From Nitrosomonadales bacterium (GTDB lineage Bacteria > Pseudomonadota > Gammaproteobacteria > Burkholderiales > Gallionellaceae): DNA of 57,621 bases. Below, piece by piece: positions 1 through 57,621 of the stretch. The translations under genes and the position numbers were made by a program. Under the pieces are notes generated by a model. The model worked only from the letters and a program-made list of their open reading frames with translations, did not search any database and was not told the DNA's origin. The DNA lies in contig JANXWX010000181.1 of assembly GCA_025350915.1 (NCBI GenBank), forward strand, positions 1 to 57,621, in the 5' to 3' direction. The stretch's first letter is position 1, and each line of letters starts with the position of its first letter.

Positions 1-402
1 TCTTACAGCGCGGCTCACTGTCATGTAGTGTACCGCAAAAAACTTCCCGATTTCTGCCATGGTATAAGCTCCCGAAAGGTAGGCATTTGCCATAACCTGA
101 TCCCTGTCCAAATGCTGGGCGCGGTATTCTTCCAAGGTTAAGGCGACAGATTTTCGATGGGCTTTTGAGATTTCTCGCAAGGTTTCGGTCTCATTGGGCT
201 GACAGTGTTTTTTTACGAATGCATCATTGCGTTGAGTTCCGAATTGGCTGAGCAGCCAATCTGTATCCAGCCATTGTTGTGCGGGAGCCTGGCCGGTGAT
301 GGCGGAGTAGCTACTCCAGGGCCAGTCTTCCAGTGTGGCAACCATGTTGGCCCGCAGCGGATTAAGGACGACGTAGCGGGATAACTCCAGCAGAGGGATG
401 GC
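1..402 (-). pseudogene. REP-associated tyrosine transposase (RAYT, Y1_Tnp/IS200-like) remnant, partial
   Basis: Reading the minus strand gives one open frame with hallmarks of RAYT proteins: SRYVVLNPLRANMV, then EDWPWSSYSAITG, then a C-terminal NAYLSGAYTMAEIGKFF and HYMTVSRAV segment that resembles a helix-turn-helix. The family processes REP-type palindromes by a single-tyrosine HUH nuclease mechanism. The catalytic N-terminal half (HUH motif) is missing: the frame is cut at about 402 by a palindromic element. The middle also looks shortened between LLSQFG and NDAFVKKH compared with full-length members. The 3' end runs off the left edge of the window. I infer a dead remnant. There is no start codon in this fragment. 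Confidence 0.8.
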
Positions 403-407
403 GGATT

Positions 408-480
408 GGGGATCGCCTTCTTTTGGTTACTTTTCTTGGTGAAGCAAGAAAAGTAACCAGCCGCCGGGCTGCCACCGGCA
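408..480. repeat. REP-like palindromic element with perfect 15-bp stem
   Basis: The arms tggttacttttcttg (424-438) and caagaaaagtaacca (445-459) are perfect reverse complements around a 6-base loop. Flanks rich in GCC/CGG follow on the right (460-480) and ggggatcgcct on the left. This resembles dispersed REP/hairpin elements of beta- and gammaproteobacteria (recognised from memory, not searched). It abuts the broken RAYT gene, the protein class that mobilises such elements. I see no second copy in the window. Confidence 0.7.
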
Positions 481-582
481 ACGGTCAGCTTTAACTAACT
501 TTATTGAAATGCCTCAAACATAGTCTTCATGTTAATCTACCCCTTCCCCTAGATCAAAAATTAAAACCACCCTGGAATATAT

Positions 583-876
583 ATGGATATTGATGAAAAA
601 TTTTATGAGCGTGCCGATGCGCATATCAACCTGTCGAATGGCCAACTGAAAGAAACCGGGTTGATTAAGGTTAACGACTCGATGATGTATGCACTCGTCC
701 GCTTTAATGCCTGGGTGAGCGCTAATGGCTTTGACTCCGCTCAGGAAATGTCTGAGGCCCGCGACGAAGTCATTGAATATTTTGCCACCCAATATAGAGC
801 CATGCTGGAAGAAAACGTGGACAATTACATCGCCAATTTTGACAAGTTTATGGGCATGGGCAAAGAGAACGCTTAG
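583..876 (+). CDS. DUF3144-family small protein
   Basis: A 97-residue soluble acidic protein. FYERADAHINLSN, MMYALVRFNAWV and EYFATQYRAMLEENVDNYI match my memory of DUF3144, a short helical family of unknown function in proteobacteria. The conserved block covers about residues 7-92, so the gene looks full length. The ATG at 583 is the only start that keeps the FYERAD block; the upstream ribosome-binding signal is weak. It stands alone, with a REP-like element on one side and a tiny membrane-protein gene on the other. No function can be assigned from sequence. Confidence 0.8.
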   Translation: MDIDEKFYERADAHINLSNGQLKETGLIKVNDSMMYALVRFNAWVSANGFDSAQEMSEARDEVIEYFATQYRAMLEENVDNYIANFDKFMGMGKENA

Positions 877-991
877 CTGGACGTTAATACGGAATTATCC
901 TCGGCGCATAATCACGCGCCAATGCAAGACACGATATTGCTTAGGTAGGTGTATATTATCCCCGAACACTTTGTTCAATCGGGAGACACGC

Positions 992-1147
992 ATGAAAATT
1001 ACAAAAAACATCGGATTTCTGTTGTTGGGTATCTGGCTCATTATCACGGGCCTGTTTCCTCTTCTCAATTTTGGTTTTTCTGGGCAAGGTGTTTTTATGG
1101 CCAGTCTGGCGATTGCAGCGGGTGTATTGATTATCTTAGGCAGGTAA
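992..1147 (+). CDS. Small two-helix membrane protein, 51 aa
   Basis: A short frame starting at the ATG at 992, with a clear GGGAG ribosome-binding site at 981-985. The protein has two hydrophobic segments, about residues 7-26 (IGFLLLGIWLIITGLFPLL) and 34-50 (VFMASLAIAAGVLIILG), linked by a short polar turn, so it is probably an inner-membrane hairpin. Longer frames reading through here from 725 overlap the DUF3144 gene and are not the real start. I recognise similar 50-residue conserved hypothetical proteins in betaproteobacteria, but no function is known to me. Confidence 0.7.
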   Translation: MKITKNIGFLLLGIWLIITGLFPLLNFGFSGQGVFMASLAIAAGVLIILGR

Positions 1148-1369
1148 CATGGACCGTAAGGTTTGGACCTGCCATACGGAGCTGGCCTAACCTTTGACAA
1201 GCAGATTGATATTCCACGATATGACTATTATTTATTCCCAACCTTCTGCATTTTTCATGTGATGGATAAATGTCATTTTTTAAAATTTTTTTTTGTATTC
1301 CCTATTGCCGATTTAACCTAAAACTAATTTAGTTGTTCGATTAAGCTTTAATGAATCAGGAATTCCATC

Positions 1370-1855
1370 ATGAAAATTTATACCCTGCGTACTTTACTCG
1401 CCATCATCCTGCTACTTGGATCTGGCATTAGTCTTGCCAAGAGCAATACCCTGAAAGATATTCTTGAGTTGTCTGCTGCACCACCCGGAGTCGTGATTGA
1501 AATCGTTACGCCTGAAGATGAGGGTTTAAAATGGGCGCTGCCTGAAGCACAAGATGCAGTCGCGAAACTACGGGTTAAGTTTAAAGATTTGCCAATTGCG
1601 ATAGTGACCCATGGCAGCGAACAGTTTGCACTGATGAAAAAACAACAAGCCACTCACCAGGCTGAACATCAAATCGTGCAGTCGCTGATAAAAGATAATA
1701 AAGTCGACGTGCATGTTTGTGGTACCTATGCCGCATGGAAAGGGGTCCATGCGGAAGATTTTCCTGCCTATGTAGATGTTGCAGCGGCAGGCCCGGCGCA
1801 GATCAATGACTACAAAGCGCTGGGCTATTTACTGCTGGTGATTCGCTCTCACTAA
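1370..1855 (+). CDS. Exported DsrE/DsrF-like family protein
   Basis: 161 residues. The N-terminus (about 1-23, KIYTLRTLLAIILLLGSGISLA) is a signal peptide, so the mature protein should be periplasmic. The rest resembles the DsrE-like fold (COG1416 type): a beta strand at VVIEIVTPEDEG, IAIVTHGSEQFALM in the middle, and VDVHVCGTYAAW with a single conserved-looking Cys near residue 117. Relatives are linked to sulfur-relay chemistry, but the exported versions are not characterised. The start at 1370 is supported by AGGAATTCCATC just upstream. It sits next to a broken heme-binding-like gene on the opposite strand. Family assignment is moderate; function is unknown. Confidence 0.65.
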   Translation: MKIYTLRTLLAIILLLGSGISLAKSNTLKDILELSAAPPGVVIEIVTPEDEGLKWALPEAQDAVAKLRVKFKDLPIAIVTHGSEQFALMKKQQATHQAEHQIVQSLIKDNKVDVHVCGTYAAWKGVHAEDFPAYVDVAAAGPAQINDYKALGYLLLVIRSH

Positions 1856-1862
1856 CGCCCGC

Positions 1863-2352
1863 TTACTGCGCAAACTCCAGGCGTTCTTCAACTGTTTTCA
1901 ATGCTGCAGCCGCACAGGCTTTGTCTTTGTCGCCACCCGGTGCACCCGATACACCCACCGCTCCAATCAGGCTGCCGGCGGCGCGAATAGGCAAACCGCC
2001 TTCCATTACGATCAGGCCATTGATATGGTTGAGCTCTGGGCGTATGTCACCGCGGGCATCACGAAATTCTCCCGAGTCAATACCGGACATGATGGCCATA
2101 CCTGCTTTGCGTTCGGCAATTTCCAGGGTGTGCCGTGCAGACAAGGTATCACGCAAAGCAGCCTGCACATTACCGGCACGGTCCAGCACCACGGCTGAGA
2201 CGTTGTAACCCTGTTTACGGCAAGCCTCAATTGGCGATATCGCGTGCCCGTGCCAGCTCAAGCCCGATCTGTTTAACCGGCAACAGGTCTGGCTGGGCTG
2301 CCAAAGCAGGCAATGTGGTGGCAATCAGTACAAGTGGCAATAATTTTTTCAT
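1863..2352 (-). pseudogene. GlcG/HbpS-like (DUF336) exported heme-binding-type protein, frameshifted
   Basis: The ATG at 2352 follows a strong AAGGAG site and opens with a signal peptide (MKKLLPLVLIATTLPALAA). That frame runs through LLPVKQIGLELARARDIAN and stops. A neighbouring frame then continues IEACRKQGYNVSAVVLDRAG, GMAIMSG and GVSGAPGGDKDKACAAAAL, a complete GlcG/HbpS domain, to the stop at 1863. Removing one A (one of the two T bases at 2231-2232 on the plus strand) would join ARDIA to IEACRK and restore a protein of about 160 residues. So this is one gene broken by a single-base insertion, or a sequencing error. Family members bind heme or cobalamin-like ligands in some species. The breakpoint is clear; the function is inferred from family only. 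Confidence 0.75.
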
Positions 2353-2535
2353 GCTGTTTCTCCTTGGAATTAACACGATGTTTGATTGTGTTGAAATCAA
2401 ATTTCACAATGCGACATTCAGATAAATAAATTGACTAATATTTTTTGCTTTTATGCGGGCACTATAGCAAATTTCAACCTTGCCTCCACTTAATGCGATA
2501 TTGTCAACCTGTAGCTCAAGCCAGCACGCTCCTTA

Positions 2536-2541
2536 TATAAT
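2536..2541 (+). promoter_or_regulatory. Putative -10 (TATAAT) of the amidase gene
   Basis: A perfect TATAAT lies 29 bases before the ATG at 2571, inside ACGCTCCTTATATAATTA. No -35 hexamer is visible at 16-18 bases upstream. Nearly the same string occurs before the next gene at 3240-3256. Confidence 0.45.
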
Positions 2542-2570
2542 TATCTACCGGCCCACAATCAGACTTTAAA

Positions 2571-3152
2571 ATGATAAATAAATTCGCTGTTATTTGCCTG
2601 TTTTCAGTATCGCTCACCATTGCGGTTAACGATACCGAGGCACGCCGCAGTGGGCCCATACGCGATGAAACGATTGATATGGTGGTTATCCACTCTACAG
2701 GCGGCCCCACTTGTGATGCAGTGACTAACAAACCCGTCTGGATTAGCGCGGGCACCCTGGCTGATAACCTTCACAAAATAGAGGCTAATCCCAATCTCGG
2801 TATCCATTACATGATAGACCGCGATGGTACCTTACGTTCCAGCGTTTCCGAAGAACAGATGGTACATCACGTGTTTCATTACAGTGGCCGTTCAATTGCG
2901 ATCGAGCTGATTAACGACGGCAATGGTATTGACCCGTTTCCAGAAGTGCAACTGGCAACCCTGGTGAAGTTGCTCAACGACATCAAGCAGCGGCGTGGTA
3001 TCACACGCGAGGGCATCAAGCGTCATTCGGATCTTGATCACGGCAAAATGTCGTGCGACAACACACAGCGGCGCAAGGTTGATCCCGGTGCCGCGTTTCC
3101 CTATAAAACCATATTAGATCAGGTCTTCCCTGTTAAAACCGGGAAGTTATAG
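2571..3152 (+). CDS. Exported N-acetylmuramoyl-L-alanine amidase (Amidase_2/AmpD-like)
   Basis: 193 residues. A signal peptide covers about residues 1-24 (FAVICLFSVSLTIA). The catalytic domain has MVVIHSTGG with the first zinc His, GIHYMIDRDGTL, VHHVFHYSGRSIAIELIND, and IKRHSDLDHGKMS followed by VDPGAAFPY, the usual late His and Lys/Asp-Pro-Gly-Phe pattern of AmpD-type zinc amidases. It cleaves the amide bond between MurNAc and the peptide stem. The signal peptide places it in the periplasm, unlike cytoplasmic AmpD. It is followed by an exported TlpA-type fusion protein behind a matching promoter-like sequence, which hints at co-regulation. Confidence 0.82.
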   Translation: MINKFAVICLFSVSLTIAVNDTEARRSGPIRDETIDMVVIHSTGGPTCDAVTNKPVWISAGTLADNLHKIEANPNLGIHYMIDRDGTLRSSVSEEQMVHHVFHYSGRSIAIELINDGNGIDPFPEVQLATLVKLLNDIKQRRGITREGIKRHSDLDHGKMSCDNTQRRKVDPGAAFPYKTILDQVFPVKTGKL

Positions 3153-3248
3153 TCTTTAACCCCAAGCCGTTCACTATATTAAACCTCAGGCGGATATGAC
3201 CCAACCTTTGATTGGTTTTGGATATACCCGTATGTTGGTACGCTCCTA

Positions 3249-3254
3249 TATAAT
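3249..3254 (+). promoter_or_regulatory. Putative -10 (TATAAT) of the TlpA-fusion gene
   Basis: TATAAT within ACGCTCCTATATAATTA lies 30 bases before the ATG at 3285. The context differs from the amidase promoter by one base in the run before the -10. No -35 hexamer is visible at normal spacing. Confidence 0.45.
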
Positions 3255-3284
3255 TACAGACTCCATGTTGCCCTGTATTGCCTC

Positions 3285-4559
3285 ATGAATAAACTGAACC
3301 TGCTGCTACTCTCTCTTTGCCTGATATTCACGTTGCATGTTCAAGCCGAAGAAGCGAACAAGCTAAAACTGCCCGACACCGAAATTTTGGTGAATTTGCA
3401 CGACAGTAATGACATCTCGTTGTATCAATATCCGGCTACAGGTAATGATTTGGTGATCTGGGTGGGAGCCAATGGCTGGCAGGACCGCACGATCAAAATG
3501 GCAAGAGATATCGCCGCAAAGGGGATTGAAGTATGGCAGATCGATTTTGCCGAAGCCCTGATGCTAACCTCCAGCAGTAATTTTATGCGCAATCTGGATG
3601 CACGTTATGTTGCAGACATTATTGATGCTGCACACAAGCGCACCGGCAAGCGCGTTATTTTATTTGCACAGGGTTATGTGGCTATACCTGTTTTGCGCGG
3701 CGCCACCTTGTGGCAACAACGTGAAAATCATCAGGGCAAGCTGTTGGGCGCAGTGCTATTTTCACCCGATCTGGTGACAGGCCTGCCCGAGTTGGGTAAA
3801 GACCCGGAGTACCTGCCGATTGTGCGCAATACCGCCATTCCATTGATGATTTTTCAGGGTAGCCTGCACGGCTCACCGGCACAGTTTGTACACCTGGTTA
3901 AGGAACTCAACAGCAACAACCCCAATGTGTATCACCAAGGTTTGCCGGGTGTCACCAGTATTTTTTACCATGATGAGAATAGTCCGGAAACGCTGAAGAT
4001 GCTGCAAACATTGCCGCAGAAAACCAGCGAGCTTTTTACCTTTTTTGACAGTTTGTCTGTACAGGCTGCGCCCACAAACTACATACAACCCAGCCAGGTG
4101 TCTGGAGCGCGGCTTGATTCCAAGCTCAATGAGTTTGCCGGTAACCCTAAACCGCTGACGATTGATCTGAAAGACGCACACGGCAAACGTTTTCACCTTA
4201 ACGATTATCGCGGTAAGGTTACCGTGGTTAATTTCTGGGCAACCTGGTGCCCGCCGTGCGTGGAAGAAATTCCTTCACTCAATCGTTTGCGCGAGCAGAT
4301 GAAAGGGCAACCGTTTGAATTGATCTCGGTCAACTATGCGGATTCACCTAAACAAATTGTTGAGTTTATGCAAAAAGTTAATGTTGAGTTTCCGGTGCTG
4401 GTAGATCCTAACGGCAAAACGGCGCAACAGTGGAAGGTAATCGGTTTTCCCTCAACCTTTGTAATTGGTAAAGACGGCAATATTAAATATGGTGTCAATG
4501 CGGCTATTCATTGGGATTCGCCCGAAGTAGTCGATATGCTTAAAACGCTCAGTCAATAA
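3285..4559 (+). CDS. Exported alpha/beta-hydrolase-like domain fused to TlpA/ResA-type thioredoxin
   Basis: 424 residues with a signal peptide (about 1-21, ending HVQA). Residues about 30-255 look like an alpha/beta-hydrolase fold: DLVIWVGANGW, GIEVWQIDF, KRVILFAQGYVAIPVLRGA, GAVLFSPDL and PLMIFQGSLHGSP. The usual GxSxG nucleophile elbow is replaced by A128-Q129-G130, so I infer this domain is not a serine hydrolase. Residues about 280-424 are a TlpA/ResA domain with VVNFWATWCPPC (Cys322 and Cys325), LISVNYADSP and GFPSTFVIGKDG. The thioredoxin part probably reduces periplasmic disulfides. I recall similar two-domain proteins from sulfur and methane oxidisers but know of no functional study. 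An 11-bp palindrome overlaps the stop codon. Confidence 0.8.
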   Translation: MNKLNLLLLSLCLIFTLHVQAEEANKLKLPDTEILVNLHDSNDISLYQYPATGNDLVIWVGANGWQDRTIKMARDIAAKGIEVWQIDFAEALMLTSSSNFMRNLDARYVADIIDAAHKRTGKRVILFAQGYVAIPVLRGATLWQQRENHQGKLLGAVLFSPDLVTGLPELGKDPEYLPIVRNTAIPLMIFQGSLHGSPAQFVHLVKELNSNNPNVYHQGLPGVTSIFYHDENSPETLKMLQTLPQKTSELFTFFDSLSVQAAPTNYIQPSQVSGARLDSKLNEFAGNPKPLTIDLKDAHGKRFHLNDYRGKVTVVNFWATWCPPCVEEIPSLNRLREQMKGQPFELISVNYADSPKQIVEFMQKVNVEFPVLVDPNGKTAQQWKVIGFPSTFVIGKDGNIKYGVNAAIHWDSPEVVDMLKTLSQ

Positions 4560-4585
4560 TTAATCAGTACTTTTCTGATTAATTA
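4557..4585. repeat. Perfect 11-bp inverted repeat overlapping the stop codon
   Basis: taattaatcag (4557-4567) and ctgattaatta (4575-4585) pair around a 7-base loop. The left arm contains the TAA stop of the TlpA fusion. It is AT-rich and is followed by ACCCC rather than a T run, so it is a poor intrinsic terminator. It could stabilise mRNA ends or be an operator for the ankyrin gene at 4626. Confidence 0.5.
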
Positions 4586-4625
4586 CCCCAACAATTATTG
4601 CTTCTCTTTTAATCTCTAATAACAG

Positions 4626-6161
4626 ATGATTATTCCTCGTAAAGCTCGTTACATCGTTCTGCTCTTTGTATTAGTCATTTTTTCCTTATTTTTAGTTAAA
4701 AAATATAGTATTTCATTCAGAAGTATTTTGGATTCATTTTATATTTTGCATCATGACGACCCGGCAATTTCTTCACATTATGATTGGCCGGGTGAATTAA
4801 ATTTTGAAGCGCCTCTCGCATTACCTCATATTAACAATTTCCCAGCATTTGCCAGGATTGGTGCCTGGGGAACCGTCAAATGGGAAGACAATAATTTAAC
4901 AGTTCAACTTTACGAGGTGAGTCATGCTGCCGAACGAACCGAATGGTTTGACTGCAAGGCGTTGCTCGAAGTCCGCGTCGGTATAACATCAATCGGATTT
5001 TTTGGCGATGGCCACAGCGTAGATAACCCTCAAGGAAGTTGGTCTGCCTGGCAGCCTATTGTGGCTAAACGTACTGGACAAGGTGCGTATAGTGCGAAAG
5101 GTGATTGGTCATTTTCTATAGCGGCACCCCTGGCTAGTAAACCATGGAAGTCCCGCTTGGCAATAGAAGCCAAATGTATTGTAAAAGACGGTAGTACTTT
5201 CAGCCTGATGAGTTTTACTTCATCCTGGTTTCTGGCAAAAGCTGCGCACTTTCAAGCCTATGCGCCTGATCCCTGCACACAAATTTTATCCTTGCGTGAC
5301 AGTATTACTGCACGCTGCCCTGATGCGCTGGTTGCCCGCTTAAATACCCCATGGGGAAGACATGAAATTCTTAATAATCCGAGTCATGATGCTACCTGGC
5401 TTGACATAGCGATTGCTGAATCAATGCCTGCCGCTCTCAGCCCCCTTGTTATGGCTGGAGTAGATGTAAACGTGACACCGGGTGATTATTCGGATGAGCC
5501 TGCTTTGGTTTACGCAGCAGGAAATGGAGATGTCCAAAGTGTGCGCGAATTGCTTTCGCTGGGCGCCGATAAAAACATGAAAAGCAAAACCGGTTACAGT
5601 GCCTATAACGCCGCTGCCATTAGCGGTTATGGTGATTTGGCAATGGAACTTGCTGAACAAGGCGTGCACCGCGATTCCAGTACAGGCAATGCTTACACTG
5701 CAATGTCACTCGCTGCATACCACGGAAATATTGATGCAACTCGGCGTCTACTTGAGTCCGGCAGTGATCCAGATACGCAAGTTGGAGGTTGGTACAATGC
5801 TCTGCATCACGCAGTTAAAAAGGATAATATTGAGCTTGCCCGAACATTACTTGTAGGCGGTGCAAATCCCAACATCGGCGTCAACGCAAGGAGAGGTGAA
5901 ACCCCGCTAATGATGGCGGCTGAAAATGGCAACATTCCTATGATGGAGCTGCTCATCTCAATGGGTGCCAGTGTTAGCATCATCGATAAAATGGGGAAAA
6001 ATGCGACGGATTATGCTGAGTTCTTTCGTAAAGCTGATGCTTCTGATTTTATGTGCAAACGCGGTGTAGAACCTACTTCAATTGATCGTTCCGCTCGAAA
6101 TAGTGAAACTTCAAAACGAGCCAATTGCAATGCGCCGAGTATAGCCAGGTCAAAAACTTAA
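4626..6161 (+). CDS. Membrane-anchored ankyrin-repeat protein
   Basis: 511 residues. One N-terminal transmembrane segment (about 8-25, YIVLLFVLVIFSLFLV) with basic residues before it suggests an N-in anchor and a periplasmic body. Residues about 60-225 form a Trp/Cys-containing beta-rich domain I do not recognise (IGAWGTVKWEDNN, WFDCKALLEVRVG, SWSAWQPIV). From about 255 to 470 there are roughly six ankyrin repeats, including PALVYAAGNGDVQSVRELL, AMSLAAYHGNIDATRRLLES, ALHHAVKKDNIELARTLL and TPLMMAAENGNIPMMELL. The C-terminal 35 residues are polar and low complexity. Ankyrin repeats bind proteins; the partner is unknown. No clear ribosome-binding site precedes the ATG. Confidence 0.75.
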   Translation: MIIPRKARYIVLLFVLVIFSLFLVKKYSISFRSILDSFYILHHDDPAISSHYDWPGELNFEAPLALPHINNFPAFARIGAWGTVKWEDNNLTVQLYEVSHAAERTEWFDCKALLEVRVGITSIGFFGDGHSVDNPQGSWSAWQPIVAKRTGQGAYSAKGDWSFSIAAPLASKPWKSRLAIEAKCIVKDGSTFSLMSFTSSWFLAKAAHFQAYAPDPCTQILSLRDSITARCPDALVARLNTPWGRHEILNNPSHDATWLDIAIAESMPAALSPLVMAGVDVNVTPGDYSDEPALVYAAGNGDVQSVRELLSLGADKNMKSKTGYSAYNAAAISGYGDLAMELAEQGVHRDSSTGNAYTAMSLAAYHGNIDATRRLLESGSDPDTQVGGWYNALHHAVKKDNIELARTLLVGGANPNIGVNARRGETPLMMAAENGNIPMMELLISMGASVSIIDKMGKNATDYAEFFRKADASDFMCKRGVEPTSIDRSARNSETSKRANCNAPSIARSKT

Positions 6162-6178
6162 AAATGCGTTTTCGTTTT

Positions 6179-6961
6179 TTAGTCGGCTTTTGGTATATCA
6201 AAAAATCCACTCTTCATTAACTCCACCGTCAGCGCCATGTAATCTGCCGCCCCCAGGGTATTTGGGCCATAGGCAAACACATCCAGTCCGTGCATAGGGC
6301 TGGTGGCAAGTGCGACGTTTTCACTGATGCGTGTATTGCAAACCAGGTCTCCATAACGATCTTTCACCTTGTCGAAGATATCGTAGGCCAGCTTGCGGCG
6401 TGAGTCAAAACGGGTAACCACGATGCGGCGTTCGAATGTTCGGTTGAGTCTTTTTTCCAGCACATTTAACGCCGCGTCCAGTCTGTACACGCCTTGCAAT
6501 GAAAGAAAATCTGCGGACACAGGAATCAGCACACGATCAGCCGCGAGTAATGCATTAAGTGTGAGCACGCCCATCATCGGGCAACAATCAATCAGTATTG
6601 GTGCGCCTGTTAGTGCCAGTTCTTCTTTCAGGCCTTGTTTAAGCAAGGTCGCCGCCTTGGGGTCTGAGCCATAGGTTGCATCAATTTTAGCCAACTCTAG
6701 CGACGAGGCGATTATCTGCCAGCCAGCCGGTGTGTCGCGCAACAATTTGGCCAAGGGAACTTTTTGCTCAAAAAATGCGGCCATATTGAGTTCGGGTGAG
6801 GTGCCATTTTTCAGGCCGCAGGCAATACTCAGATGCCCCTGCGGATCCATATCCAGCACAATAGGATGGCGTTTAGCCTTAGCGAGTACGGCGGCTACAT
6901 TCAGGCAGGTGGTGGTTTTACCAACCCCGCCCTTTTGATTAAATACGGCTATGACCGCCAT
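6179..6961 (-). CDS. Orphan ParA-family (MinD/ParA/Soj) ATPase
   Basis: 260 residues from the ATG at 6961, preceded by GAGG. The open frame extends 19 codons further upstream, but those residues do not look like a ParA start. MAVIAVFNQKGGVGKTT contains the deviant Walker A with the signature Lys. LDMDPQGHLS and PILIDCCPMMGVLTLNALL are the switch and Walker B regions, and the end (VFAYGPNTLGAADYMAL) is typical. No parB-like gene lies next to it, and the chromosomal parA is a separate gene at 18369-19148. Orphan ParAs often position large cargos such as chemosensory arrays, carboxysomes or plasmids; the cargo here is unknown. It lies immediately downstream of glmS, beside a relic glmS tail. Confidence 0.82.
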   Translation of the reverse strand: MAVIAVFNQKGGVGKTTTCLNVAAVLAKAKRHPIVLDMDPQGHLSIACGLKNGTSPELNMAAFFEQKVPLAKLLRDTPAGWQIIASSLELAKIDATYGSDPKAATLLKQGLKEELALTGAPILIDCCPMMGVLTLNALLAADRVLIPVSADFLSLQGVYRLDAALNVLEKRLNRTFERRIVVTRFDSRRKLAYDIFDKVKDRYGDLVCNTRISENVALATSPMHGLDVFAYGPNTLGAADYMALTVELMKSGFFDIPKAD

Positions 6962-7114
6962 CTGTTTGTCCTCGAATTCAGGTGAACGCGCACCTGAGCG
7001 ACAAATAATTTCTTGCACGATGCGTTGAAATCGGGCTATTACTGTTGATTGTTATCGGAAATATTTTTATTTACTTTAGTAGAAAATCCACGCTTTCCGG
7101 TATTTCAGCTCATA

Positions 7115-7144
7115 CTCTTTCACTGTTACTGACTTCGCCGAATT
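7115..7144 (-). repeat. Diverged second copy of the glmS 3' end
   Basis: On the minus strand 7144-7115 reads N S A K S V T V K E, closely matching the true glmS C-terminus N L A K S V T V E at 7179-7150. Five of the eight N-to-V codons differ only at third positions. The copy lies just after the glmS stop, in a different frame, and runs on to a stop about 13 codons later. This pattern points to a real coding relic, not a random repeat. Confidence 0.65.
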
Positions 7145-7149
7145 ACCGG

Positions 7150-8976
7150 TTACTCTACAGTGACTGATTTTGCCAAATTACGTGGTTTGTCTACATCGGT
7201 TCCCTTTTGCAGTGCCACGTAATATGCCAGCAGCTGTAAAGGGATGGTATGCAGAATAGGACTCAGAAAGCCTGCATGTTCGGGCATTTGCATAACCGAA
7301 ACCCCATCGGAAGATTGCATGCGGGTATTTGCATCGGCGAACACGAACAGTTCTCCGCCGCGCGCTCGCACTTCTTGCAAATTGGATTTGAGTTTTTCCA
7401 ACAGGGTATCGTTAGGGGCAACTGCGATAACAGGCATATCCTTGTCTACCAATGCCAAAGGACCATGTTTCAACTCTCCTGCCGGGTAGGCTTCGGCATG
7501 GATATAAGAAATTTCCTTTAATTTCAGTGCGCCTTCAAGTGCAATCGGGTAATGCAAGCCACGTCCTAAAAACAAGGCATGATGCTTATTGGCAAATTTT
7601 TCAGCCAGTTTGCTGATGGACGTGTCCAGATTCAACACGGCTTGCACCGCACTGGGCAGATGCCGCAAATCATGCAGGTGTTGTTGCTCTTGTTTGGAAG
7701 TTAACTTGCCGCGTAGTTTCGCCAGCACCAGTGTGAGCAGAAACAAACCTGCCAGTTGGGTGGTAAACGCCTTGGTTGAGGCAACACCAATCTCCGGGCC
7801 GGCGCGGGTCAAGAAACGTAGCTTGGATTGCCGGATGATTGCGCTTTCAGGCACGTTACATATTGCAAGGGTATGTTGATGTCCATTAGCCTTGGCATGA
7901 TTCAGTGCAGCAAGTGTGTCTGCCGTCTCACCCGATTGTGAAATGGTTACTACTAAAGTTTTTGGATTCGCTACGCTGACACGATAACGATACTCGCTGG
8001 CAATTTCTACATTGCACGGTATGCCGGCAATTTCTTCCAGCCAGTTACGCGCAACCAGACCGGAATTGTGGCTGGTACCGCAGGCCAGTATTAAAATGCT
8101 GTCGATTTGACTAAATGAAGCGGCGGCTTCAGCTCCAAAGATACCGGGAACCAGTGATTGACTGTTGCAGACAGCTTCCAAGGTATTGGCAAGCGCCTGG
8201 GGTTGTTCGTAGATTTCCTTGAGCATGTAGTGACGATATTCACCCAGCTCAACACTATCGTTAGTCAGCTCACTAACGTGCATCTGCCGTTGTACTGCTT
8301 TACCCTGTGCATCGAATACACGATAAGTGTCGATACCAATTTCTGCAACATCCCCTTCTTCCAGATACACTACATTCTTGGTAACGGCCAGCAAAGCTGA
8401 CATATCTGACGCGATGAAATTTTCATTCTCGCCTATCCCCAGCAACAAGGGGCTGCCTTTACGTGCACAAATGAGTTGTTCTGGATTGTTGGCTGCAACA
8501 ACGCCAATCGCATAAGCGCCAATTAGTTTGGCCAAAGAAGACTGTGTCGCATGCAGTAAACTTGCGCCTTTTTTATAGAAACTGTGCACAAGGTGCGCGA
8601 TTACCTCTGTATCGGTATCTGAAGTAAACACATACCCTTGCGCTGTCAGGTCTGTACGCAATTCTTCGTAATTTTCTATGATGCCGTTATGCACAACGGC
8701 GATCAATTCATCGCTCATATGGGGATGCGCATTGCGCTCGCTTGGTACACCATGTGTTGCCCAACGGGTGTGGGCTATGCCGAGATGACCGGTTATAGCG
8801 GCACTTCTCTGGGTAAGCTCAACAACACGGCCAGTGCTGCGCGCACGTTCAAGTTTCGCCTGATTAACGACAACCAGCCCTGCGGAATCATAGCCGCGGT
8901 ACTCGAGCCTCTGCAGACCCTGGAGCAAGATCGGCACCACATTTCGTTTTGCAACCGCACCAACAATACCGCACAT
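7150..8976 (-). CDS. glmS: Glutamine-fructose-6-phosphate aminotransferase (isomerizing)
   Basis: 608 residues, the usual family length. It converts fructose-6-phosphate and glutamine to glucosamine-6-phosphate, the entry step to UDP-GlcNAc for peptidoglycan and LPS. The start MCGIVGAV exposes the nucleophilic Cys2 of the class II glutaminase domain, followed by HTRWATHG and [10 protein letters not shown]. Two SIS sugar-isomerase domains follow ([39 protein letters not shown]), and the end is NLAKSVTVE. It sits downstream of glmU in the same direction, 60 bases apart, so the two early amino-sugar steps are probably co-transcribed. Confidence 0.97.
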
Positions 8977-9036
8977 AATTTATTTTCCTGTCAGTTAAAA
9001 TTGTTTCTTAAAGCCTGCCCGAAATTCGTAATCTTG

Positions 9037-10395
9037 TTATTTTTTCTGCTTGGTTGGTCGTTGCCAACCCGCTACAGTCAATTGCTTTGCGCGTGACAGG
9101 GTCAGCGCATTTTCCGGCGTGTCGCGCGTAATTGTTGAACCGGCGCCTATCGTACTGCCGCGCTTAACGGTAACGGGTGCTATCAATTGTGTATCTGAAC
9201 CAATAAACACATCGTCTTCAATTATCGTGCGGTGTTTATTCACGCCATCGTAATTGCAGGTGATCGTGCCCGCACCCACATTGACCCGACTGCCAACGGT
9301 ACTGTCACCGATATAACTCAGGTGGTTTGCCTTGCTGCCCGTTTTAATTTCGCTATTTTTAATCTCAACAAAATTACCCACATGCACATCATTGTGCAAT
9401 TGTGTTCCGGGTCGTATGCGGGCATAGGGACCGATGCTGCAATTTTCACCAATACTGGCTGAATCAATATGGCTGAACGGGGCAATGTGTGTCCCCGCTT
9501 CTATTTTTGACTCACGCACTATTGTGTAGGCACCTACTTTTACCTTGCTGCCCAAATGTACTTCACCCTCAAATATACACCCGACATCAATCTCAACATC
9601 GCGACCACACACTAACTTACCGCGCACATCAATGCGCGCTGGATCAGCGAGTGTGACCCCTTGCTGCAACAATTGAAGTGCCTGCTCTGCTTGCCATAGT
9701 CTTTCTAATTCAGCTAGTTGTACTTTGCTGTTAACGCCCATCACTTCCCAGTAATTCCTGGGTTGCGAAGTGCTTACTTCAACACCCTGCTTCACCGCCA
9801 TCGCTACGATATCGGTTAGATAGTACTCACCTTGCGAATTATTATTCTGCAAATTATTTAGCCAGACACGCAATAATTGTGTAGGCGCAGCCAAAATTCC
9901 CGTATTGATTTCAGTAACTGCTCGCTGTGCTGGCGTGGCATCTTTCTCTTCTACAATGCTGATCACTTTGCCTGCGCTATCGCGAATGATGCGTCCATAT
10001 CCCGTTGGATTATCCATATTGAGCGTGAGCAGGTTTAAGGCTTCCGGCTTGTGTAATAACAGCTTTAAAGTGTGGCTTTGAATAAGGGGCACATCACCAT
10101 AAAGCACCAATGTTGTGCTGTTATCTTTCAAGTGAGGTAATGCCTGCTGTACAGCGTGACCCGTGCCCAACTGCGGCTCTTGCAAGACAAAACTGGCAGC
10201 ATATTTGGCCATCGCCTGCGGTACGGCATCCCCGCCATGGCCATAGATTACGCAGGTGCATACAGGCGTAAGTTGGGTCGCGGTATCCATCACATGCTGC
10301 AACAGTGAACGACCAGCCAGTCCATGCAGGACTTTAGGTTTGTCTGAATGCATGCGAGTACCCTTACCTGCTGCCAGTATGACGATATTGAGCAT
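9037..10395 (-). CDS. glmU: Bifunctional GlmU: GlcN-1-P acetyltransferase / GlcNAc-1-P uridylyltransferase
   Basis: 452 residues from the ATG at 10395 ([15 protein letters not shown]), preceded by GGGAAAAG; an upstream in-frame start would add 14 unlikely residues. The N-terminal half is a nucleotidyltransferase with the G-x-G-T-x-M loop, [14 protein letters not shown] and LVLYGDVPL. From about residue 250 a left-handed beta helix of hexapeptide repeats carries the acetyltransferase ([46 protein letters not shown]). It makes UDP-GlcNAc in the cytoplasm, two steps after GlmS, the next gene. It follows the atp operon terminator, a common betaproteobacterial order. Confidence 0.96.
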
Positions 10396-10439
10396 GTTAC
10401 TTTTCCCGGAATTTACACCATATGGAAGTATAAACAAAA

Positions 10440-10459
10440 AAAACGGCCTAAGCCGTTTT
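10440..10459 (-). terminator. Intrinsic terminator of the atp operon
   Basis: The arms aaaacggc (10440-10447) and gccgtttt (10452-10459) flank a 4-base loop. Read on the minus strand the hairpin runs straight into TTTTTTTTG, a clear U tract. It lies between atpC and glmU, so glmU probably needs its own promoter or readthrough. Confidence 0.8.
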
Positions 10460-10481
10460 CCTTGATGCGCTATTGCTTTGA

Positions 10482-10910
10482 TTAGTGCGGATTTTTGTGA
10501 CGCAATCTGTGTATCGCGGCCAGTTGTGCAATGGCTTCGGCCAACTCAGCTTGGGCACCAGCATAATCGATATCTGAAGTACGATTTTTCATCGCTTCTT
10601 CAGCCTCCCGTTTTGCTTCTAGCGCACGTGCTTCGTCAAGATCAGCACCTCGAATCGCTGTATCCGCCAAAATGGTAACTGCAAATGGCTGTACTTCCAG
10701 CATGCCGCCTGACACATAGATCAAGGTATCTTCACTTTGATCAGGCAATTTGAGACGTACTGAACCTGGCTTGATACGGGTCAACAACGGCGAGTGGCGA
10801 GGATAAATCCCCAGCTCACCGGCGACACCTGGAACGATGATGACCTCGGCAAGGCCGGAAAAAATTGATTCTTCCGCACTTACTACGTCTACTTGAACAG
10901 TCATTGCCAT
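10482..10910 (-). CDS. atpC: F-type ATP synthase subunit epsilon
   Basis: 142 residues. The beta-sandwich N-terminal domain has [36 protein letters not shown] and the [11 protein letters not shown] strand. The C-terminal helical hairpin ([17 protein letters not shown] onward) is the inhibitory element. It belongs to the F1 central stalk, coupling rotor movement to catalysis and limiting ATP hydrolysis. It is the last gene of the operon, 10 bases after atpD, and an intrinsic terminator follows. Its length matches other proteobacterial epsilon subunits. Confidence 0.96.
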
Positions 10911-10920
10911 AATTAATTCC

Positions 10921-12351
<1,431 letters not shown>

Positions 12352-12380
12352 TCAAACTGGCGCAACACATGTCGCGCGCC

Positions 12381-13250
12381 TTAACTTACCGCCGCTGCCC
12401 CGCTGACGATTTCGGAAATTTCCTTTGTAATCGCAGCCTGACGTGCTTTGTTATAAATCAGCTTAAGCTCACCTATCACCGCTTTCGCATTTTCGGATGC
12501 GGCTTTCATCGCAACCATACGCGCGCTCTGTTCGGAAGCCTGGTTTTCCGATACTGCCGTATATACCAATGACTCCACATATCTGAGCAGCAATTCATCA
12601 ATTACCGCTTGGGCATCGGGTTCATATATGTAATCCCACTTGCCTTGGCTTTCCTGACTTAGTTCTTCGCCTGACAATGGTAACAACTGTTCAAATACCG
12701 GCTCTTGCTTCATGGTATTTACAAAGTGATTGTAACTAATGTAGATAGCATCGATTTCGCCTGCCACATAAGCATCAAGCATCACTTTAACTGCGCCAAT
12801 CAAGCTTTCAACACGTAGGGTGTCGCCCAATCCGATCATATGAGACTTGATCTGTGCGCCAATACGATTCATGAAGCTATAGCCCTTGTTGCCTATGGGC
12901 GTAACTCGTATACCGGTACCTTTGGCTTCAAACTGTTTCATCTGCGCCAACACCAAACGCAGTACGTTGGTGTTTAATCCACCGCACAAACCTTTGTCTG
13001 ATGTAATAACGATAATGCCTACATTTTTGACAGCCTCGCGTTTAACCAGATATGGATGGCCATATTCCGAATTTGCGAGTGATAAATGCGCCGCTACTTT
13101 ACGTATTTTTTCAGCGTAAGGACGCGCAGCTCGCATACGTTGCTGTGATTTGCGCATCTTGGCCGCCGCGACCATTTCCATGGCGCGTGTAATCTTGCGT
13201 GTATTTTCTACACTCTTGATTTTGGTGCGTATCTCTTTACTGCCTGCCAT
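12381..13250 (-). CDS. atpG: F-type ATP synthase subunit gamma
   Basis: 289 residues. The central rotor shaft of F1: an N-terminal helix ([29 protein letters not shown]), a Rossmann-like middle ([17 protein letters not shown]) and a C-terminal helix ending [20 protein letters not shown]. The two terminal helices form the coiled coil that turns inside the alpha3beta3 ring. It lies 12 bases after atpA. The start [11 protein letters not shown] is the standard N-terminus. Length is normal. Confidence 0.97.
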
Positions 13251-13262
13251 GATAAACCCCGC

Positions 13263-14804
13263 TTAGTAAACTGCGGTGGACTTAAATGTTTCAATTGCTG
13301 TCGACAAAAGTTTTTCGTTGTCAGCGTTCAAGTCAGTCGTAGTATTGATTGTATCCAGCAAATCTTTATTTTTTGATTTGAGATAAGCTTGCAATGCGGA
13401 TTCAAACGCCAATGCTTTCTTTACTTCAACATCATCAAAATAACCCTTGTTCACTGCAAACAGCGTAACGGCCATTTCACCCACTGACATCGGGGAGAAT
13501 TGCAGCTGTTTCATCAGCTCGGTTACCAATTTACCGCGATCTAGCTGTTTGCGTGTAATTTCGTCGAGGTCGGAAGCGAATGCTGCAAACGCGGCCAATT
13601 CACGATATTGAGCCAAGGCCAAACGTACACCACCACCGAGCTTTTTGATTACTTTGGTTTGTGCCGCACCACCAACTCGCGATACTGAAATACCGGCGTT
13701 GATTGCAGGACGAACGCCTGAGTTGAACAAGTCAACGTCAAGGAAGATCTGTCCGTCGGTAATCGAAATTACGTTGGTTGGTACGAAAGCAGAAACGTCA
13801 CCGGCTGCCGTTTCAATCACTGGCAACGCAGTCAATGAACCCGTTTTTCCTTTTACCGCACCCTTGGTGAATTCTTCCACGTACTCAGCGTTAACGCGAG
13901 CGGCACGCTCAAGCAGACGGGAGTGCAGGTAGAAAACGTCTCCGGGGTAAGCTTCGCGACCGGGTGGGCGACGTAGCAACAGGGAGATTTGACGATATGC
14001 CCAAGCTTGTTTGGTCAAGTCATCATAAACAATCAATGCATCTTCGCCACGGTCACGGAAGTATTCACCCATGGTGCAACCGGAATAAGGTGCGAGGAAT
14101 TGCATCGCTGCGGAATCAGATGCGGAAGCTACAACAACAATGGTGTAACCCAGCGCGCCGTGCTCTTCCAGCTTGCGTACAACGGTAGCAATGGTCGATG
14201 CTTTTTGACCGATCGCCACGTATACGCAAGTCATGTTCTGGCCCTTCTGGTTGATAATCGCGTCAATCGCTACCGCGCTCTTGCCGGTTTGGCGATCGCC
14301 AATGATTAACTCACGCTGACCACGGCCGATAGGAACCATAGAGTCAATGGACTTCAAACCGGTTTGCACAGGCTGGTCTACCGACTTACGCGCCATCACA
14401 CCTGGTGCGACTTTTTCAATTTTGTCGGTCATCTTGGCATTGATCGGACCTTTGCCATCTATAGGCTGGCCAAGTGCGTTGACAACACGGCCACGCAATT
14501 CAGGACCTACTGGTACTTCCAGAATCTTGCCGGTACATTTAACGGTGTCGCCCTCACTGATATGCTCGTATTCACCCAGCACAACTGCGCCGACTGAATC
14601 ACGTTCCAGGTTAAGTGCCAGGCCAAATGTATTGCCGGGAAATTCCAGCATTTCACCCTGCATAACGTCTGAGAGACCATGTATACGCACAATACCGTCA
14701 CTTACACTGACTACGGTACCTTCGGTGCGTGCTTCTGTCAGCGCCTCGAAGTTTTCAATGCGACTACGTATCAAATTACTAATTTCAGAAGGGTTGAGCT
14801 TCAT
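13263..14804 (-). CDS. atpA: F-type ATP synthase subunit alpha
   Basis: 513 residues, normal for the family. The non-catalytic nucleotide-binding F1 subunit. It begins [19 protein letters not shown], has the P-loop [15 protein letters not shown] near residue 170, IYVAIGQK-like [14 protein letters not shown], and the alpha signature [14 protein letters not shown]. The start codon follows a GGAAAAG site. It sits after atpH in the usual order. The N-terminal helix would bind the delta subunit of the peripheral stalk. Confidence 0.98.
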
Positions 14805-14834
14805 CTGCTTTTCCTTATTTCAATATATCTATTA

Positions 14835-15371
14835 TCAAGCGAGCGCATTGGCCAATTCGGTCAGGTGTGTGCGAGCTGAACCGTCGATAACCTTATCTCC
14901 GGCACGGATCACTATTCCGCCCAGCAGCTTCGGGTTAGTCTCACAATTAAGCTTGATTTCACGACCCAAGCGTTTTTTCATCGCGGCTGTTATTTTTTGT
15001 TTCTGCGTATCATTCAAATCAAATGCGGAGGTAACGACGACATCTACGCTTTTTTCAGCTTCGGTGCGCATGACTTCAAACATAGCTGCAATTTCTGGCA
15101 ACAAAATAAGACGTCCAGCTTCAACCAGAATTTTAAAGAAATTGTTCACATGCTTGTTCAGTTTATCCCCGCCACACAGCGCCAGGAATAAATCCTGCAG
15201 TTGTGATTTTTGCACGCGCGGATTCAAAATGAGTGTGCGCATTTGTTCATTTTCTACTGCACTGCTTGCCATCTGCAAAACCTCTGACCAGCCTTTTAAA
15301 TCATTGCTTTTGCGCGCCTGATCAAATGCAGCGAGGACATACGGACGAGCTATTGTGATTGCTTCAGACAT
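14835..15371 (-). CDS. atpH: F-type ATP synthase subunit delta (OSCP)
   Basis: 178 residues. The peripheral-stalk connector between F1 alpha and Fo b. The N-terminal helical bundle starts ITIARPYVLAAFDQARK. The C-terminal part has LNDTQKQKITAAMKKRLGRE and KLLGGIVIRAGDKVIDGS, the conserved OSCP/delta signature region. It lies between atpF and atpA, with 5 bases to atpF and 30 to atpA. The length matches the family. Confidence 0.97.
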   Translation of the reverse strand: MSEAITIARPYVLAAFDQARKSNDLKGWSEVLQMASSAVENEQMRTLILNPRVQKSQLQDLFLALCGGDKLNKHVNNFFKILVEAGRLILLPEIAAMFEVMRTEAEKSVDVVVTSAFDLNDTQKQKITAAMKKRLGREIKLNCETNPKLLGGIVIRAGDKVIDGSARTHLTELANALA

Positions 15372-15376
15372 GGCTG

Positions 15377-15847
15377 TTAAATTTCCGCAACTAATTTTTC
15401 AAGCAGATCGTTATGTGCTTTCGCATCAATTTCACGACCCAAGATTTTTCCGGCTCCGGCCAATGCAACGGCAGATACCTGCAGGCGCAATTGTTCTTTC
15501 GCACGGAATACTTCTTGCTCAACCTCTGCCTTGGCAACAGTAACAATGCGCTCACTCTCCACATGCGCCTGCTCTTTAGCTGCCTCAACGATTTCGGTTG
15601 CACGCTTATCACTTTGCGCAATTATTTCAGCAGCCTTACCTTTGGCTTCACGAATAATGTCAGCTGAGCGGTGTGCAGCCAATTCCAGATCATGCTTACC
15701 ACGCTCTGCGGCCGCCAAACCATCGGCAATTTGCTTCTTGCGCTCATCCAGTGCCGCCATAATTGGCGGCCATACAAACTTCATACAGAACCAAACGAAC
15801 ATAGCAAACATGATCGTCTGGCCGAGAAGGGTCGCATTAATGTTCAT
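15377..15847 (-). CDS. atpF: F-type ATP synthase subunit b
   Basis: 156 residues. One N-terminal membrane helix ([21 protein letters not shown]) is followed by [20 protein letters not shown] and a long charged helix that dimerises as the peripheral stalk. KYVWPP-type kink is present as KFVWPPI. The start MNINATL is the standard proteobacterial b-subunit start. It sits between atpE and atpH. It is anchored in the inner membrane with the tail in the cytoplasm. Confidence 0.97.
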
Positions 15848-15890
15848 GCAAAGACCTTTACTTGTTTATTTAAGAAAGCTTACGCCTGAT

Positions 15891-16160
<270 letters not shown>

Positions 16161-16186
16161 TTAATTTGTACTGCTAAAAAATTCAA

Positions 16187-17393
<1,207 letters not shown>

Positions 17394-17417
17394 TGTACTT
17401 TTCAAACTCAATTCGCA

Positions 17418-17446
17418 ATATTAGCAACATATTAAATAGCTGTCAA
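17418..17446 (-). promoter_or_regulatory. Sigma-70 promoter of the atp operon
   Basis: On the minus strand TTGACA (17446-17441), a 17-base spacer and TAATAT (17423-17418) form a near-consensus promoter. Transcription would start near 17411, which favours the atpI ATG at 17393 over the TTG at 17411. Confidence 0.8.
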
Positions 17447-17485
17447 TATGAAAGTCGGCCTGAATATTTAGTATCTTATGTATCT

Positions 17486-18337
17486 TTAATGCAGGCGAGC
17501 AATCAACTCGGCCAAATGATCATGGCTGCTGTAATCGATGACCAACTTGCCCATGCCTTTATTACCAACTTTAATTTGTACGCTTGTTCCAATGCGTTGT
17601 GCCAGCTCTTCCTGTAAATTCATAATATCTCTATCCGGTTTATCTTTTACATGTACGGGCTGAGGATTCAGAATATGTTGTACTAGCTTTTCTGCTTCTC
17701 TGACTGACAGACCATCTGCAACTATTTTATTTGCGGCAGCAATTTGTTGCGCGCCCTCAAGAGCCAGCAACGCTCTTGCATGGCCCATATCAAGTTTATT
17801 TTCCATCACCATATCCTGGATGGTTTGCGGTAACTTGAGCAAACGTAACAGATTGGTGGTCGCGCTGCGCGAACGGCCTACAGCATCAGCTGCAGTCTGA
17901 TGCGACATTAAAAATTCATCGATTAATCGTTGTATGCCAACCGCTTCTTCCAGAGGATTTAAATTTTCTCGCTGTATGTTTTCAATCAGCGCCATCGCCA
18001 AGGCGGCATTATCTTCAACCTTGCGTACCAATACCGGTACAAAATCCAGACCTGCCAATTTAGCTGCGCGCCAACGCCTCTCACCTGCAATGATTTCAAA
18101 ACCGCCATCGGCCAATTCTCGCGTTAATATAGGCTGAATGACGCCCTGTGATTTTATGGATGCCGCCAATTCATTTAGCGCCACCTCGTCCATATGGCTG
18201 CGCGGCTGGTATTTCCCTGGTCTCAGTTGCGTTACCTTCAAGTCACGCAAGGTATCATTGCTTCTATTGTCGCTATCACTGTTGCTTGCCAACAATGCAT
18301 CTAATCCACGCCCTAAACCTCTGCTTGGCTTTGCCAT
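17486..18337 (-). CDS. parB: Chromosome partitioning protein ParB
   Basis: 283 residues from the ATG at 18337 (MAKPSRGLGRGLDALL, the standard start), with AGGAAAA before it. Residues about 30-115 form the CTP-binding ParB/Srx domain, including QPRSHMDEVALNELAASIKS and EIIAGERRWRAAKLAG. A helix-turn-helix follows (TAADAVGRSRSATTNLLRLL), then a C-terminal dimerisation domain (GTSVQIKVGNKGMGKLVIDY). It binds parS as a CTP-dependent clamp. Two parS sites are present at 21760 and 28275. It is 31 bases after parA. Confidence 0.97.
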   Translation of the reverse strand: MAKPSRGLGRGLDALLASNSDSDNRSNDTLRDLKVTQLRPGKYQPRSHMDEVALNELAASIKSQGVIQPILTRELADGGFEIIAGERRWRAAKLAGLDFVPVLVRKVEDNAALAMALIENIQRENLNPLEEAVGIQRLIDEFLMSHQTAADAVGRSRSATTNLLRLLKLPQTIQDMVMENKLDMGHARALLALEGAQQIAAANKIVADGLSVREAEKLVQHILNPQPVHVKDKPDRDIMNLQEELAQRIGTSVQIKVGNKGMGKLVIDYSSHDHLAELIARLH

Positions 18338-18368
18338 ATTATTTTCCTGTGTATTTTGATGAGACGAT

Positions 18369-19148
18369 TTAAATGGGTTCTGCAACAGCCGCGTTGTTCA
18401 TCAACTCACCTGCCAATGCCAGATAAGCCTGTGTACCCCTTGAGTCGCGGTCGTGGTACAAGGCTGGCAAGCCGAAACTCGGCGCTTCAGCCAGGCGTAC
18501 ATTTCTTGGAATGACGGTACGATAAACTTTATCGCCAAAATGTTTGAGCAGTTGATCCGATACCTGTTGCGCCAAACTGTTACGTGGGTCATACATTGTC
18601 CGTAACAGTCCTTCTATTTCAAGATCGACATTTAAATTTGAACGTACTTTACGTATTGTATTGACCAAATCACTCAGGCCCTCCAGCGCGTAATATTCAC
18701 ACTGCATCGGTATCATGACTGATTTGGCAGCACACAAACCGTTAAGTGTTAACAGATTCAGAGCCGGTGGACAATCTATCAAGATAAAATCATAATCATC
18801 TTGGACCACATCCAGTGCAACCTTCAATCTGGTTTCACGGTTATCAATATCAACCAACTCTATTTCTGCGCCGGCCAGCTCTCTGTTTGCCGGCAAGATG
18901 TCATACTTACCTGCTTCCGAATAAATCCGCGCTTCTCGCACACTTTTTGTACCAATCAGGACTTCATACACAGTTATAGCCAAGCTGGCTTTGTTGATGG
19001 CACTGCCCATGGTTGCATTGCCTTGCGGGTCCAGATCAATCAGCAATACACGTTTTTTCGCAGCGGCCAGACTGGCCGCCAGATTAACCGTGGTAGTGGT
19101 TTTACCCACACCACCTTTTTGATTGGTAATTGCCAATACTTTTGCCAT
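18369..19148 (-). CDS. parA: Chromosome partitioning ATPase ParA (Soj)
   Basis: 259 residues. MAKVLAITNQKGGVGKTTTTVNLAAS has the deviant Walker [33 protein letters not shown] and VRLAEAPSFGLPALYHD are ParA/Soj hallmarks. It dimerises with ATP on DNA and moves ParB-bound origins. It directly abuts rsmG with no gap and precedes parB, the classic mnmG-rsmG-parA-parB order near the origin. It differs clearly from the orphan ParA at 6179, which lacks a ParB partner. Confidence 0.97.
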   Translation of the reverse strand: MAKVLAITNQKGGVGKTTTTVNLAASLAAAKKRVLLIDLDPQGNATMGSAINKASLAITVYEVLIGTKSVREARIYSEAGKYDILPANRELAGAEIELVDIDNRETRLKVALDVVQDDYDFILIDCPPALNLLTLNGLCAAKSVMIPMQCEYYALEGLSDLVNTIRKVRSNLNVDLEIEGLLRTMYDPRNSLAQQVSDQLLKHFGDKVYRTVIPRNVRLAEAPSFGLPALYHDRDSRGTQAYLALAGELMNNAAVAEPI

Positions 19149-19769
19149 TTATTTCTCTTTCAAAATAACCAGACAACGCGCAGCATCCACACCCGCAATT
19201 TTTAATGGAATGATACGCTCCACTTCAATATCACCTGACAAGCGCTGCAACTCTTGGTCTGGTGCCCCCTTCATTGCTGCCCAACGGCCTTTTGGTGCGA
19301 TTAAATGCCGCGTTAGCCTGATGAAATCTTCTGTTTCTGCAAAGGCTCGAGAAATAATTCCGTCGAACTTCCCCTGTGTGCTTAACTCTTCAACTCGGGC
19401 ACACTGCACCTTCACATTCTGCAATCCAAGTTCTATTGTTGCCTGCTGTACAAAACTTGTTTTCTTGCTATTACTATCTACCAAGGTAAATTGCCATTGC
19501 GGACGTGCAATTGCCAACACCATTCCCGGCAATCCTGCGCCACAACCCACATCCAGCCAACGTCCCGGCCAAAGGTAGGGCAACACGGCCAAACTATCCA
19601 GCAAATGATAGCTTATCATTTGTTCTGCATCTCTAATTGCTGTCAGGTTATATACCTTATTCCATTTTTGCAGCAACTTCAGGTAACTCATCAATTGTTG
19701 TTGCGTTTCCTGGCTTAATTCCACTCCCAGGCTAACAATGCCTGATGTCAACTCGGTTGATAAATTCAT
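19149..19769 (-). CDS. rsmG: 16S rRNA (guanine(527)-N7)-methyltransferase RsmG (GidB)
   Basis: 206 residues. A SAM-dependent methyltransferase with [20 protein letters not shown] (SAM-binding glycine loop), [17 protein letters not shown], and [41 protein letters not shown] is the family-typical N-terminal block. It methylates G527 of 16S rRNA. It overlaps mnmG by 4 bases (ATGA) and abuts parA, so it is part of one operon. Length is normal. Confidence 0.96.
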
Positions 19770-21688
19770 GCGCTTTTTTCTACTGATTCTAGTGCTTCAT
19801 TTCCACTTTCTTCTTGTTTAAAGCCACGTTTTAAATGCACCAATAATAATGAAATAGCAGCCGGGGTCATACCCGATATTCTGGCTGCCTGCCCCATTGT
19901 TTCCGGTTGATGCAAATTAAGCTTTTGTTGGGCTTCGATGGATAAACCGCGCACTACTCGGTAGTCCATTTTTTCAGGAAGCAGTGTATTTTCATAGTTT
20001 TCCTGCCTAGATATTTCATCTTTTTGACGGGTAATGTAGCCTTGGTATTTTGCCTGAATTTCTACTTGCTCAGAAACCTGGAAATCCGAAACACCCTGAC
20101 CTGCACAGGGCAAACTCATCAAGCCAGCATAATTGACATCTGGACGTCGTAGCAACTCATGCAAGGTATATTCACGTTCAATTCCTTTACCTAACACACG
20201 CTCTGCATCTGCTTGCGCTAGTACGCCTGGATTTACCCAGATACTTTTTAATCGCTCTTGTTCATTTGCAATTGCTTCACGTTTTCGATCAAATGTTGCC
20301 CACCGCTCTTCATCGACCATACCCAAACCATAGGCAATTTCTGTCAGTCTTAAATCTGCATTATCTTCACGCAGCTGCAACCTGTATTCTGCGCGACTGG
20401 TAAACATACGATAGGGCTCGGTTACACCCCTGGTAATCAGATCATCTACCAGTACACCGAGATAAGCCTCATCTCTACGCGGTGTCCACGATGCTTCATT
20501 GCGAACATATCTGGCCGCATTTAATCCCGCCAACAACCCTTGCGCAGCAGCCTCTTCGTAGCCTGTTGTCCCATTGATCTGCCCCGCAAAGAACAATCCA
20601 TTAATCGCTTTTGTTTCCAGTGATTTTTTCAGGCCGCGCGGATCAAAATAGTCATACTCAATTGCATATCCCGGTCGAGTGATATGCGCATTTTCCATGC
20701 CTTTTATAGAGCGCACTAACGCCAATTGAATATCGAATGGCAGGCTAGTTGATATACCATTTGGGTAAACTTCATGGGTATGAAGACCTTCGGGTTCAAT
20801 GAATATTTGATGACTTTCTTTATCTGCAAACCGTGTGATTTTATCTTCTATAGAAGGGCAGTATCTCGGCCCCACTCCCTCTATCACGCCGGTGAACAAT
20901 GGTGATCGATCCAACCCTCCTCGAATAATATCGTGAGTTTTGGTATTCGTTTGCGTTATCCAGCATGGTAGCTGCTGTGGGTGTTGTTCTGCTTTTCCCA
21001 TAAAGGAAAACACTGGCACAGGGGTATCTCCCGGTTGTTCCAGCATAACGGAGTAATCTATTGAGCGGCCATCTATACGCGGAGGCGTGCCCGTTTTCAA
21101 CCTGCCAATCGGCAGATTTAACTCTCTCAGACGATGTGACAGGCTCACTGACGGAGGATCGCCTGCGCGCCCGGCCTGATAGTTTGTTAAACCGATATGT
21201 ACCAACCCGCAAAGAAATGTGCCCGTCGTTAGTACTACACTTTTTGCATTGAAACTTAAACCCAACTGTGTAACAACACCCGACACTTGATCACCGTCAA
21301 GCAGCAAGTCGTCTACCGCTTGCTGGAAGATCCATAAATTTTTCTGGTTTTCCAGGCGTCCACGAATTGCCTGTTTGTACAGCGCCCGATCTGCCTGAGC
21401 TCGCGTCGCCCTTACTGCAGGACCTTTTGAGGAATTCAAAATTCTAAATTGAATACCAGCCTCATCTGTAGCCGCCGCCATAGCTCCACCCATGGCATCG
21501 AGCTCCTTGACCAAATGACCTTTACCAATACCGCCAATCGACGGATTGCATGACATCATACCTAAAGTCTCAATATTATGAGTTAACAGTAGCGTAGTGC
21601 GGCCCATACGCGCGCTTGCCAGTGCCGCCTCGGTACCTGCATGGCCACCACCAACAACAATAACTTCATATTCTTTAAGATAATTCAT
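19766..21688 (-). CDS. mnmG: tRNA uridine-5-carboxymethylaminomethyl modification enzyme MnmG (GidA)
   Basis: 640 residues, normal. The FAD-binding motif is at the start ([21 protein letters not shown]), then [32 protein letters not shown] and [18 protein letters not shown]. With MnmE it modifies wobble U34 of certain tRNAs. A parS site lies in the gap to mnmE (21760-21775). The ATG at 21688 follows an AAGGA site. First gene of the mnmG-rsmG-parA-parB run. Confidence 0.97.
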
Positions 21689-21759
21689 CGGGAAAATCCT
21701 TAATCTAGCCTCGCATGATACAACAAATCAATCAACGACACGAAATTCCAACCGATTTA

Positions 21760-21775
21760 TGTTCCACGTGAAACA
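21760..21775. other. parS site (ParB-binding)
   Basis: TGTTCCACGTGAAACA matches the 16-base parS consensus TGTTNCACGTGAAACA exactly. It lies between mnmG and mnmE, about 3.9 kb from dnaA, and pairs with the site at 28275. It may also affect the mnmG promoter. Confidence 0.92.
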
Positions 21776-21784
21776 TATTTGACG

Positions 21785-23125
21785 CTATTTGCCGATACAG
21801 AAACGACTAAATATTTCTCCAAGTAAATCATCAGAGGTAAATTCGCCGGTAATGGTATTCAATGACTCCTGTGCCAGCCTGAGTTCCTCGGCAAAAAACT
21901 CTGCGCGTGATAATTCTTTACCCGCATTGTTTGTGTGCTCTAACGCCTGTATTAGTGCGCGCACATGCCTCTCGCGCGCCATAAATACACCTGCCTCCTG
22001 GTGCCAGCCAATTAATAACAGTAGTTTTTCCTTGAGCTCAGATATGCCCTCACCCGTTTTGGCAGATAGATAGACGCAATCCTTTTCATTTAAACTAGTG
22101 AAATCTGCTTCGGTCAGTTTTAGATCTATTTTATTAATGATAAACAACCGAGGGGTTGCTTTCGGTAATTCCTGCAGTATTTTTTTGTCTTCGTCTGTAA
22201 AGCCGTATTTGGCATCCAGCATGAATAAAATGACATCCACCCTTGCAATGGTGCTTCGGGTACGTTCAATGCCCAGTCGCTCTACAATATCAACGGCATC
22301 TCTTAAACCTGCAGTATCGATAATGTGCAGAGGTATGCCGTTAAGCTGTATGGATTGTCTAATGACATCCCGTGTCGTGCCTGGAATGTCGCTGACCAGC
22401 GCGATGTCTTCCCCGCTTAAGCAATTGAGTAAACTGGACTTACCTACATTGGGTTGGCCAATTAAGGCAACATGCGCACCTTCTCGTAGCAAACTCCCCT
22501 GTTGCGCCATTGCTAAAGTGTTTACCAATTTGGACTTAATGATGTTGAGCTTAGATTCTTTCCTCGAAATATCCAGTTGCTCTAGCTCCTCCTCAGGAAA
22601 ATCAAGCATCGCTTCAACCAGCATGCGTAGATCAATCAGTTGGGCTAATAATTCATGAATAATTCTGGAAAAATCGCCTAGCAGGGATCGCATCGCTGAT
22701 TTGGCTGCTTGCGCAGTACTGGAATCGATAAGATCAGCAACGCTTTCAGCCTGAGCCAAATCTAATTTGTTATTGAGATAAGCGCGTTGGGTGAACTCTC
22801 CTGGAAGAGCCAGACGAGTACCCATGTTTAAACATCGTTGGAGGAGTAGCTGAAGAATGGCCGGTCCGCCATGGCCTTGCAACTCAAGGACATCTTCTCC
22901 AGTATAGGAGTGGGGTGCAGGAAAATAGATCGCAATGCCTTGATCTATGACCTCCCCCGCTTCATCGTAAAATTGCGTCAAAACCGCTTTACGCGGATTG
23001 GGCAAAACTCCGATTACACCAGCAGCAACTTTACCTATATTGATGCCGGAGATACGTACAACGCCAATACCGCCTCGTCCCGGGGCAGTCGCAATGGCTG
23101 CGATACTGTCAGATTTTGGCAACAC
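21785..23125 (-). CDS. mnmE: tRNA modification GTPase MnmE (TrmE)
   Basis: 446 residues starting at a GTG (23125); the conserved SIAAIATAPGRGGIGVVRISG begins at residue 7, so this start fits. The N-terminal folate-binding domain is followed by helices and an inserted GTPase domain with ALIGQPNVGKSSLLN (P-loop), DIPGTTRDV (switch) and DTAGLRDA. The end SRFCIGK carries the catalytic Cys motif. It partners MnmG. Its start overlaps yidC by 17 bases, so it is probably translated from the yidC message. Confidence 0.97.
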   Translation of the reverse strand: MLPKSDSIAAIATAPGRGGIGVVRISGINIGKVAAGVIGVLPNPRKAVLTQFYDEAGEVIDQGIAIYFPAPHSYTGEDVLELQGHGGPAILQLLLQRCLNMGTRLALPGEFTQRAYLNNKLDLAQAESVADLIDSSTAQAAKSAMRSLLGDFSRIIHELLAQLIDLRMLVEAMLDFPEEELEQLDISRKESKLNIIKSKLVNTLAMAQQGSLLREGAHVALIGQPNVGKSSLLNCLSGEDIALVSDIPGTTRDVIRQSIQLNGIPLHIIDTAGLRDAVDIVERLGIERTRSTIARVDVILFMLDAKYGFTDEDKKILQELPKATPRLFIINKIDLKLTEADFTSLNEKDCVYLSAKTGEGISELKEKLLLLIGWHQEAGVFMARERHVRALIQALEHTNNAGKELSRAEFFAEELRLAQESLNTITGEFTSDDLLGEIFSRFCIGK

Positions 23126-24758
23126 CTTTGACTGCGGCCTCTATGTTACGGGTGATATACCACTGTTGTGCGATAGATAGAATATTGTTAACAACTGAAT
23201 ACAGTACCAAGCCCGCAGGGAAGAAGAAAAATATCACACTGAAAGCCACCGGCATGATTTGCATTAATTTTGCCTGCATTGGATCCGGAGGAATAGGATT
23301 CAATTTGCTTTGCAAGAACATACTAACGCCCATAATTACTGGCAAAACGTAATAAGGATCTGAGCGTGATAAATCGGTGATCCAGCCAATAAAGGGCGCA
23401 TAACGCATTTCAACACTGGCAAGAATTGACCAGTACAACGAAATGAATACCGGTATTTGAATCAGGACCGGCAAGCAACCACCCAAAGGATTGATTTTTT
23501 CGACCTTGTACAAATCCATCATTGCGCGATTGAGCTTCTCTCGATCATTGCTGTATTGTTCTTTTATTTTTGCCAGTTTCGGTGCCACGACACGCATCTT
23601 GGCCATAGAACGGTAGCTGGCAGCTGATAAGGGGAAGAAGGCCAGTTTGATCAGTATAGTCAAGATAATAATGGCGAAGCCCCAGTTATTAACCCATCCA
23701 TGGATCGCAGAAAGCAACCAAAATATCGGTTTAGCGATAATCGTTAAAAATCCATAATCAACGGTTAAACCTAACCCAGGTGCAATGTCGTCCAGTTTAC
23801 TTTGAGCCGGTCCTACGTATAGTGGGACAGAGATTGTTCCGGTTTGTCCAGGAGCTATTTTATCTATTGGCAGAATGAGACCTACAGAATACAGACCATT
23901 ATCGAGTTTTTTATCGTAAAACTCACGCTTTGTGTTACCTGCTGGTATCCAGGCTGAAACGAAATAATGTTGAAGCATACCAACCCAGCCATTATCGGCA
24001 GTCACTGGCATGTGAGCCTTGTTTTTTTCTATACTGTCAAAGTCAATTTTGTTGAATTTGTCTTTTTCAGTATAAACAGCAGGTCCGGTATAAGTTGGTA
24101 CAAACTTTGTACTACCAACTGGTTCAAAATTGTCTCGAACCAGTTGAAAATACGCAGAGGATTGAATTGCTTCTTTTGACGTATTTTCAATTACATACTC
24201 TATATCAATGATATAGCTGCTCTTATGAAATACGAATATTTTACTTACCTTACTGCCCGAACTATCGGTTGAAAGCATGCGAATCTTAATTGAATCACTG
24301 CCATCAATGAGGGCGTATTGTTTAAATTCACTAGTAAATATCGTATTGTGAGTAGGAAGATTGGGCCCTAATAAGCCTGATTGTGCAATATAGGTATGCT
24401 CATGATCTTGTCTGAACAATTGAAAAGGCTTGCTTTTGTCAATAGTGTCAAATTGTTTTAACAATTCAATCTGGGTAATATCTCCGCCAGCAGTACTTAT
24501 CTCTGCCTTGAAAAAATCTGTTGTAACAGTAATATTTTCACCTGTTAGCGCACTTTTCTTGACAATAACAGGTCCAACTGGCTGTCTATCAGTCTTGTCT
24601 GCAATAAGTGATGCTGAGGGAGCCGGCGTAGAAGATGCGGCAATGACCTGCTGCGGCACGGGTTGATTTTGGCGATGCCAACCATCCCACAATAAAAAAA
24701 TTGAGAATGAAAAGATACTCAAAAGTAGTATTCGCTGAAATTCCATTGTGGCTTTCAC
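23109..24758 (-). CDS. yidC: Membrane protein insertase YidC
   Basis: 549 residues. An N-terminal membrane helix (ILLLSIFSFSIFLLWDGW), then a large periplasmic beta domain (about 65-335) typical of gram-negative YidC, then the conserved insertase core from about residue 350: AIIILTILIKLAFFPLSAASYRSM, IKEQYSNDREKLNRAMMDLYK, NPLGGCLPVLIQIPVFISLYW. The conserved core Arg is not separately verified. It inserts inner-membrane proteins, including the ATP synthase c subunit. It is 9 bases after yidD and overlaps mnmE. Confidence 0.97.
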   Translation of the reverse strand: MKATMEFQRILLLSIFSFSIFLLWDGWHRQNQPVPQQVIAASSTPAPSASLIADKTDRQPVGPVIVKKSALTGENITVTTDFFKAEISTAGGDITQIELLKQFDTIDKSKPFQLFRQDHEHTYIAQSGLLGPNLPTHNTIFTSEFKQYALIDGSDSIKIRMLSTDSSGSKVSKIFVFHKSSYIIDIEYVIENTSKEAIQSSAYFQLVRDNFEPVGSTKFVPTYTGPAVYTEKDKFNKIDFDSIEKNKAHMPVTADNGWVGMLQHYFVSAWIPAGNTKREFYDKKLDNGLYSVGLILPIDKIAPGQTGTISVPLYVGPAQSKLDDIAPGLGLTVDYGFLTIIAKPIFWLLSAIHGWVNNWGFAIIILTILIKLAFFPLSAASYRSMAKMRVVAPKLAKIKEQYSNDREKLNRAMMDLYKVEKINPLGGCLPVLIQIPVFISLYWSILASVEMRYAPFIGWITDLSRSDPYYVLPVIMGVSMFLQSKLNPIPPDPMQAKLMQIMPVAFSVIFFFFPAGLVLYSVVNNILSIAQQWYITRNIEAAVKGVAKI

Positions 24759-24767
24759 TTAAAAAGG

Positions 24768-24977
24768 CTAAGGCGCGGGATCATAACCGCCAGGGTGCCA
24801 TGGGTTGCATCGCAACACACGTTTGAAACTTAACCAGCCGCCGCGTATCACCCCATGCCGCTGAATAACTTCAATAGCATATTGTGAACAACTGGGTGTA
24901 AAACGACACGAGGGTTGTAAAAAAGGACTAATAAGGTATTGATATGTCTTAATTAATTTAATAAAGATAACGCTCAT
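24768..24977 (-). CDS. yidD: Membrane protein insertion efficiency factor YidD
   Basis: 69 residues. [38 protein letters not shown] and [15 protein letters not shown] are the family signature, with three conserved Cys. It is a small amphipathic membrane-associated protein that assists YidC. Its start codon overlaps the rnpA stop by one base, so translation is likely coupled. It is in the usual rpmH-rnpA-yidD-yidC order. Confidence 0.96.
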
Positions 24978-25321
24978 TACGATACCCTGACAGATTGCAT
25001 GAGATGTAACAATGCCAGTTTAGCTTCCTCTGAAGATTGTGAGTTTAAATGTCTTCTCACTTTAACAACAAAATCCTTAACTGGTAATTCAGCTGAGTGG
25101 AGTCTAAACAATTCACGAATTAGGCGTTTGGCAAAATTTCGTGTTACAGATTTTGGCATAATCCTTTTACTGACAACCATGCCTAGCCTGGAAGTTTCAT
25201 GTTCATTATCTACGACGTGGATGCTAAACCACTTGTTTGATATCGCTTTAGAGCTAAAAGCCAGTTCAAATTCCCTGCGTTGCCGGATTCGGTGGCTAGG
25301 AGGAAATATAAAACGCGTCAA
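24977..25321 (-). CDS. rnpA: Ribonuclease P protein component
   Basis: 114 residues, basic. [16 protein letters not shown] is the usual N-terminal block, and [15 protein letters not shown] is the RNR-type signature that contacts the catalytic RNA. It matures tRNA 5' ends together with the RNase P RNA, which is not in this window. The upstream rpmH gene ends only 9 bases away. The central cleft residues FSIHVV-type ([11 protein letters not shown]) are present. Confidence 0.95.
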
Positions 25322-25330
25322 TTGGTAACG

Positions 25331-25468
25331 TTATTCAACTGCCAAACGGACACGGCCTTTTGCTCTGCGAGCAGCGATAACGGCTCTACCACCTTTGGTT
25401 TTCATACGCACTAAAAAGCCGTGAGTACGTTTTCTTTTGATGACTGATGGTTGGTATGTACGCTTCAT
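25331..25468 (-). CDS. rpmH: 50S ribosomal protein L34
   Basis: 45 residues: [20 protein letters not shown] at the start, then [19 protein letters not shown], ending LAVE. This is an almost canonical L34. It is part of the large ribosomal subunit. It lies divergent to dnaA and heads the rpmH-rnpA-yidD-yidC-mnmE operon, with a strong promoter at 25505-25533. It is too short for many ORF callers. Confidence 0.97.
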
Positions 25469-25504
25469 AATAATTGACCTGTTGTAAGTTTTCGAAAGCC
25501 TGCA

Positions 25505-25533
25505 ATTACAATACTTTGGGCTTGTTCTGTCAA
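25505..25533 (-). promoter_or_regulatory. Sigma-70 promoter of the rpmH operon
   Basis: Minus strand: TTGACA (25533-25528), 17-base spacer, TGTAAT (25510-25505). The start would lie about 30 bases upstream of the rpmH ATG. A DnaA box sits 15 bases behind the -35. Confidence 0.75.
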
Positions 25534-25547
25534 GAACATTTTTTAAC

Positions 25548-25556
25548 TGTGGATAA
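25548..25556 (-). other. DnaA box in the rpmH-dnaA gap
   Basis: TGTGGATAA on the plus strand, i.e. TTATCCACA on the minus strand, is a perfect consensus DnaA box. It lies between the divergent rpmH and dnaA genes, where it could serve origin function or dnaA autoregulation. Confidence 0.8.
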
Positions 25557-25611
25557 CTTATGCTCTACGCTGTAGAATAATAAAATATTACTTAATACTT
25601 GCAAGAAGATT

Positions 25612-26958
25612 ATGTCAGACAAAAGCTTATGGGAATCATGTTTAAAGTCTTTTGAAAAAGATCTTCCTGCTCAACAATTTAACTCTTGGATCAAGCCGCT
25701 TGTATGTGAAGTTAGTGATGACATTATTACACTGACTGCACCCAACACTTTCATTTTAAAAATAATTCAGGACAGATTTTTAATTGATATTACCAAACTA
25801 GCAAAAAATAGTTTCAAAAAAACTCCGAGATTTGAGTTTAAAGTCGGCAAAAAAACAGTTTCACCTAATACGCCTATTTCAAGTGTTTTTGTTCCAGCTG
25901 AAAATATTCAGCAAGATACGCAAAAAACACCAAAAAATCATAGCAAATTAAATGGCTCACTGGCATTTGAAAACTTTGTCACTGGTAAGGCAAATCAATT
26001 AGCCCATGCTGCCGCAATGCAGGTCGCAAACTTCCCTGGAACAATGTATAACCCATTATTTATTTATGGCGGTGTTGGACTAGGAAAAACCCATTTACTT
26101 CAATCAATTGGGAATTTGGTGAAGAAAGAAAATGATCTCGCCAAAATTTGTTATGTTCATGCTACAAATTATGTATCAGATGTTGTCAGGGCATTCCAAA
26201 CCAAGAAATTTGATGAATTTAAGCAGTTTTATAACTCCCTAGATCTACTATTGATTGACGACATTCAATTTATTGCAGACAAACCTGGCACACAACAAGA
26301 GTTTTTCTACACTCTGAATTCATTAATAGATTCGAATAAACAAGTCGTTATTACTTGCGATACTTTTCCAAAAGAAATTTCAGGAATAGAGGCGCGATTA
26401 ACGTCACGTTTTAGTTGTGGTTTGACAGTAGCAGTGGAGCCGCCTGGCCTGGAAATGCGCGTAGCCATACTGTTACAAAAAGCGATAATTCTGAATCACC
26501 CTATACAAGAGGATGTAGCATTCTTTATAGCAAAACACGTACGTTCAAATATAAGAGAACTTGAAGGCGCATTGAATAGAATATTGGCTTATGCTAAATT
26601 CCACAAAGAAAATATAACCGTAGAATCAGCAAAAGAAGCACTAAAGGACCTGTTATCAGCTCAGAATAAACAAGTATCCATCGAAAATATACAAAAAACA
26701 GTTGCAGAATTTTATAGACTTAAAGTGGTTGAGTTATTATCAAAAAAACGAACAAGAGCCATAGCCAGACCAAGACAATTGGCAATGTGTCTGGCAAGAG
26801 AACTGACTCAACTCAGTTTGCCTGAAATCGGCAATGCTTTTGGAGGCCGTGATCATTCAACCGTGTTACATGCCTGTAAGACTATCGAGATGTTAAGAAA
26901 TACTGACCAGGCATTTAATTCTGATTTTAATTTATTAAATCAAACATTAAGAAATTAG
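25612..26958 (+). CDS. dnaA: Chromosomal replication initiator protein DnaA
   Basis: 448 residues. Domain I is about 1-80 (LWESCLKSFEKDLPAQQFNSWIKPL), domain II is a short linker, and the AAA+ domain III has GGVGLGKTHLL (153-160 P-loop), LLIDDIQFIADK (Walker B) and EARLTSRFSCGL. Domain IV at the C-terminus has the DNA-binding signature RDHSTVLHACKTI. It opens the origin by binding DnaA boxes; three candidates flank this gene. AAGAAG precedes the ATG. Its codon use is visibly more AT-rich than that of the atp genes. Confidence 0.98.
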   Translation: MSDKSLWESCLKSFEKDLPAQQFNSWIKPLVCEVSDDIITLTAPNTFILKIIQDRFLIDITKLAKNSFKKTPRFEFKVGKKTVSPNTPISSVFVPAENIQQDTQKTPKNHSKLNGSLAFENFVTGKANQLAHAAAMQVANFPGTMYNPLFIYGGVGLGKTHLLQSIGNLVKKENDLAKICYVHATNYVSDVVRAFQTKKFDEFKQFYNSLDLLLIDDIQFIADKPGTQQEFFYTLNSLIDSNKQVVITCDTFPKEISGIEARLTSRFSCGLTVAVEPPGLEMRVAILLQKAIILNHPIQEDVAFFIAKHVRSNIRELEGALNRILAYAKFHKENITVESAKEALKDLLSAQNKQVSIENIQKTVAEFYRLKVVELLSKKRTRAIARPRQLAMCLARELTQLSLPEIGNAFGGRDHSTVLHACKTIEMLRNTDQAFNSDFNLLNQTLRN

Positions 26959-26985
26959 TAATTCGGTATATAAATTGAAATAAAT

Positions 26986-26994
26986 TGTTGATAA
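26986..26994 (-). other. DnaA-box-like sequence
   Basis: TGTTGATAA on the plus strand differs at one base from the TGTGGATAA consensus complement. It is 36 bases from the perfect box at 27022. Confidence 0.5.
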
Positions 26995-27021
26995 CTCGCT
27001 TTTTTAAATGTTTTATAAAAG

Positions 27022-27030
27022 TTATACACA
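27022..27030 (+). other. DnaA box in the dnaA-dnaN gap
   Basis: TTATACACA fits the consensus TTATNCACA exactly and sits in an AT-rich segment next to TTTTATAAAA. Confidence 0.75.
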
Positions 27031-27157
27031 AATTGTAAACATTCAATTTGCATTTTATAGCAGTATTAAAACAAACCTAACTAATTGTAATATTGAATAA
27101 AATAGACTTGTTAACAGATTTAAGCGTAAGTATTATTATTATTAAGGATATATAAGA

Positions 27158-30687
<3,530 letters not shown>

Positions 30688-30731
30688 TAGTTAAGGCAAA
30701 AACAATCGAATTGATTGAAATGTAATAAAGA

Positions 30732-33356
30732 TTATTTCTTCTTGGTTGTTGTCTTCTTTTTAACGGTTGCTACCTTTTTAGTTGCAACCGTTTTCTTTTT
30801 CGCAGCAGGTTTTTTCGTTACCGCGGTGGTTTTCTCTTCAACAGGCGCTTTTTTGGTTGTAGCTACTTTTTTGGCAGCAGCAGGCTTTTTAGTAGTTGCT
30901 TTTTTCTTGCTGACAGGCCCTTTCGCAATGCGTGCTGCCAGCAAAGCGAGCGCTTCCTCCAATGTGACTTCATCAGGTGACACATCTTTGGGCAAAGTAG
31001 CATTCACTTTTAAATGACGAACGTAGGGCCCGTAACGACCATTACAGACATCAACCGGCTTTTTGTCTTCTGGATGTACACCGAGCTCACGCAAAACGGT
31101 ATTAGAGGTTCTCGCTTCAGCCAATAAGGCTACTGCACGATCTAATTCGATGGTGAATACACTATCGGTTTTCGGTATGGATTTAAATTTGCCATCATGG
31201 CCAACGTAGGGTCCAAATCGACCAATATTAACGATAACTTTTTTGCCGGATTCAGGATGGTTACCGAGTTCCTTTGGTAACTCCAATAACTTTAGCGCTG
31301 CGGGCAAATCGGCGTTTTCAGGCAGGACTTCTTTCGGCCAAGACATACGTCTAGGCTTTTTCTTGTCGCCTTCAACAACTTCACCAAGCTGTACATAATA
31401 ACCGTAGGGTCCGCGCAATAACAAAACTGGTAAATTGGTTGCTGGGTCGGTGCCAAGCTCCTTTCGTGCCTCAGCAGGATCTATTTCACCTGTCGTACTG
31501 CGCGTGTAGTCACATTCAGGATACGCAGTGCAGCCTATAAAACTGCCGCGTTTACCCAGTCTGGTAGCCAGAGGCTTGCCGCACTTTGGGCAATCTTCGT
31601 TAATTAATTCCTGAGTCACATCTTTACGTTCAATGTTCTTTTTTTCTTGAACTAACTTATCAAAATCTGTCCAGAAAGATTCTAATACAGGAATCCAGTC
31701 ACGCTTGCCTTCAGAAATTTCATCAAGCTCATCTTCCATTTGCGCGGTAAAACCATAATCAACATAGCGCGTAAAATGTTCAGATAAAAAGCGGTTTACA
31801 ACTCGGCCGACATCAGTGGGTGTAAAGCGCTTCTTTTCCAGTAAGGCATATTCGCGCGCCTGCAAAGTTGAAATAATGCTCGCATAGGTTGAAGGACGCC
31901 CTATGCCATGTTCTTCCAGGGTTTTGACCAGACTGGCTTCAGTAAAGCGTGGCGGAGGTTGAGTAAAGTGTTGCTCTCCATAAAGTTTGTCCACAGGTAA
32001 AATGTCGCCCTCTTCCAGTGGGGGTAATTTGCCACCCTCCTCTTCCGTGTTATCGTCGGTGTCCTCCTGATATACCGCTATGAATCCGGGAAATATAAGG
32101 GTTTGTCCGCTGGCGCGGAATAAGGTGTCATCTCCACCCAAGCGTATATCTACGCTGACCGTATCAAAACGAGCCGGGTTCATTTGGCTGGCTAATGTTC
32201 GCTTCCAGATCAATTCATATAGTCGCGCCTGATCAACAGTCAACGCATCACGTATGCTGTCGGGTGAACGAGAGATGGAGGTTGGTCGAATCGCTTCGTG
32301 CGCCTCCTGGGCATTTTTAGCCTTGCTTTTGTAGACTGGTACGGTACGGGGAAGATAGTCAGCAGAAAAATTGGAGCTGATATAGTCGCGAATTTCAGTA
32401 ATAGCCTCTTGCGCCAGATTTACCGAGTCGGTACGCATATAGCTGATCAAACCAACGGTTTGACCGCCAATATCAATACCTTCATAGAGTTGCTGCGCGA
32501 TACGCATCACGCGGTCAGCAGACATGCCCAGTTTACGCACGCCTTCCTGTTGCATGGTGGAGGTGGTAAATGGCGCGGCAGCATAACGTTGCTTGGGTTT
32601 CTTATCGACGCGTACAACGCGTGGCGGTAGTTTCGCAGCATTCAACGTGTTGTGAATACCGTGATAAGCCGCTTCACCATTGATGCTCAGTTGCTCAAGC
32701 TTTTTGCCTTGGTACTGAAACAGTTTTGCAGTGAAAGGCAGCTTATTTTTTTGACTGTCCAGGTGGACTGTCCAGTATTCCTGGGATTTAAATGCTTCAA
32801 TCTCCAGTTCACGTTCAACGATCAAGCGTAATGCCGGGCTTTGTACGCGGCCAGCAGACAAGCCGGGACGAATTTTTCTCCATAACAAGGGGGATAAATT
32901 AAAGCCTACCAGGTAGTCCAAGGCACGTCGTGCCTGCTGCGCATTGACCAGCGGTATTGAAATGTCTCTTGGATTTGCGACAGCCTCACGTACGGCGTTC
33001 TGTGTAATTTCATAAAAAACGACACGCTGCATAGGCGTTTTTTTCAGGTTGCGTTTTGCTTTCAGCAATTCAGCAACGTGCCACGCAATCGCCTCGCCCT
33101 CTCTATCCGGGTCGGTCGCCAGATAGATATGATCAGCTGAACTGGCCGCCTTGGCGATTGCATCAACGTGTTTACTGTTGCGTGCAATTGTTTCATATTG
33201 CATTGCAAAGTTATTTTCGGTATCGATCGCACCCGTTTTCGGAATTAAATCCCGTACGTGTCCGAAAGTAGCGAGTACTTCAAAATCATTGCCAAGATAT
33301 TTTTTTAATGTTTTGGCTTTGGCGGGGGACTCGACAATAAGGAGATTAGAAGCCAT
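30732..33356 (-). CDS. topA: DNA topoisomerase I with lysine-rich C-terminal tail
   Basis: 874 residues from the ATG at 33356 (MASNLLIVESPAKAKTL); the frame stays open 22 codons further upstream into the smg spacer, which I reject as the start. The Toprim domain has ATDPDREGEAIAWH. The active-site tyrosine is Tyr306 in SYMRTDSV. A Cys4 zinc finger follows (CPKCGKPLATRLGKR, then FIGCTAYPECDY). The last 60 residues are Lys/Ala/Thr-rich with repeated KK motifs, like histone-H1-type tails. It relaxes negative supercoils. It is convergent with gyrB and ends the dprA-smg-topA run. Confidence 0.96.
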   Translation of the reverse strand: MASNLLIVESPAKAKTLKKYLGNDFEVLATFGHVRDLIPKTGAIDTENNFAMQYETIARNSKHVDAIAKAASSADHIYLATDPDREGEAIAWHVAELLKAKRNLKKTPMQRVVFYEITQNAVREAVANPRDISIPLVNAQQARRALDYLVGFNLSPLLWRKIRPGLSAGRVQSPALRLIVERELEIEAFKSQEYWTVHLDSQKNKLPFTAKLFQYQGKKLEQLSINGEAAYHGIHNTLNAAKLPPRVVRVDKKPKQRYAAAPFTTSTMQQEGVRKLGMSADRVMRIAQQLYEGIDIGGQTVGLISYMRTDSVNLAQEAITEIRDYISSNFSADYLPRTVPVYKSKAKNAQEAHEAIRPTSISRSPDSIRDALTVDQARLYELIWKRTLASQMNPARFDTVSVDIRLGGDDTLFRASGQTLIFPGFIAVYQEDTDDNTEEEGGKLPPLEEGDILPVDKLYGEQHFTQPPPRFTEASLVKTLEEHGIGRPSTYASIISTLQAREYALLEKKRFTPTDVGRVVNRFLSEHFTRYVDYGFTAQMEDELDEISEGKRDWIPVLESFWTDFDKLVQEKKNIERKDVTQELINEDCPKCGKPLATRLGKRGSFIGCTAYPECDYTRSTTGEIDPAEARKELGTDPATNLPVLLLRGPYGYYVQLGEVVEGDKKKPRRMSWPKEVLPENADLPAALKLLELPKELGNHPESGKKVIVNIGRFGPYVGHDGKFKSIPKTDSVFTIELDRAVALLAEARTSNTVLRELGVHPEDKKPVDVCNGRYGPYVRHLKVNATLPKDVSPDEVTLEEALALLAARIAKGPVSKKKATTKKPAAAKKVATTKKAPVEEKTTAVTKKPAAKKKTVATKKVATVKKKTTTKKK

Positions 33357-33378
33357 GAATAAGGATCTACCGGGCGAG

Positions 33379-33834
33379 TTAGTGTAGTTGTGAAGCGTTA
33401 TTAGGTGTGAGCAGGTCTTCAACCAGAAGCGGATCTAGTTCGTCGTGCTGATTCCAAAGAACCATGAGTGCTATTAATTTTACCTTATCCAAAGGTAAGT
33501 TCTTGCGACCAAATGCAACAGCTCGGTCAATAATCATTTCGCGTTCAACGGGTGTTATCATTTTGTTGTGCTCCCAAAAGGAAACAAAATGCAGACCTTC
33601 GGTGCTAATACTTTGCGTTTCCAATTCGGCGTAGCTACGTAAACCACCTTCATTAATACTGATGGGGTAATCATTTTGAGTCAGCTGGTCTAAACCGGAA
33701 AGCCACGAAAGTGCCCGGCTAATATCTTCATCTTCAAAGCCAGCTGCGCTTAATTTTATAGACAGTTTGTCCGGGTCAGGATAACTGCCCGCATTAAAAT
33801 AACTTTCAAACAAATACATCAGAATGTCAAACAT
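33379..33834 (-). CDS. smg: Smg-family protein (DUF494)
   Basis: 151 residues. MFDILMYLFESYFNAG, AAGFEDEDISRALSWL, EMIIDRAVAFGR and MVLWNQHDELDPLLVEDLL match the Smg/DUF494 family. Its role is poorly defined; it is repeatedly found between dprA and topA, as here. It lies 22 bases before the topA start and 34 after dprA. The protein is acidic and likely cytoplasmic. Confidence 0.92.
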   Translation of the reverse strand: MFDILMYLFESYFNAGSYPDPDKLSIKLSAAGFEDEDISRALSWLSGLDQLTQNDYPISINEGGLRSYAELETQSISTEGLHFVSFWEHNKMITPVEREMIIDRAVAFGRKNLPLDKVKLIALMVLWNQHDELDPLLVEDLLTPNNASQLH

Positions 33835-33868
33835 GGCGCCTCAAAATTAACAAAGTTAAAGGGAGCCT

Positions 33869-34945
33869 CTATACGATACGTTGATACATGCCTCCGGCAA
33901 GGGTTGTTACCTTTCCGTCCAACTCTAGTTGCAATAGAATGGCGGATAGTGTCTCAATCGTCAAGTTGCTAAGTTGAGATAGTTGATCAAGGCTAACTGG
34001 ATCAAAGCCCAAATGTTTAAATAGTTGATGATCATCATCATCAGGATTGGATAATATATTTGTTGGGGTTGAAAGCCAACCTAATTCATCTACTATGTCC
34101 TGCGGGGCCTCAACAAGTTTCGCGCCTTGCTTGATGAGTGCGTGACATCCTTTGGCTTGTGGCGAATGAATCGAACCCGGTATAGCAAACACATCTCTGC
34201 CTTGTTCCAATGCCATGCGTGCGGTAATTAATGAGCCGCTCTGCAGGGATGCTTCAACAATCAAACAACCTAAACTTAGGCCACTGATAATCCGATTACG
34301 TCGCGGGAAATTGTTAGCCAATGGAGGGGTGCCCAGAGGGTACTCTGAAATTAAAACCCCTTCGATTGCAAGTTGATGAGCTAAGGCGCGGTTAGCCGAA
34401 GGATAGACCTTGTCCAGCCCTGTTCCCACCACCGCTATGCTTGAACCCTGACCACGCAAACCACCCAAGTGTGCCGCAGTATCAATACCGTGAGCCATCC
34501 CACTGACAATCGTCAATTTCGATTGACTTAGCGCTTGTGCAAATGTCTCAGCATTGCGCAAACCTTGTGTTGATGCATTTCTGCTCCCGACGACTGCAAT
34601 TGCTGGACAATTTAGCAATTCAAGCCGGCCCTTTACATACAAGAGCAACGGAGGATCGGAAATGTTAAGTAGCGCTTGCGGATAGTCAGTATCAGCGATG
34701 GTGACTATGTGATTATTGGGATCATCCAACCAAATCGAAATATCGGCATGCGTTAGATTGTCAGCTTGTTGGCAAATAGCTTTGGCGATTGCAGGCCTGA
34801 CAATTTGTTTTAGTGCTGATTCAGAAGTTGCCAGGATTGCAGTAGGCGATCCAAATGCTAGTAACAGTTGATGCAGGCCTTCATTACCCAAGCCTTTTAT
34901 ATGGCTCAGTGTGAGCCATGACGCTAGTGTCGCGTCCATTGCCAT
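33869..34945 (-). CDS. dprA: DNA-processing protein DprA (Smf)
   Basis: 358 residues. The Rossmann core has AIAVVGSRNASTQGLRNA, VSGMAHGIDTAAHLGGL, SEYPLGTPPLANNFPRRNRIISGLS and EQGRDVFAIPGSI. The C-terminal segment (PVSLDQLSQLSNLTIETLSAIL) is the winged-helix DprA_WH domain. It loads RecA on incoming single-stranded DNA during natural transformation. It is 4 bases after the LysM gene and begins the dprA-smg-topA operon. Competence genes are not otherwise seen here. Confidence 0.94.
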   Translation of the reverse strand: MAMDATLASWLTLSHIKGLGNEGLHQLLLAFGSPTAILATSESALKQIVRPAIAKAICQQADNLTHADISIWLDDPNNHIVTIADTDYPQALLNISDPPLLLYVKGRLELLNCPAIAVVGSRNASTQGLRNAETFAQALSQSKLTIVSGMAHGIDTAAHLGGLRGQGSSIAVVGTGLDKVYPSANRALAHQLAIEGVLISEYPLGTPPLANNFPRRNRIISGLSLGCLIVEASLQSGSLITARMALEQGRDVFAIPGSIHSPQAKGCHALIKQGAKLVEAPQDIVDELGWLSTPTNILSNPDDDDHQLFKHLGFDPVSLDQLSQLSNLTIETLSAILLQLELDGKVTTLAGGMYQRIV

Positions 34946-34949
34946 GATG

Positions 34950-36047
34950 TTAAGGGGTTTCTAAGCTATCCAGCAATTGAACAGAATTCTGCACTTCCAT
35001 AACCAAAGCATATGAAACCTTATCAAAAGTGCGGAAAACAAACACTAAACCATAACGTAATGCGGGCAATTTATAGGAGTCCCCCTTATATTTTGCAGAT
35101 TCACTCTCTTTATACAAAGCGAGCACATGGCCGTTTTCCAGGCCATCACGCTTTCCTTTATTAATAACAATGATTGCATTTTGCCCCGCCTGATCCATAC
35201 CGCCATAGATCGACATGACTTTTGCGCTCATTTTCGTGCTTGGTGCTCGCGGTATATAATTATTGGGCAAGGTGATGGTAGATTGGATTAAATTATCACC
35301 AACCTGTATATCAAGTACAGACTTGGTAATTTTCAGGGTAGAGATTTCGTCGTATTTCTGTAAGTTTGCTTCACCCAGATAAATTGCTTCATAGCCTAAT
35401 GTTTCGCCAGAATCAGGGTCACGATACTTCTTCCCAGGACGGTACAATTGCCATAAAGGCCCTTTATCACCCGGTAAACTCCGGGCAAAAGCAGTATCAC
35501 CAAAACTGAGCAGTGAACGCTTTTCAACCGTGCCAATTATTGTTGGGGCATTATCAAATTCATCCTTTTCTATCACTAGTGGCTTGTCTAAAAAAGGTCC
35601 AATTATATTTGCGGGTATACTGGCAATAGCATCATGGTCTGCATTGACAACCCTGACTTCAGGGGATAGTTTTTCCAGATTCAGGTTTCGAGAGATAGCC
35701 ATATCCGTATCGGCAGGAATGGCAGGAACCAGGGCAACGTCGGTTGGCGTAGTTGCAGTGGTAGTCGTTGGCTTAACTTGCTGACCAAAATGTAACGTTT
35801 TGTTAACGTGATCTAAAAATACAACGTTACCAGGATAAATCCAGTGAGGGTCCTTAATCGATTCTTTATTGAAACCCCATATTTGTGGCCACTTCCAGGG
35901 GTCTTTAAAAAATTTGTTAGAGATGTCCCACAATGTGTCGCCTTTAACAACTACATAGCGATCTGGAGCATTTTCACGAATAACTAACTCATCGGCATAG
36001 GTGAGAATAGGCAAAATAATGCAAATCAGCGATATAATCTTACGCAT
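34950..36047 (-). CDS. LysM-domain exported protein
   Basis: 365 residues. A signal peptide covers about 1-18 (IISLICIILPILTYA). A LysM domain follows at about 31-80 (YVVVKGDTLWDISNKFFKDPW, GNVVFLD), which binds peptidoglycan. The remaining 280 residues have no obvious catalytic motif (LLSFGDTAFARSLPG, KKYRDPDSGETLGYEAIYL, GQNAIIVINKGKRDGLENG). This two-part layout upstream of dprA is common in betaproteobacteria; its role is likely in cell-wall maintenance but not proved. It is divergent from def. Confidence 0.88.
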   Translation of the reverse strand: MRKIISLICIILPILTYADELVIRENAPDRYVVVKGDTLWDISNKFFKDPWKWPQIWGFNKESIKDPHWIYPGNVVFLDHVNKTLHFGQQVKPTTTTATTPTDVALVPAIPADTDMAISRNLNLEKLSPEVRVVNADHDAIASIPANIIGPFLDKPLVIEKDEFDNAPTIIGTVEKRSLLSFGDTAFARSLPGDKGPLWQLYRPGKKYRDPDSGETLGYEAIYLGEANLQKYDEISTLKITKSVLDIQVGDNLIQSTITLPNNYIPRAPSTKMSAKVMSIYGGMDQAGQNAIIVINKGKRDGLENGHVLALYKESESAKYKGDSYKLPALRYGLVFVFRTFDKVSYALVMEVQNSVQLLDSLETP

Positions 36048-36077
36048 GAAAAAACCCCATCAAAGTAATGAAATGCA

Positions 36078-36092
36078 GTGCGATGTTCGCAC
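36078..36092. repeat. Short inverted repeat in the divergent LysM/def promoter region
   Basis: gtgcga (36078-36083) and tcgcac (36087-36092) are perfect arms around tgt. It lies about 30 bases from one start and 46 from the other. It could be an operator, but it is short and could be chance. Confidence 0.25.
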
Positions 36093-36137
36093 AACTGTTT
36101 AAATTTTGCATCTAGTCTCTTAAATTAGCAAGCTATT

Positions 36138-36641
36138 ATGGCAATTCTTAAAATACTCCAATATCCAGACGATCGTTTGCATAAGGTTGCAACAAGTGTA
36201 AAACAAGTAACCGACAGCTCTCGTAAATTAATCAAAGACATGGCTGAAACCATGTATGCTGCACCGGGTATCGGTTTGGCGGCGACCCAGGTTGATCAGC
36301 ATCTTCGCATAATAATAGTCGATACATCAGAAGAAAATAATAATTTGATGGTCTTCATTAATCCGGAAATTATAAGCTTTAGCGGAGAAAGCGACTGTGA
36401 GGAGGGTTGTTTATCTGTTCCCGGTATTTATGAAAAAGTACGCAGAGCAGAACGAATAACAGTAAAGGCGCTAAATTTAAAAGGCGATCCATTTAGCATG
36501 GATGCAGAAGGTTTGCTGGCTGTTTGTATACAGCATGAAATGGATCATCTGTTAGGCAAAGTTTTTGTAGAGTATTTGTCTCCCTTGAAACAAACTCGGA
36601 TACGGGCAAAAATTAAAAAACGCGTACGCGAAACCATGTAA
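36138..36641 (+). CDS. def: Peptide deformylase
   Basis: 167 residues. All three motifs are present: [25 protein letters not shown] (metal Cys) and [12 protein letters not shown] (two metal His and catalytic Glu). It removes the formyl group from new protein N-termini. It is 11 bases before fmt, the formyltransferase, the usual pairing. The ATG at 36138 gives the conserved [15 protein letters not shown]-terminus. Confidence 0.97.
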
Positions 36642-36652
36642 TTGGACAATAA

Positions 36653-37591
36653 TTGAAAATCATTTTCGCTGGAACCCCGCATTTTGCGGCGAATGCCCTT
36701 GAAGCTTTGCTGGAGAAGAAACATGAGGTTGTTGCGGCATTAACGCAACCTGACCGACCCTCTGGGCGAGGTATGCAGCTCACAGCAAGTCCGGTTAAAC
36801 AAAAAGCGATACAACACAATATCCCTGTCATGCAGCCAGCGTCGCTAAAAACAGCTGAAGCCCAACAGCTCTTGGCTAATTTACAGGCTGATGCAATGGT
36901 GGTTGCAGCTTACGGCTTGATATTGCCTCAATCCGTCTTAGATATACCAAGGCTTGGGTGTCTAAATATACACGCATCTTTATTGCCTCGCTGGCGTGGC
37001 GCCGCACCAATTCAACGTGCCATTCTGGCAGGTGATGCTGAAACCGGTATTACGATCATGCAGATGGATGAAGGGTTGGACACCGGATTAATGCTGCTGA
37101 AAAAGCATTGCCTGATTGAAGCTGACGATACGGCCCAGACACTGCACGATAAGCTGGCAGTATTAGGCGCCGAGGCGATCATTGAAGTGTTAGGCAATCT
37201 TCAAACGCGGACTATAAATGGTGTAGCACAGGACTCAAGTCATTCAACTTATGCGGCAAAACTAATTAAAGCTGAAGCTGAAATAGATTGGACAAATAGC
37301 GCAAAACAGTTAGAGCAGGCCATCCGCGCCTACAATCCAACACCTGTTGCATTTAGTTCCTTGAATAACACAATCATTAAAGTTTACAAGGCTACAGTCT
37401 CAGATGCTTTGATTGAGAACGCAGAGCCAGGTAAGGTTTTGGAATTAAACAAGCAACATATACGTATAGCTTGCGGAGTAGGTTCCTTGTTACTGGAAGT
37501 ATTACAAAAACCCAATGGCAAGCCATTGCCCGTTGCTCAGTTTGTTCAGGGTTTTTCAATCAAGGTCGGTGACCGGTTCAATAGTAAATAA
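36653..37591 (+). CDS. fmt: Methionyl-tRNA formyltransferase
   Basis: 312 residues beginning at a TTG (36653); the start MKIIFAGTPHFAA is conserved, so no longer start is needed. The catalytic part has LNIHASLLPRWRGAAPIQRAIL, the formyl-transfer signature, and GITIMQMDEGLDTG. The C-terminal OB-fold domain is about 210-312. It formylates initiator Met-tRNA. It sits between def and rsmB. The TTG start may lower its expression relative to def. Confidence 0.96.
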   Translation: MKIIFAGTPHFAANALEALLEKKHEVVAALTQPDRPSGRGMQLTASPVKQKAIQHNIPVMQPASLKTAEAQQLLANLQADAMVVAAYGLILPQSVLDIPRLGCLNIHASLLPRWRGAAPIQRAILAGDAETGITIMQMDEGLDTGLMLLKKHCLIEADDTAQTLHDKLAVLGAEAIIEVLGNLQTRTINGVAQDSSHSTYAAKLIKAEAEIDWTNSAKQLEQAIRAYNPTPVAFSSLNNTIIKVYKATVSDALIENAEPGKVLELNKQHIRIACGVGSLLLEVLQKPNGKPLPVAQFVQGFSIKVGDRFNSK

Positions 37592-37592
37592 T

Positions 37593-38864
37593 ATGGATTC
37601 TGTTCAACAAGCTGCTGTTGTGGTGATAAGCGAAGTAATTGGCGGACGTAATCTCAATCAAGTTTTAAAACAGATTAACCAAGCAGAGCAGTTGTTCACT
37701 CCACAACAACGGGGTGCATTACAGGATTTAAGCTACGGCACCTTGCGCTATTACGGACAACTGACACGAATTCTGGATGCATTGTTGAATAAACCAATTA
37801 AAGATATCCAGATACGTTATTTGCTCCTGATTGCGCTATATCAGTTGCAATATACAAAAGCTGCGCAATATGCAGTCGTAGATTTTGCAGTCAATGCAGT
37901 ACGTAAAATAAACCCTGCTGCCAGCGGGCTAGTCAATGCCGTGTTGAGAAATTTTATACGCAAGAAAAAAGAACTTTTAGCAAGCGTGGCACAAACTGAA
38001 GAAGGTCGATACTCCTACCCCCTATGGTGGATAAACGCGATAAAATCACAGTATGGATCAGAGGCCGAGGCGCTTTTACTCGCAGGTAACCAACATCCAC
38101 CGATGACTTTGCGTGCGAACCTTAAACGGTTATCGACCGTAGATTATCTGACGTTATTAACGCAAAATAATATTCAAGCTCGCCTGATTGAACCGGATGC
38201 AATTTTGCTGGAGCATCCTGTGGCGGTAGATAAATTACCTGGATTTAAGGATGGACTGGTATCGGTACAGGATGCAGGTGCACAATACGCAGCGGGATTT
38301 CTGGATGTACAACCGGGTATGTTTGTCCTTGATGCCTGTGCCGCACCAGGTGGCAAGAGCGCGCATTTACTGGAATCTGCAGATATAAATTTGTCAGCAC
38401 TGGATAAAGATGAGTTACGCTTGGCACGGGTCAATGAAAACATGCAACGGCTAAAATTGAATGCAACTCTGTTAACAGGGGATGCAGCGCAACCATCTGA
38501 TTGGTGGAATGGAAAACAATTTCAACGAATCCTGGCTGACGTACCTTGTTCTGCCACAGGGGTTGTGCGGCGTCATCCGGATATCAAATGGTTGCGCCGC
38601 CTGGCGGATATTGAATCATTTGGGCAACAACAACAGCAAATATTAAACGCACTGTGGCCTTTGCTGGAGATTGGCGGCAAACTGCTGTATGTGACCTGTT
38701 CCATATTCGAACGTGAAAACCAGCAGGTTATTAATGATTTTTTGGCAAGGCATACACATGCATCCCAATTGCCAGTTACAGCAGCAGGAATGAAGCAGGG
38801 ACAACTACTACCCACTGAGCTACATGACGGATTTTTCTATGCGTTATTGCAAAAAAAAGCATAA
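37593..38864 (+). CDS. rsmB: 16S rRNA (cytosine(967)-C5)-methyltransferase
   Basis: 423 residues from the ATG at 37593, one base after the fmt stop; a longer frame overlaps fmt and lacks homology to the family. The N-terminal NusB-like domain is about 1-140. The catalytic domain has VLDACAAPGGKSAHLLE (SAM loop), ILADVPCSATGVVRRHPDIKW and LLYVTCSIFERENQQVI, both motifs holding the two catalytic Cys. It methylates C967 of 16S rRNA. Its 3' end overlaps the next gene by 41 bases. Confidence 0.96.
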   Translation: MDSVQQAAVVVISEVIGGRNLNQVLKQINQAEQLFTPQQRGALQDLSYGTLRYYGQLTRILDALLNKPIKDIQIRYLLLIALYQLQYTKAAQYAVVDFAVNAVRKINPAASGLVNAVLRNFIRKKKELLASVAQTEEGRYSYPLWWINAIKSQYGSEAEALLLAGNQHPPMTLRANLKRLSTVDYLTLLTQNNIQARLIEPDAILLEHPVAVDKLPGFKDGLVSVQDAGAQYAAGFLDVQPGMFVLDACAAPGGKSAHLLESADINLSALDKDELRLARVNENMQRLKLNATLLTGDAAQPSDWWNGKQFQRILADVPCSATGVVRRHPDIKWLRRLADIESFGQQQQQILNALWPLLEIGGKLLYVTCSIFERENQQVINDFLARHTHASQLPVTAAGMKQGQLLPTELHDGFFYALLQKKA

Positions 38865-39474
38865 CATTTTGCGGAATATTTTGGCCGGGTTGGTCATTAT
38901 TTTGCTGAATAATACTGTTGCTCTGGCGGATGGAATTTTTCTGCGCAAGGCTGAAATACGCATGAGTGATGAGGGTTATCAGCTCACCGCAAATTTTGAT
39001 ATCAAGCTCAATCCGATAGTGGAAGAAGCGCTCACACATGGTATTACGATCAACTTTCTCAGTGAATTTACCCTAACCAAATTACGCTGGTATTGGTTAA
39101 ATGAAGTAGCGAGTAAAACAGAACTCAATACCAAACTCAGTTACAGCGCCCTGACACGTCAATATCGAATCAAGCGGGGAACCTTATTTCAGAATTTTGC
39201 CAGGCTGGAAGATGCGTTACAGGCGCTCGGCAATCAATCCTCAAATCCCATATCTGCTGAGTTACTTAATAAAAATAGCGGGTATATCGTGTCTCTGTTA
39301 ACCAGTAATTCAGATTACACGGCTTATGCACGCATGCGGCTGGATGTCTCACAGCTGCCGAAACCATTGCAGGTTAATGCGCTGACCAGTGATGAGTGGA
39401 AAATGGATTCAGATGGATACAGCTGGAAACTGGTTCCGGAGGAAATTGCAAAAGCCAGGAAGGCTGAGCAATGA
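38824..39474 (+). CDS. DUF4390-family protein
   Basis: 216 residues. A hydrophobic segment at about 18-34 (ILAGLVIILLNNTVALA) looks like a signal peptide or anchor. The rest has the DUF4390 pattern: EIRMSDEGYQLTANFDIKLN, VEEALTHGITINFLSEF and LTRQYRIKRGTLFQNF. The function is unknown; the gene is regularly found just before ntrY in betaproteobacteria. The start overlaps rsmB by 41 bases; an inner ATG at 38839 is an alternative. Its stop overlaps the ntrY start (ATGA), so translation is coupled. Confidence 0.85.
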   Translation: MTDFSMRYCKKKHNILRNILAGLVIILLNNTVALADGIFLRKAEIRMSDEGYQLTANFDIKLNPIVEEALTHGITINFLSEFTLTKLRWYWLNEVASKTELNTKLSYSALTRQYRIKRGTLFQNFARLEDALQALGNQSSNPISAELLNKNSGYIVSLLTSNSDYTAYARMRLDVSQLPKPLQVNALTSDEWKMDSDGYSWKLVPEEIAKARKAEQ

Positions 39475-41618
39475 AATATTTTATATTCATAAGTGGTTTT
39501 ATTGGTGCGCTGTTGCTGTATTTATTATCGAGCGCCAGCGCCAATACTGATCTGTTTTCACACAACTATTATTCTTTATTGGCTTTGGCGGGATTGTTGG
39601 CGCTCTGCTTGAGCGCATTAGTGGGCTATCAATTATGGCAGCTAAGGGAAAAGATCAAGGCGCAGGTTTTTGGTGCAAAATTAACGTTGCGCTTGGCTTT
39701 ATTCTTTTCATTAATCGCAATTTTGCCCGGCTTGCTGGTATATGCAGTCTCAGTTCAGTTTTTGGGTAAAAGTATCGAATCCTGGTTTGACGTACGGGTA
39801 GAAAAAGCGCTTGAAGGCGGCTTGAACTTGGGCCGTAACTCTTTGGAAAATGGCCTGCAGGAGTTGTCAAAAAAGGGAAAATTTATCGCCCTGCTACTGG
39901 CTGAACAGCCACCTAAACGTCGTCAGGATACGTTGAAACGACTGATTAACGAGGGAACCATACAGGAAGCCGCCTTGTATGATCTGGAAGGGATGCAGCA
40001 TTTTTCGGTGACGACGAACAATTCACTGGCTGAAGTACCCGACGTCAATATTTTGAGTGAAGCACTTCGACTTGATCTCTTCGACGTAATTGATACCCTC
40101 CGGGATAACACCCTTGCACTAAAGGTGCTGGTACCGGTTATTTCCAGAGTGGAAAATATAAATACAACAAGGCGTAAAGAAATACTCATATTGCAATTAA
40201 TTCAGCCTGTGCCCAAACAATTGGCAATTGATACTGAAACAGTACAATCTGTCTATCGTGATTATCAAGAATTATCACTGTCACGATTGGGATTAAAACG
40301 ATTGTATGAGATCACCCTTACACTGTCATTATTGATCGTTTTGCTGAGCGCGGTATCCGCCGCATTTTTTCTGAGTGCACGTTTAAGCTCGCCCCTGGCA
40401 GCATTGGCGGAAGGTACCCGTGCCGTGGCACAAGGCGACTTTAGCGGAAATTATCCGGTACAAAGTCATGATGAGTTGGGTGCATTAACGGGATTGTTTA
40501 ATCAAATGATTTTACAATTATCCGATGCACAAAAATTAAGCGAATCCCAGCAACGCCAGGTCAACAAATCAAAAGTCTATCTGGAAAGCGTGTTAACCCA
40601 TTTATCTTCGGGTGTACTGGTGGTGGATGAACGCTTTTGTCTGCGTTCTGCCAATACCAGCGCAGAGCATATTCTGGGGGCTTCTTTGATGGATTTACGA
40701 GGCGTGCCGTTAGCTGAGTTAAGTGTGCAATATAAATTGTTGCGCCCGTTTACCGAAGCGATATTGCAAGAATTTACACAATCCGGTGAAAATGAGTGGC
40801 AAAGACAAATAGAACGTATCAGCAAGAACGGTAATCAAATGTTGCTGCTACGTGGTACCCGCTTATCCTCGATAGAAGAAACAGGGTATGTGGTTGTGTT
40901 TGATGATATAACCCATCTGTTACAGGCTGAGCGGCAAGCCGCCTGGGGAGAGGTAGCACGCCGACTGGCGCATGAAATAAAAAATCCATTAACACCGATA
41001 CAATTATCAGCAGAACGCTTGCAGTATAAGTTGAGCGAAAAGTTAAACCAGGAAGATGCAAGGCTATTACAGCGTGCAACACAGACTATTGTTAGCCAAG
41101 TGGCTGCAATGAAAAAAATGGTGCTGGAGTTTGCAGACTACGCACGCGCACCGGTAGTACAGTTAACGCAACTGGATATGCATCAGTTATTAAACGAAGT
41201 GATGGGGCTTTATGAAGCCAACAGCAGCCCGATATTTTTGCAGTTGAACGCAAGAAATGCGCGTATCAATGGCGATGCAACAAGGTTGCGCCAGGTCGTA
41301 CATAATTTACTGCACAACGCTCATGATGCTTTAAAAAATATAGAGGATCCGCAAATCATACTGAAAACTGAAAATGAACAGAATACGATCAAGCTAAGTG
41401 TGCTGGACAATGGAAGTGGTTTTCCTGAACACTTGATCACCAGGGTATTTGAACCTTATATGACAACCAAAAGCAAAGGGACTGGATTGGGATTACCGAT
41501 TGTAAAGAAAATTGTTGAAGAACATGGCGGTTCTATCATGATAGAAAACAGGGTGTCAGGTGGTACCTGCGTCAGTATTGAATTTCCATTGGTGGCGGAA
41601 GAAGAGGTGGTAGGTTAA
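39471..41618 (+). CDS. ntrY: NtrY-like sensor histidine kinase
   Basis: 715 residues. Three N-terminal membrane helices (about 3-25, 36-60, 70-97) are followed by a periplasmic stretch, a fourth helix (about 278-302) and a HAMP domain (LSSPLAALAEGTRAVAQGDFSG). A PAS domain covers about 365-470. The kinase core has RRLAHEIKNPLTPIQLSAERL with phospho-accepting His501, then LLHNAHDALKN (N box), DNGSGFP and TGLGLPIVKKIVEEHGG. NtrY-NtrX systems respond to nitrogen or redox state in other proteobacteria; the signal here is unknown. Confidence 0.9.
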   Translation: MKYFIFISGFIGALLLYLLSSASANTDLFSHNYYSLLALAGLLALCLSALVGYQLWQLREKIKAQVFGAKLTLRLALFFSLIAILPGLLVYAVSVQFLGKSIESWFDVRVEKALEGGLNLGRNSLENGLQELSKKGKFIALLLAEQPPKRRQDTLKRLINEGTIQEAALYDLEGMQHFSVTTNNSLAEVPDVNILSEALRLDLFDVIDTLRDNTLALKVLVPVISRVENINTTRRKEILILQLIQPVPKQLAIDTETVQSVYRDYQELSLSRLGLKRLYEITLTLSLLIVLLSAVSAAFFLSARLSSPLAALAEGTRAVAQGDFSGNYPVQSHDELGALTGLFNQMILQLSDAQKLSESQQRQVNKSKVYLESVLTHLSSGVLVVDERFCLRSANTSAEHILGASLMDLRGVPLAELSVQYKLLRPFTEAILQEFTQSGENEWQRQIERISKNGNQMLLLRGTRLSSIEETGYVVVFDDITHLLQAERQAAWGEVARRLAHEIKNPLTPIQLSAERLQYKLSEKLNQEDARLLQRATQTIVSQVAAMKKMVLEFADYARAPVVQLTQLDMHQLLNEVMGLYEANSSPIFLQLNARNARINGDATRLRQVVHNLLHNAHDALKNIEDPQIILKTENEQNTIKLSVLDNGSGFPEHLITRVFEPYMTTKSKGTGLGLPIVKKIVEEHGGSIMIENRVSGGTCVSIEFPLVAEEEVVG

Positions 41619-42247
41619 TGGCAACTAAAGAAATACTTGTGGTTGATGACGAGGTCGGCATACGTGAGCTACTCTCAGAAATTTTATTTGATGAAGGCTA
41701 TCAGGTTGCATTGGCGGAAAACGCACAACAGGCACGTGAATATCGTCTGAATAAAGTACCTGATCTGGTTTTGCTTGATATCTGGATGCCGGATACGGAT
41801 GGCTTGAGCTTACTCAAGGAGTGGGTCGCACAAGACTTGCTAACCATGCCTGTGGTAATGATGTCTGGACATGGCACGATAGAAACCGCGCTGGAGGCAA
41901 CAAGAATAGGCGCTGCCGATTTTTTGGAAAAGCCTATTGCGTTGCAAAAATTACTTAAGACCGTTGAGACGGTAATGCAGCTGGGCGTTAAAAAAGCCAA
42001 GCAACAAACAGAGCTGTTAGAACAAACAGAACGCAGAGTGATTAAACAATATGCCTTGCCACTGGACCTTTCGTTAAGAGAGGCACGTGAACATTTTGAC
42101 AAGCTGTACTTTAATCACCATATGCACAGGGAAAATGGCAATGTAACCCGTGTTGCTGAGAATATGGGAATCGAACGTACCCATTTATACCGAAAACTCA
42201 AGCAACTCGGCATAAAAATGCTTAAAAAAACCGCTGAAAACAGTTAA
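41618..42247 (+). CDS. NtrX-like response regulator lacking the AAA+ domain
   Basis: 209 residues. A receiver domain (about 5-120) has LVVDDEVGIRELLSEIL, phospho-acceptor Asp54 in LVLLDIWMPD, and a late Lys in FLEKPI. After a linker (125-150) the chain goes straight to a Fis-type helix-turn-helix at about 168-200 (NVTRVAENMGIERTHLYRKL), as at the end of NtrX. The sigma-54-interacting AAA+ ATPase domain of about 240 residues is absent. So it may bind DNA but cannot act as a standard sigma-54 activator. Its start overlaps the ntrY stop by one base. Confidence 0.9.
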   Translation: MATKEILVVDDEVGIRELLSEILFDEGYQVALAENAQQAREYRLNKVPDLVLLDIWMPDTDGLSLLKEWVAQDLLTMPVVMMSGHGTIETALEATRIGAADFLEKPIALQKLLKTVETVMQLGVKKAKQQTELLEQTERRVIKQYALPLDLSLREAREHFDKLYFNHHMHRENGNVTRVAENMGIERTHLYRKLKQLGIKMLKKTAENS

Positions 42248-42310
42248 GAAACCCATTAATTTTAAAGGCATTTAATATCATATTACGTGCTTTCTCTATA
42301 TATCCAGTGG

Positions 42311-42339
42311 TTGCCCAAATCACAGCAGTGCGGCATAAT
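42311..42339 (+). promoter_or_regulatory. Sigma-70 promoter of tkt
   Basis: TTGCCC (42311-42316), a 17-base spacer and CATAAT (42334-42339), 64 bases before the tkt ATG. A strong AGGAGG site (42391-42396) follows. Confidence 0.65.
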
Positions 42340-42403
42340 TAAAAGTTGGTGCATTAAAATTATTATTTAACCCTTAAATGGGCAGTTCTTAGGAGGCAGT
42401 AAA

Positions 42404-44419
42404 ATGGCTGTGGCGCGGAATGTAAGACCCCCGAAGTTTAACGATACAACAGGTGCAATACGCGCTTTAGCGATGGATGCAGTGCAGAAGGCTAATTCAG
42501 GCCATCCTGGCGCGCCTATGGGTATGGCAGAAATTGCCGAAGTCCTGTGGAATCATCATCTGCGGCACAATCCAGCCAACCCTAAATGGGCCGACCGTGA
42601 TCGTTTTGTGCAGTCAAACGGCCATGGTTCAATGTTGATCTATGCGTTGCTGCACCTGTCAGGTTACGACCTGCCTATGGAAGAAATCAAGCGCTTCCGT
42701 CAAATGCATTCCAAGACACCTGGTCACCCTGAATATGGTTATACCGTAGGTGTTGAAACAACCACCGGCCCGCTGGGTCAGGGCATTACCAACGCCGTAG
42801 GTATGGCGATGGCAGAAAAGCTGCTCGCAAATGAATTCAACAAGCCGGGACATGAAATCGTCAATCATTACACCTATGTCTTTATGGGTGACGGATGCCT
42901 GATGGAAGGAATTTCACATGAGTCATGTGCATTGGCCGGTACCTGGGGCTTGGGCAAGCTGATTGGGTTCTGGGATGACAACGATATCTCTATCGATGGT
43001 CACGTAGGTGCCTGGTTTACCGATAATACCCCAAAGCGTTTTGAAGCCTATGGCTGGCACGTTATCGCTGATGTACAAGGTCATGATCCTGTTGAAATCG
43101 AGGCGGCTATCAAGGCTGCCAAGTTGGTTACTGACAAACCTACACTGATCTGTTGCAAAACAGTCATTGGTGCCGGTTCTCCAAACAAAGAAGGCACGCA
43201 TGACGTCCACGGCGCAGCATTGGGTGACGCAGAAGTCGCTGCAACCCGCGCGCATATTGGCTGGAATTACCCTCCATTTGAAATTCCCAAGCATGTTTAT
43301 CAGGCTTGGGATGCACGTACCAAAGGCGAGGTACTGGAAAAATTGTGGAACAATAATTTTGCCGAATATCGCGCAAAATTTCCTGAAGAGGCGGCAGAAT
43401 TTGAACGCCGTATGAAGGGTGATTTGCCAGCGAACTGGAGCAAGCATGCTGCCGAAGTGATGAAGCAAGTCAATGAAAAGGCAGAAACCATTGCGACTCG
43501 CAAGGCTTCACAAAATACGATTAATGCATTGGTGCCTGTGCTGCCGGAGTTTTTGGGCGGCTCTGCAGACCTGACCGGATCAAATCTGACCAACTGGACT
43601 GGGGCACATCACGTATCTGCTAAAAAGCCAGGCAACTACATCAGCTATGGCGTACGTGAATTTGGTATGTCACATATCATGAATGGTATGGCGCTGCATG
43701 GTGGCTTGTTGCCATTCGGCGGCACGTTTTTGATGTTCTCTGAATATGCACGTAATGCATTGCGTATGTCGGCATTAATGAAGCAGCGTGTCATATATGT
43801 GTATACCCATGACTCTATCGGTCTGGGCGAAGATGGTCCAACCCACCAGCCAGTTGAGCAAACATCGACATTGCGTTACATCCCCAATATGGATGTTTGG
43901 CGTCCCTGTGACACGGTTGAATCTGCCGCTTCTTGGATTTGCGCGGTTGAGCGCAAAACAGGACCATCGTCGCTGATCTTCAGCCGTCAAAACTTGAACT
44001 TCCAAAAACGCGATGCCGCGCAAATCGCCAATATCAATAAAGGCGGTTATGTATTGTCTGAAGCGTCTAATGGCAAGCCACAGGCAATCATTATTGCAAC
44101 CGGCTCTGAAGTTAACCTGGCAATGGAAGCACAAAAAGTGTTGGCACAAGAAGGAGTCAATGTCCGCGTTGTCTCAATGCCTTCGACGAATGTGTTTGAT
44201 CGTCAGGATAAAGCCTACAAGGATTCTGTCCTGCTAAAAGGCGTCAAGCGCGTCGCTGTGGAAGCGGGTATCACCGGCTTCTGGCATAAATATGTAGGAC
44301 TTGAAGGCGCGGTTGTGGGTATGGATTGTTTTGGTGAATCTGCGCCGGCGAACGATCTGTTCAAGCATTTTGGCTTCACCACAGAAAATGTCGTGAAAAC
44401 AGTAAAAAGCATTTTGTAA
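42404..44419 (+). CDS. tkt: Transketolase
   Basis: 671 residues, normal. Thiamine-diphosphate enzyme with [47 protein letters not shown] (TPP/Mg motif), and [22 protein letters not shown]. It moves two-carbon units between sugar phosphates in the pentose-phosphate and Calvin cycles. It heads a run with gap, pgk, pyk, fba and fbp, the layout known from autotrophic betaproteobacteria. A strong AGGAGG site and a promoter at 42311 suggest high expression. The substrate role (Calvin or pentose) cannot be told from sequence. Confidence 0.97.
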
Positions 44420-44467
44420 AATAAAAACAATAAATAATAGATAAATTTTTAATTATGGGAGATTTAA

Positions 44468-45472
<1,005 letters not shown>

Positions 45473-45486
45473 TTGTGAATCAAGTT

Positions 45487-45514
45487 AAGGGCTGACGTTA
45501 AGTCAGCCCTTTTA
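45487..45514 (+). terminator. Intrinsic terminator after gap
   Basis: aagggctgac (45487-45496) and gtcagccctt (45502-45511) form a perfect 10-bp stem around gttaa, followed by TTT. It lies between gap and pgk and may give partial attenuation. Confidence 0.8.
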
Positions 45515-45545
45515 TCTTTAGCAGCAAGTTCATAAGGAAAGAAGT

Positions 45546-46727
45546 ATGTCAGTTATTAAAATGACCGACCTGGATCTCAAGGGAAAACGCGTATTGATCC
45601 GCGCCGATCTTAACGTGCCGGTTAAAGATGGAAAAGTAACCTCGGATGCACGCATTGCCGCCTCCATGGCTACCATCAATCATGCGCTCAAGGCGGGTGC
45701 CCGGGTAATGGTAACCTCTCACCTTGGTCGTCCGGAGGAAGGTGTATATTCCGAAGAAAATTCATTGAAGCCGGTTGCGAATGATATTTCAACGAAACTG
45801 GGTAAACCTGTGCGCCTGATCAAGGATTGGGTTGATGGTGGTTTTGAAGTTGCGCCAGGTGAATTGGTGTTGCTGGAAAATTGCCGTTTTAACAAGGGCG
45901 AGAAAAAAAGCCTGGATGAAACATCCAAAAAATATGCTGCCCTGTGTGACATATTTGTAATGGATGCATTTGGTACAGCGCACCGTGCTGAAGCCTCAAC
46001 CCACGGTGTTGCAAAGTTTGCACCTGTAGCCTGTGCCGGTATTTTGCTGACAGAAGAATTGGAAGCATTAACCAAAGCTTTGCTAAGCCCGGCACGTCCG
46101 ATGGTTGCAATTGTCGGCGGCTCCAAGGTATCCACAAAGCTGACGGTGCTGGAATCGCTTTCCGAGAAATGCGAGCAACTGGTTGTGGGTGGCGGTATTG
46201 CCAATACCTTCCTGAAGGCTGCCGGCAAGAATGTAGGTAAGTCTTTATGCGAAGATGATCTGGTACCTACAGCACAAGCTCTAATGAAAAAAATGACAGC
46301 GCGTGGTGCAACAATTCCGATTGCTAAAGATGTGGTTGTTGGCAAAAAATTTGATGCAAATGAACCGGCTGTGTTGAAAGATGCAAGTGCTGTTGCCGAT
46401 GACGACATGATATTTGATATCGGTCCGAAGTCTGCTCAAGAACTGGCTGACATTATCATGAAGGCAGGAACCGTCGTATGGAATGGTCCGGTAGGCGTAT
46501 TTGAGTTTGACCAGTTTGGTGAAGGTACCAAAACGGTTGCAATGGCTATCGCCAATACCAAAGCCTTTACCCTGGCTGGCGGTGGCGATACCATTGCGGC
46601 GATACAAAAATACGACATCTTTGACAAGATTTCATATATCTCAACCGCAGGTGGTGCTTTCCTTGAGTTTCTTGAAGGAAAAACGTTGCCGGCAGTGGAA
46701 ATATTGCAGCAACGTGCAGCCAAGTAA
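45546..46727 (+). CDS. pgk: Phosphoglycerate kinase
   Basis: 393 residues. [18 protein letters not shown] is the N-terminal signature, then [24 protein letters not shown], and at the C-terminus [18 protein letters not shown] and [11 protein letters not shown]. It makes or uses ATP between 1,3-bisphosphoglycerate and 3-phosphoglycerate. AAGGAAAGAAG precedes the ATG. A hairpin without a good T tract follows it. The order gap-pgk is the usual lower-triose arrangement. Confidence 0.97.
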
Positions 46728-46734
46728 ATAACCT

Positions 46735-46754
46735 CCCGCAACATGGGTTGCGGG
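46735..46754 (+). terminator. Hairpin after pgk
   Basis: cccgcaac (46735-46742) and gttgcggg (46747-46754) around atgg. It is followed by TATAAATAAT rather than a run of T, so termination is uncertain. Confidence 0.5.
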
Positions 46755-46784
46755 TATAAATAATTTAAAAATAAAAATATCTAA

Positions 46785-48224
46785 ATGTTACGTAGAACAA
46801 AAATTGTAGCAACGCTGGGTCCCGCATCCGATACACAACCGGCACTGGAAGCATTAATAAGAGCAGGCGTAGATGTAGTACGCATGAATTTTTCACATGG
46901 CAAGGCAGAAGATCATGTGGCGCGAGCCAACAGGGTGCGCGCAGCGGCGGCAGCTTGTGGTCGTACAGTAGGCATATTGGCGGATCTGCAAGGTCCAAAA
47001 ATACGTATCAGCAAATTTGAGAACGATAAAATCTTATTAAATCCCGGAGATACGTTCACGCTGGATGCATCGTTGAAAGGCTTGGGTAATCAGGAGCACG
47101 TAGGCCTGGACTATAAAGAATTACCCAACGATGTCAGCAAGGGTACTGTACTTTTATTAAATGACGGCATGCTTGAGTTCCACGTCACTGAGGTAAAGGG
47201 CAGCAAGGTAGTCTGTAAAGTTGTGCGTGGCGGTCCTTTGTCGAATAACAAGGGCATCAACCGCAAAGGTGGCGGATTAACTGCACCGGCGTTAACGGAT
47301 AAAGACAAGGAAGATATCAAGACAGCTGCATTGATCAAAGCAGATTATTTGGCGGTCTCATTCCCGCGTTCAGCGGACGATATGAAAATGGCGAGGACGC
47401 TCATGCATGCCGCGGGTGGCAAGAGCCTGCTGATGGCCAAAATTGAACGTGCTGAGGCAATACCTGTACTGGGTGAAATTATTGATGCATCCGATGCCAT
47501 TATGGTCGCACGCGGTGATCTGTCGGTTGAAGTCGGCGATGCTGCCGTACCCGGCTTGCAAAAACGCATGATCAAAATGGCACGTGCACGTAACAAACTG
47601 GTCATTACTGCGACTCAGATGATGGAATCGATGATTACCAATCCGATTCCAACCCGTGCAGAAGTGTCTGACGTGGCTAACGCGGTGCTGGATGGCACGG
47701 ATGCGGTTATGTTGTCTGCTGAAACGGCTGTCGGTGATTATCCGGTAGAAACGATACAGGCAATGGTACGCATCTGCATGCAGGCCGAAAAAGAAATTGA
47801 AGAAAGCGATACAGACAGGCGCTTAACCCATACCAAGTTTTCACGTATTGACCAATCAATTGCGATGGCTTCTTTGTACGCCGCATCTCATTTCAAGGTT
47901 AAGGCGATTGTTGCGTTAACCCAATCAGGCTCAACAGCATTGTGGATGTCGAGGTTGAATGCAGGCGTGCCGATTTTTGCATTAACGCCTACTGAATCTA
48001 CCCTCAGCAAAGTAACCCTGTTCAGCGGCGTTCATCCGATCGCATTCAGTATCGAGTCCTCCTTCCCGTCGGTCGTGTTACGTGCTGCAGAAGATGAGCT
48101 GGTTCGTTTAGGTCTGGTACAAGAAGGCGATATGATGGTGATGACGATAGGCGAGGCCATTGGCAAAGCGGGGCACACCAACACGATGAAAATAGTGCGC
48201 GTTGGTGATCACCGTAACGGCTAA
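46785..48224 (+). CDS. pyk: Pyruvate kinase
   Basis: 479 residues. RRTKIVATLGPASDTQPALEAL, VVRMNFSHGKAEDHV, and LLMAKIERAEAIPVLGEIID (catalytic Lys and metal Glu region), with MVARGDLSVEVG and a C-terminal allosteric domain (about 350-479). It converts PEP and ADP to pyruvate and ATP. No ribosome-binding site is visible before the ATG. It sits inside an otherwise reversible gluconeogenic/Calvin set, so its control probably matters to flux. Confidence 0.96.
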   Translation: MLRRTKIVATLGPASDTQPALEALIRAGVDVVRMNFSHGKAEDHVARANRVRAAAAACGRTVGILADLQGPKIRISKFENDKILLNPGDTFTLDASLKGLGNQEHVGLDYKELPNDVSKGTVLLLNDGMLEFHVTEVKGSKVVCKVVRGGPLSNNKGINRKGGGLTAPALTDKDKEDIKTAALIKADYLAVSFPRSADDMKMARTLMHAAGGKSLLMAKIERAEAIPVLGEIIDASDAIMVARGDLSVEVGDAAVPGLQKRMIKMARARNKLVITATQMMESMITNPIPTRAEVSDVANAVLDGTDAVMLSAETAVGDYPVETIQAMVRICMQAEKEIEESDTDRRLTHTKFSRIDQSIAMASLYAASHFKVKAIVALTQSGSTALWMSRLNAGVPIFALTPTESTLSKVTLFSGVHPIAFSIESSFPSVVLRAAEDELVRLGLVQEGDMMVMTIGEAIGKAGHTNTMKIVRVGDHRNG

Positions 48225-48373
48225 AGGGTTGAATAAGGACCTGATGTAGAAGTACACTTCGTCAGTTAAGGTTGCACATTTACAGAATGAATAAAACAAT
48301 TGAGGAATCACCAACTCAGGTTTTTCAGTTGTTCACAAATTTATTAAATTATTTATATAGTTAGGAGAAAAAA

Positions 48374-49438
48374 ATGGCTCTAGTATCATTGCGTCAATTG
48401 CTGGATCATGCAGCAGAAAATAGTTATGGCTTACCGGCCTTTAACGTAAATAACCTTGAGCAAGTCAAGGCTATCATGGAAGCGGCTGATGAATGTAACA
48501 GCCCGGTGATTATGCAAGGATCCGCCGGTGCGCGTAAGTACGCTGGTGAGCCATTCTTGCGCCACCTGATTTTGGCTGCAGTAGAAATGTACCCGCATAT
48601 TCCGGTGGTAATGCACCAGGATCACGGCGCGTCGCCGGCAGTGTGTATCAACGCGATTCGTTCCGGTTTCTCAAGTGTCATGATGGATGGTTCATTGCTT
48701 GAAGATGCCAAGACACCTTCATCCTACGAATACAACGTGGAAGTAACCCGTAAAGTTGTGGATATGTCGCATGCAGTTGGTGTTTCTGTCGAGGGCGAGT
48801 TGGGTTGCCTGGGATCGCTGGAAACCGGTATGGGCGAGCAAGAAGATGGCCAGGGTGCTGAAGGCAAACTGGACCATTCACAATTGCTGACAGATCCAGA
48901 AGAAGCAGCTGACTTTGTAAAACGTACCGGTGTAGACGCATTGGCAATTGCGATCGGAACTTCGCACGGAGCCTACAAATTTACCCGCCCACCCACAGGT
49001 GATGTCTTGGCAATTAGCCGTATCAAGGAAATCCACGCACGTATCCCCAATACACACCTGGTAATGCACGGATCGTCATCAGTACCTCAGGAATGGTTGA
49101 AAATTATTGACCAGTTCGGCGGCGATATGGGCCAGACTTATGGCGTGCCGGTATCCGAGATCGTCGAAGGCATCAAGCACGGCGTACGTAAAGTCAATAT
49201 TGATACGGATCTGCGCATGGCTTCTACCGGTTCGGTACGCCGTCACCTGGCTAACAACCCGAAAGATTTTGACCCGCGCAAATTCCTGGCAGCTTCGACC
49301 ATTGCAATGAAAGAAATTTGTAAAGCGCGTTATGAAGCCTTCGGTTCTGCAGGTATGGCAGCCAAAGTAAAAGCAATATCCCTGGATAACATGGCAATCA
49401 GATATGCCAAGGGTGAGTTGAAAGCGATCGTTAAGTAA
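48374..49438 (+). CDS. fba: Fructose-bisphosphate aldolase, class II
   Basis: 354 residues. The zinc-site motif [17 protein letters not shown] is present, along with [41 protein letters not shown] and [13 protein letters not shown]. It splits or makes fructose-1,6-bisphosphate, and class II aldolases of this branch can also act on sedoheptulose-1,7-bisphosphate. TTAGGAGAAAAAA precedes the ATG. A strong terminator follows. The upstream 149-base gap has no gene. Confidence 0.97.
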
Positions 49439-49458
49439 TTAACGTCAAGTACGAATTA

Positions 49459-49490
49459 AAGAGGCGGCTTAAAGGCCGCCTCTTTTTTCT
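49459..49490 (+). terminator. Intrinsic terminator after fba
   Basis: aagaggcggc (49459-49468) and gccgcctctt (49475-49484) form a perfect 10-bp stem, followed by TTTTTCTTTT. This is the clearest terminator of the cluster. Confidence 0.88.
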
Positions 49491-49600
49491 TTTAGGACTA
49501 TCAACAAGTTAACATATTAGCTCGGTCTTATATGGAGAGCTGAAGCCAAAACGGGTAAAATTGATAGTTTAGATCGATAAATAGTAGAGGAAAGAGCGAG

Positions 49601-50605
49601 ATGAGTAAGAATTTGGTGCAATTTATAATTGAAGAACAAAGGCATGTTCCTGGCGCGACGGGTGATTTTACGGGCCTGTTGAGCGATATCATCATGGCAT
49701 GCAAGCAAATTGCACATAGTGTAAATAAAGGCGCGTTGATTGGTGTGTTGGGCAGCGCAGGTAGCGAAAACATCCAGGGCGAAACACAAAAGAAGCTGGA
49801 TGTGATAACCAATGAAATCTTTATCAAGGCCAATGAGTGGAGCGGTCACCTGGCTGCGATGGCCTCTGAAGAAATGGACGAAATCTATCCTATACCCGCG
49901 CAATATCCACGCGGTAAATACCTGCTTACCTTCGATCCGCTGGATGGTTCATCCAATATTGACGTGAATATTTCAGTAGGTACTATTTTCTCGATCCTGC
50001 GTTGCCCGGAAGGCGTGACCAATCCGACCGCTGCTGATTTTATGCAACCAGGCACCAAGCAAGTCTGCGCCGGCTATGCCTTGTACGGTCCTTCCACCAT
50101 GCTGGTTATCACCACAGGTCACGGTGTAAACGGCTTTACCCTGGACAACGATATCGGCGAATTTATGCTGACCCACCCCAAGATGAGCATACCAGTAGAT
50201 ACACAGGAATTTGCGATCAATATGTCTAATCAGCGCTACTGGGAAGAGCCGGTTCAACGTTATGTTGACGAGTGCATCAAAGGCAAGACAGAAGGCGGTC
50301 GCGAGAAAAATTTCAATATGCGCTGGGTCGCGTCCATGGTTGCTGAGGTACATCGTATCCTGACACGCGGCGGTATCTTTATGTATCCGTTTGACAATAA
50401 AGAAGTTGGCAAAGCCGGCAAACTGCGCTTGATGTATGAAGCCAACCCAATGTCGTTTATTGTTGAACAGGCCGGTGGTGTGTGTTCAACAGGACGCGAG
50501 CGTATTATGGACGTTAAGCCTAGCGGTTTGCATCAGCGTGTGCCTGTCATCCTGGGTTCAAAAAATGAAGTGGATCGTGTTGTAAGTTATCACAAAGGTA
50601 AGTAA
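49601..50605 (+). CDS. fbp: Fructose-1,6-bisphosphatase class I
   Basis: 334 residues. The metal-binding core is [21 protein letters not shown], with [13 protein letters not shown] before it and [27 protein letters not shown] after it. It dephosphorylates fructose-1,6-bisphosphate, the irreversible step of gluconeogenesis and of the Calvin cycle. It lies in the same direction as tkt, gap, pgk, pyk and fba, which supports an anabolic role for the cluster. GAGCGAG precedes the ATG. It has its own terminator. Confidence 0.97.
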
Positions 50606-50637
50606 GACTAGTTAAAGCATAATTTTGGCTTTCTTTT

Positions 50638-50670
50638 AAAGCCCGGTAGTGGTGTTACTGTCGGGCTTTT
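50638..50670 (+). terminator. Intrinsic terminator after fbp
   Basis: aaagcccggtagt and actgtcgggcttt pair through about 13 positions (two G-T wobbles) around ggtgtt, followed by T. It separates fbp from purC. Confidence 0.75.
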
Positions 50671-50701
50671 GAAGATTTCTAATTGAGTTGAAAGGGATAA
50701 A

Positions 50702-51586
50702 ATGTCCGCTCTGCATGAATCAAATTTAAGCAGTTTGCCGCTGATACACCGCGGCAAAGTGCGTGATCTTTATGCGATAGACGAGCAACACTTGCTCATC
50801 GTGCAGACCGACAGATTATCTGCATTTGACGTTATCCTTCCCAATCCCGTGCCCGGTAAAGGGCAGGTATTGACCACCCTGTCCAATTTCTGGTTTCAAA
50901 AACTGGGCAATGTGATTCCGAATCATCTGTCCGGTATCGCACCCGAGGATGTCGTCAAAACAGATGCAGACAAAGCGCAAATCAAGGGCCGTGCGTTTGT
51001 TGTCAAACGTCTTAAGGCCTTGCCTGTCGAGGCGATCGTACGTGGCTATCTGGTTGGCTCAGGCTGGAAGGAGTATAAAAAAACGGGTTCAGTGTGCGGC
51101 ATCAAACTGCCAGCAGGGTTGCAGGAAGCGCAAAAATTACCGCAACCCCTGTTCACACCTTCAACAAAAGCAGCGGCGGGCGAACATGATGAAAATATTT
51201 CTTTTGATCAGGTCGCCAAGTTGCTGGGTGTAGCACGAGCTAATGAAGTGAGCAAAGCATCGCTGGCCTTGTATGGGCAAGCTGCCGAGTTTGCTGCAAG
51301 CAAAGGAATTATCATTGCCGATACCAAATTTGAATTTGGTGTAGATGAAACCGGCAAGCTGTATTTGATTGATGAAGCACTAACCCCGGATTCCTCACGT
51401 TTCTGGCCAGCGGAAGATTATCGGGTAGGAAGAAACCCGCCCAGCTTTGACAAGCAATTTGTGCGCGATTGGCTGGAGGCTTCAGGCTGGAATAAACAGC
51501 CACCCGCACCACAGGTACCGCCAGAGGTATTACAGAAAACCGCCGACAAATATCAAGAAGCCCTGCGGCGGTTGATGGCTAATTAA
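50702..51586 (+). CDS. purC: Phosphoribosylaminoimidazole-succinocarboxamide synthase
   Basis: 294 residues, the longer (yeast-like) form. [38 protein letters not shown] and [16 protein letters not shown] are SAICAR synthetase signatures. It adds aspartate to CAIR in purine synthesis. GAAAGGGATAAA precedes the ATG. No other purine gene is close by. A bidirectional hairpin follows. Confidence 0.97.
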
Positions 51587-51609
51587 AATACCAATGAAAC
51601 ATACTTAGT

Positions 51610-51645
51610 AAATAACCCGGCATACAAACTTGGCCGGTGTTATTT
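51610..51645. terminator. Bidirectional terminator-like hairpin between purC and the DUF4124 gene
   Basis: aaataacccggc and gccggtgttattt pair with one bulged base. It lies at the meeting point of two convergent genes and overlaps the last bases of the minus-strand gene. Confidence 0.55.
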
Positions 51646-52269
51646 GCTAGTGGGTGATGGTATGCCCTTAAGCTTTTTATACAACTCCTTTTCGTGCCCA
51701 AAGCGAGTTTTCACAACGTTCAGCTCATCTTCGCTTTTGCTTAATTCAGCTGCATAATTTGCTACTTTAGCTTCTGTTTTGGCAATATCATTGGTAAGTG
51801 ATACGGGAACTTTTTTGCCTCCCTTGCTGCGAAGATCACTTTCTTTTTGCAGGTCATCCAGACTGGATTTAGATGAACTTAACAGCATTTTATTGCTTTC
51901 AATCCGTGCATTAATCAGTAATAAACTACGATCAAGCGCCAGATCAATTTCCTTTTCATTGCTGTAAGTATTGAGCAAGGTGTTATCCCGACGCTTTTGT
52001 TCCATAGCAGCCTGTTTTTCAGCTGACATCTTTTGATCAGCTTCTTCCTTTGCTTTTAACGCGGCAGGATCAACTTTTTCAGGGCGCTTGTCTATCATGC
52101 CTTTCTTATTGAGGGTATCTTTGTCCTTATTTGCATATTCAGGCGGGATGACTTCACCATAATGGGTCACCCCATTGTCATCTACCCATTTGAATAATTT
52201 GGCTTCTGCATTCAAAGTGAACGCGTTGAAGAGGATGAAACTCAAGATCAAAAATTTAAATTTAAGCAT
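51640..52269 (-). CDS. Exported DUF4124-domain protein with coiled coil
   Basis: 209 residues from the ATG at 52269 (GGAG precedes it); an upstream start inside pyrE is less likely. A signal peptide covers about 1-23 (FLILSFILFNAFTLNAEA). The DUF4124 motif LFKWVDDNGVTHYGEVIPP follows. Residues about 70-200 are charged and predicted helical, with many Lys, Glu and Ser, likely a coiled coil. Family members are periplasmic and of unknown role. It overlaps pyrE by 8 bases on the same strand. Confidence 0.85.
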   Translation of the reverse strand: MLKFKFLILSFILFNAFTLNAEAKLFKWVDDNGVTHYGEVIPPEYANKDKDTLNKKGMIDKRPEKVDPAALKAKEEADQKMSAEKQAAMEQKRRDNTLLNTYSNEKEIDLALDRSLLLINARIESNKMLLSSSKSSLDDLQKESDLRSKGGKKVPVSLTNDIAKTEAKVANYAAELSKSEDELNVVKTRFGHEKELYKKLKGIPSPTSK

Positions 52270-52924
52270 GTTTGACTCCATATTGTTCACGATACGACTT
52301 GACCTGCTCAAGATACTTTCCGGCTTCCTGATCGGATTGTAAATACTCTAATAAATCATCCAGTGTGGCGATAGCAATAACGGGGATATTATAATTTTTC
52401 GTAACTTCCTGCACTGCTGAGAGGCCACCCAGTTCGCGCGAAACAGGCCCGAGCTCCATCCGGTCCAGTGCGATAACAGCAGCGGCTGGTGTGGCACCGG
52501 CAGCTTTAATTAATGTAATTGATTCACGCACTGACGTGCCGGCAGAAATAACGTCATCAATGATAAGTACATTTCCCTTCAAATCAGCACCAACCGTACT
52601 GCCACCTTCGCCGTGGTCTTTAGCTTCTTTACGGTTGAAGCAATAGGGTATATTTCGTCCTGATTCAGCCAATGCGATGGCGGTACCTGCCGCAAGTGGT
52701 ATACCCTTGTACGCGGGTCCATACAGCATATCAAACTGCACGTTTGATGCGACGATTGCCTGCGCGTAAAACTGGGTTAAGCGCCGTAAGGAATTGCCGT
52801 CATTAAATAGCCCTGCATTAAAAAAGTAAGGGGACATACGCCCGGCTTTGGTTTTAAATTCTCCAAAGCACAATACCTTTTGTTCGATAGCGAAACGTAT
52901 AAATTCCTGGCGAAAAGACAGCAT
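52262..52924 (-). CDS. pyrE: Orotate phosphoribosyltransferase
   Basis: 220 residues. NVLIIDDVISAGTSVRES is the PRPP-binding loop, with MLYGPAYKGIPLAAGTAIAL and FNRKEAKDHGEGG (catalytic Lys loop). It converts orotate and PRPP to OMP in pyrimidine synthesis. It is divergent from the exonuclease gene at 52990, with a 65-base gap. Length is normal for proteobacterial PyrE. Confidence 0.96.
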   Translation of the reverse strand: MLSFRQEFIRFAIEQKVLCFGEFKTKAGRMSPYFFNAGLFNDGNSLRRLTQFYAQAIVASNVQFDMLYGPAYKGIPLAAGTAIALAESGRNIPYCFNRKEAKDHGEGGSTVGADLKGNVLIIDDVISAGTSVRESITLIKAAGATPAAAVIALDRMELGPVSRELGGLSAVQEVTKNYNIPVIAIATLDDLLEYLQSDQEAGKYLEQVKSYREQYGVKHA

Positions 52925-52989
52925 AGTGACAGAGTAAGTATTATAACAATCGATATTATAATAGCGTACTTAATGAGGGGAGTGCTTTT

Positions 52990-53760
52990 GTGCGAGTAAT
53001 ATCAATAAATCTTAATGGAATCCGCTCAGCCTTTAACAAGGGGCTGTTGCAATGGTTGTCGTTACAAAACGCTGATATCGTCTGCCTGCAGGAATTAAAA
53101 GCGCAGGCAGACGATTTAAGCGCAGATATGATCAATCCTGGCGGCATGCACGGATATTTTCATTATGCTGATAAAAAAGGTTATAGCGGTGTCGGCATAT
53201 ACAGTAAAAATAAACCCGACAAAATTATTGTAGGGCTAGGCATACCCGAATTTGATAGTGAAGGACGCTATATTGAGGCCCAGTTTGGCAACCTCAGCGT
53301 CGTATCGTTGTATTTACCCTCGGGTTCAAGCGGTGAAGAGCGGCAGGCAGTGAAGTTTAAATTTATGGCAGCCTTTATGCCACACCTGCGCGATTTATAT
53401 GCGAGTGGCCGCGATGTGCTCATCTGCGGTGACTGGAATATTGCCCATACGGAAAAGGACTTGAAAAACTGGCGTGGCAACAAGAAAAATTCAGGATTTT
53501 TACCGGAAGAACGCGCCTGGTTAACCGAGTTGATCAACAGTGTGGGTTATGTGGATGTGTTTCGAAAACTGCATCCGGAATTGGAGGCGTACACCTGGTG
53601 GTCAAATCGTGGTCAGGCTTGGGCCAAGGATGTCGGCTGGCGTATAGACTATCAGTTTGCGACGCCCGGTATTGCAGAGAAGGCGATATCAACCGGCATC
53701 TACAAGGAGCAGCGTTTTAGTGATCATGCGCCGCTGATGGTTGATTACGATTATCTGTAA
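52990..53760 (+). CDS. Exodeoxyribonuclease III (ExoIII/AP endonuclease family)
   Basis: 256 residues from a GTG at 52990, with GGGGAG upstream. Motifs of the EEP nuclease fold: ISINLNGIRSAFNKG, IVCLQELKAQADD (metal Glu), ICGDWNIAHTEKDL, GWRIDYQFATPGI and a C-terminal SDHAPLMVDY (catalytic His). It repairs abasic sites and digests 3' ends. The pyrE-xth divergent pairing is common in betaproteobacteria. Its end overlaps the next minus-strand gene by 10 bases. Confidence 0.93.
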   Translation: MRVISINLNGIRSAFNKGLLQWLSLQNADIVCLQELKAQADDLSADMINPGGMHGYFHYADKKGYSGVGIYSKNKPDKIIVGLGIPEFDSEGRYIEAQFGNLSVVSLYLPSGSSGEERQAVKFKFMAAFMPHLRDLYASGRDVLICGDWNIAHTEKDLKNWRGNKKNSGFLPEERAWLTELINSVGYVDVFRKLHPELEAYTWWSNRGQAWAKDVGWRIDYQFATPGIAEKAISTGIYKEQRFSDHAPLMVDYDYL

Positions 53761-54095
53761 AGTTCGTCGCTGGATTTGCGGATGAAATGCGTATTTTTTT
53801 CGATTTGAATCTGGCATAACGCTAGCTGTGAAGCGAGTTTTAATTGGGTAGATTTTCTTTGACCCAGAACAAATCCGATAACCACACCAACTAATAAACC
53901 AATGCCAAGTGATTTAATCGGCGCCAGATTTAGATAGCTATTCACAATTTGCCCCACTGAGGCTGAATAATAAAATATCGCCGAAAACAACATGGCGCTT
54001 ATGAATGTGTAAGTAACAACAACCATCTTTGATTGCCGATCAAGCCGGTTGGCCAATTTTTGCAGAACAGCAATATCGTAAACCGCGTTTTCCAT
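53751..54095 (-). CDS. Membrane protein with two helices and a coiled tail, unknown
   Basis: 114 residues. Two hydrophobic helices at about 25-45 (VVVTYTFISAMLFSAIFYY) and 60-78 (SLGIGLLVGVVIGFVLG) flank a short loop; both ends are polar and helical. I do not recognise the family. Wzz/chain-length-type topology (helix-loop-helix with charged ends) is possible but unsupported by motifs. It is convergent with, and slightly overlaps, the exonuclease gene. Confidence 0.6.
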   Translation of the reverse strand: MENAVYDIAVLQKLANRLDRQSKMVVVTYTFISAMLFSAIFYYSASVGQIVNSYLNLAPIKSLGIGLLVGVVIGFVLGQRKSTQLKLASQLALCQIQIEKNTHFIRKSSDELYR

Positions 54096-54206
54096 ATCGT
54101 CGGGTAATTAATTAAATGTATATTGCATTTTGCCTGATGCAATGTAATGAAACAATAGAAGTTATTTGCACGTTAGAAAATCATTGAGATTGAAGAAGCA
54201 ACACAC

Positions 54207-54461
54207 CTATTGGTTGGTGCCGGCAACGGGTGCAGACTCTGCCTGAGAACCTGCAGTGATTGCTGAATCAGGTAATGCAGTGTGATCTGCCGGCGCAAAT
54301 GAAGGCAATGAAGGCAACGTGTTGACCAGTTTCGCTTTCTGTTTGGCTTGCACTTCAACGCTCAAATTCTTAATGGCCCTGCCGAGTAATGATTTTGCCA
54401 GCAAGATAACGATCACGCTGATCACGATAAGCAGAAACAACCGTTTATATTTTTGTAGCAT
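54207..54461 (-). CDS. Small single-anchor membrane protein, unknown
   Basis: 84 residues. One N-terminal helix (about 7-25, LFLLIVISVIVILLAKSLLG), then a basic stretch and a Pro/Ala/Ser-rich tail (PSLPSFAPADHTALP, AGSQAESAPVAG). It looks like an N-in anchored protein with a disordered tail. It lies 11 bases downstream of the ampG-like gene on the same strand, so it may be co-transcribed. No family recognised. Confidence 0.6.
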   Translation of the reverse strand: MLQKYKRLFLLIVISVIVILLAKSLLGRAIKNLSVEVQAKQKAKLVNTLPSLPSFAPADHTALPDSAITAGSQAESAPVAGTNQ

Positions 54462-54472
54462 ATCAAAGGCGG

Positions 54473-55723
54473 TTATTGATTAACGGGTTCGTTCCAGGGT
54501 GCAACTTTAAGGAGTAATACCATACCCGGAACAGCCAGTGCAGCACACAACAAGAAAAATACTGTCCATCCCATACTGTCCACCAACCAGCCCGTGGCAG
54601 CATTGGCAAATGTGCGTGGAATCGCCATCAGGCTGGTAAACAGTGCAAACTGGGTGGCCGTGTAGGCAGGGTGGGTAGAGCGTGCAATAAAAGCAACAAA
54701 GGCAACCGTACCCAGCCCTACCCCCAGTGCTTCCAGGCTAATCACAAACGCCAGCTGGGCGCGTTCAAGCACGGCAATTTCACTGTGGTAGCCCACATAA
54801 GCAAGCCAGGCAAAGCCAAAAATTGATAGCACCTGCACCACACCAAATAACCACAACGCTTTATTGATACCAATCTTTAGCATCCACAAACCGCCCAGCA
54901 TACCGCCGATCACCGCAGGCCAAAGTCCCGCGTTTTTGGCAATCAGACCGATATCGGTTTTACTGAAGCCCATATCCAGATAAAACGGCGTGGCGAGCGC
55001 GGTACACATGCTGTCACCCAGCTTGTAGAAAAACAGAAAAGCCAAAATCCACACCGCATTTTGCCAGCCCTTGCGTGAAATGAATTCATGGAACGGCTCC
55101 ACCACAGCTTCGCGCAGGGTTTTGGGCGGGCTGGCGCGGTGCGGCTCACTCACCAGCAATGTCATCGCAATACCGGGTAGCATAAATAGCGCGGTAATGA
55201 TGAACACGATATTCCACGGCAACATGTCGGACAGAATCAGCGACAGCGAACCGGGTATCAAACCGGCAATGCGGTACGCGTTGACATGCACAGCGCTGCC
55301 CATGCCGAGCTCAATGTCTGTCAATAACTCGCGCCGATAAGCGTCCAGCACGATATCCTGCGTCGCACTGAGAAAAGCCAGCAGCGTTGCGATATAGGCA
55401 ATAACCATTAAATCGCTTTGCGGTGAAAAGGCGCCCATAGAAGCAATGACGGCGAGCAAACCCAGTTGCGTAATCAGCATCCAGCCGCGCCGACGTCCGA
55501 GAAGCGGCACGGCATAACGATCAAGCAACGGCGACCACAAAAATTTCCAGGTATAGGGAAATTGAATCAGCGCGAATAGACCGATGGTTTTCAGGTCGAC
55601 ATGTTCACTACGCAGCCAGGCAGGCAGCAGATTGAACAGCAGATAAAGCGGTAATCCGGAACTAAAGCCGGTAAAGACGCAAATCAACATGCGCCGTGTA
55701 AACATCTGCTGCCAAACACTCAT
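54473..55723 (-). CDS. ampG: AmpG-like muropeptide permease (MFS)
   Basis: 416 residues from the ATG at 55723; a GTG four codons earlier overlaps metW. About 12 hydrophobic helices. The MFS/AmpG features are GFSSGLPLYLLFNLLPAWLR, IQFPYTWKFLWSPLLDRYAVPLLGRRRGW and SATQDIVLDAYRRELL, the last being highly characteristic of AmpG. It imports GlcNAc-anhydroMurNAc peptides for cell-wall recycling. It is 1 base from the metW stop. The periplasmic amidase at 2571 acts on the same polymer but is far away. Confidence 0.88.
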   Translation of the reverse strand: MSVWQQMFTRRMLICVFTGFSSGLPLYLLFNLLPAWLRSEHVDLKTIGLFALIQFPYTWKFLWSPLLDRYAVPLLGRRRGWMLITQLGLLAVIASMGAFSPQSDLMVIAYIATLLAFLSATQDIVLDAYRRELLTDIELGMGSAVHVNAYRIAGLIPGSLSLILSDMLPWNIVFIITALFMLPGIAMTLLVSEPHRASPPKTLREAVVEPFHEFISRKGWQNAVWILAFLFFYKLGDSMCTALATPFYLDMGFSKTDIGLIAKNAGLWPAVIGGMLGGLWMLKIGINKALWLFGVVQVLSIFGFAWLAYVGYHSEIAVLERAQLAFVISLEALGVGLGTVAFVAFIARSTHPAYTATQFALFTSLMAIPRTFANAATGWLVDSMGWTVFFLLCAALAVPGMVLLLKVAPWNEPVNQ

Positions 55724-55724
55724 C

Positions 55725-56339
55725 TCAGCTTGCACGCTTGAAACGGTATACGGCTGTGCTGCCTAAAAGATTGGGGAGTAAGCTGATGCTATTTTTACCA
55801 GTCATGACTTGGCGATCAAGAATCTGCATATTGAATTTGTCACAGAAAGTCTCAAAATCAAGCAGCGTGCATAGATGCACATTGGGCGTGTCATACCACT
55901 GGTAAGGCAGATCCTTCGATACCGGCATATTACCGCGCAGTATATTCACCCGGTTTTTCCAGTAGCCAAAGTTGGGGAAGCTGACGATCCCCTCGCGTCC
56001 CACACGCAACATCTCCTGCATCAGCGGTGCGGTATGGCGCGTGGCTTGCAATGTTTGCGACAGGATCACAAAATCAAACGCATTGTTTTCAAATCCGGAA
56101 AGCCCCGAATCCAGATCGCCCTGAATCACATTCACACCGTTGCGTATACACGCCTCGATATTGTGGCCGCTAATTTCAACACCATAACCGCGAATATTGC
56201 GCGCGACTTTCAGGTAGCGCAGCAGGCTGCCGTCGCCACAACCCAAGTCGAGCACAGAAGCACCCTGTGGAATCCAGCTTGCGATAGCGGCAAAATCCGG
56301 GCGGGCGGCGGCGAGGGAGATGTGGTCTTGATCCATCAT
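55725..56339 (-). CDS. metW: MetW-like methyltransferase
   Basis: 204 residues. SAM-dependent methyltransferase fold: [48 protein letters not shown] and [16 protein letters not shown], all typical of MetW, the partner of MetX in homoserine acylation. It overlaps metX by 4 bases (ATGA), giving coupling. MetW and MetX together make acylated homoserine for methionine. Both an ATG at 56339 and the next codon are possible starts. Confidence 0.95.
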
Positions 56340-57478
56340 GACGTAAACTCGCTTGCGATATTATCGAGGTAAGCCTGCATCACCCGGTGATAATGATCGT
56401 GCTGCATCAGGAAAGAATCATGGCCGTGGTCGGACGCGATTTCGGCATAACTGACATTGCGGCGGTTATGCAGCAATGCGCTAACGATAGCGCGGGAGCG
56501 TTCGGGCGAAAAGCGCCAGTCGGTACTAAAAGAAATCACCAGAAAATCGGCTTTTGCACCGGCAAAGGCACGGTCAAGATTGTCGTTATATTCACGCGCC
56601 GGATCAAAATAATCGAGCGCCTTGGTCATCAACAGATAAGTGTTGGCGTCGAAATAGGCAGCGAATTTATCACCCTGATAGCGCAGGTAAGATTCAATCT
56701 CAAATTCAATATCGTAATTGTAGGAAAGCTTGCCAGAGCGCAAGCTGCGGCCAAATTTGTCTGCCATCGCATCATCCGAGAGATACGTAATGTGCCCCAA
56801 CATCCGCGCCAGTCTCAGCCCGCGTCTGGGCACGACACCATGTTCGTAAAAATCGCCGCCGTAAAAATCCGGGTCCGTCAAAATCGCATTGCGCGCAACA
56901 TCGTTAAACGCAATATTCTCGGCTGTCAGGCGCGGTGCGGAAGCGATGGTCAGCACATGGCGAACGCGCTCAGGGTAAGACAAAGACCACTGCATCGCCT
57001 GCATGCCGCCCAAGCTGCCGCCGCATATTGCAGCAAATTGCTTAATCCCCAGTTTGTCCGCCAGCCGCGCTTGCGACTCAACCCAGTCCTCCACGGTAAT
57101 CACCGGAAAGCTGGCGCCATAGGGTTTATTCGTGGCGGGGTTAATACTCGACGGGCCGGTTGAGCCGTGGCAACCACCCAGATTATTCAAGCCGATAATA
57201 AAAAATTTGTCCGTATCCAGAGGCTTGCCGGGGCCGATCATGTTGTCCCACCAGCCTATGTTTTTGGGCGCGTCCGCATAATAACCCGCCACATGATGAT
57301 GGCCGGAAAGTGCATGGCAAATCAGAATCGCATTGGATTTATCCGCATTGAGCATGCCGTAGGTTTCATACACCAGCTCATAGCGCGACAATACAAACCC
57401 GCTCTGGCAAGTGAGCGGCGTGTCAAATTGCGCACGTTGGGCGCTGACGATTCCGACGGATTGAGGAGTTTTCTGCAT
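56336..57478 (-). CDS. metX: Homoserine O-acyltransferase MetX
   Basis: 380 residues from the ATG at 57478. An in-frame GTG at 57523 lies upstream of the likely -10, so I reject it. The nucleophile motif is [15 protein letters not shown] (catalytic Ser), with [26 protein letters not shown] and a C-terminal [12 protein letters not shown] (catalytic His). The acyl donor (acetyl or succinyl) cannot be read from sequence. It is the first gene of metX-metW-ampG. Confidence 0.95.
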
Positions 57479-57502
57479 GTGGGGGAGAAATAAATTTGCG
57501 CA

Positions 57503-57508
57503 ATTATA
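57503..57508 (-). promoter_or_regulatory. -10 element of metX
   Basis: TATAAT on the minus strand at 57508-57503, about 25 bases before the metX ATG. No good -35 is seen at 17 bases. It supports the ATG start over the GTG at 57523. Confidence 0.5.
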
Positions 57509-57621
57509 GCGTAATCGCCCCACTTTATAGAGGGTGCGTTTGCGATTTAGAATCCGGATATTCTCTGCAAATCACTGCCCAACAGTGCCATAATATTCCA
57601 TGGTCTCCGTTACACATCAAT

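Follow-up and report, generated by a model that had tools for sequence, protein, structure and literature searches.

A second glmS tail in a Gallionellaceae genome and a family of hairpin cassettes at the 3' ends of genes

The DNA analysed here, called the window throughout, is a stretch of 57,621 nucleotides that forms contig C94 of a 2.97 Mb Gallionellaceae assembly. An intact glmS gene lies on its minus strand, and a second copy of the last glmS codons begins after a gap of only 5 bases beyond the stop codon. The locus comprises the following features:

7150 to 8976, minus strand: glmS, intact, 608 amino acids (open reading frame and TIGR01135 profile, 851.7 bits against a cut-off of 418)
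7150 to 7191, minus strand: T1, the current glmS tail, 13 amino acids and stop (direct reading)
7191 to 7189, minus strand: GAC codon, corresponding to the cassette site of relatives (GA^CAA; by comparison with relatives)
7115 to 7149, minus strand: T2, the probably displaced tail, CC-GGT-AAT-TCG-GCG-AAG-TCA-GTA-ACA-GTG-AAA-GAG, out of the glmS frame
7097 to 7102, minus strand: TACCGG, which can pair with CCGGTA at 7149 to 7144; a possible remnant of a T2 reverse complement (weak, six bases, by eye)
6179 to 7018, minus strand: ParA-family ATPase gene, the usual downstream neighbour of glmS in Gallionellaceae, outside the cassette

A gene for an ankyrin-repeat protein (4626–6161) is convergent with the ParA gene. 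The preliminary description of this DNA had taken the ParA gene for an orphan. Of 116 glmS loci in the family, 71 have a ParA-like start downstream, at a median of 108 bases past the stop; ParA is therefore a common neighbour of glmS and no sign of foreign DNA, and we rejected a foreign origin of this gene.

The end of glmS (minus strand, 7179–7150) reads AAT TTG GCA AAA TCA GTC ACT GTA GAG TAA and encodes NLAKSVTVE, and T2 from its AAT codon onwards (7144–7115) encodes NSAKSVTVKE. Over the first nine codons, two are identical, five differ at the third base only, one changes Leu to Ser and one Glu to Lys. Direct reading of both tails thus bears out the second, mostly synonymous glmS tail that had been described, together with the count given for its first eight codons. 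A degenerate NLAKSVTVE pattern with up to three mismatches matched T1 and T2 and nothing else in the window, where 0.02 matches were expected. The two tails differ at 8 of 27 bases. Third positions hold six of the eight differences (P = 0.006 if placed at random), and only two amino acids are changed (P = 0.006 for two or fewer changes from eight random base changes), so that T2 carries the proposed mark of past protein selection.

The main rival to the reading developed below is that 36 bases of glmS (12 codons) were duplicated locally in tandem. Slippage between GTAGAC and GTAGAG would have produced two copies that were both translated and diverged synonymously, until a change of GAC AAA to GAG TAA created the present stop. 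The spacing fits this origin: the T1 and T2 blocks are 35–36 bases apart and GTAGA stands in front of both. The homology of T2 begins at AACC, a few bases from the GAC-AAA codons of glmS. Against a duplication, T2 lacks a stop where one would be expected, and it is closer to the tails of some other genomes than to the T1 beside it. Own T1 and T2 agree at 19 of 27 bases; among 115 other glmS tails, 17 agree better with T2 and 15 equally well, the best at 24/27 (locus L054 of genome G088). The expectation that T2 would match a foreign glmS better than the local one thus held for 17 of these 115 tails. Displaced glmS tails moreover recur in the family with a hairpin core in between, as described next, and we regard a duplication as unlikely, though well short of negligible.

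Relatives also carry extra glmS tails. A pattern search of 120 family genomes detected another tail no more than 300 bases past glmS in eight (G000, G024, G061, G067, G088, G100, G119 and G133), at spacings of 35–175 bases, and a looser search found a further tail at 12 of 116 loci. Additional matches of the first search on other contigs seem to be either second glmS-like loci or, with 2 mismatches, probable chance hits. By comparison with these relatives, the earlier view of T2 as a relic of another glmS end is the simplest one; the slipped duplication, which had been dismissed outright, is on the evidence of the window alone a less likely but possible origin. In the relatives the order is gene body, T1, reverse complement of T1, core, T2, and we refer to this arrangement as a cassette. 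The glmS gene of G119 shows it twice in succession: body, T1, reverse complement of T1, hairpin, T2, reverse complement of T2, hairpin, T3 and native downstream sequence, with only synonymous codon differences between T1 and T2. G061 has three tails, the third being the most decayed.

The core is a branched hairpin of about 58 bases with the 3' end CCA[C/A]AA. In an alignment of 23 cores (L023, L112, L139 and L142 of the first picks were left out), 10 of 16 pairs showed compensatory changes. A covariance model built from this alignment, R1, found matches in 85 of 120 family genomes (E ≤ 0.01), covering all 15 genera sampled, and none in the remaining 35; across the order, 89 of 300 genomes in 45 of 135 genera matched (E ≤ 1e-4). 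An exact core pattern occurred in 59 stretches of named genomes, including Ferriphaselus sp. R-1, Sulfurisoma sediminicola and a Methylophilaceae, and had no match in IMG/VR viral contigs; blastn found no core in PLSDB plasmids. A comparison of eight core-bearing loci with Rfam gave a single chance match off the core (MIR869, 28 bits against a gathering score of 330), and a known RNA family was rejected for these loci. Tandem arrays of cores, spaced by about 99–145 bases, were found in three genomes:

G200:C67:14718-15346: core array
G200:C7:42072-42331: core array
G187:C1:2899069-2899407: core array whose unit is an smpB tail plus core
G055:C1:1737661-1738298: core array

Many genes besides glmS serve as hosts. 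Among 101 core sites gathered, of which 98 were distinct, a reading frame ended less than 170 bases before the core in 82. These frames include proB, ftsW, typA, pstB, argF, smpB, nrdA, metK, serS, acs, accB, dnaJ, tkt, recA, dapD and glmS, the calls for typA, pstB and tkt being partial frames under the curated cut-off. The insertion point was GA[C/A]AA at most sites read. Behind glmS itself, 22 core matches lay close to the stop in 19 of the 99 loci scanned (17 further loci were left out). These cores leave no room for a gene between T1 and core, and the core sites of other genes look alike by eye. No autonomous form carrying an open frame was seen at the 99 glmS loci, and this possibility was rejected. 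The window's own genome contains five cores (R1), which follow proB, ftsW, typA, pstB and one unnamed gene with no NCBIfam match (L178); three of the five have a significant T2.

A significant T2 (P ≤ 0.02, score ≥ 22) was present at 46 of the 98 distinct sites and absent at 52. Six of the 46 were dropped from the codon comparison, three for a wrong frame (L059, L194, L203) and three that lay at a gene start on the other strand (L170, L179, L189). The remaining 40 T1/T2 pairs contained 306 identical, 239 synonymous and 68 non-synonymous codons, and 19 pairs showed no amino-acid change at all. Changed codons were synonymous in 78% of cases against 24% expected for random single changes. Because amino-acid similarity was the criterion for accepting a T2, this share is too high; in addition, sites that share a genome or gene do not count as independent. 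At four ftsW sites (L161, L167, L174, L182) T2 still overlaps the following gene and T1 does not run into it, which places T2 in the native context. The gene after ftsW is presumably murG.

Cores also occur in other surroundings. At L177 (G024:C141) and L202 (G080:C1:1058328), in hosts which we take to be dnaG and purL, respectively, the core is in frame and without a stop, and by eye adds about 20–25 residues inside the gene. Six cores (L181 at G067:C1:943997, L156, L175, L183, L187, L208) lie near a tmRNA gene or genes for tRNA-Leu, tRNA-Ser and tRNA-Phe, each adjoining one intact RNA gene, and at L156, L187 and L208 a 5' part of the tRNA is repeated across the core. As a separate observation, at G092:C1:2383368-2383542 and G073:C1:2171995 cores stand by an apparent gene start, and the 5' end of the gene is repeated two to three times on the other strand.

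T1 and its downstream reverse complement can form a hairpin, which we analysed in 11 glmS sequences of one type, namely nine current ends and two displaced units (the type A ends L046, L112, L117 and L118 were left out). In total, 93.9% of the cells were paired. The covariation score was 0.254 against 0.122 after shuffling, and 26 cells were changed on both sides against 10.4 in shuffles, neither value being reached in 500 shuffles. All seven compensatory pairs (columns 3, 6, 9, 21, 24, 27 and 30) coincide with third positions of glmS codons. The number of pairs changed on both sides (7 against 5.4, reached by 71 of 500 shuffles) and the number of pair types (15 against 15.1, 314 of 500) were unexceptional. 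Such covariation between synonymous third positions and a complement further downstream shows selection or copying at the nucleotide level within conserved coding sequence.

Strong covariation in the core and tail hairpins and the fixed place behind stop codons would also suit a vertically inherited RNA structure, a terminator or stabiliser at the 3' ends of housekeeping genes, of which the tail copies are by-products; unequal crossing-over could yield tandem arrays such as L210. We consider this quite unlikely as an account of the whole family, as the distribution is patchy (35 of 120 genomes without a match), cores are inserted in tRNA genes beside an intact copy, and in G024 a foreign T1 is joined to a native body and T2.

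The latter case shows the direction of replacement in one pair of genomes, G024 and G017, whose glmS genes are 88.6% identical. The last 33 bases of the gene body are identical in the two, the tails then agree at 24 of 33 bases (P = 0.010 given the rate of the body), and the G017 tail ranks 74th of 115 as a match for G024 T1. This T1 matches G009, a member of another genus, at 32 of 33 bases, and G024 T2 with its complement is identical to the G017 tail at 49 of 52 bases. Since body and T2 resemble G017 and T1 does not, body and T2 are native in G024 and T1 is the newcomer. In the last 330 bases of the body, G024 is G009-like at 17 of 29 differing sites, against 59 of 175 in the rest (P = 0.013, uncorrected, 21 genomes compared), which makes a recombination tract as possible as a site-specific insertion. 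G061 and G119 are less clear, their T1 being common to their nearest relatives.

The window copy was compared with these cassettes. Between 6900 and 7150, around T2, no core match exceeded 4.9 bits, and the best match in the whole window (13.2 bits) lies elsewhere. Behind the glmS genes of two congeners, G003 gave no match and G001 an unconvincing 4.1 bits. A search of the window for the reverse complement of T1 scored 14, against a shuffle level of 15, and by eye only six bases around T2 can pair (7149–7144 with 7102–7097). The duplication set out above needs no core and accords with its absence here. So does a route without any cassette, in which DNA was taken up and a glmS end from outside recombined illegitimately with the local gene. 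Such an event would explain why T2 is closer to tails of other genomes, and two T2-like cases have no core, the window and L008 of G025. Cassettes with a core at exactly this place are common (19 of 99 glmS loci), and this route seems improbable to us. By analogy with the relatives, T2 of the window is most likely a decayed cassette relic that lacks one defining feature, the core.

Taken together, we favour the reading that T2 was once the functional end of glmS and was displaced when a hairpin cassette supplied a new one, with a probability of roughly 65%. The cassette would consist of a copy of the last 9–25 codons and stop of the host gene (T1), the reverse complement of the start of T1 and the core of about 58 bases, followed by the old tail, T2. 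T1 would restore the reading frame and keep the gene intact, leaving T2 untranslated and free to decay, and with repeated events former tails would pile up downstream of the gene. A deletion in the window may have removed the reverse complement and core that followed T1, so that T1, its stop and T2 are what is left.

The preliminary description had proposed instead that a Tn7-type element, or a foreign island, brought the second tail to this place. Tn7-type elements do use the site behind glmS, and TnsA-like genes occur in 19 of 120 family genomes. The window's genome has a single TnsA-like match, which is on a different contig (C130), and none was found on the window's contig, which leaves the foreign island unsupported and led us to reject a Tn7 origin of T2. 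Tails are copied at smpB, argF, ftsW and other genes as well. For smpB, argF and ftsW we know of no Tn7 target site, nor is Tn7 known to us to copy the glmS tail. A Tn7-type relic behind glmS is accordingly a very remote prospect. Elsewhere in the family, the TnsA-like gene at G143:C3:41898-42137, about 10 kb from a glmS tail, may belong to a real Tn7-type element at glmS. In addition, about 26 bases past the glmS stop, L016 (G017) and L006 (G028) share the same TGGTCGTATAAATAAGAAGTGTCATTACA in two genera, a sequence that resembles a Tn7-like transposon end.

For the displaced-tail reading, the question of movement follows. Cassettes may pass between cells by homology-directed homing or by transformation, with T2 and the gene body providing the homology. 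We think that homologous recombination of T2 or the gene body with the recipient gene is the least demanding mode of transfer. A distinctly more speculative idea, which we hold to be doubtful, is that cassettes are protein-free cleave-and-rescue homing elements. The tail complement and core, as a transcript or single strand, would guide a host or trans-acting nuclease to uninterrupted gene ends in other cells, and the recoded T1 would rescue the essential gene. As the end of the gene itself would provide the guide, a single core could serve many housekeeping genes. No enzyme was linked to the cassettes. Y1 transposase (Y1_Tnp, RAYT) genes occurred in 61 of the 85 genomes with a core and in 30 of the 35 without one, and were absent from G067 and G028, which have 23 and 19 core matches, respectively. 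TnpB (PF07282) was present in 11 of 85 against 6 of 35, and reverse transcriptase (PF00078) in 36 of 85 against 22 of 35, tending to be less frequent where the core is present (P = 0.047). In the lack of a positive association with the core, all three were rejected as movers.

If the proposed reading is correct, bacteria hold protein-free elements of about 100–150 bases in conserved gene ends that keep the gene working by bringing a substitute end and let the earlier ends accumulate as a readable record. We found no bacterial element of this kind in an open-access library that omits subscription journals and most preprints. Partial likenesses to known systems are several. Genomic islands in gene 3' ends bring a new end and leave the old one at their far side, and they carry an integrase gene and many kilobases of DNA. 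The cassettes likewise carry in a new gene end with the old end beyond; unlike islands, they are without any gene. Rickettsia palindromic elements are palindromic inserts tolerated in frame in proteins, as some cassettes are, and we know of no tail replacement by them. Tn7 inserts downstream of glmS and leaves the tail uncopied, whereas the cassettes copy the tail and use other host genes too. For glmS alone, the cassettes share with Tn7 at attTn7 the same place behind the gene (PMC2918618).

REP repeats are short palindromes with many copies that sometimes provide a stop codon or lie in frame inside genes (PMC3733652). The cassettes resemble REP/REPIN sequences in being short, palindromic, multicopy and located at gene ends, and differ in their longer, branched core and in the duplication of host-gene ends. 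The WHO elements of the yeasts Torulaspora and Lachancea insert behind the conserved gene FBA1, bring a functional, resistant 3' end and push the old end downstream, where it decays (PMC7282813). Clusters arise there from repeated events, with the newest element nearest the gene, and the elements encode a homing endonuclease with one main target gene (PMC7282813). At the family level, to judge by the T1/T2 pairs and G024, the cassettes similarly replace the host 3' end and displace the old one. In contrast to WHO elements, cassettes are about 100–150 bases long, encode no homing endonuclease (no open frame between T1 and core at the glmS sites), use many hosts and form a hairpin with the gene's own end. 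If the reading holds, they would be the equivalent in bacteria of homing elements that replace gene ends, and would explain mosaic 3' ends of housekeeping genes.
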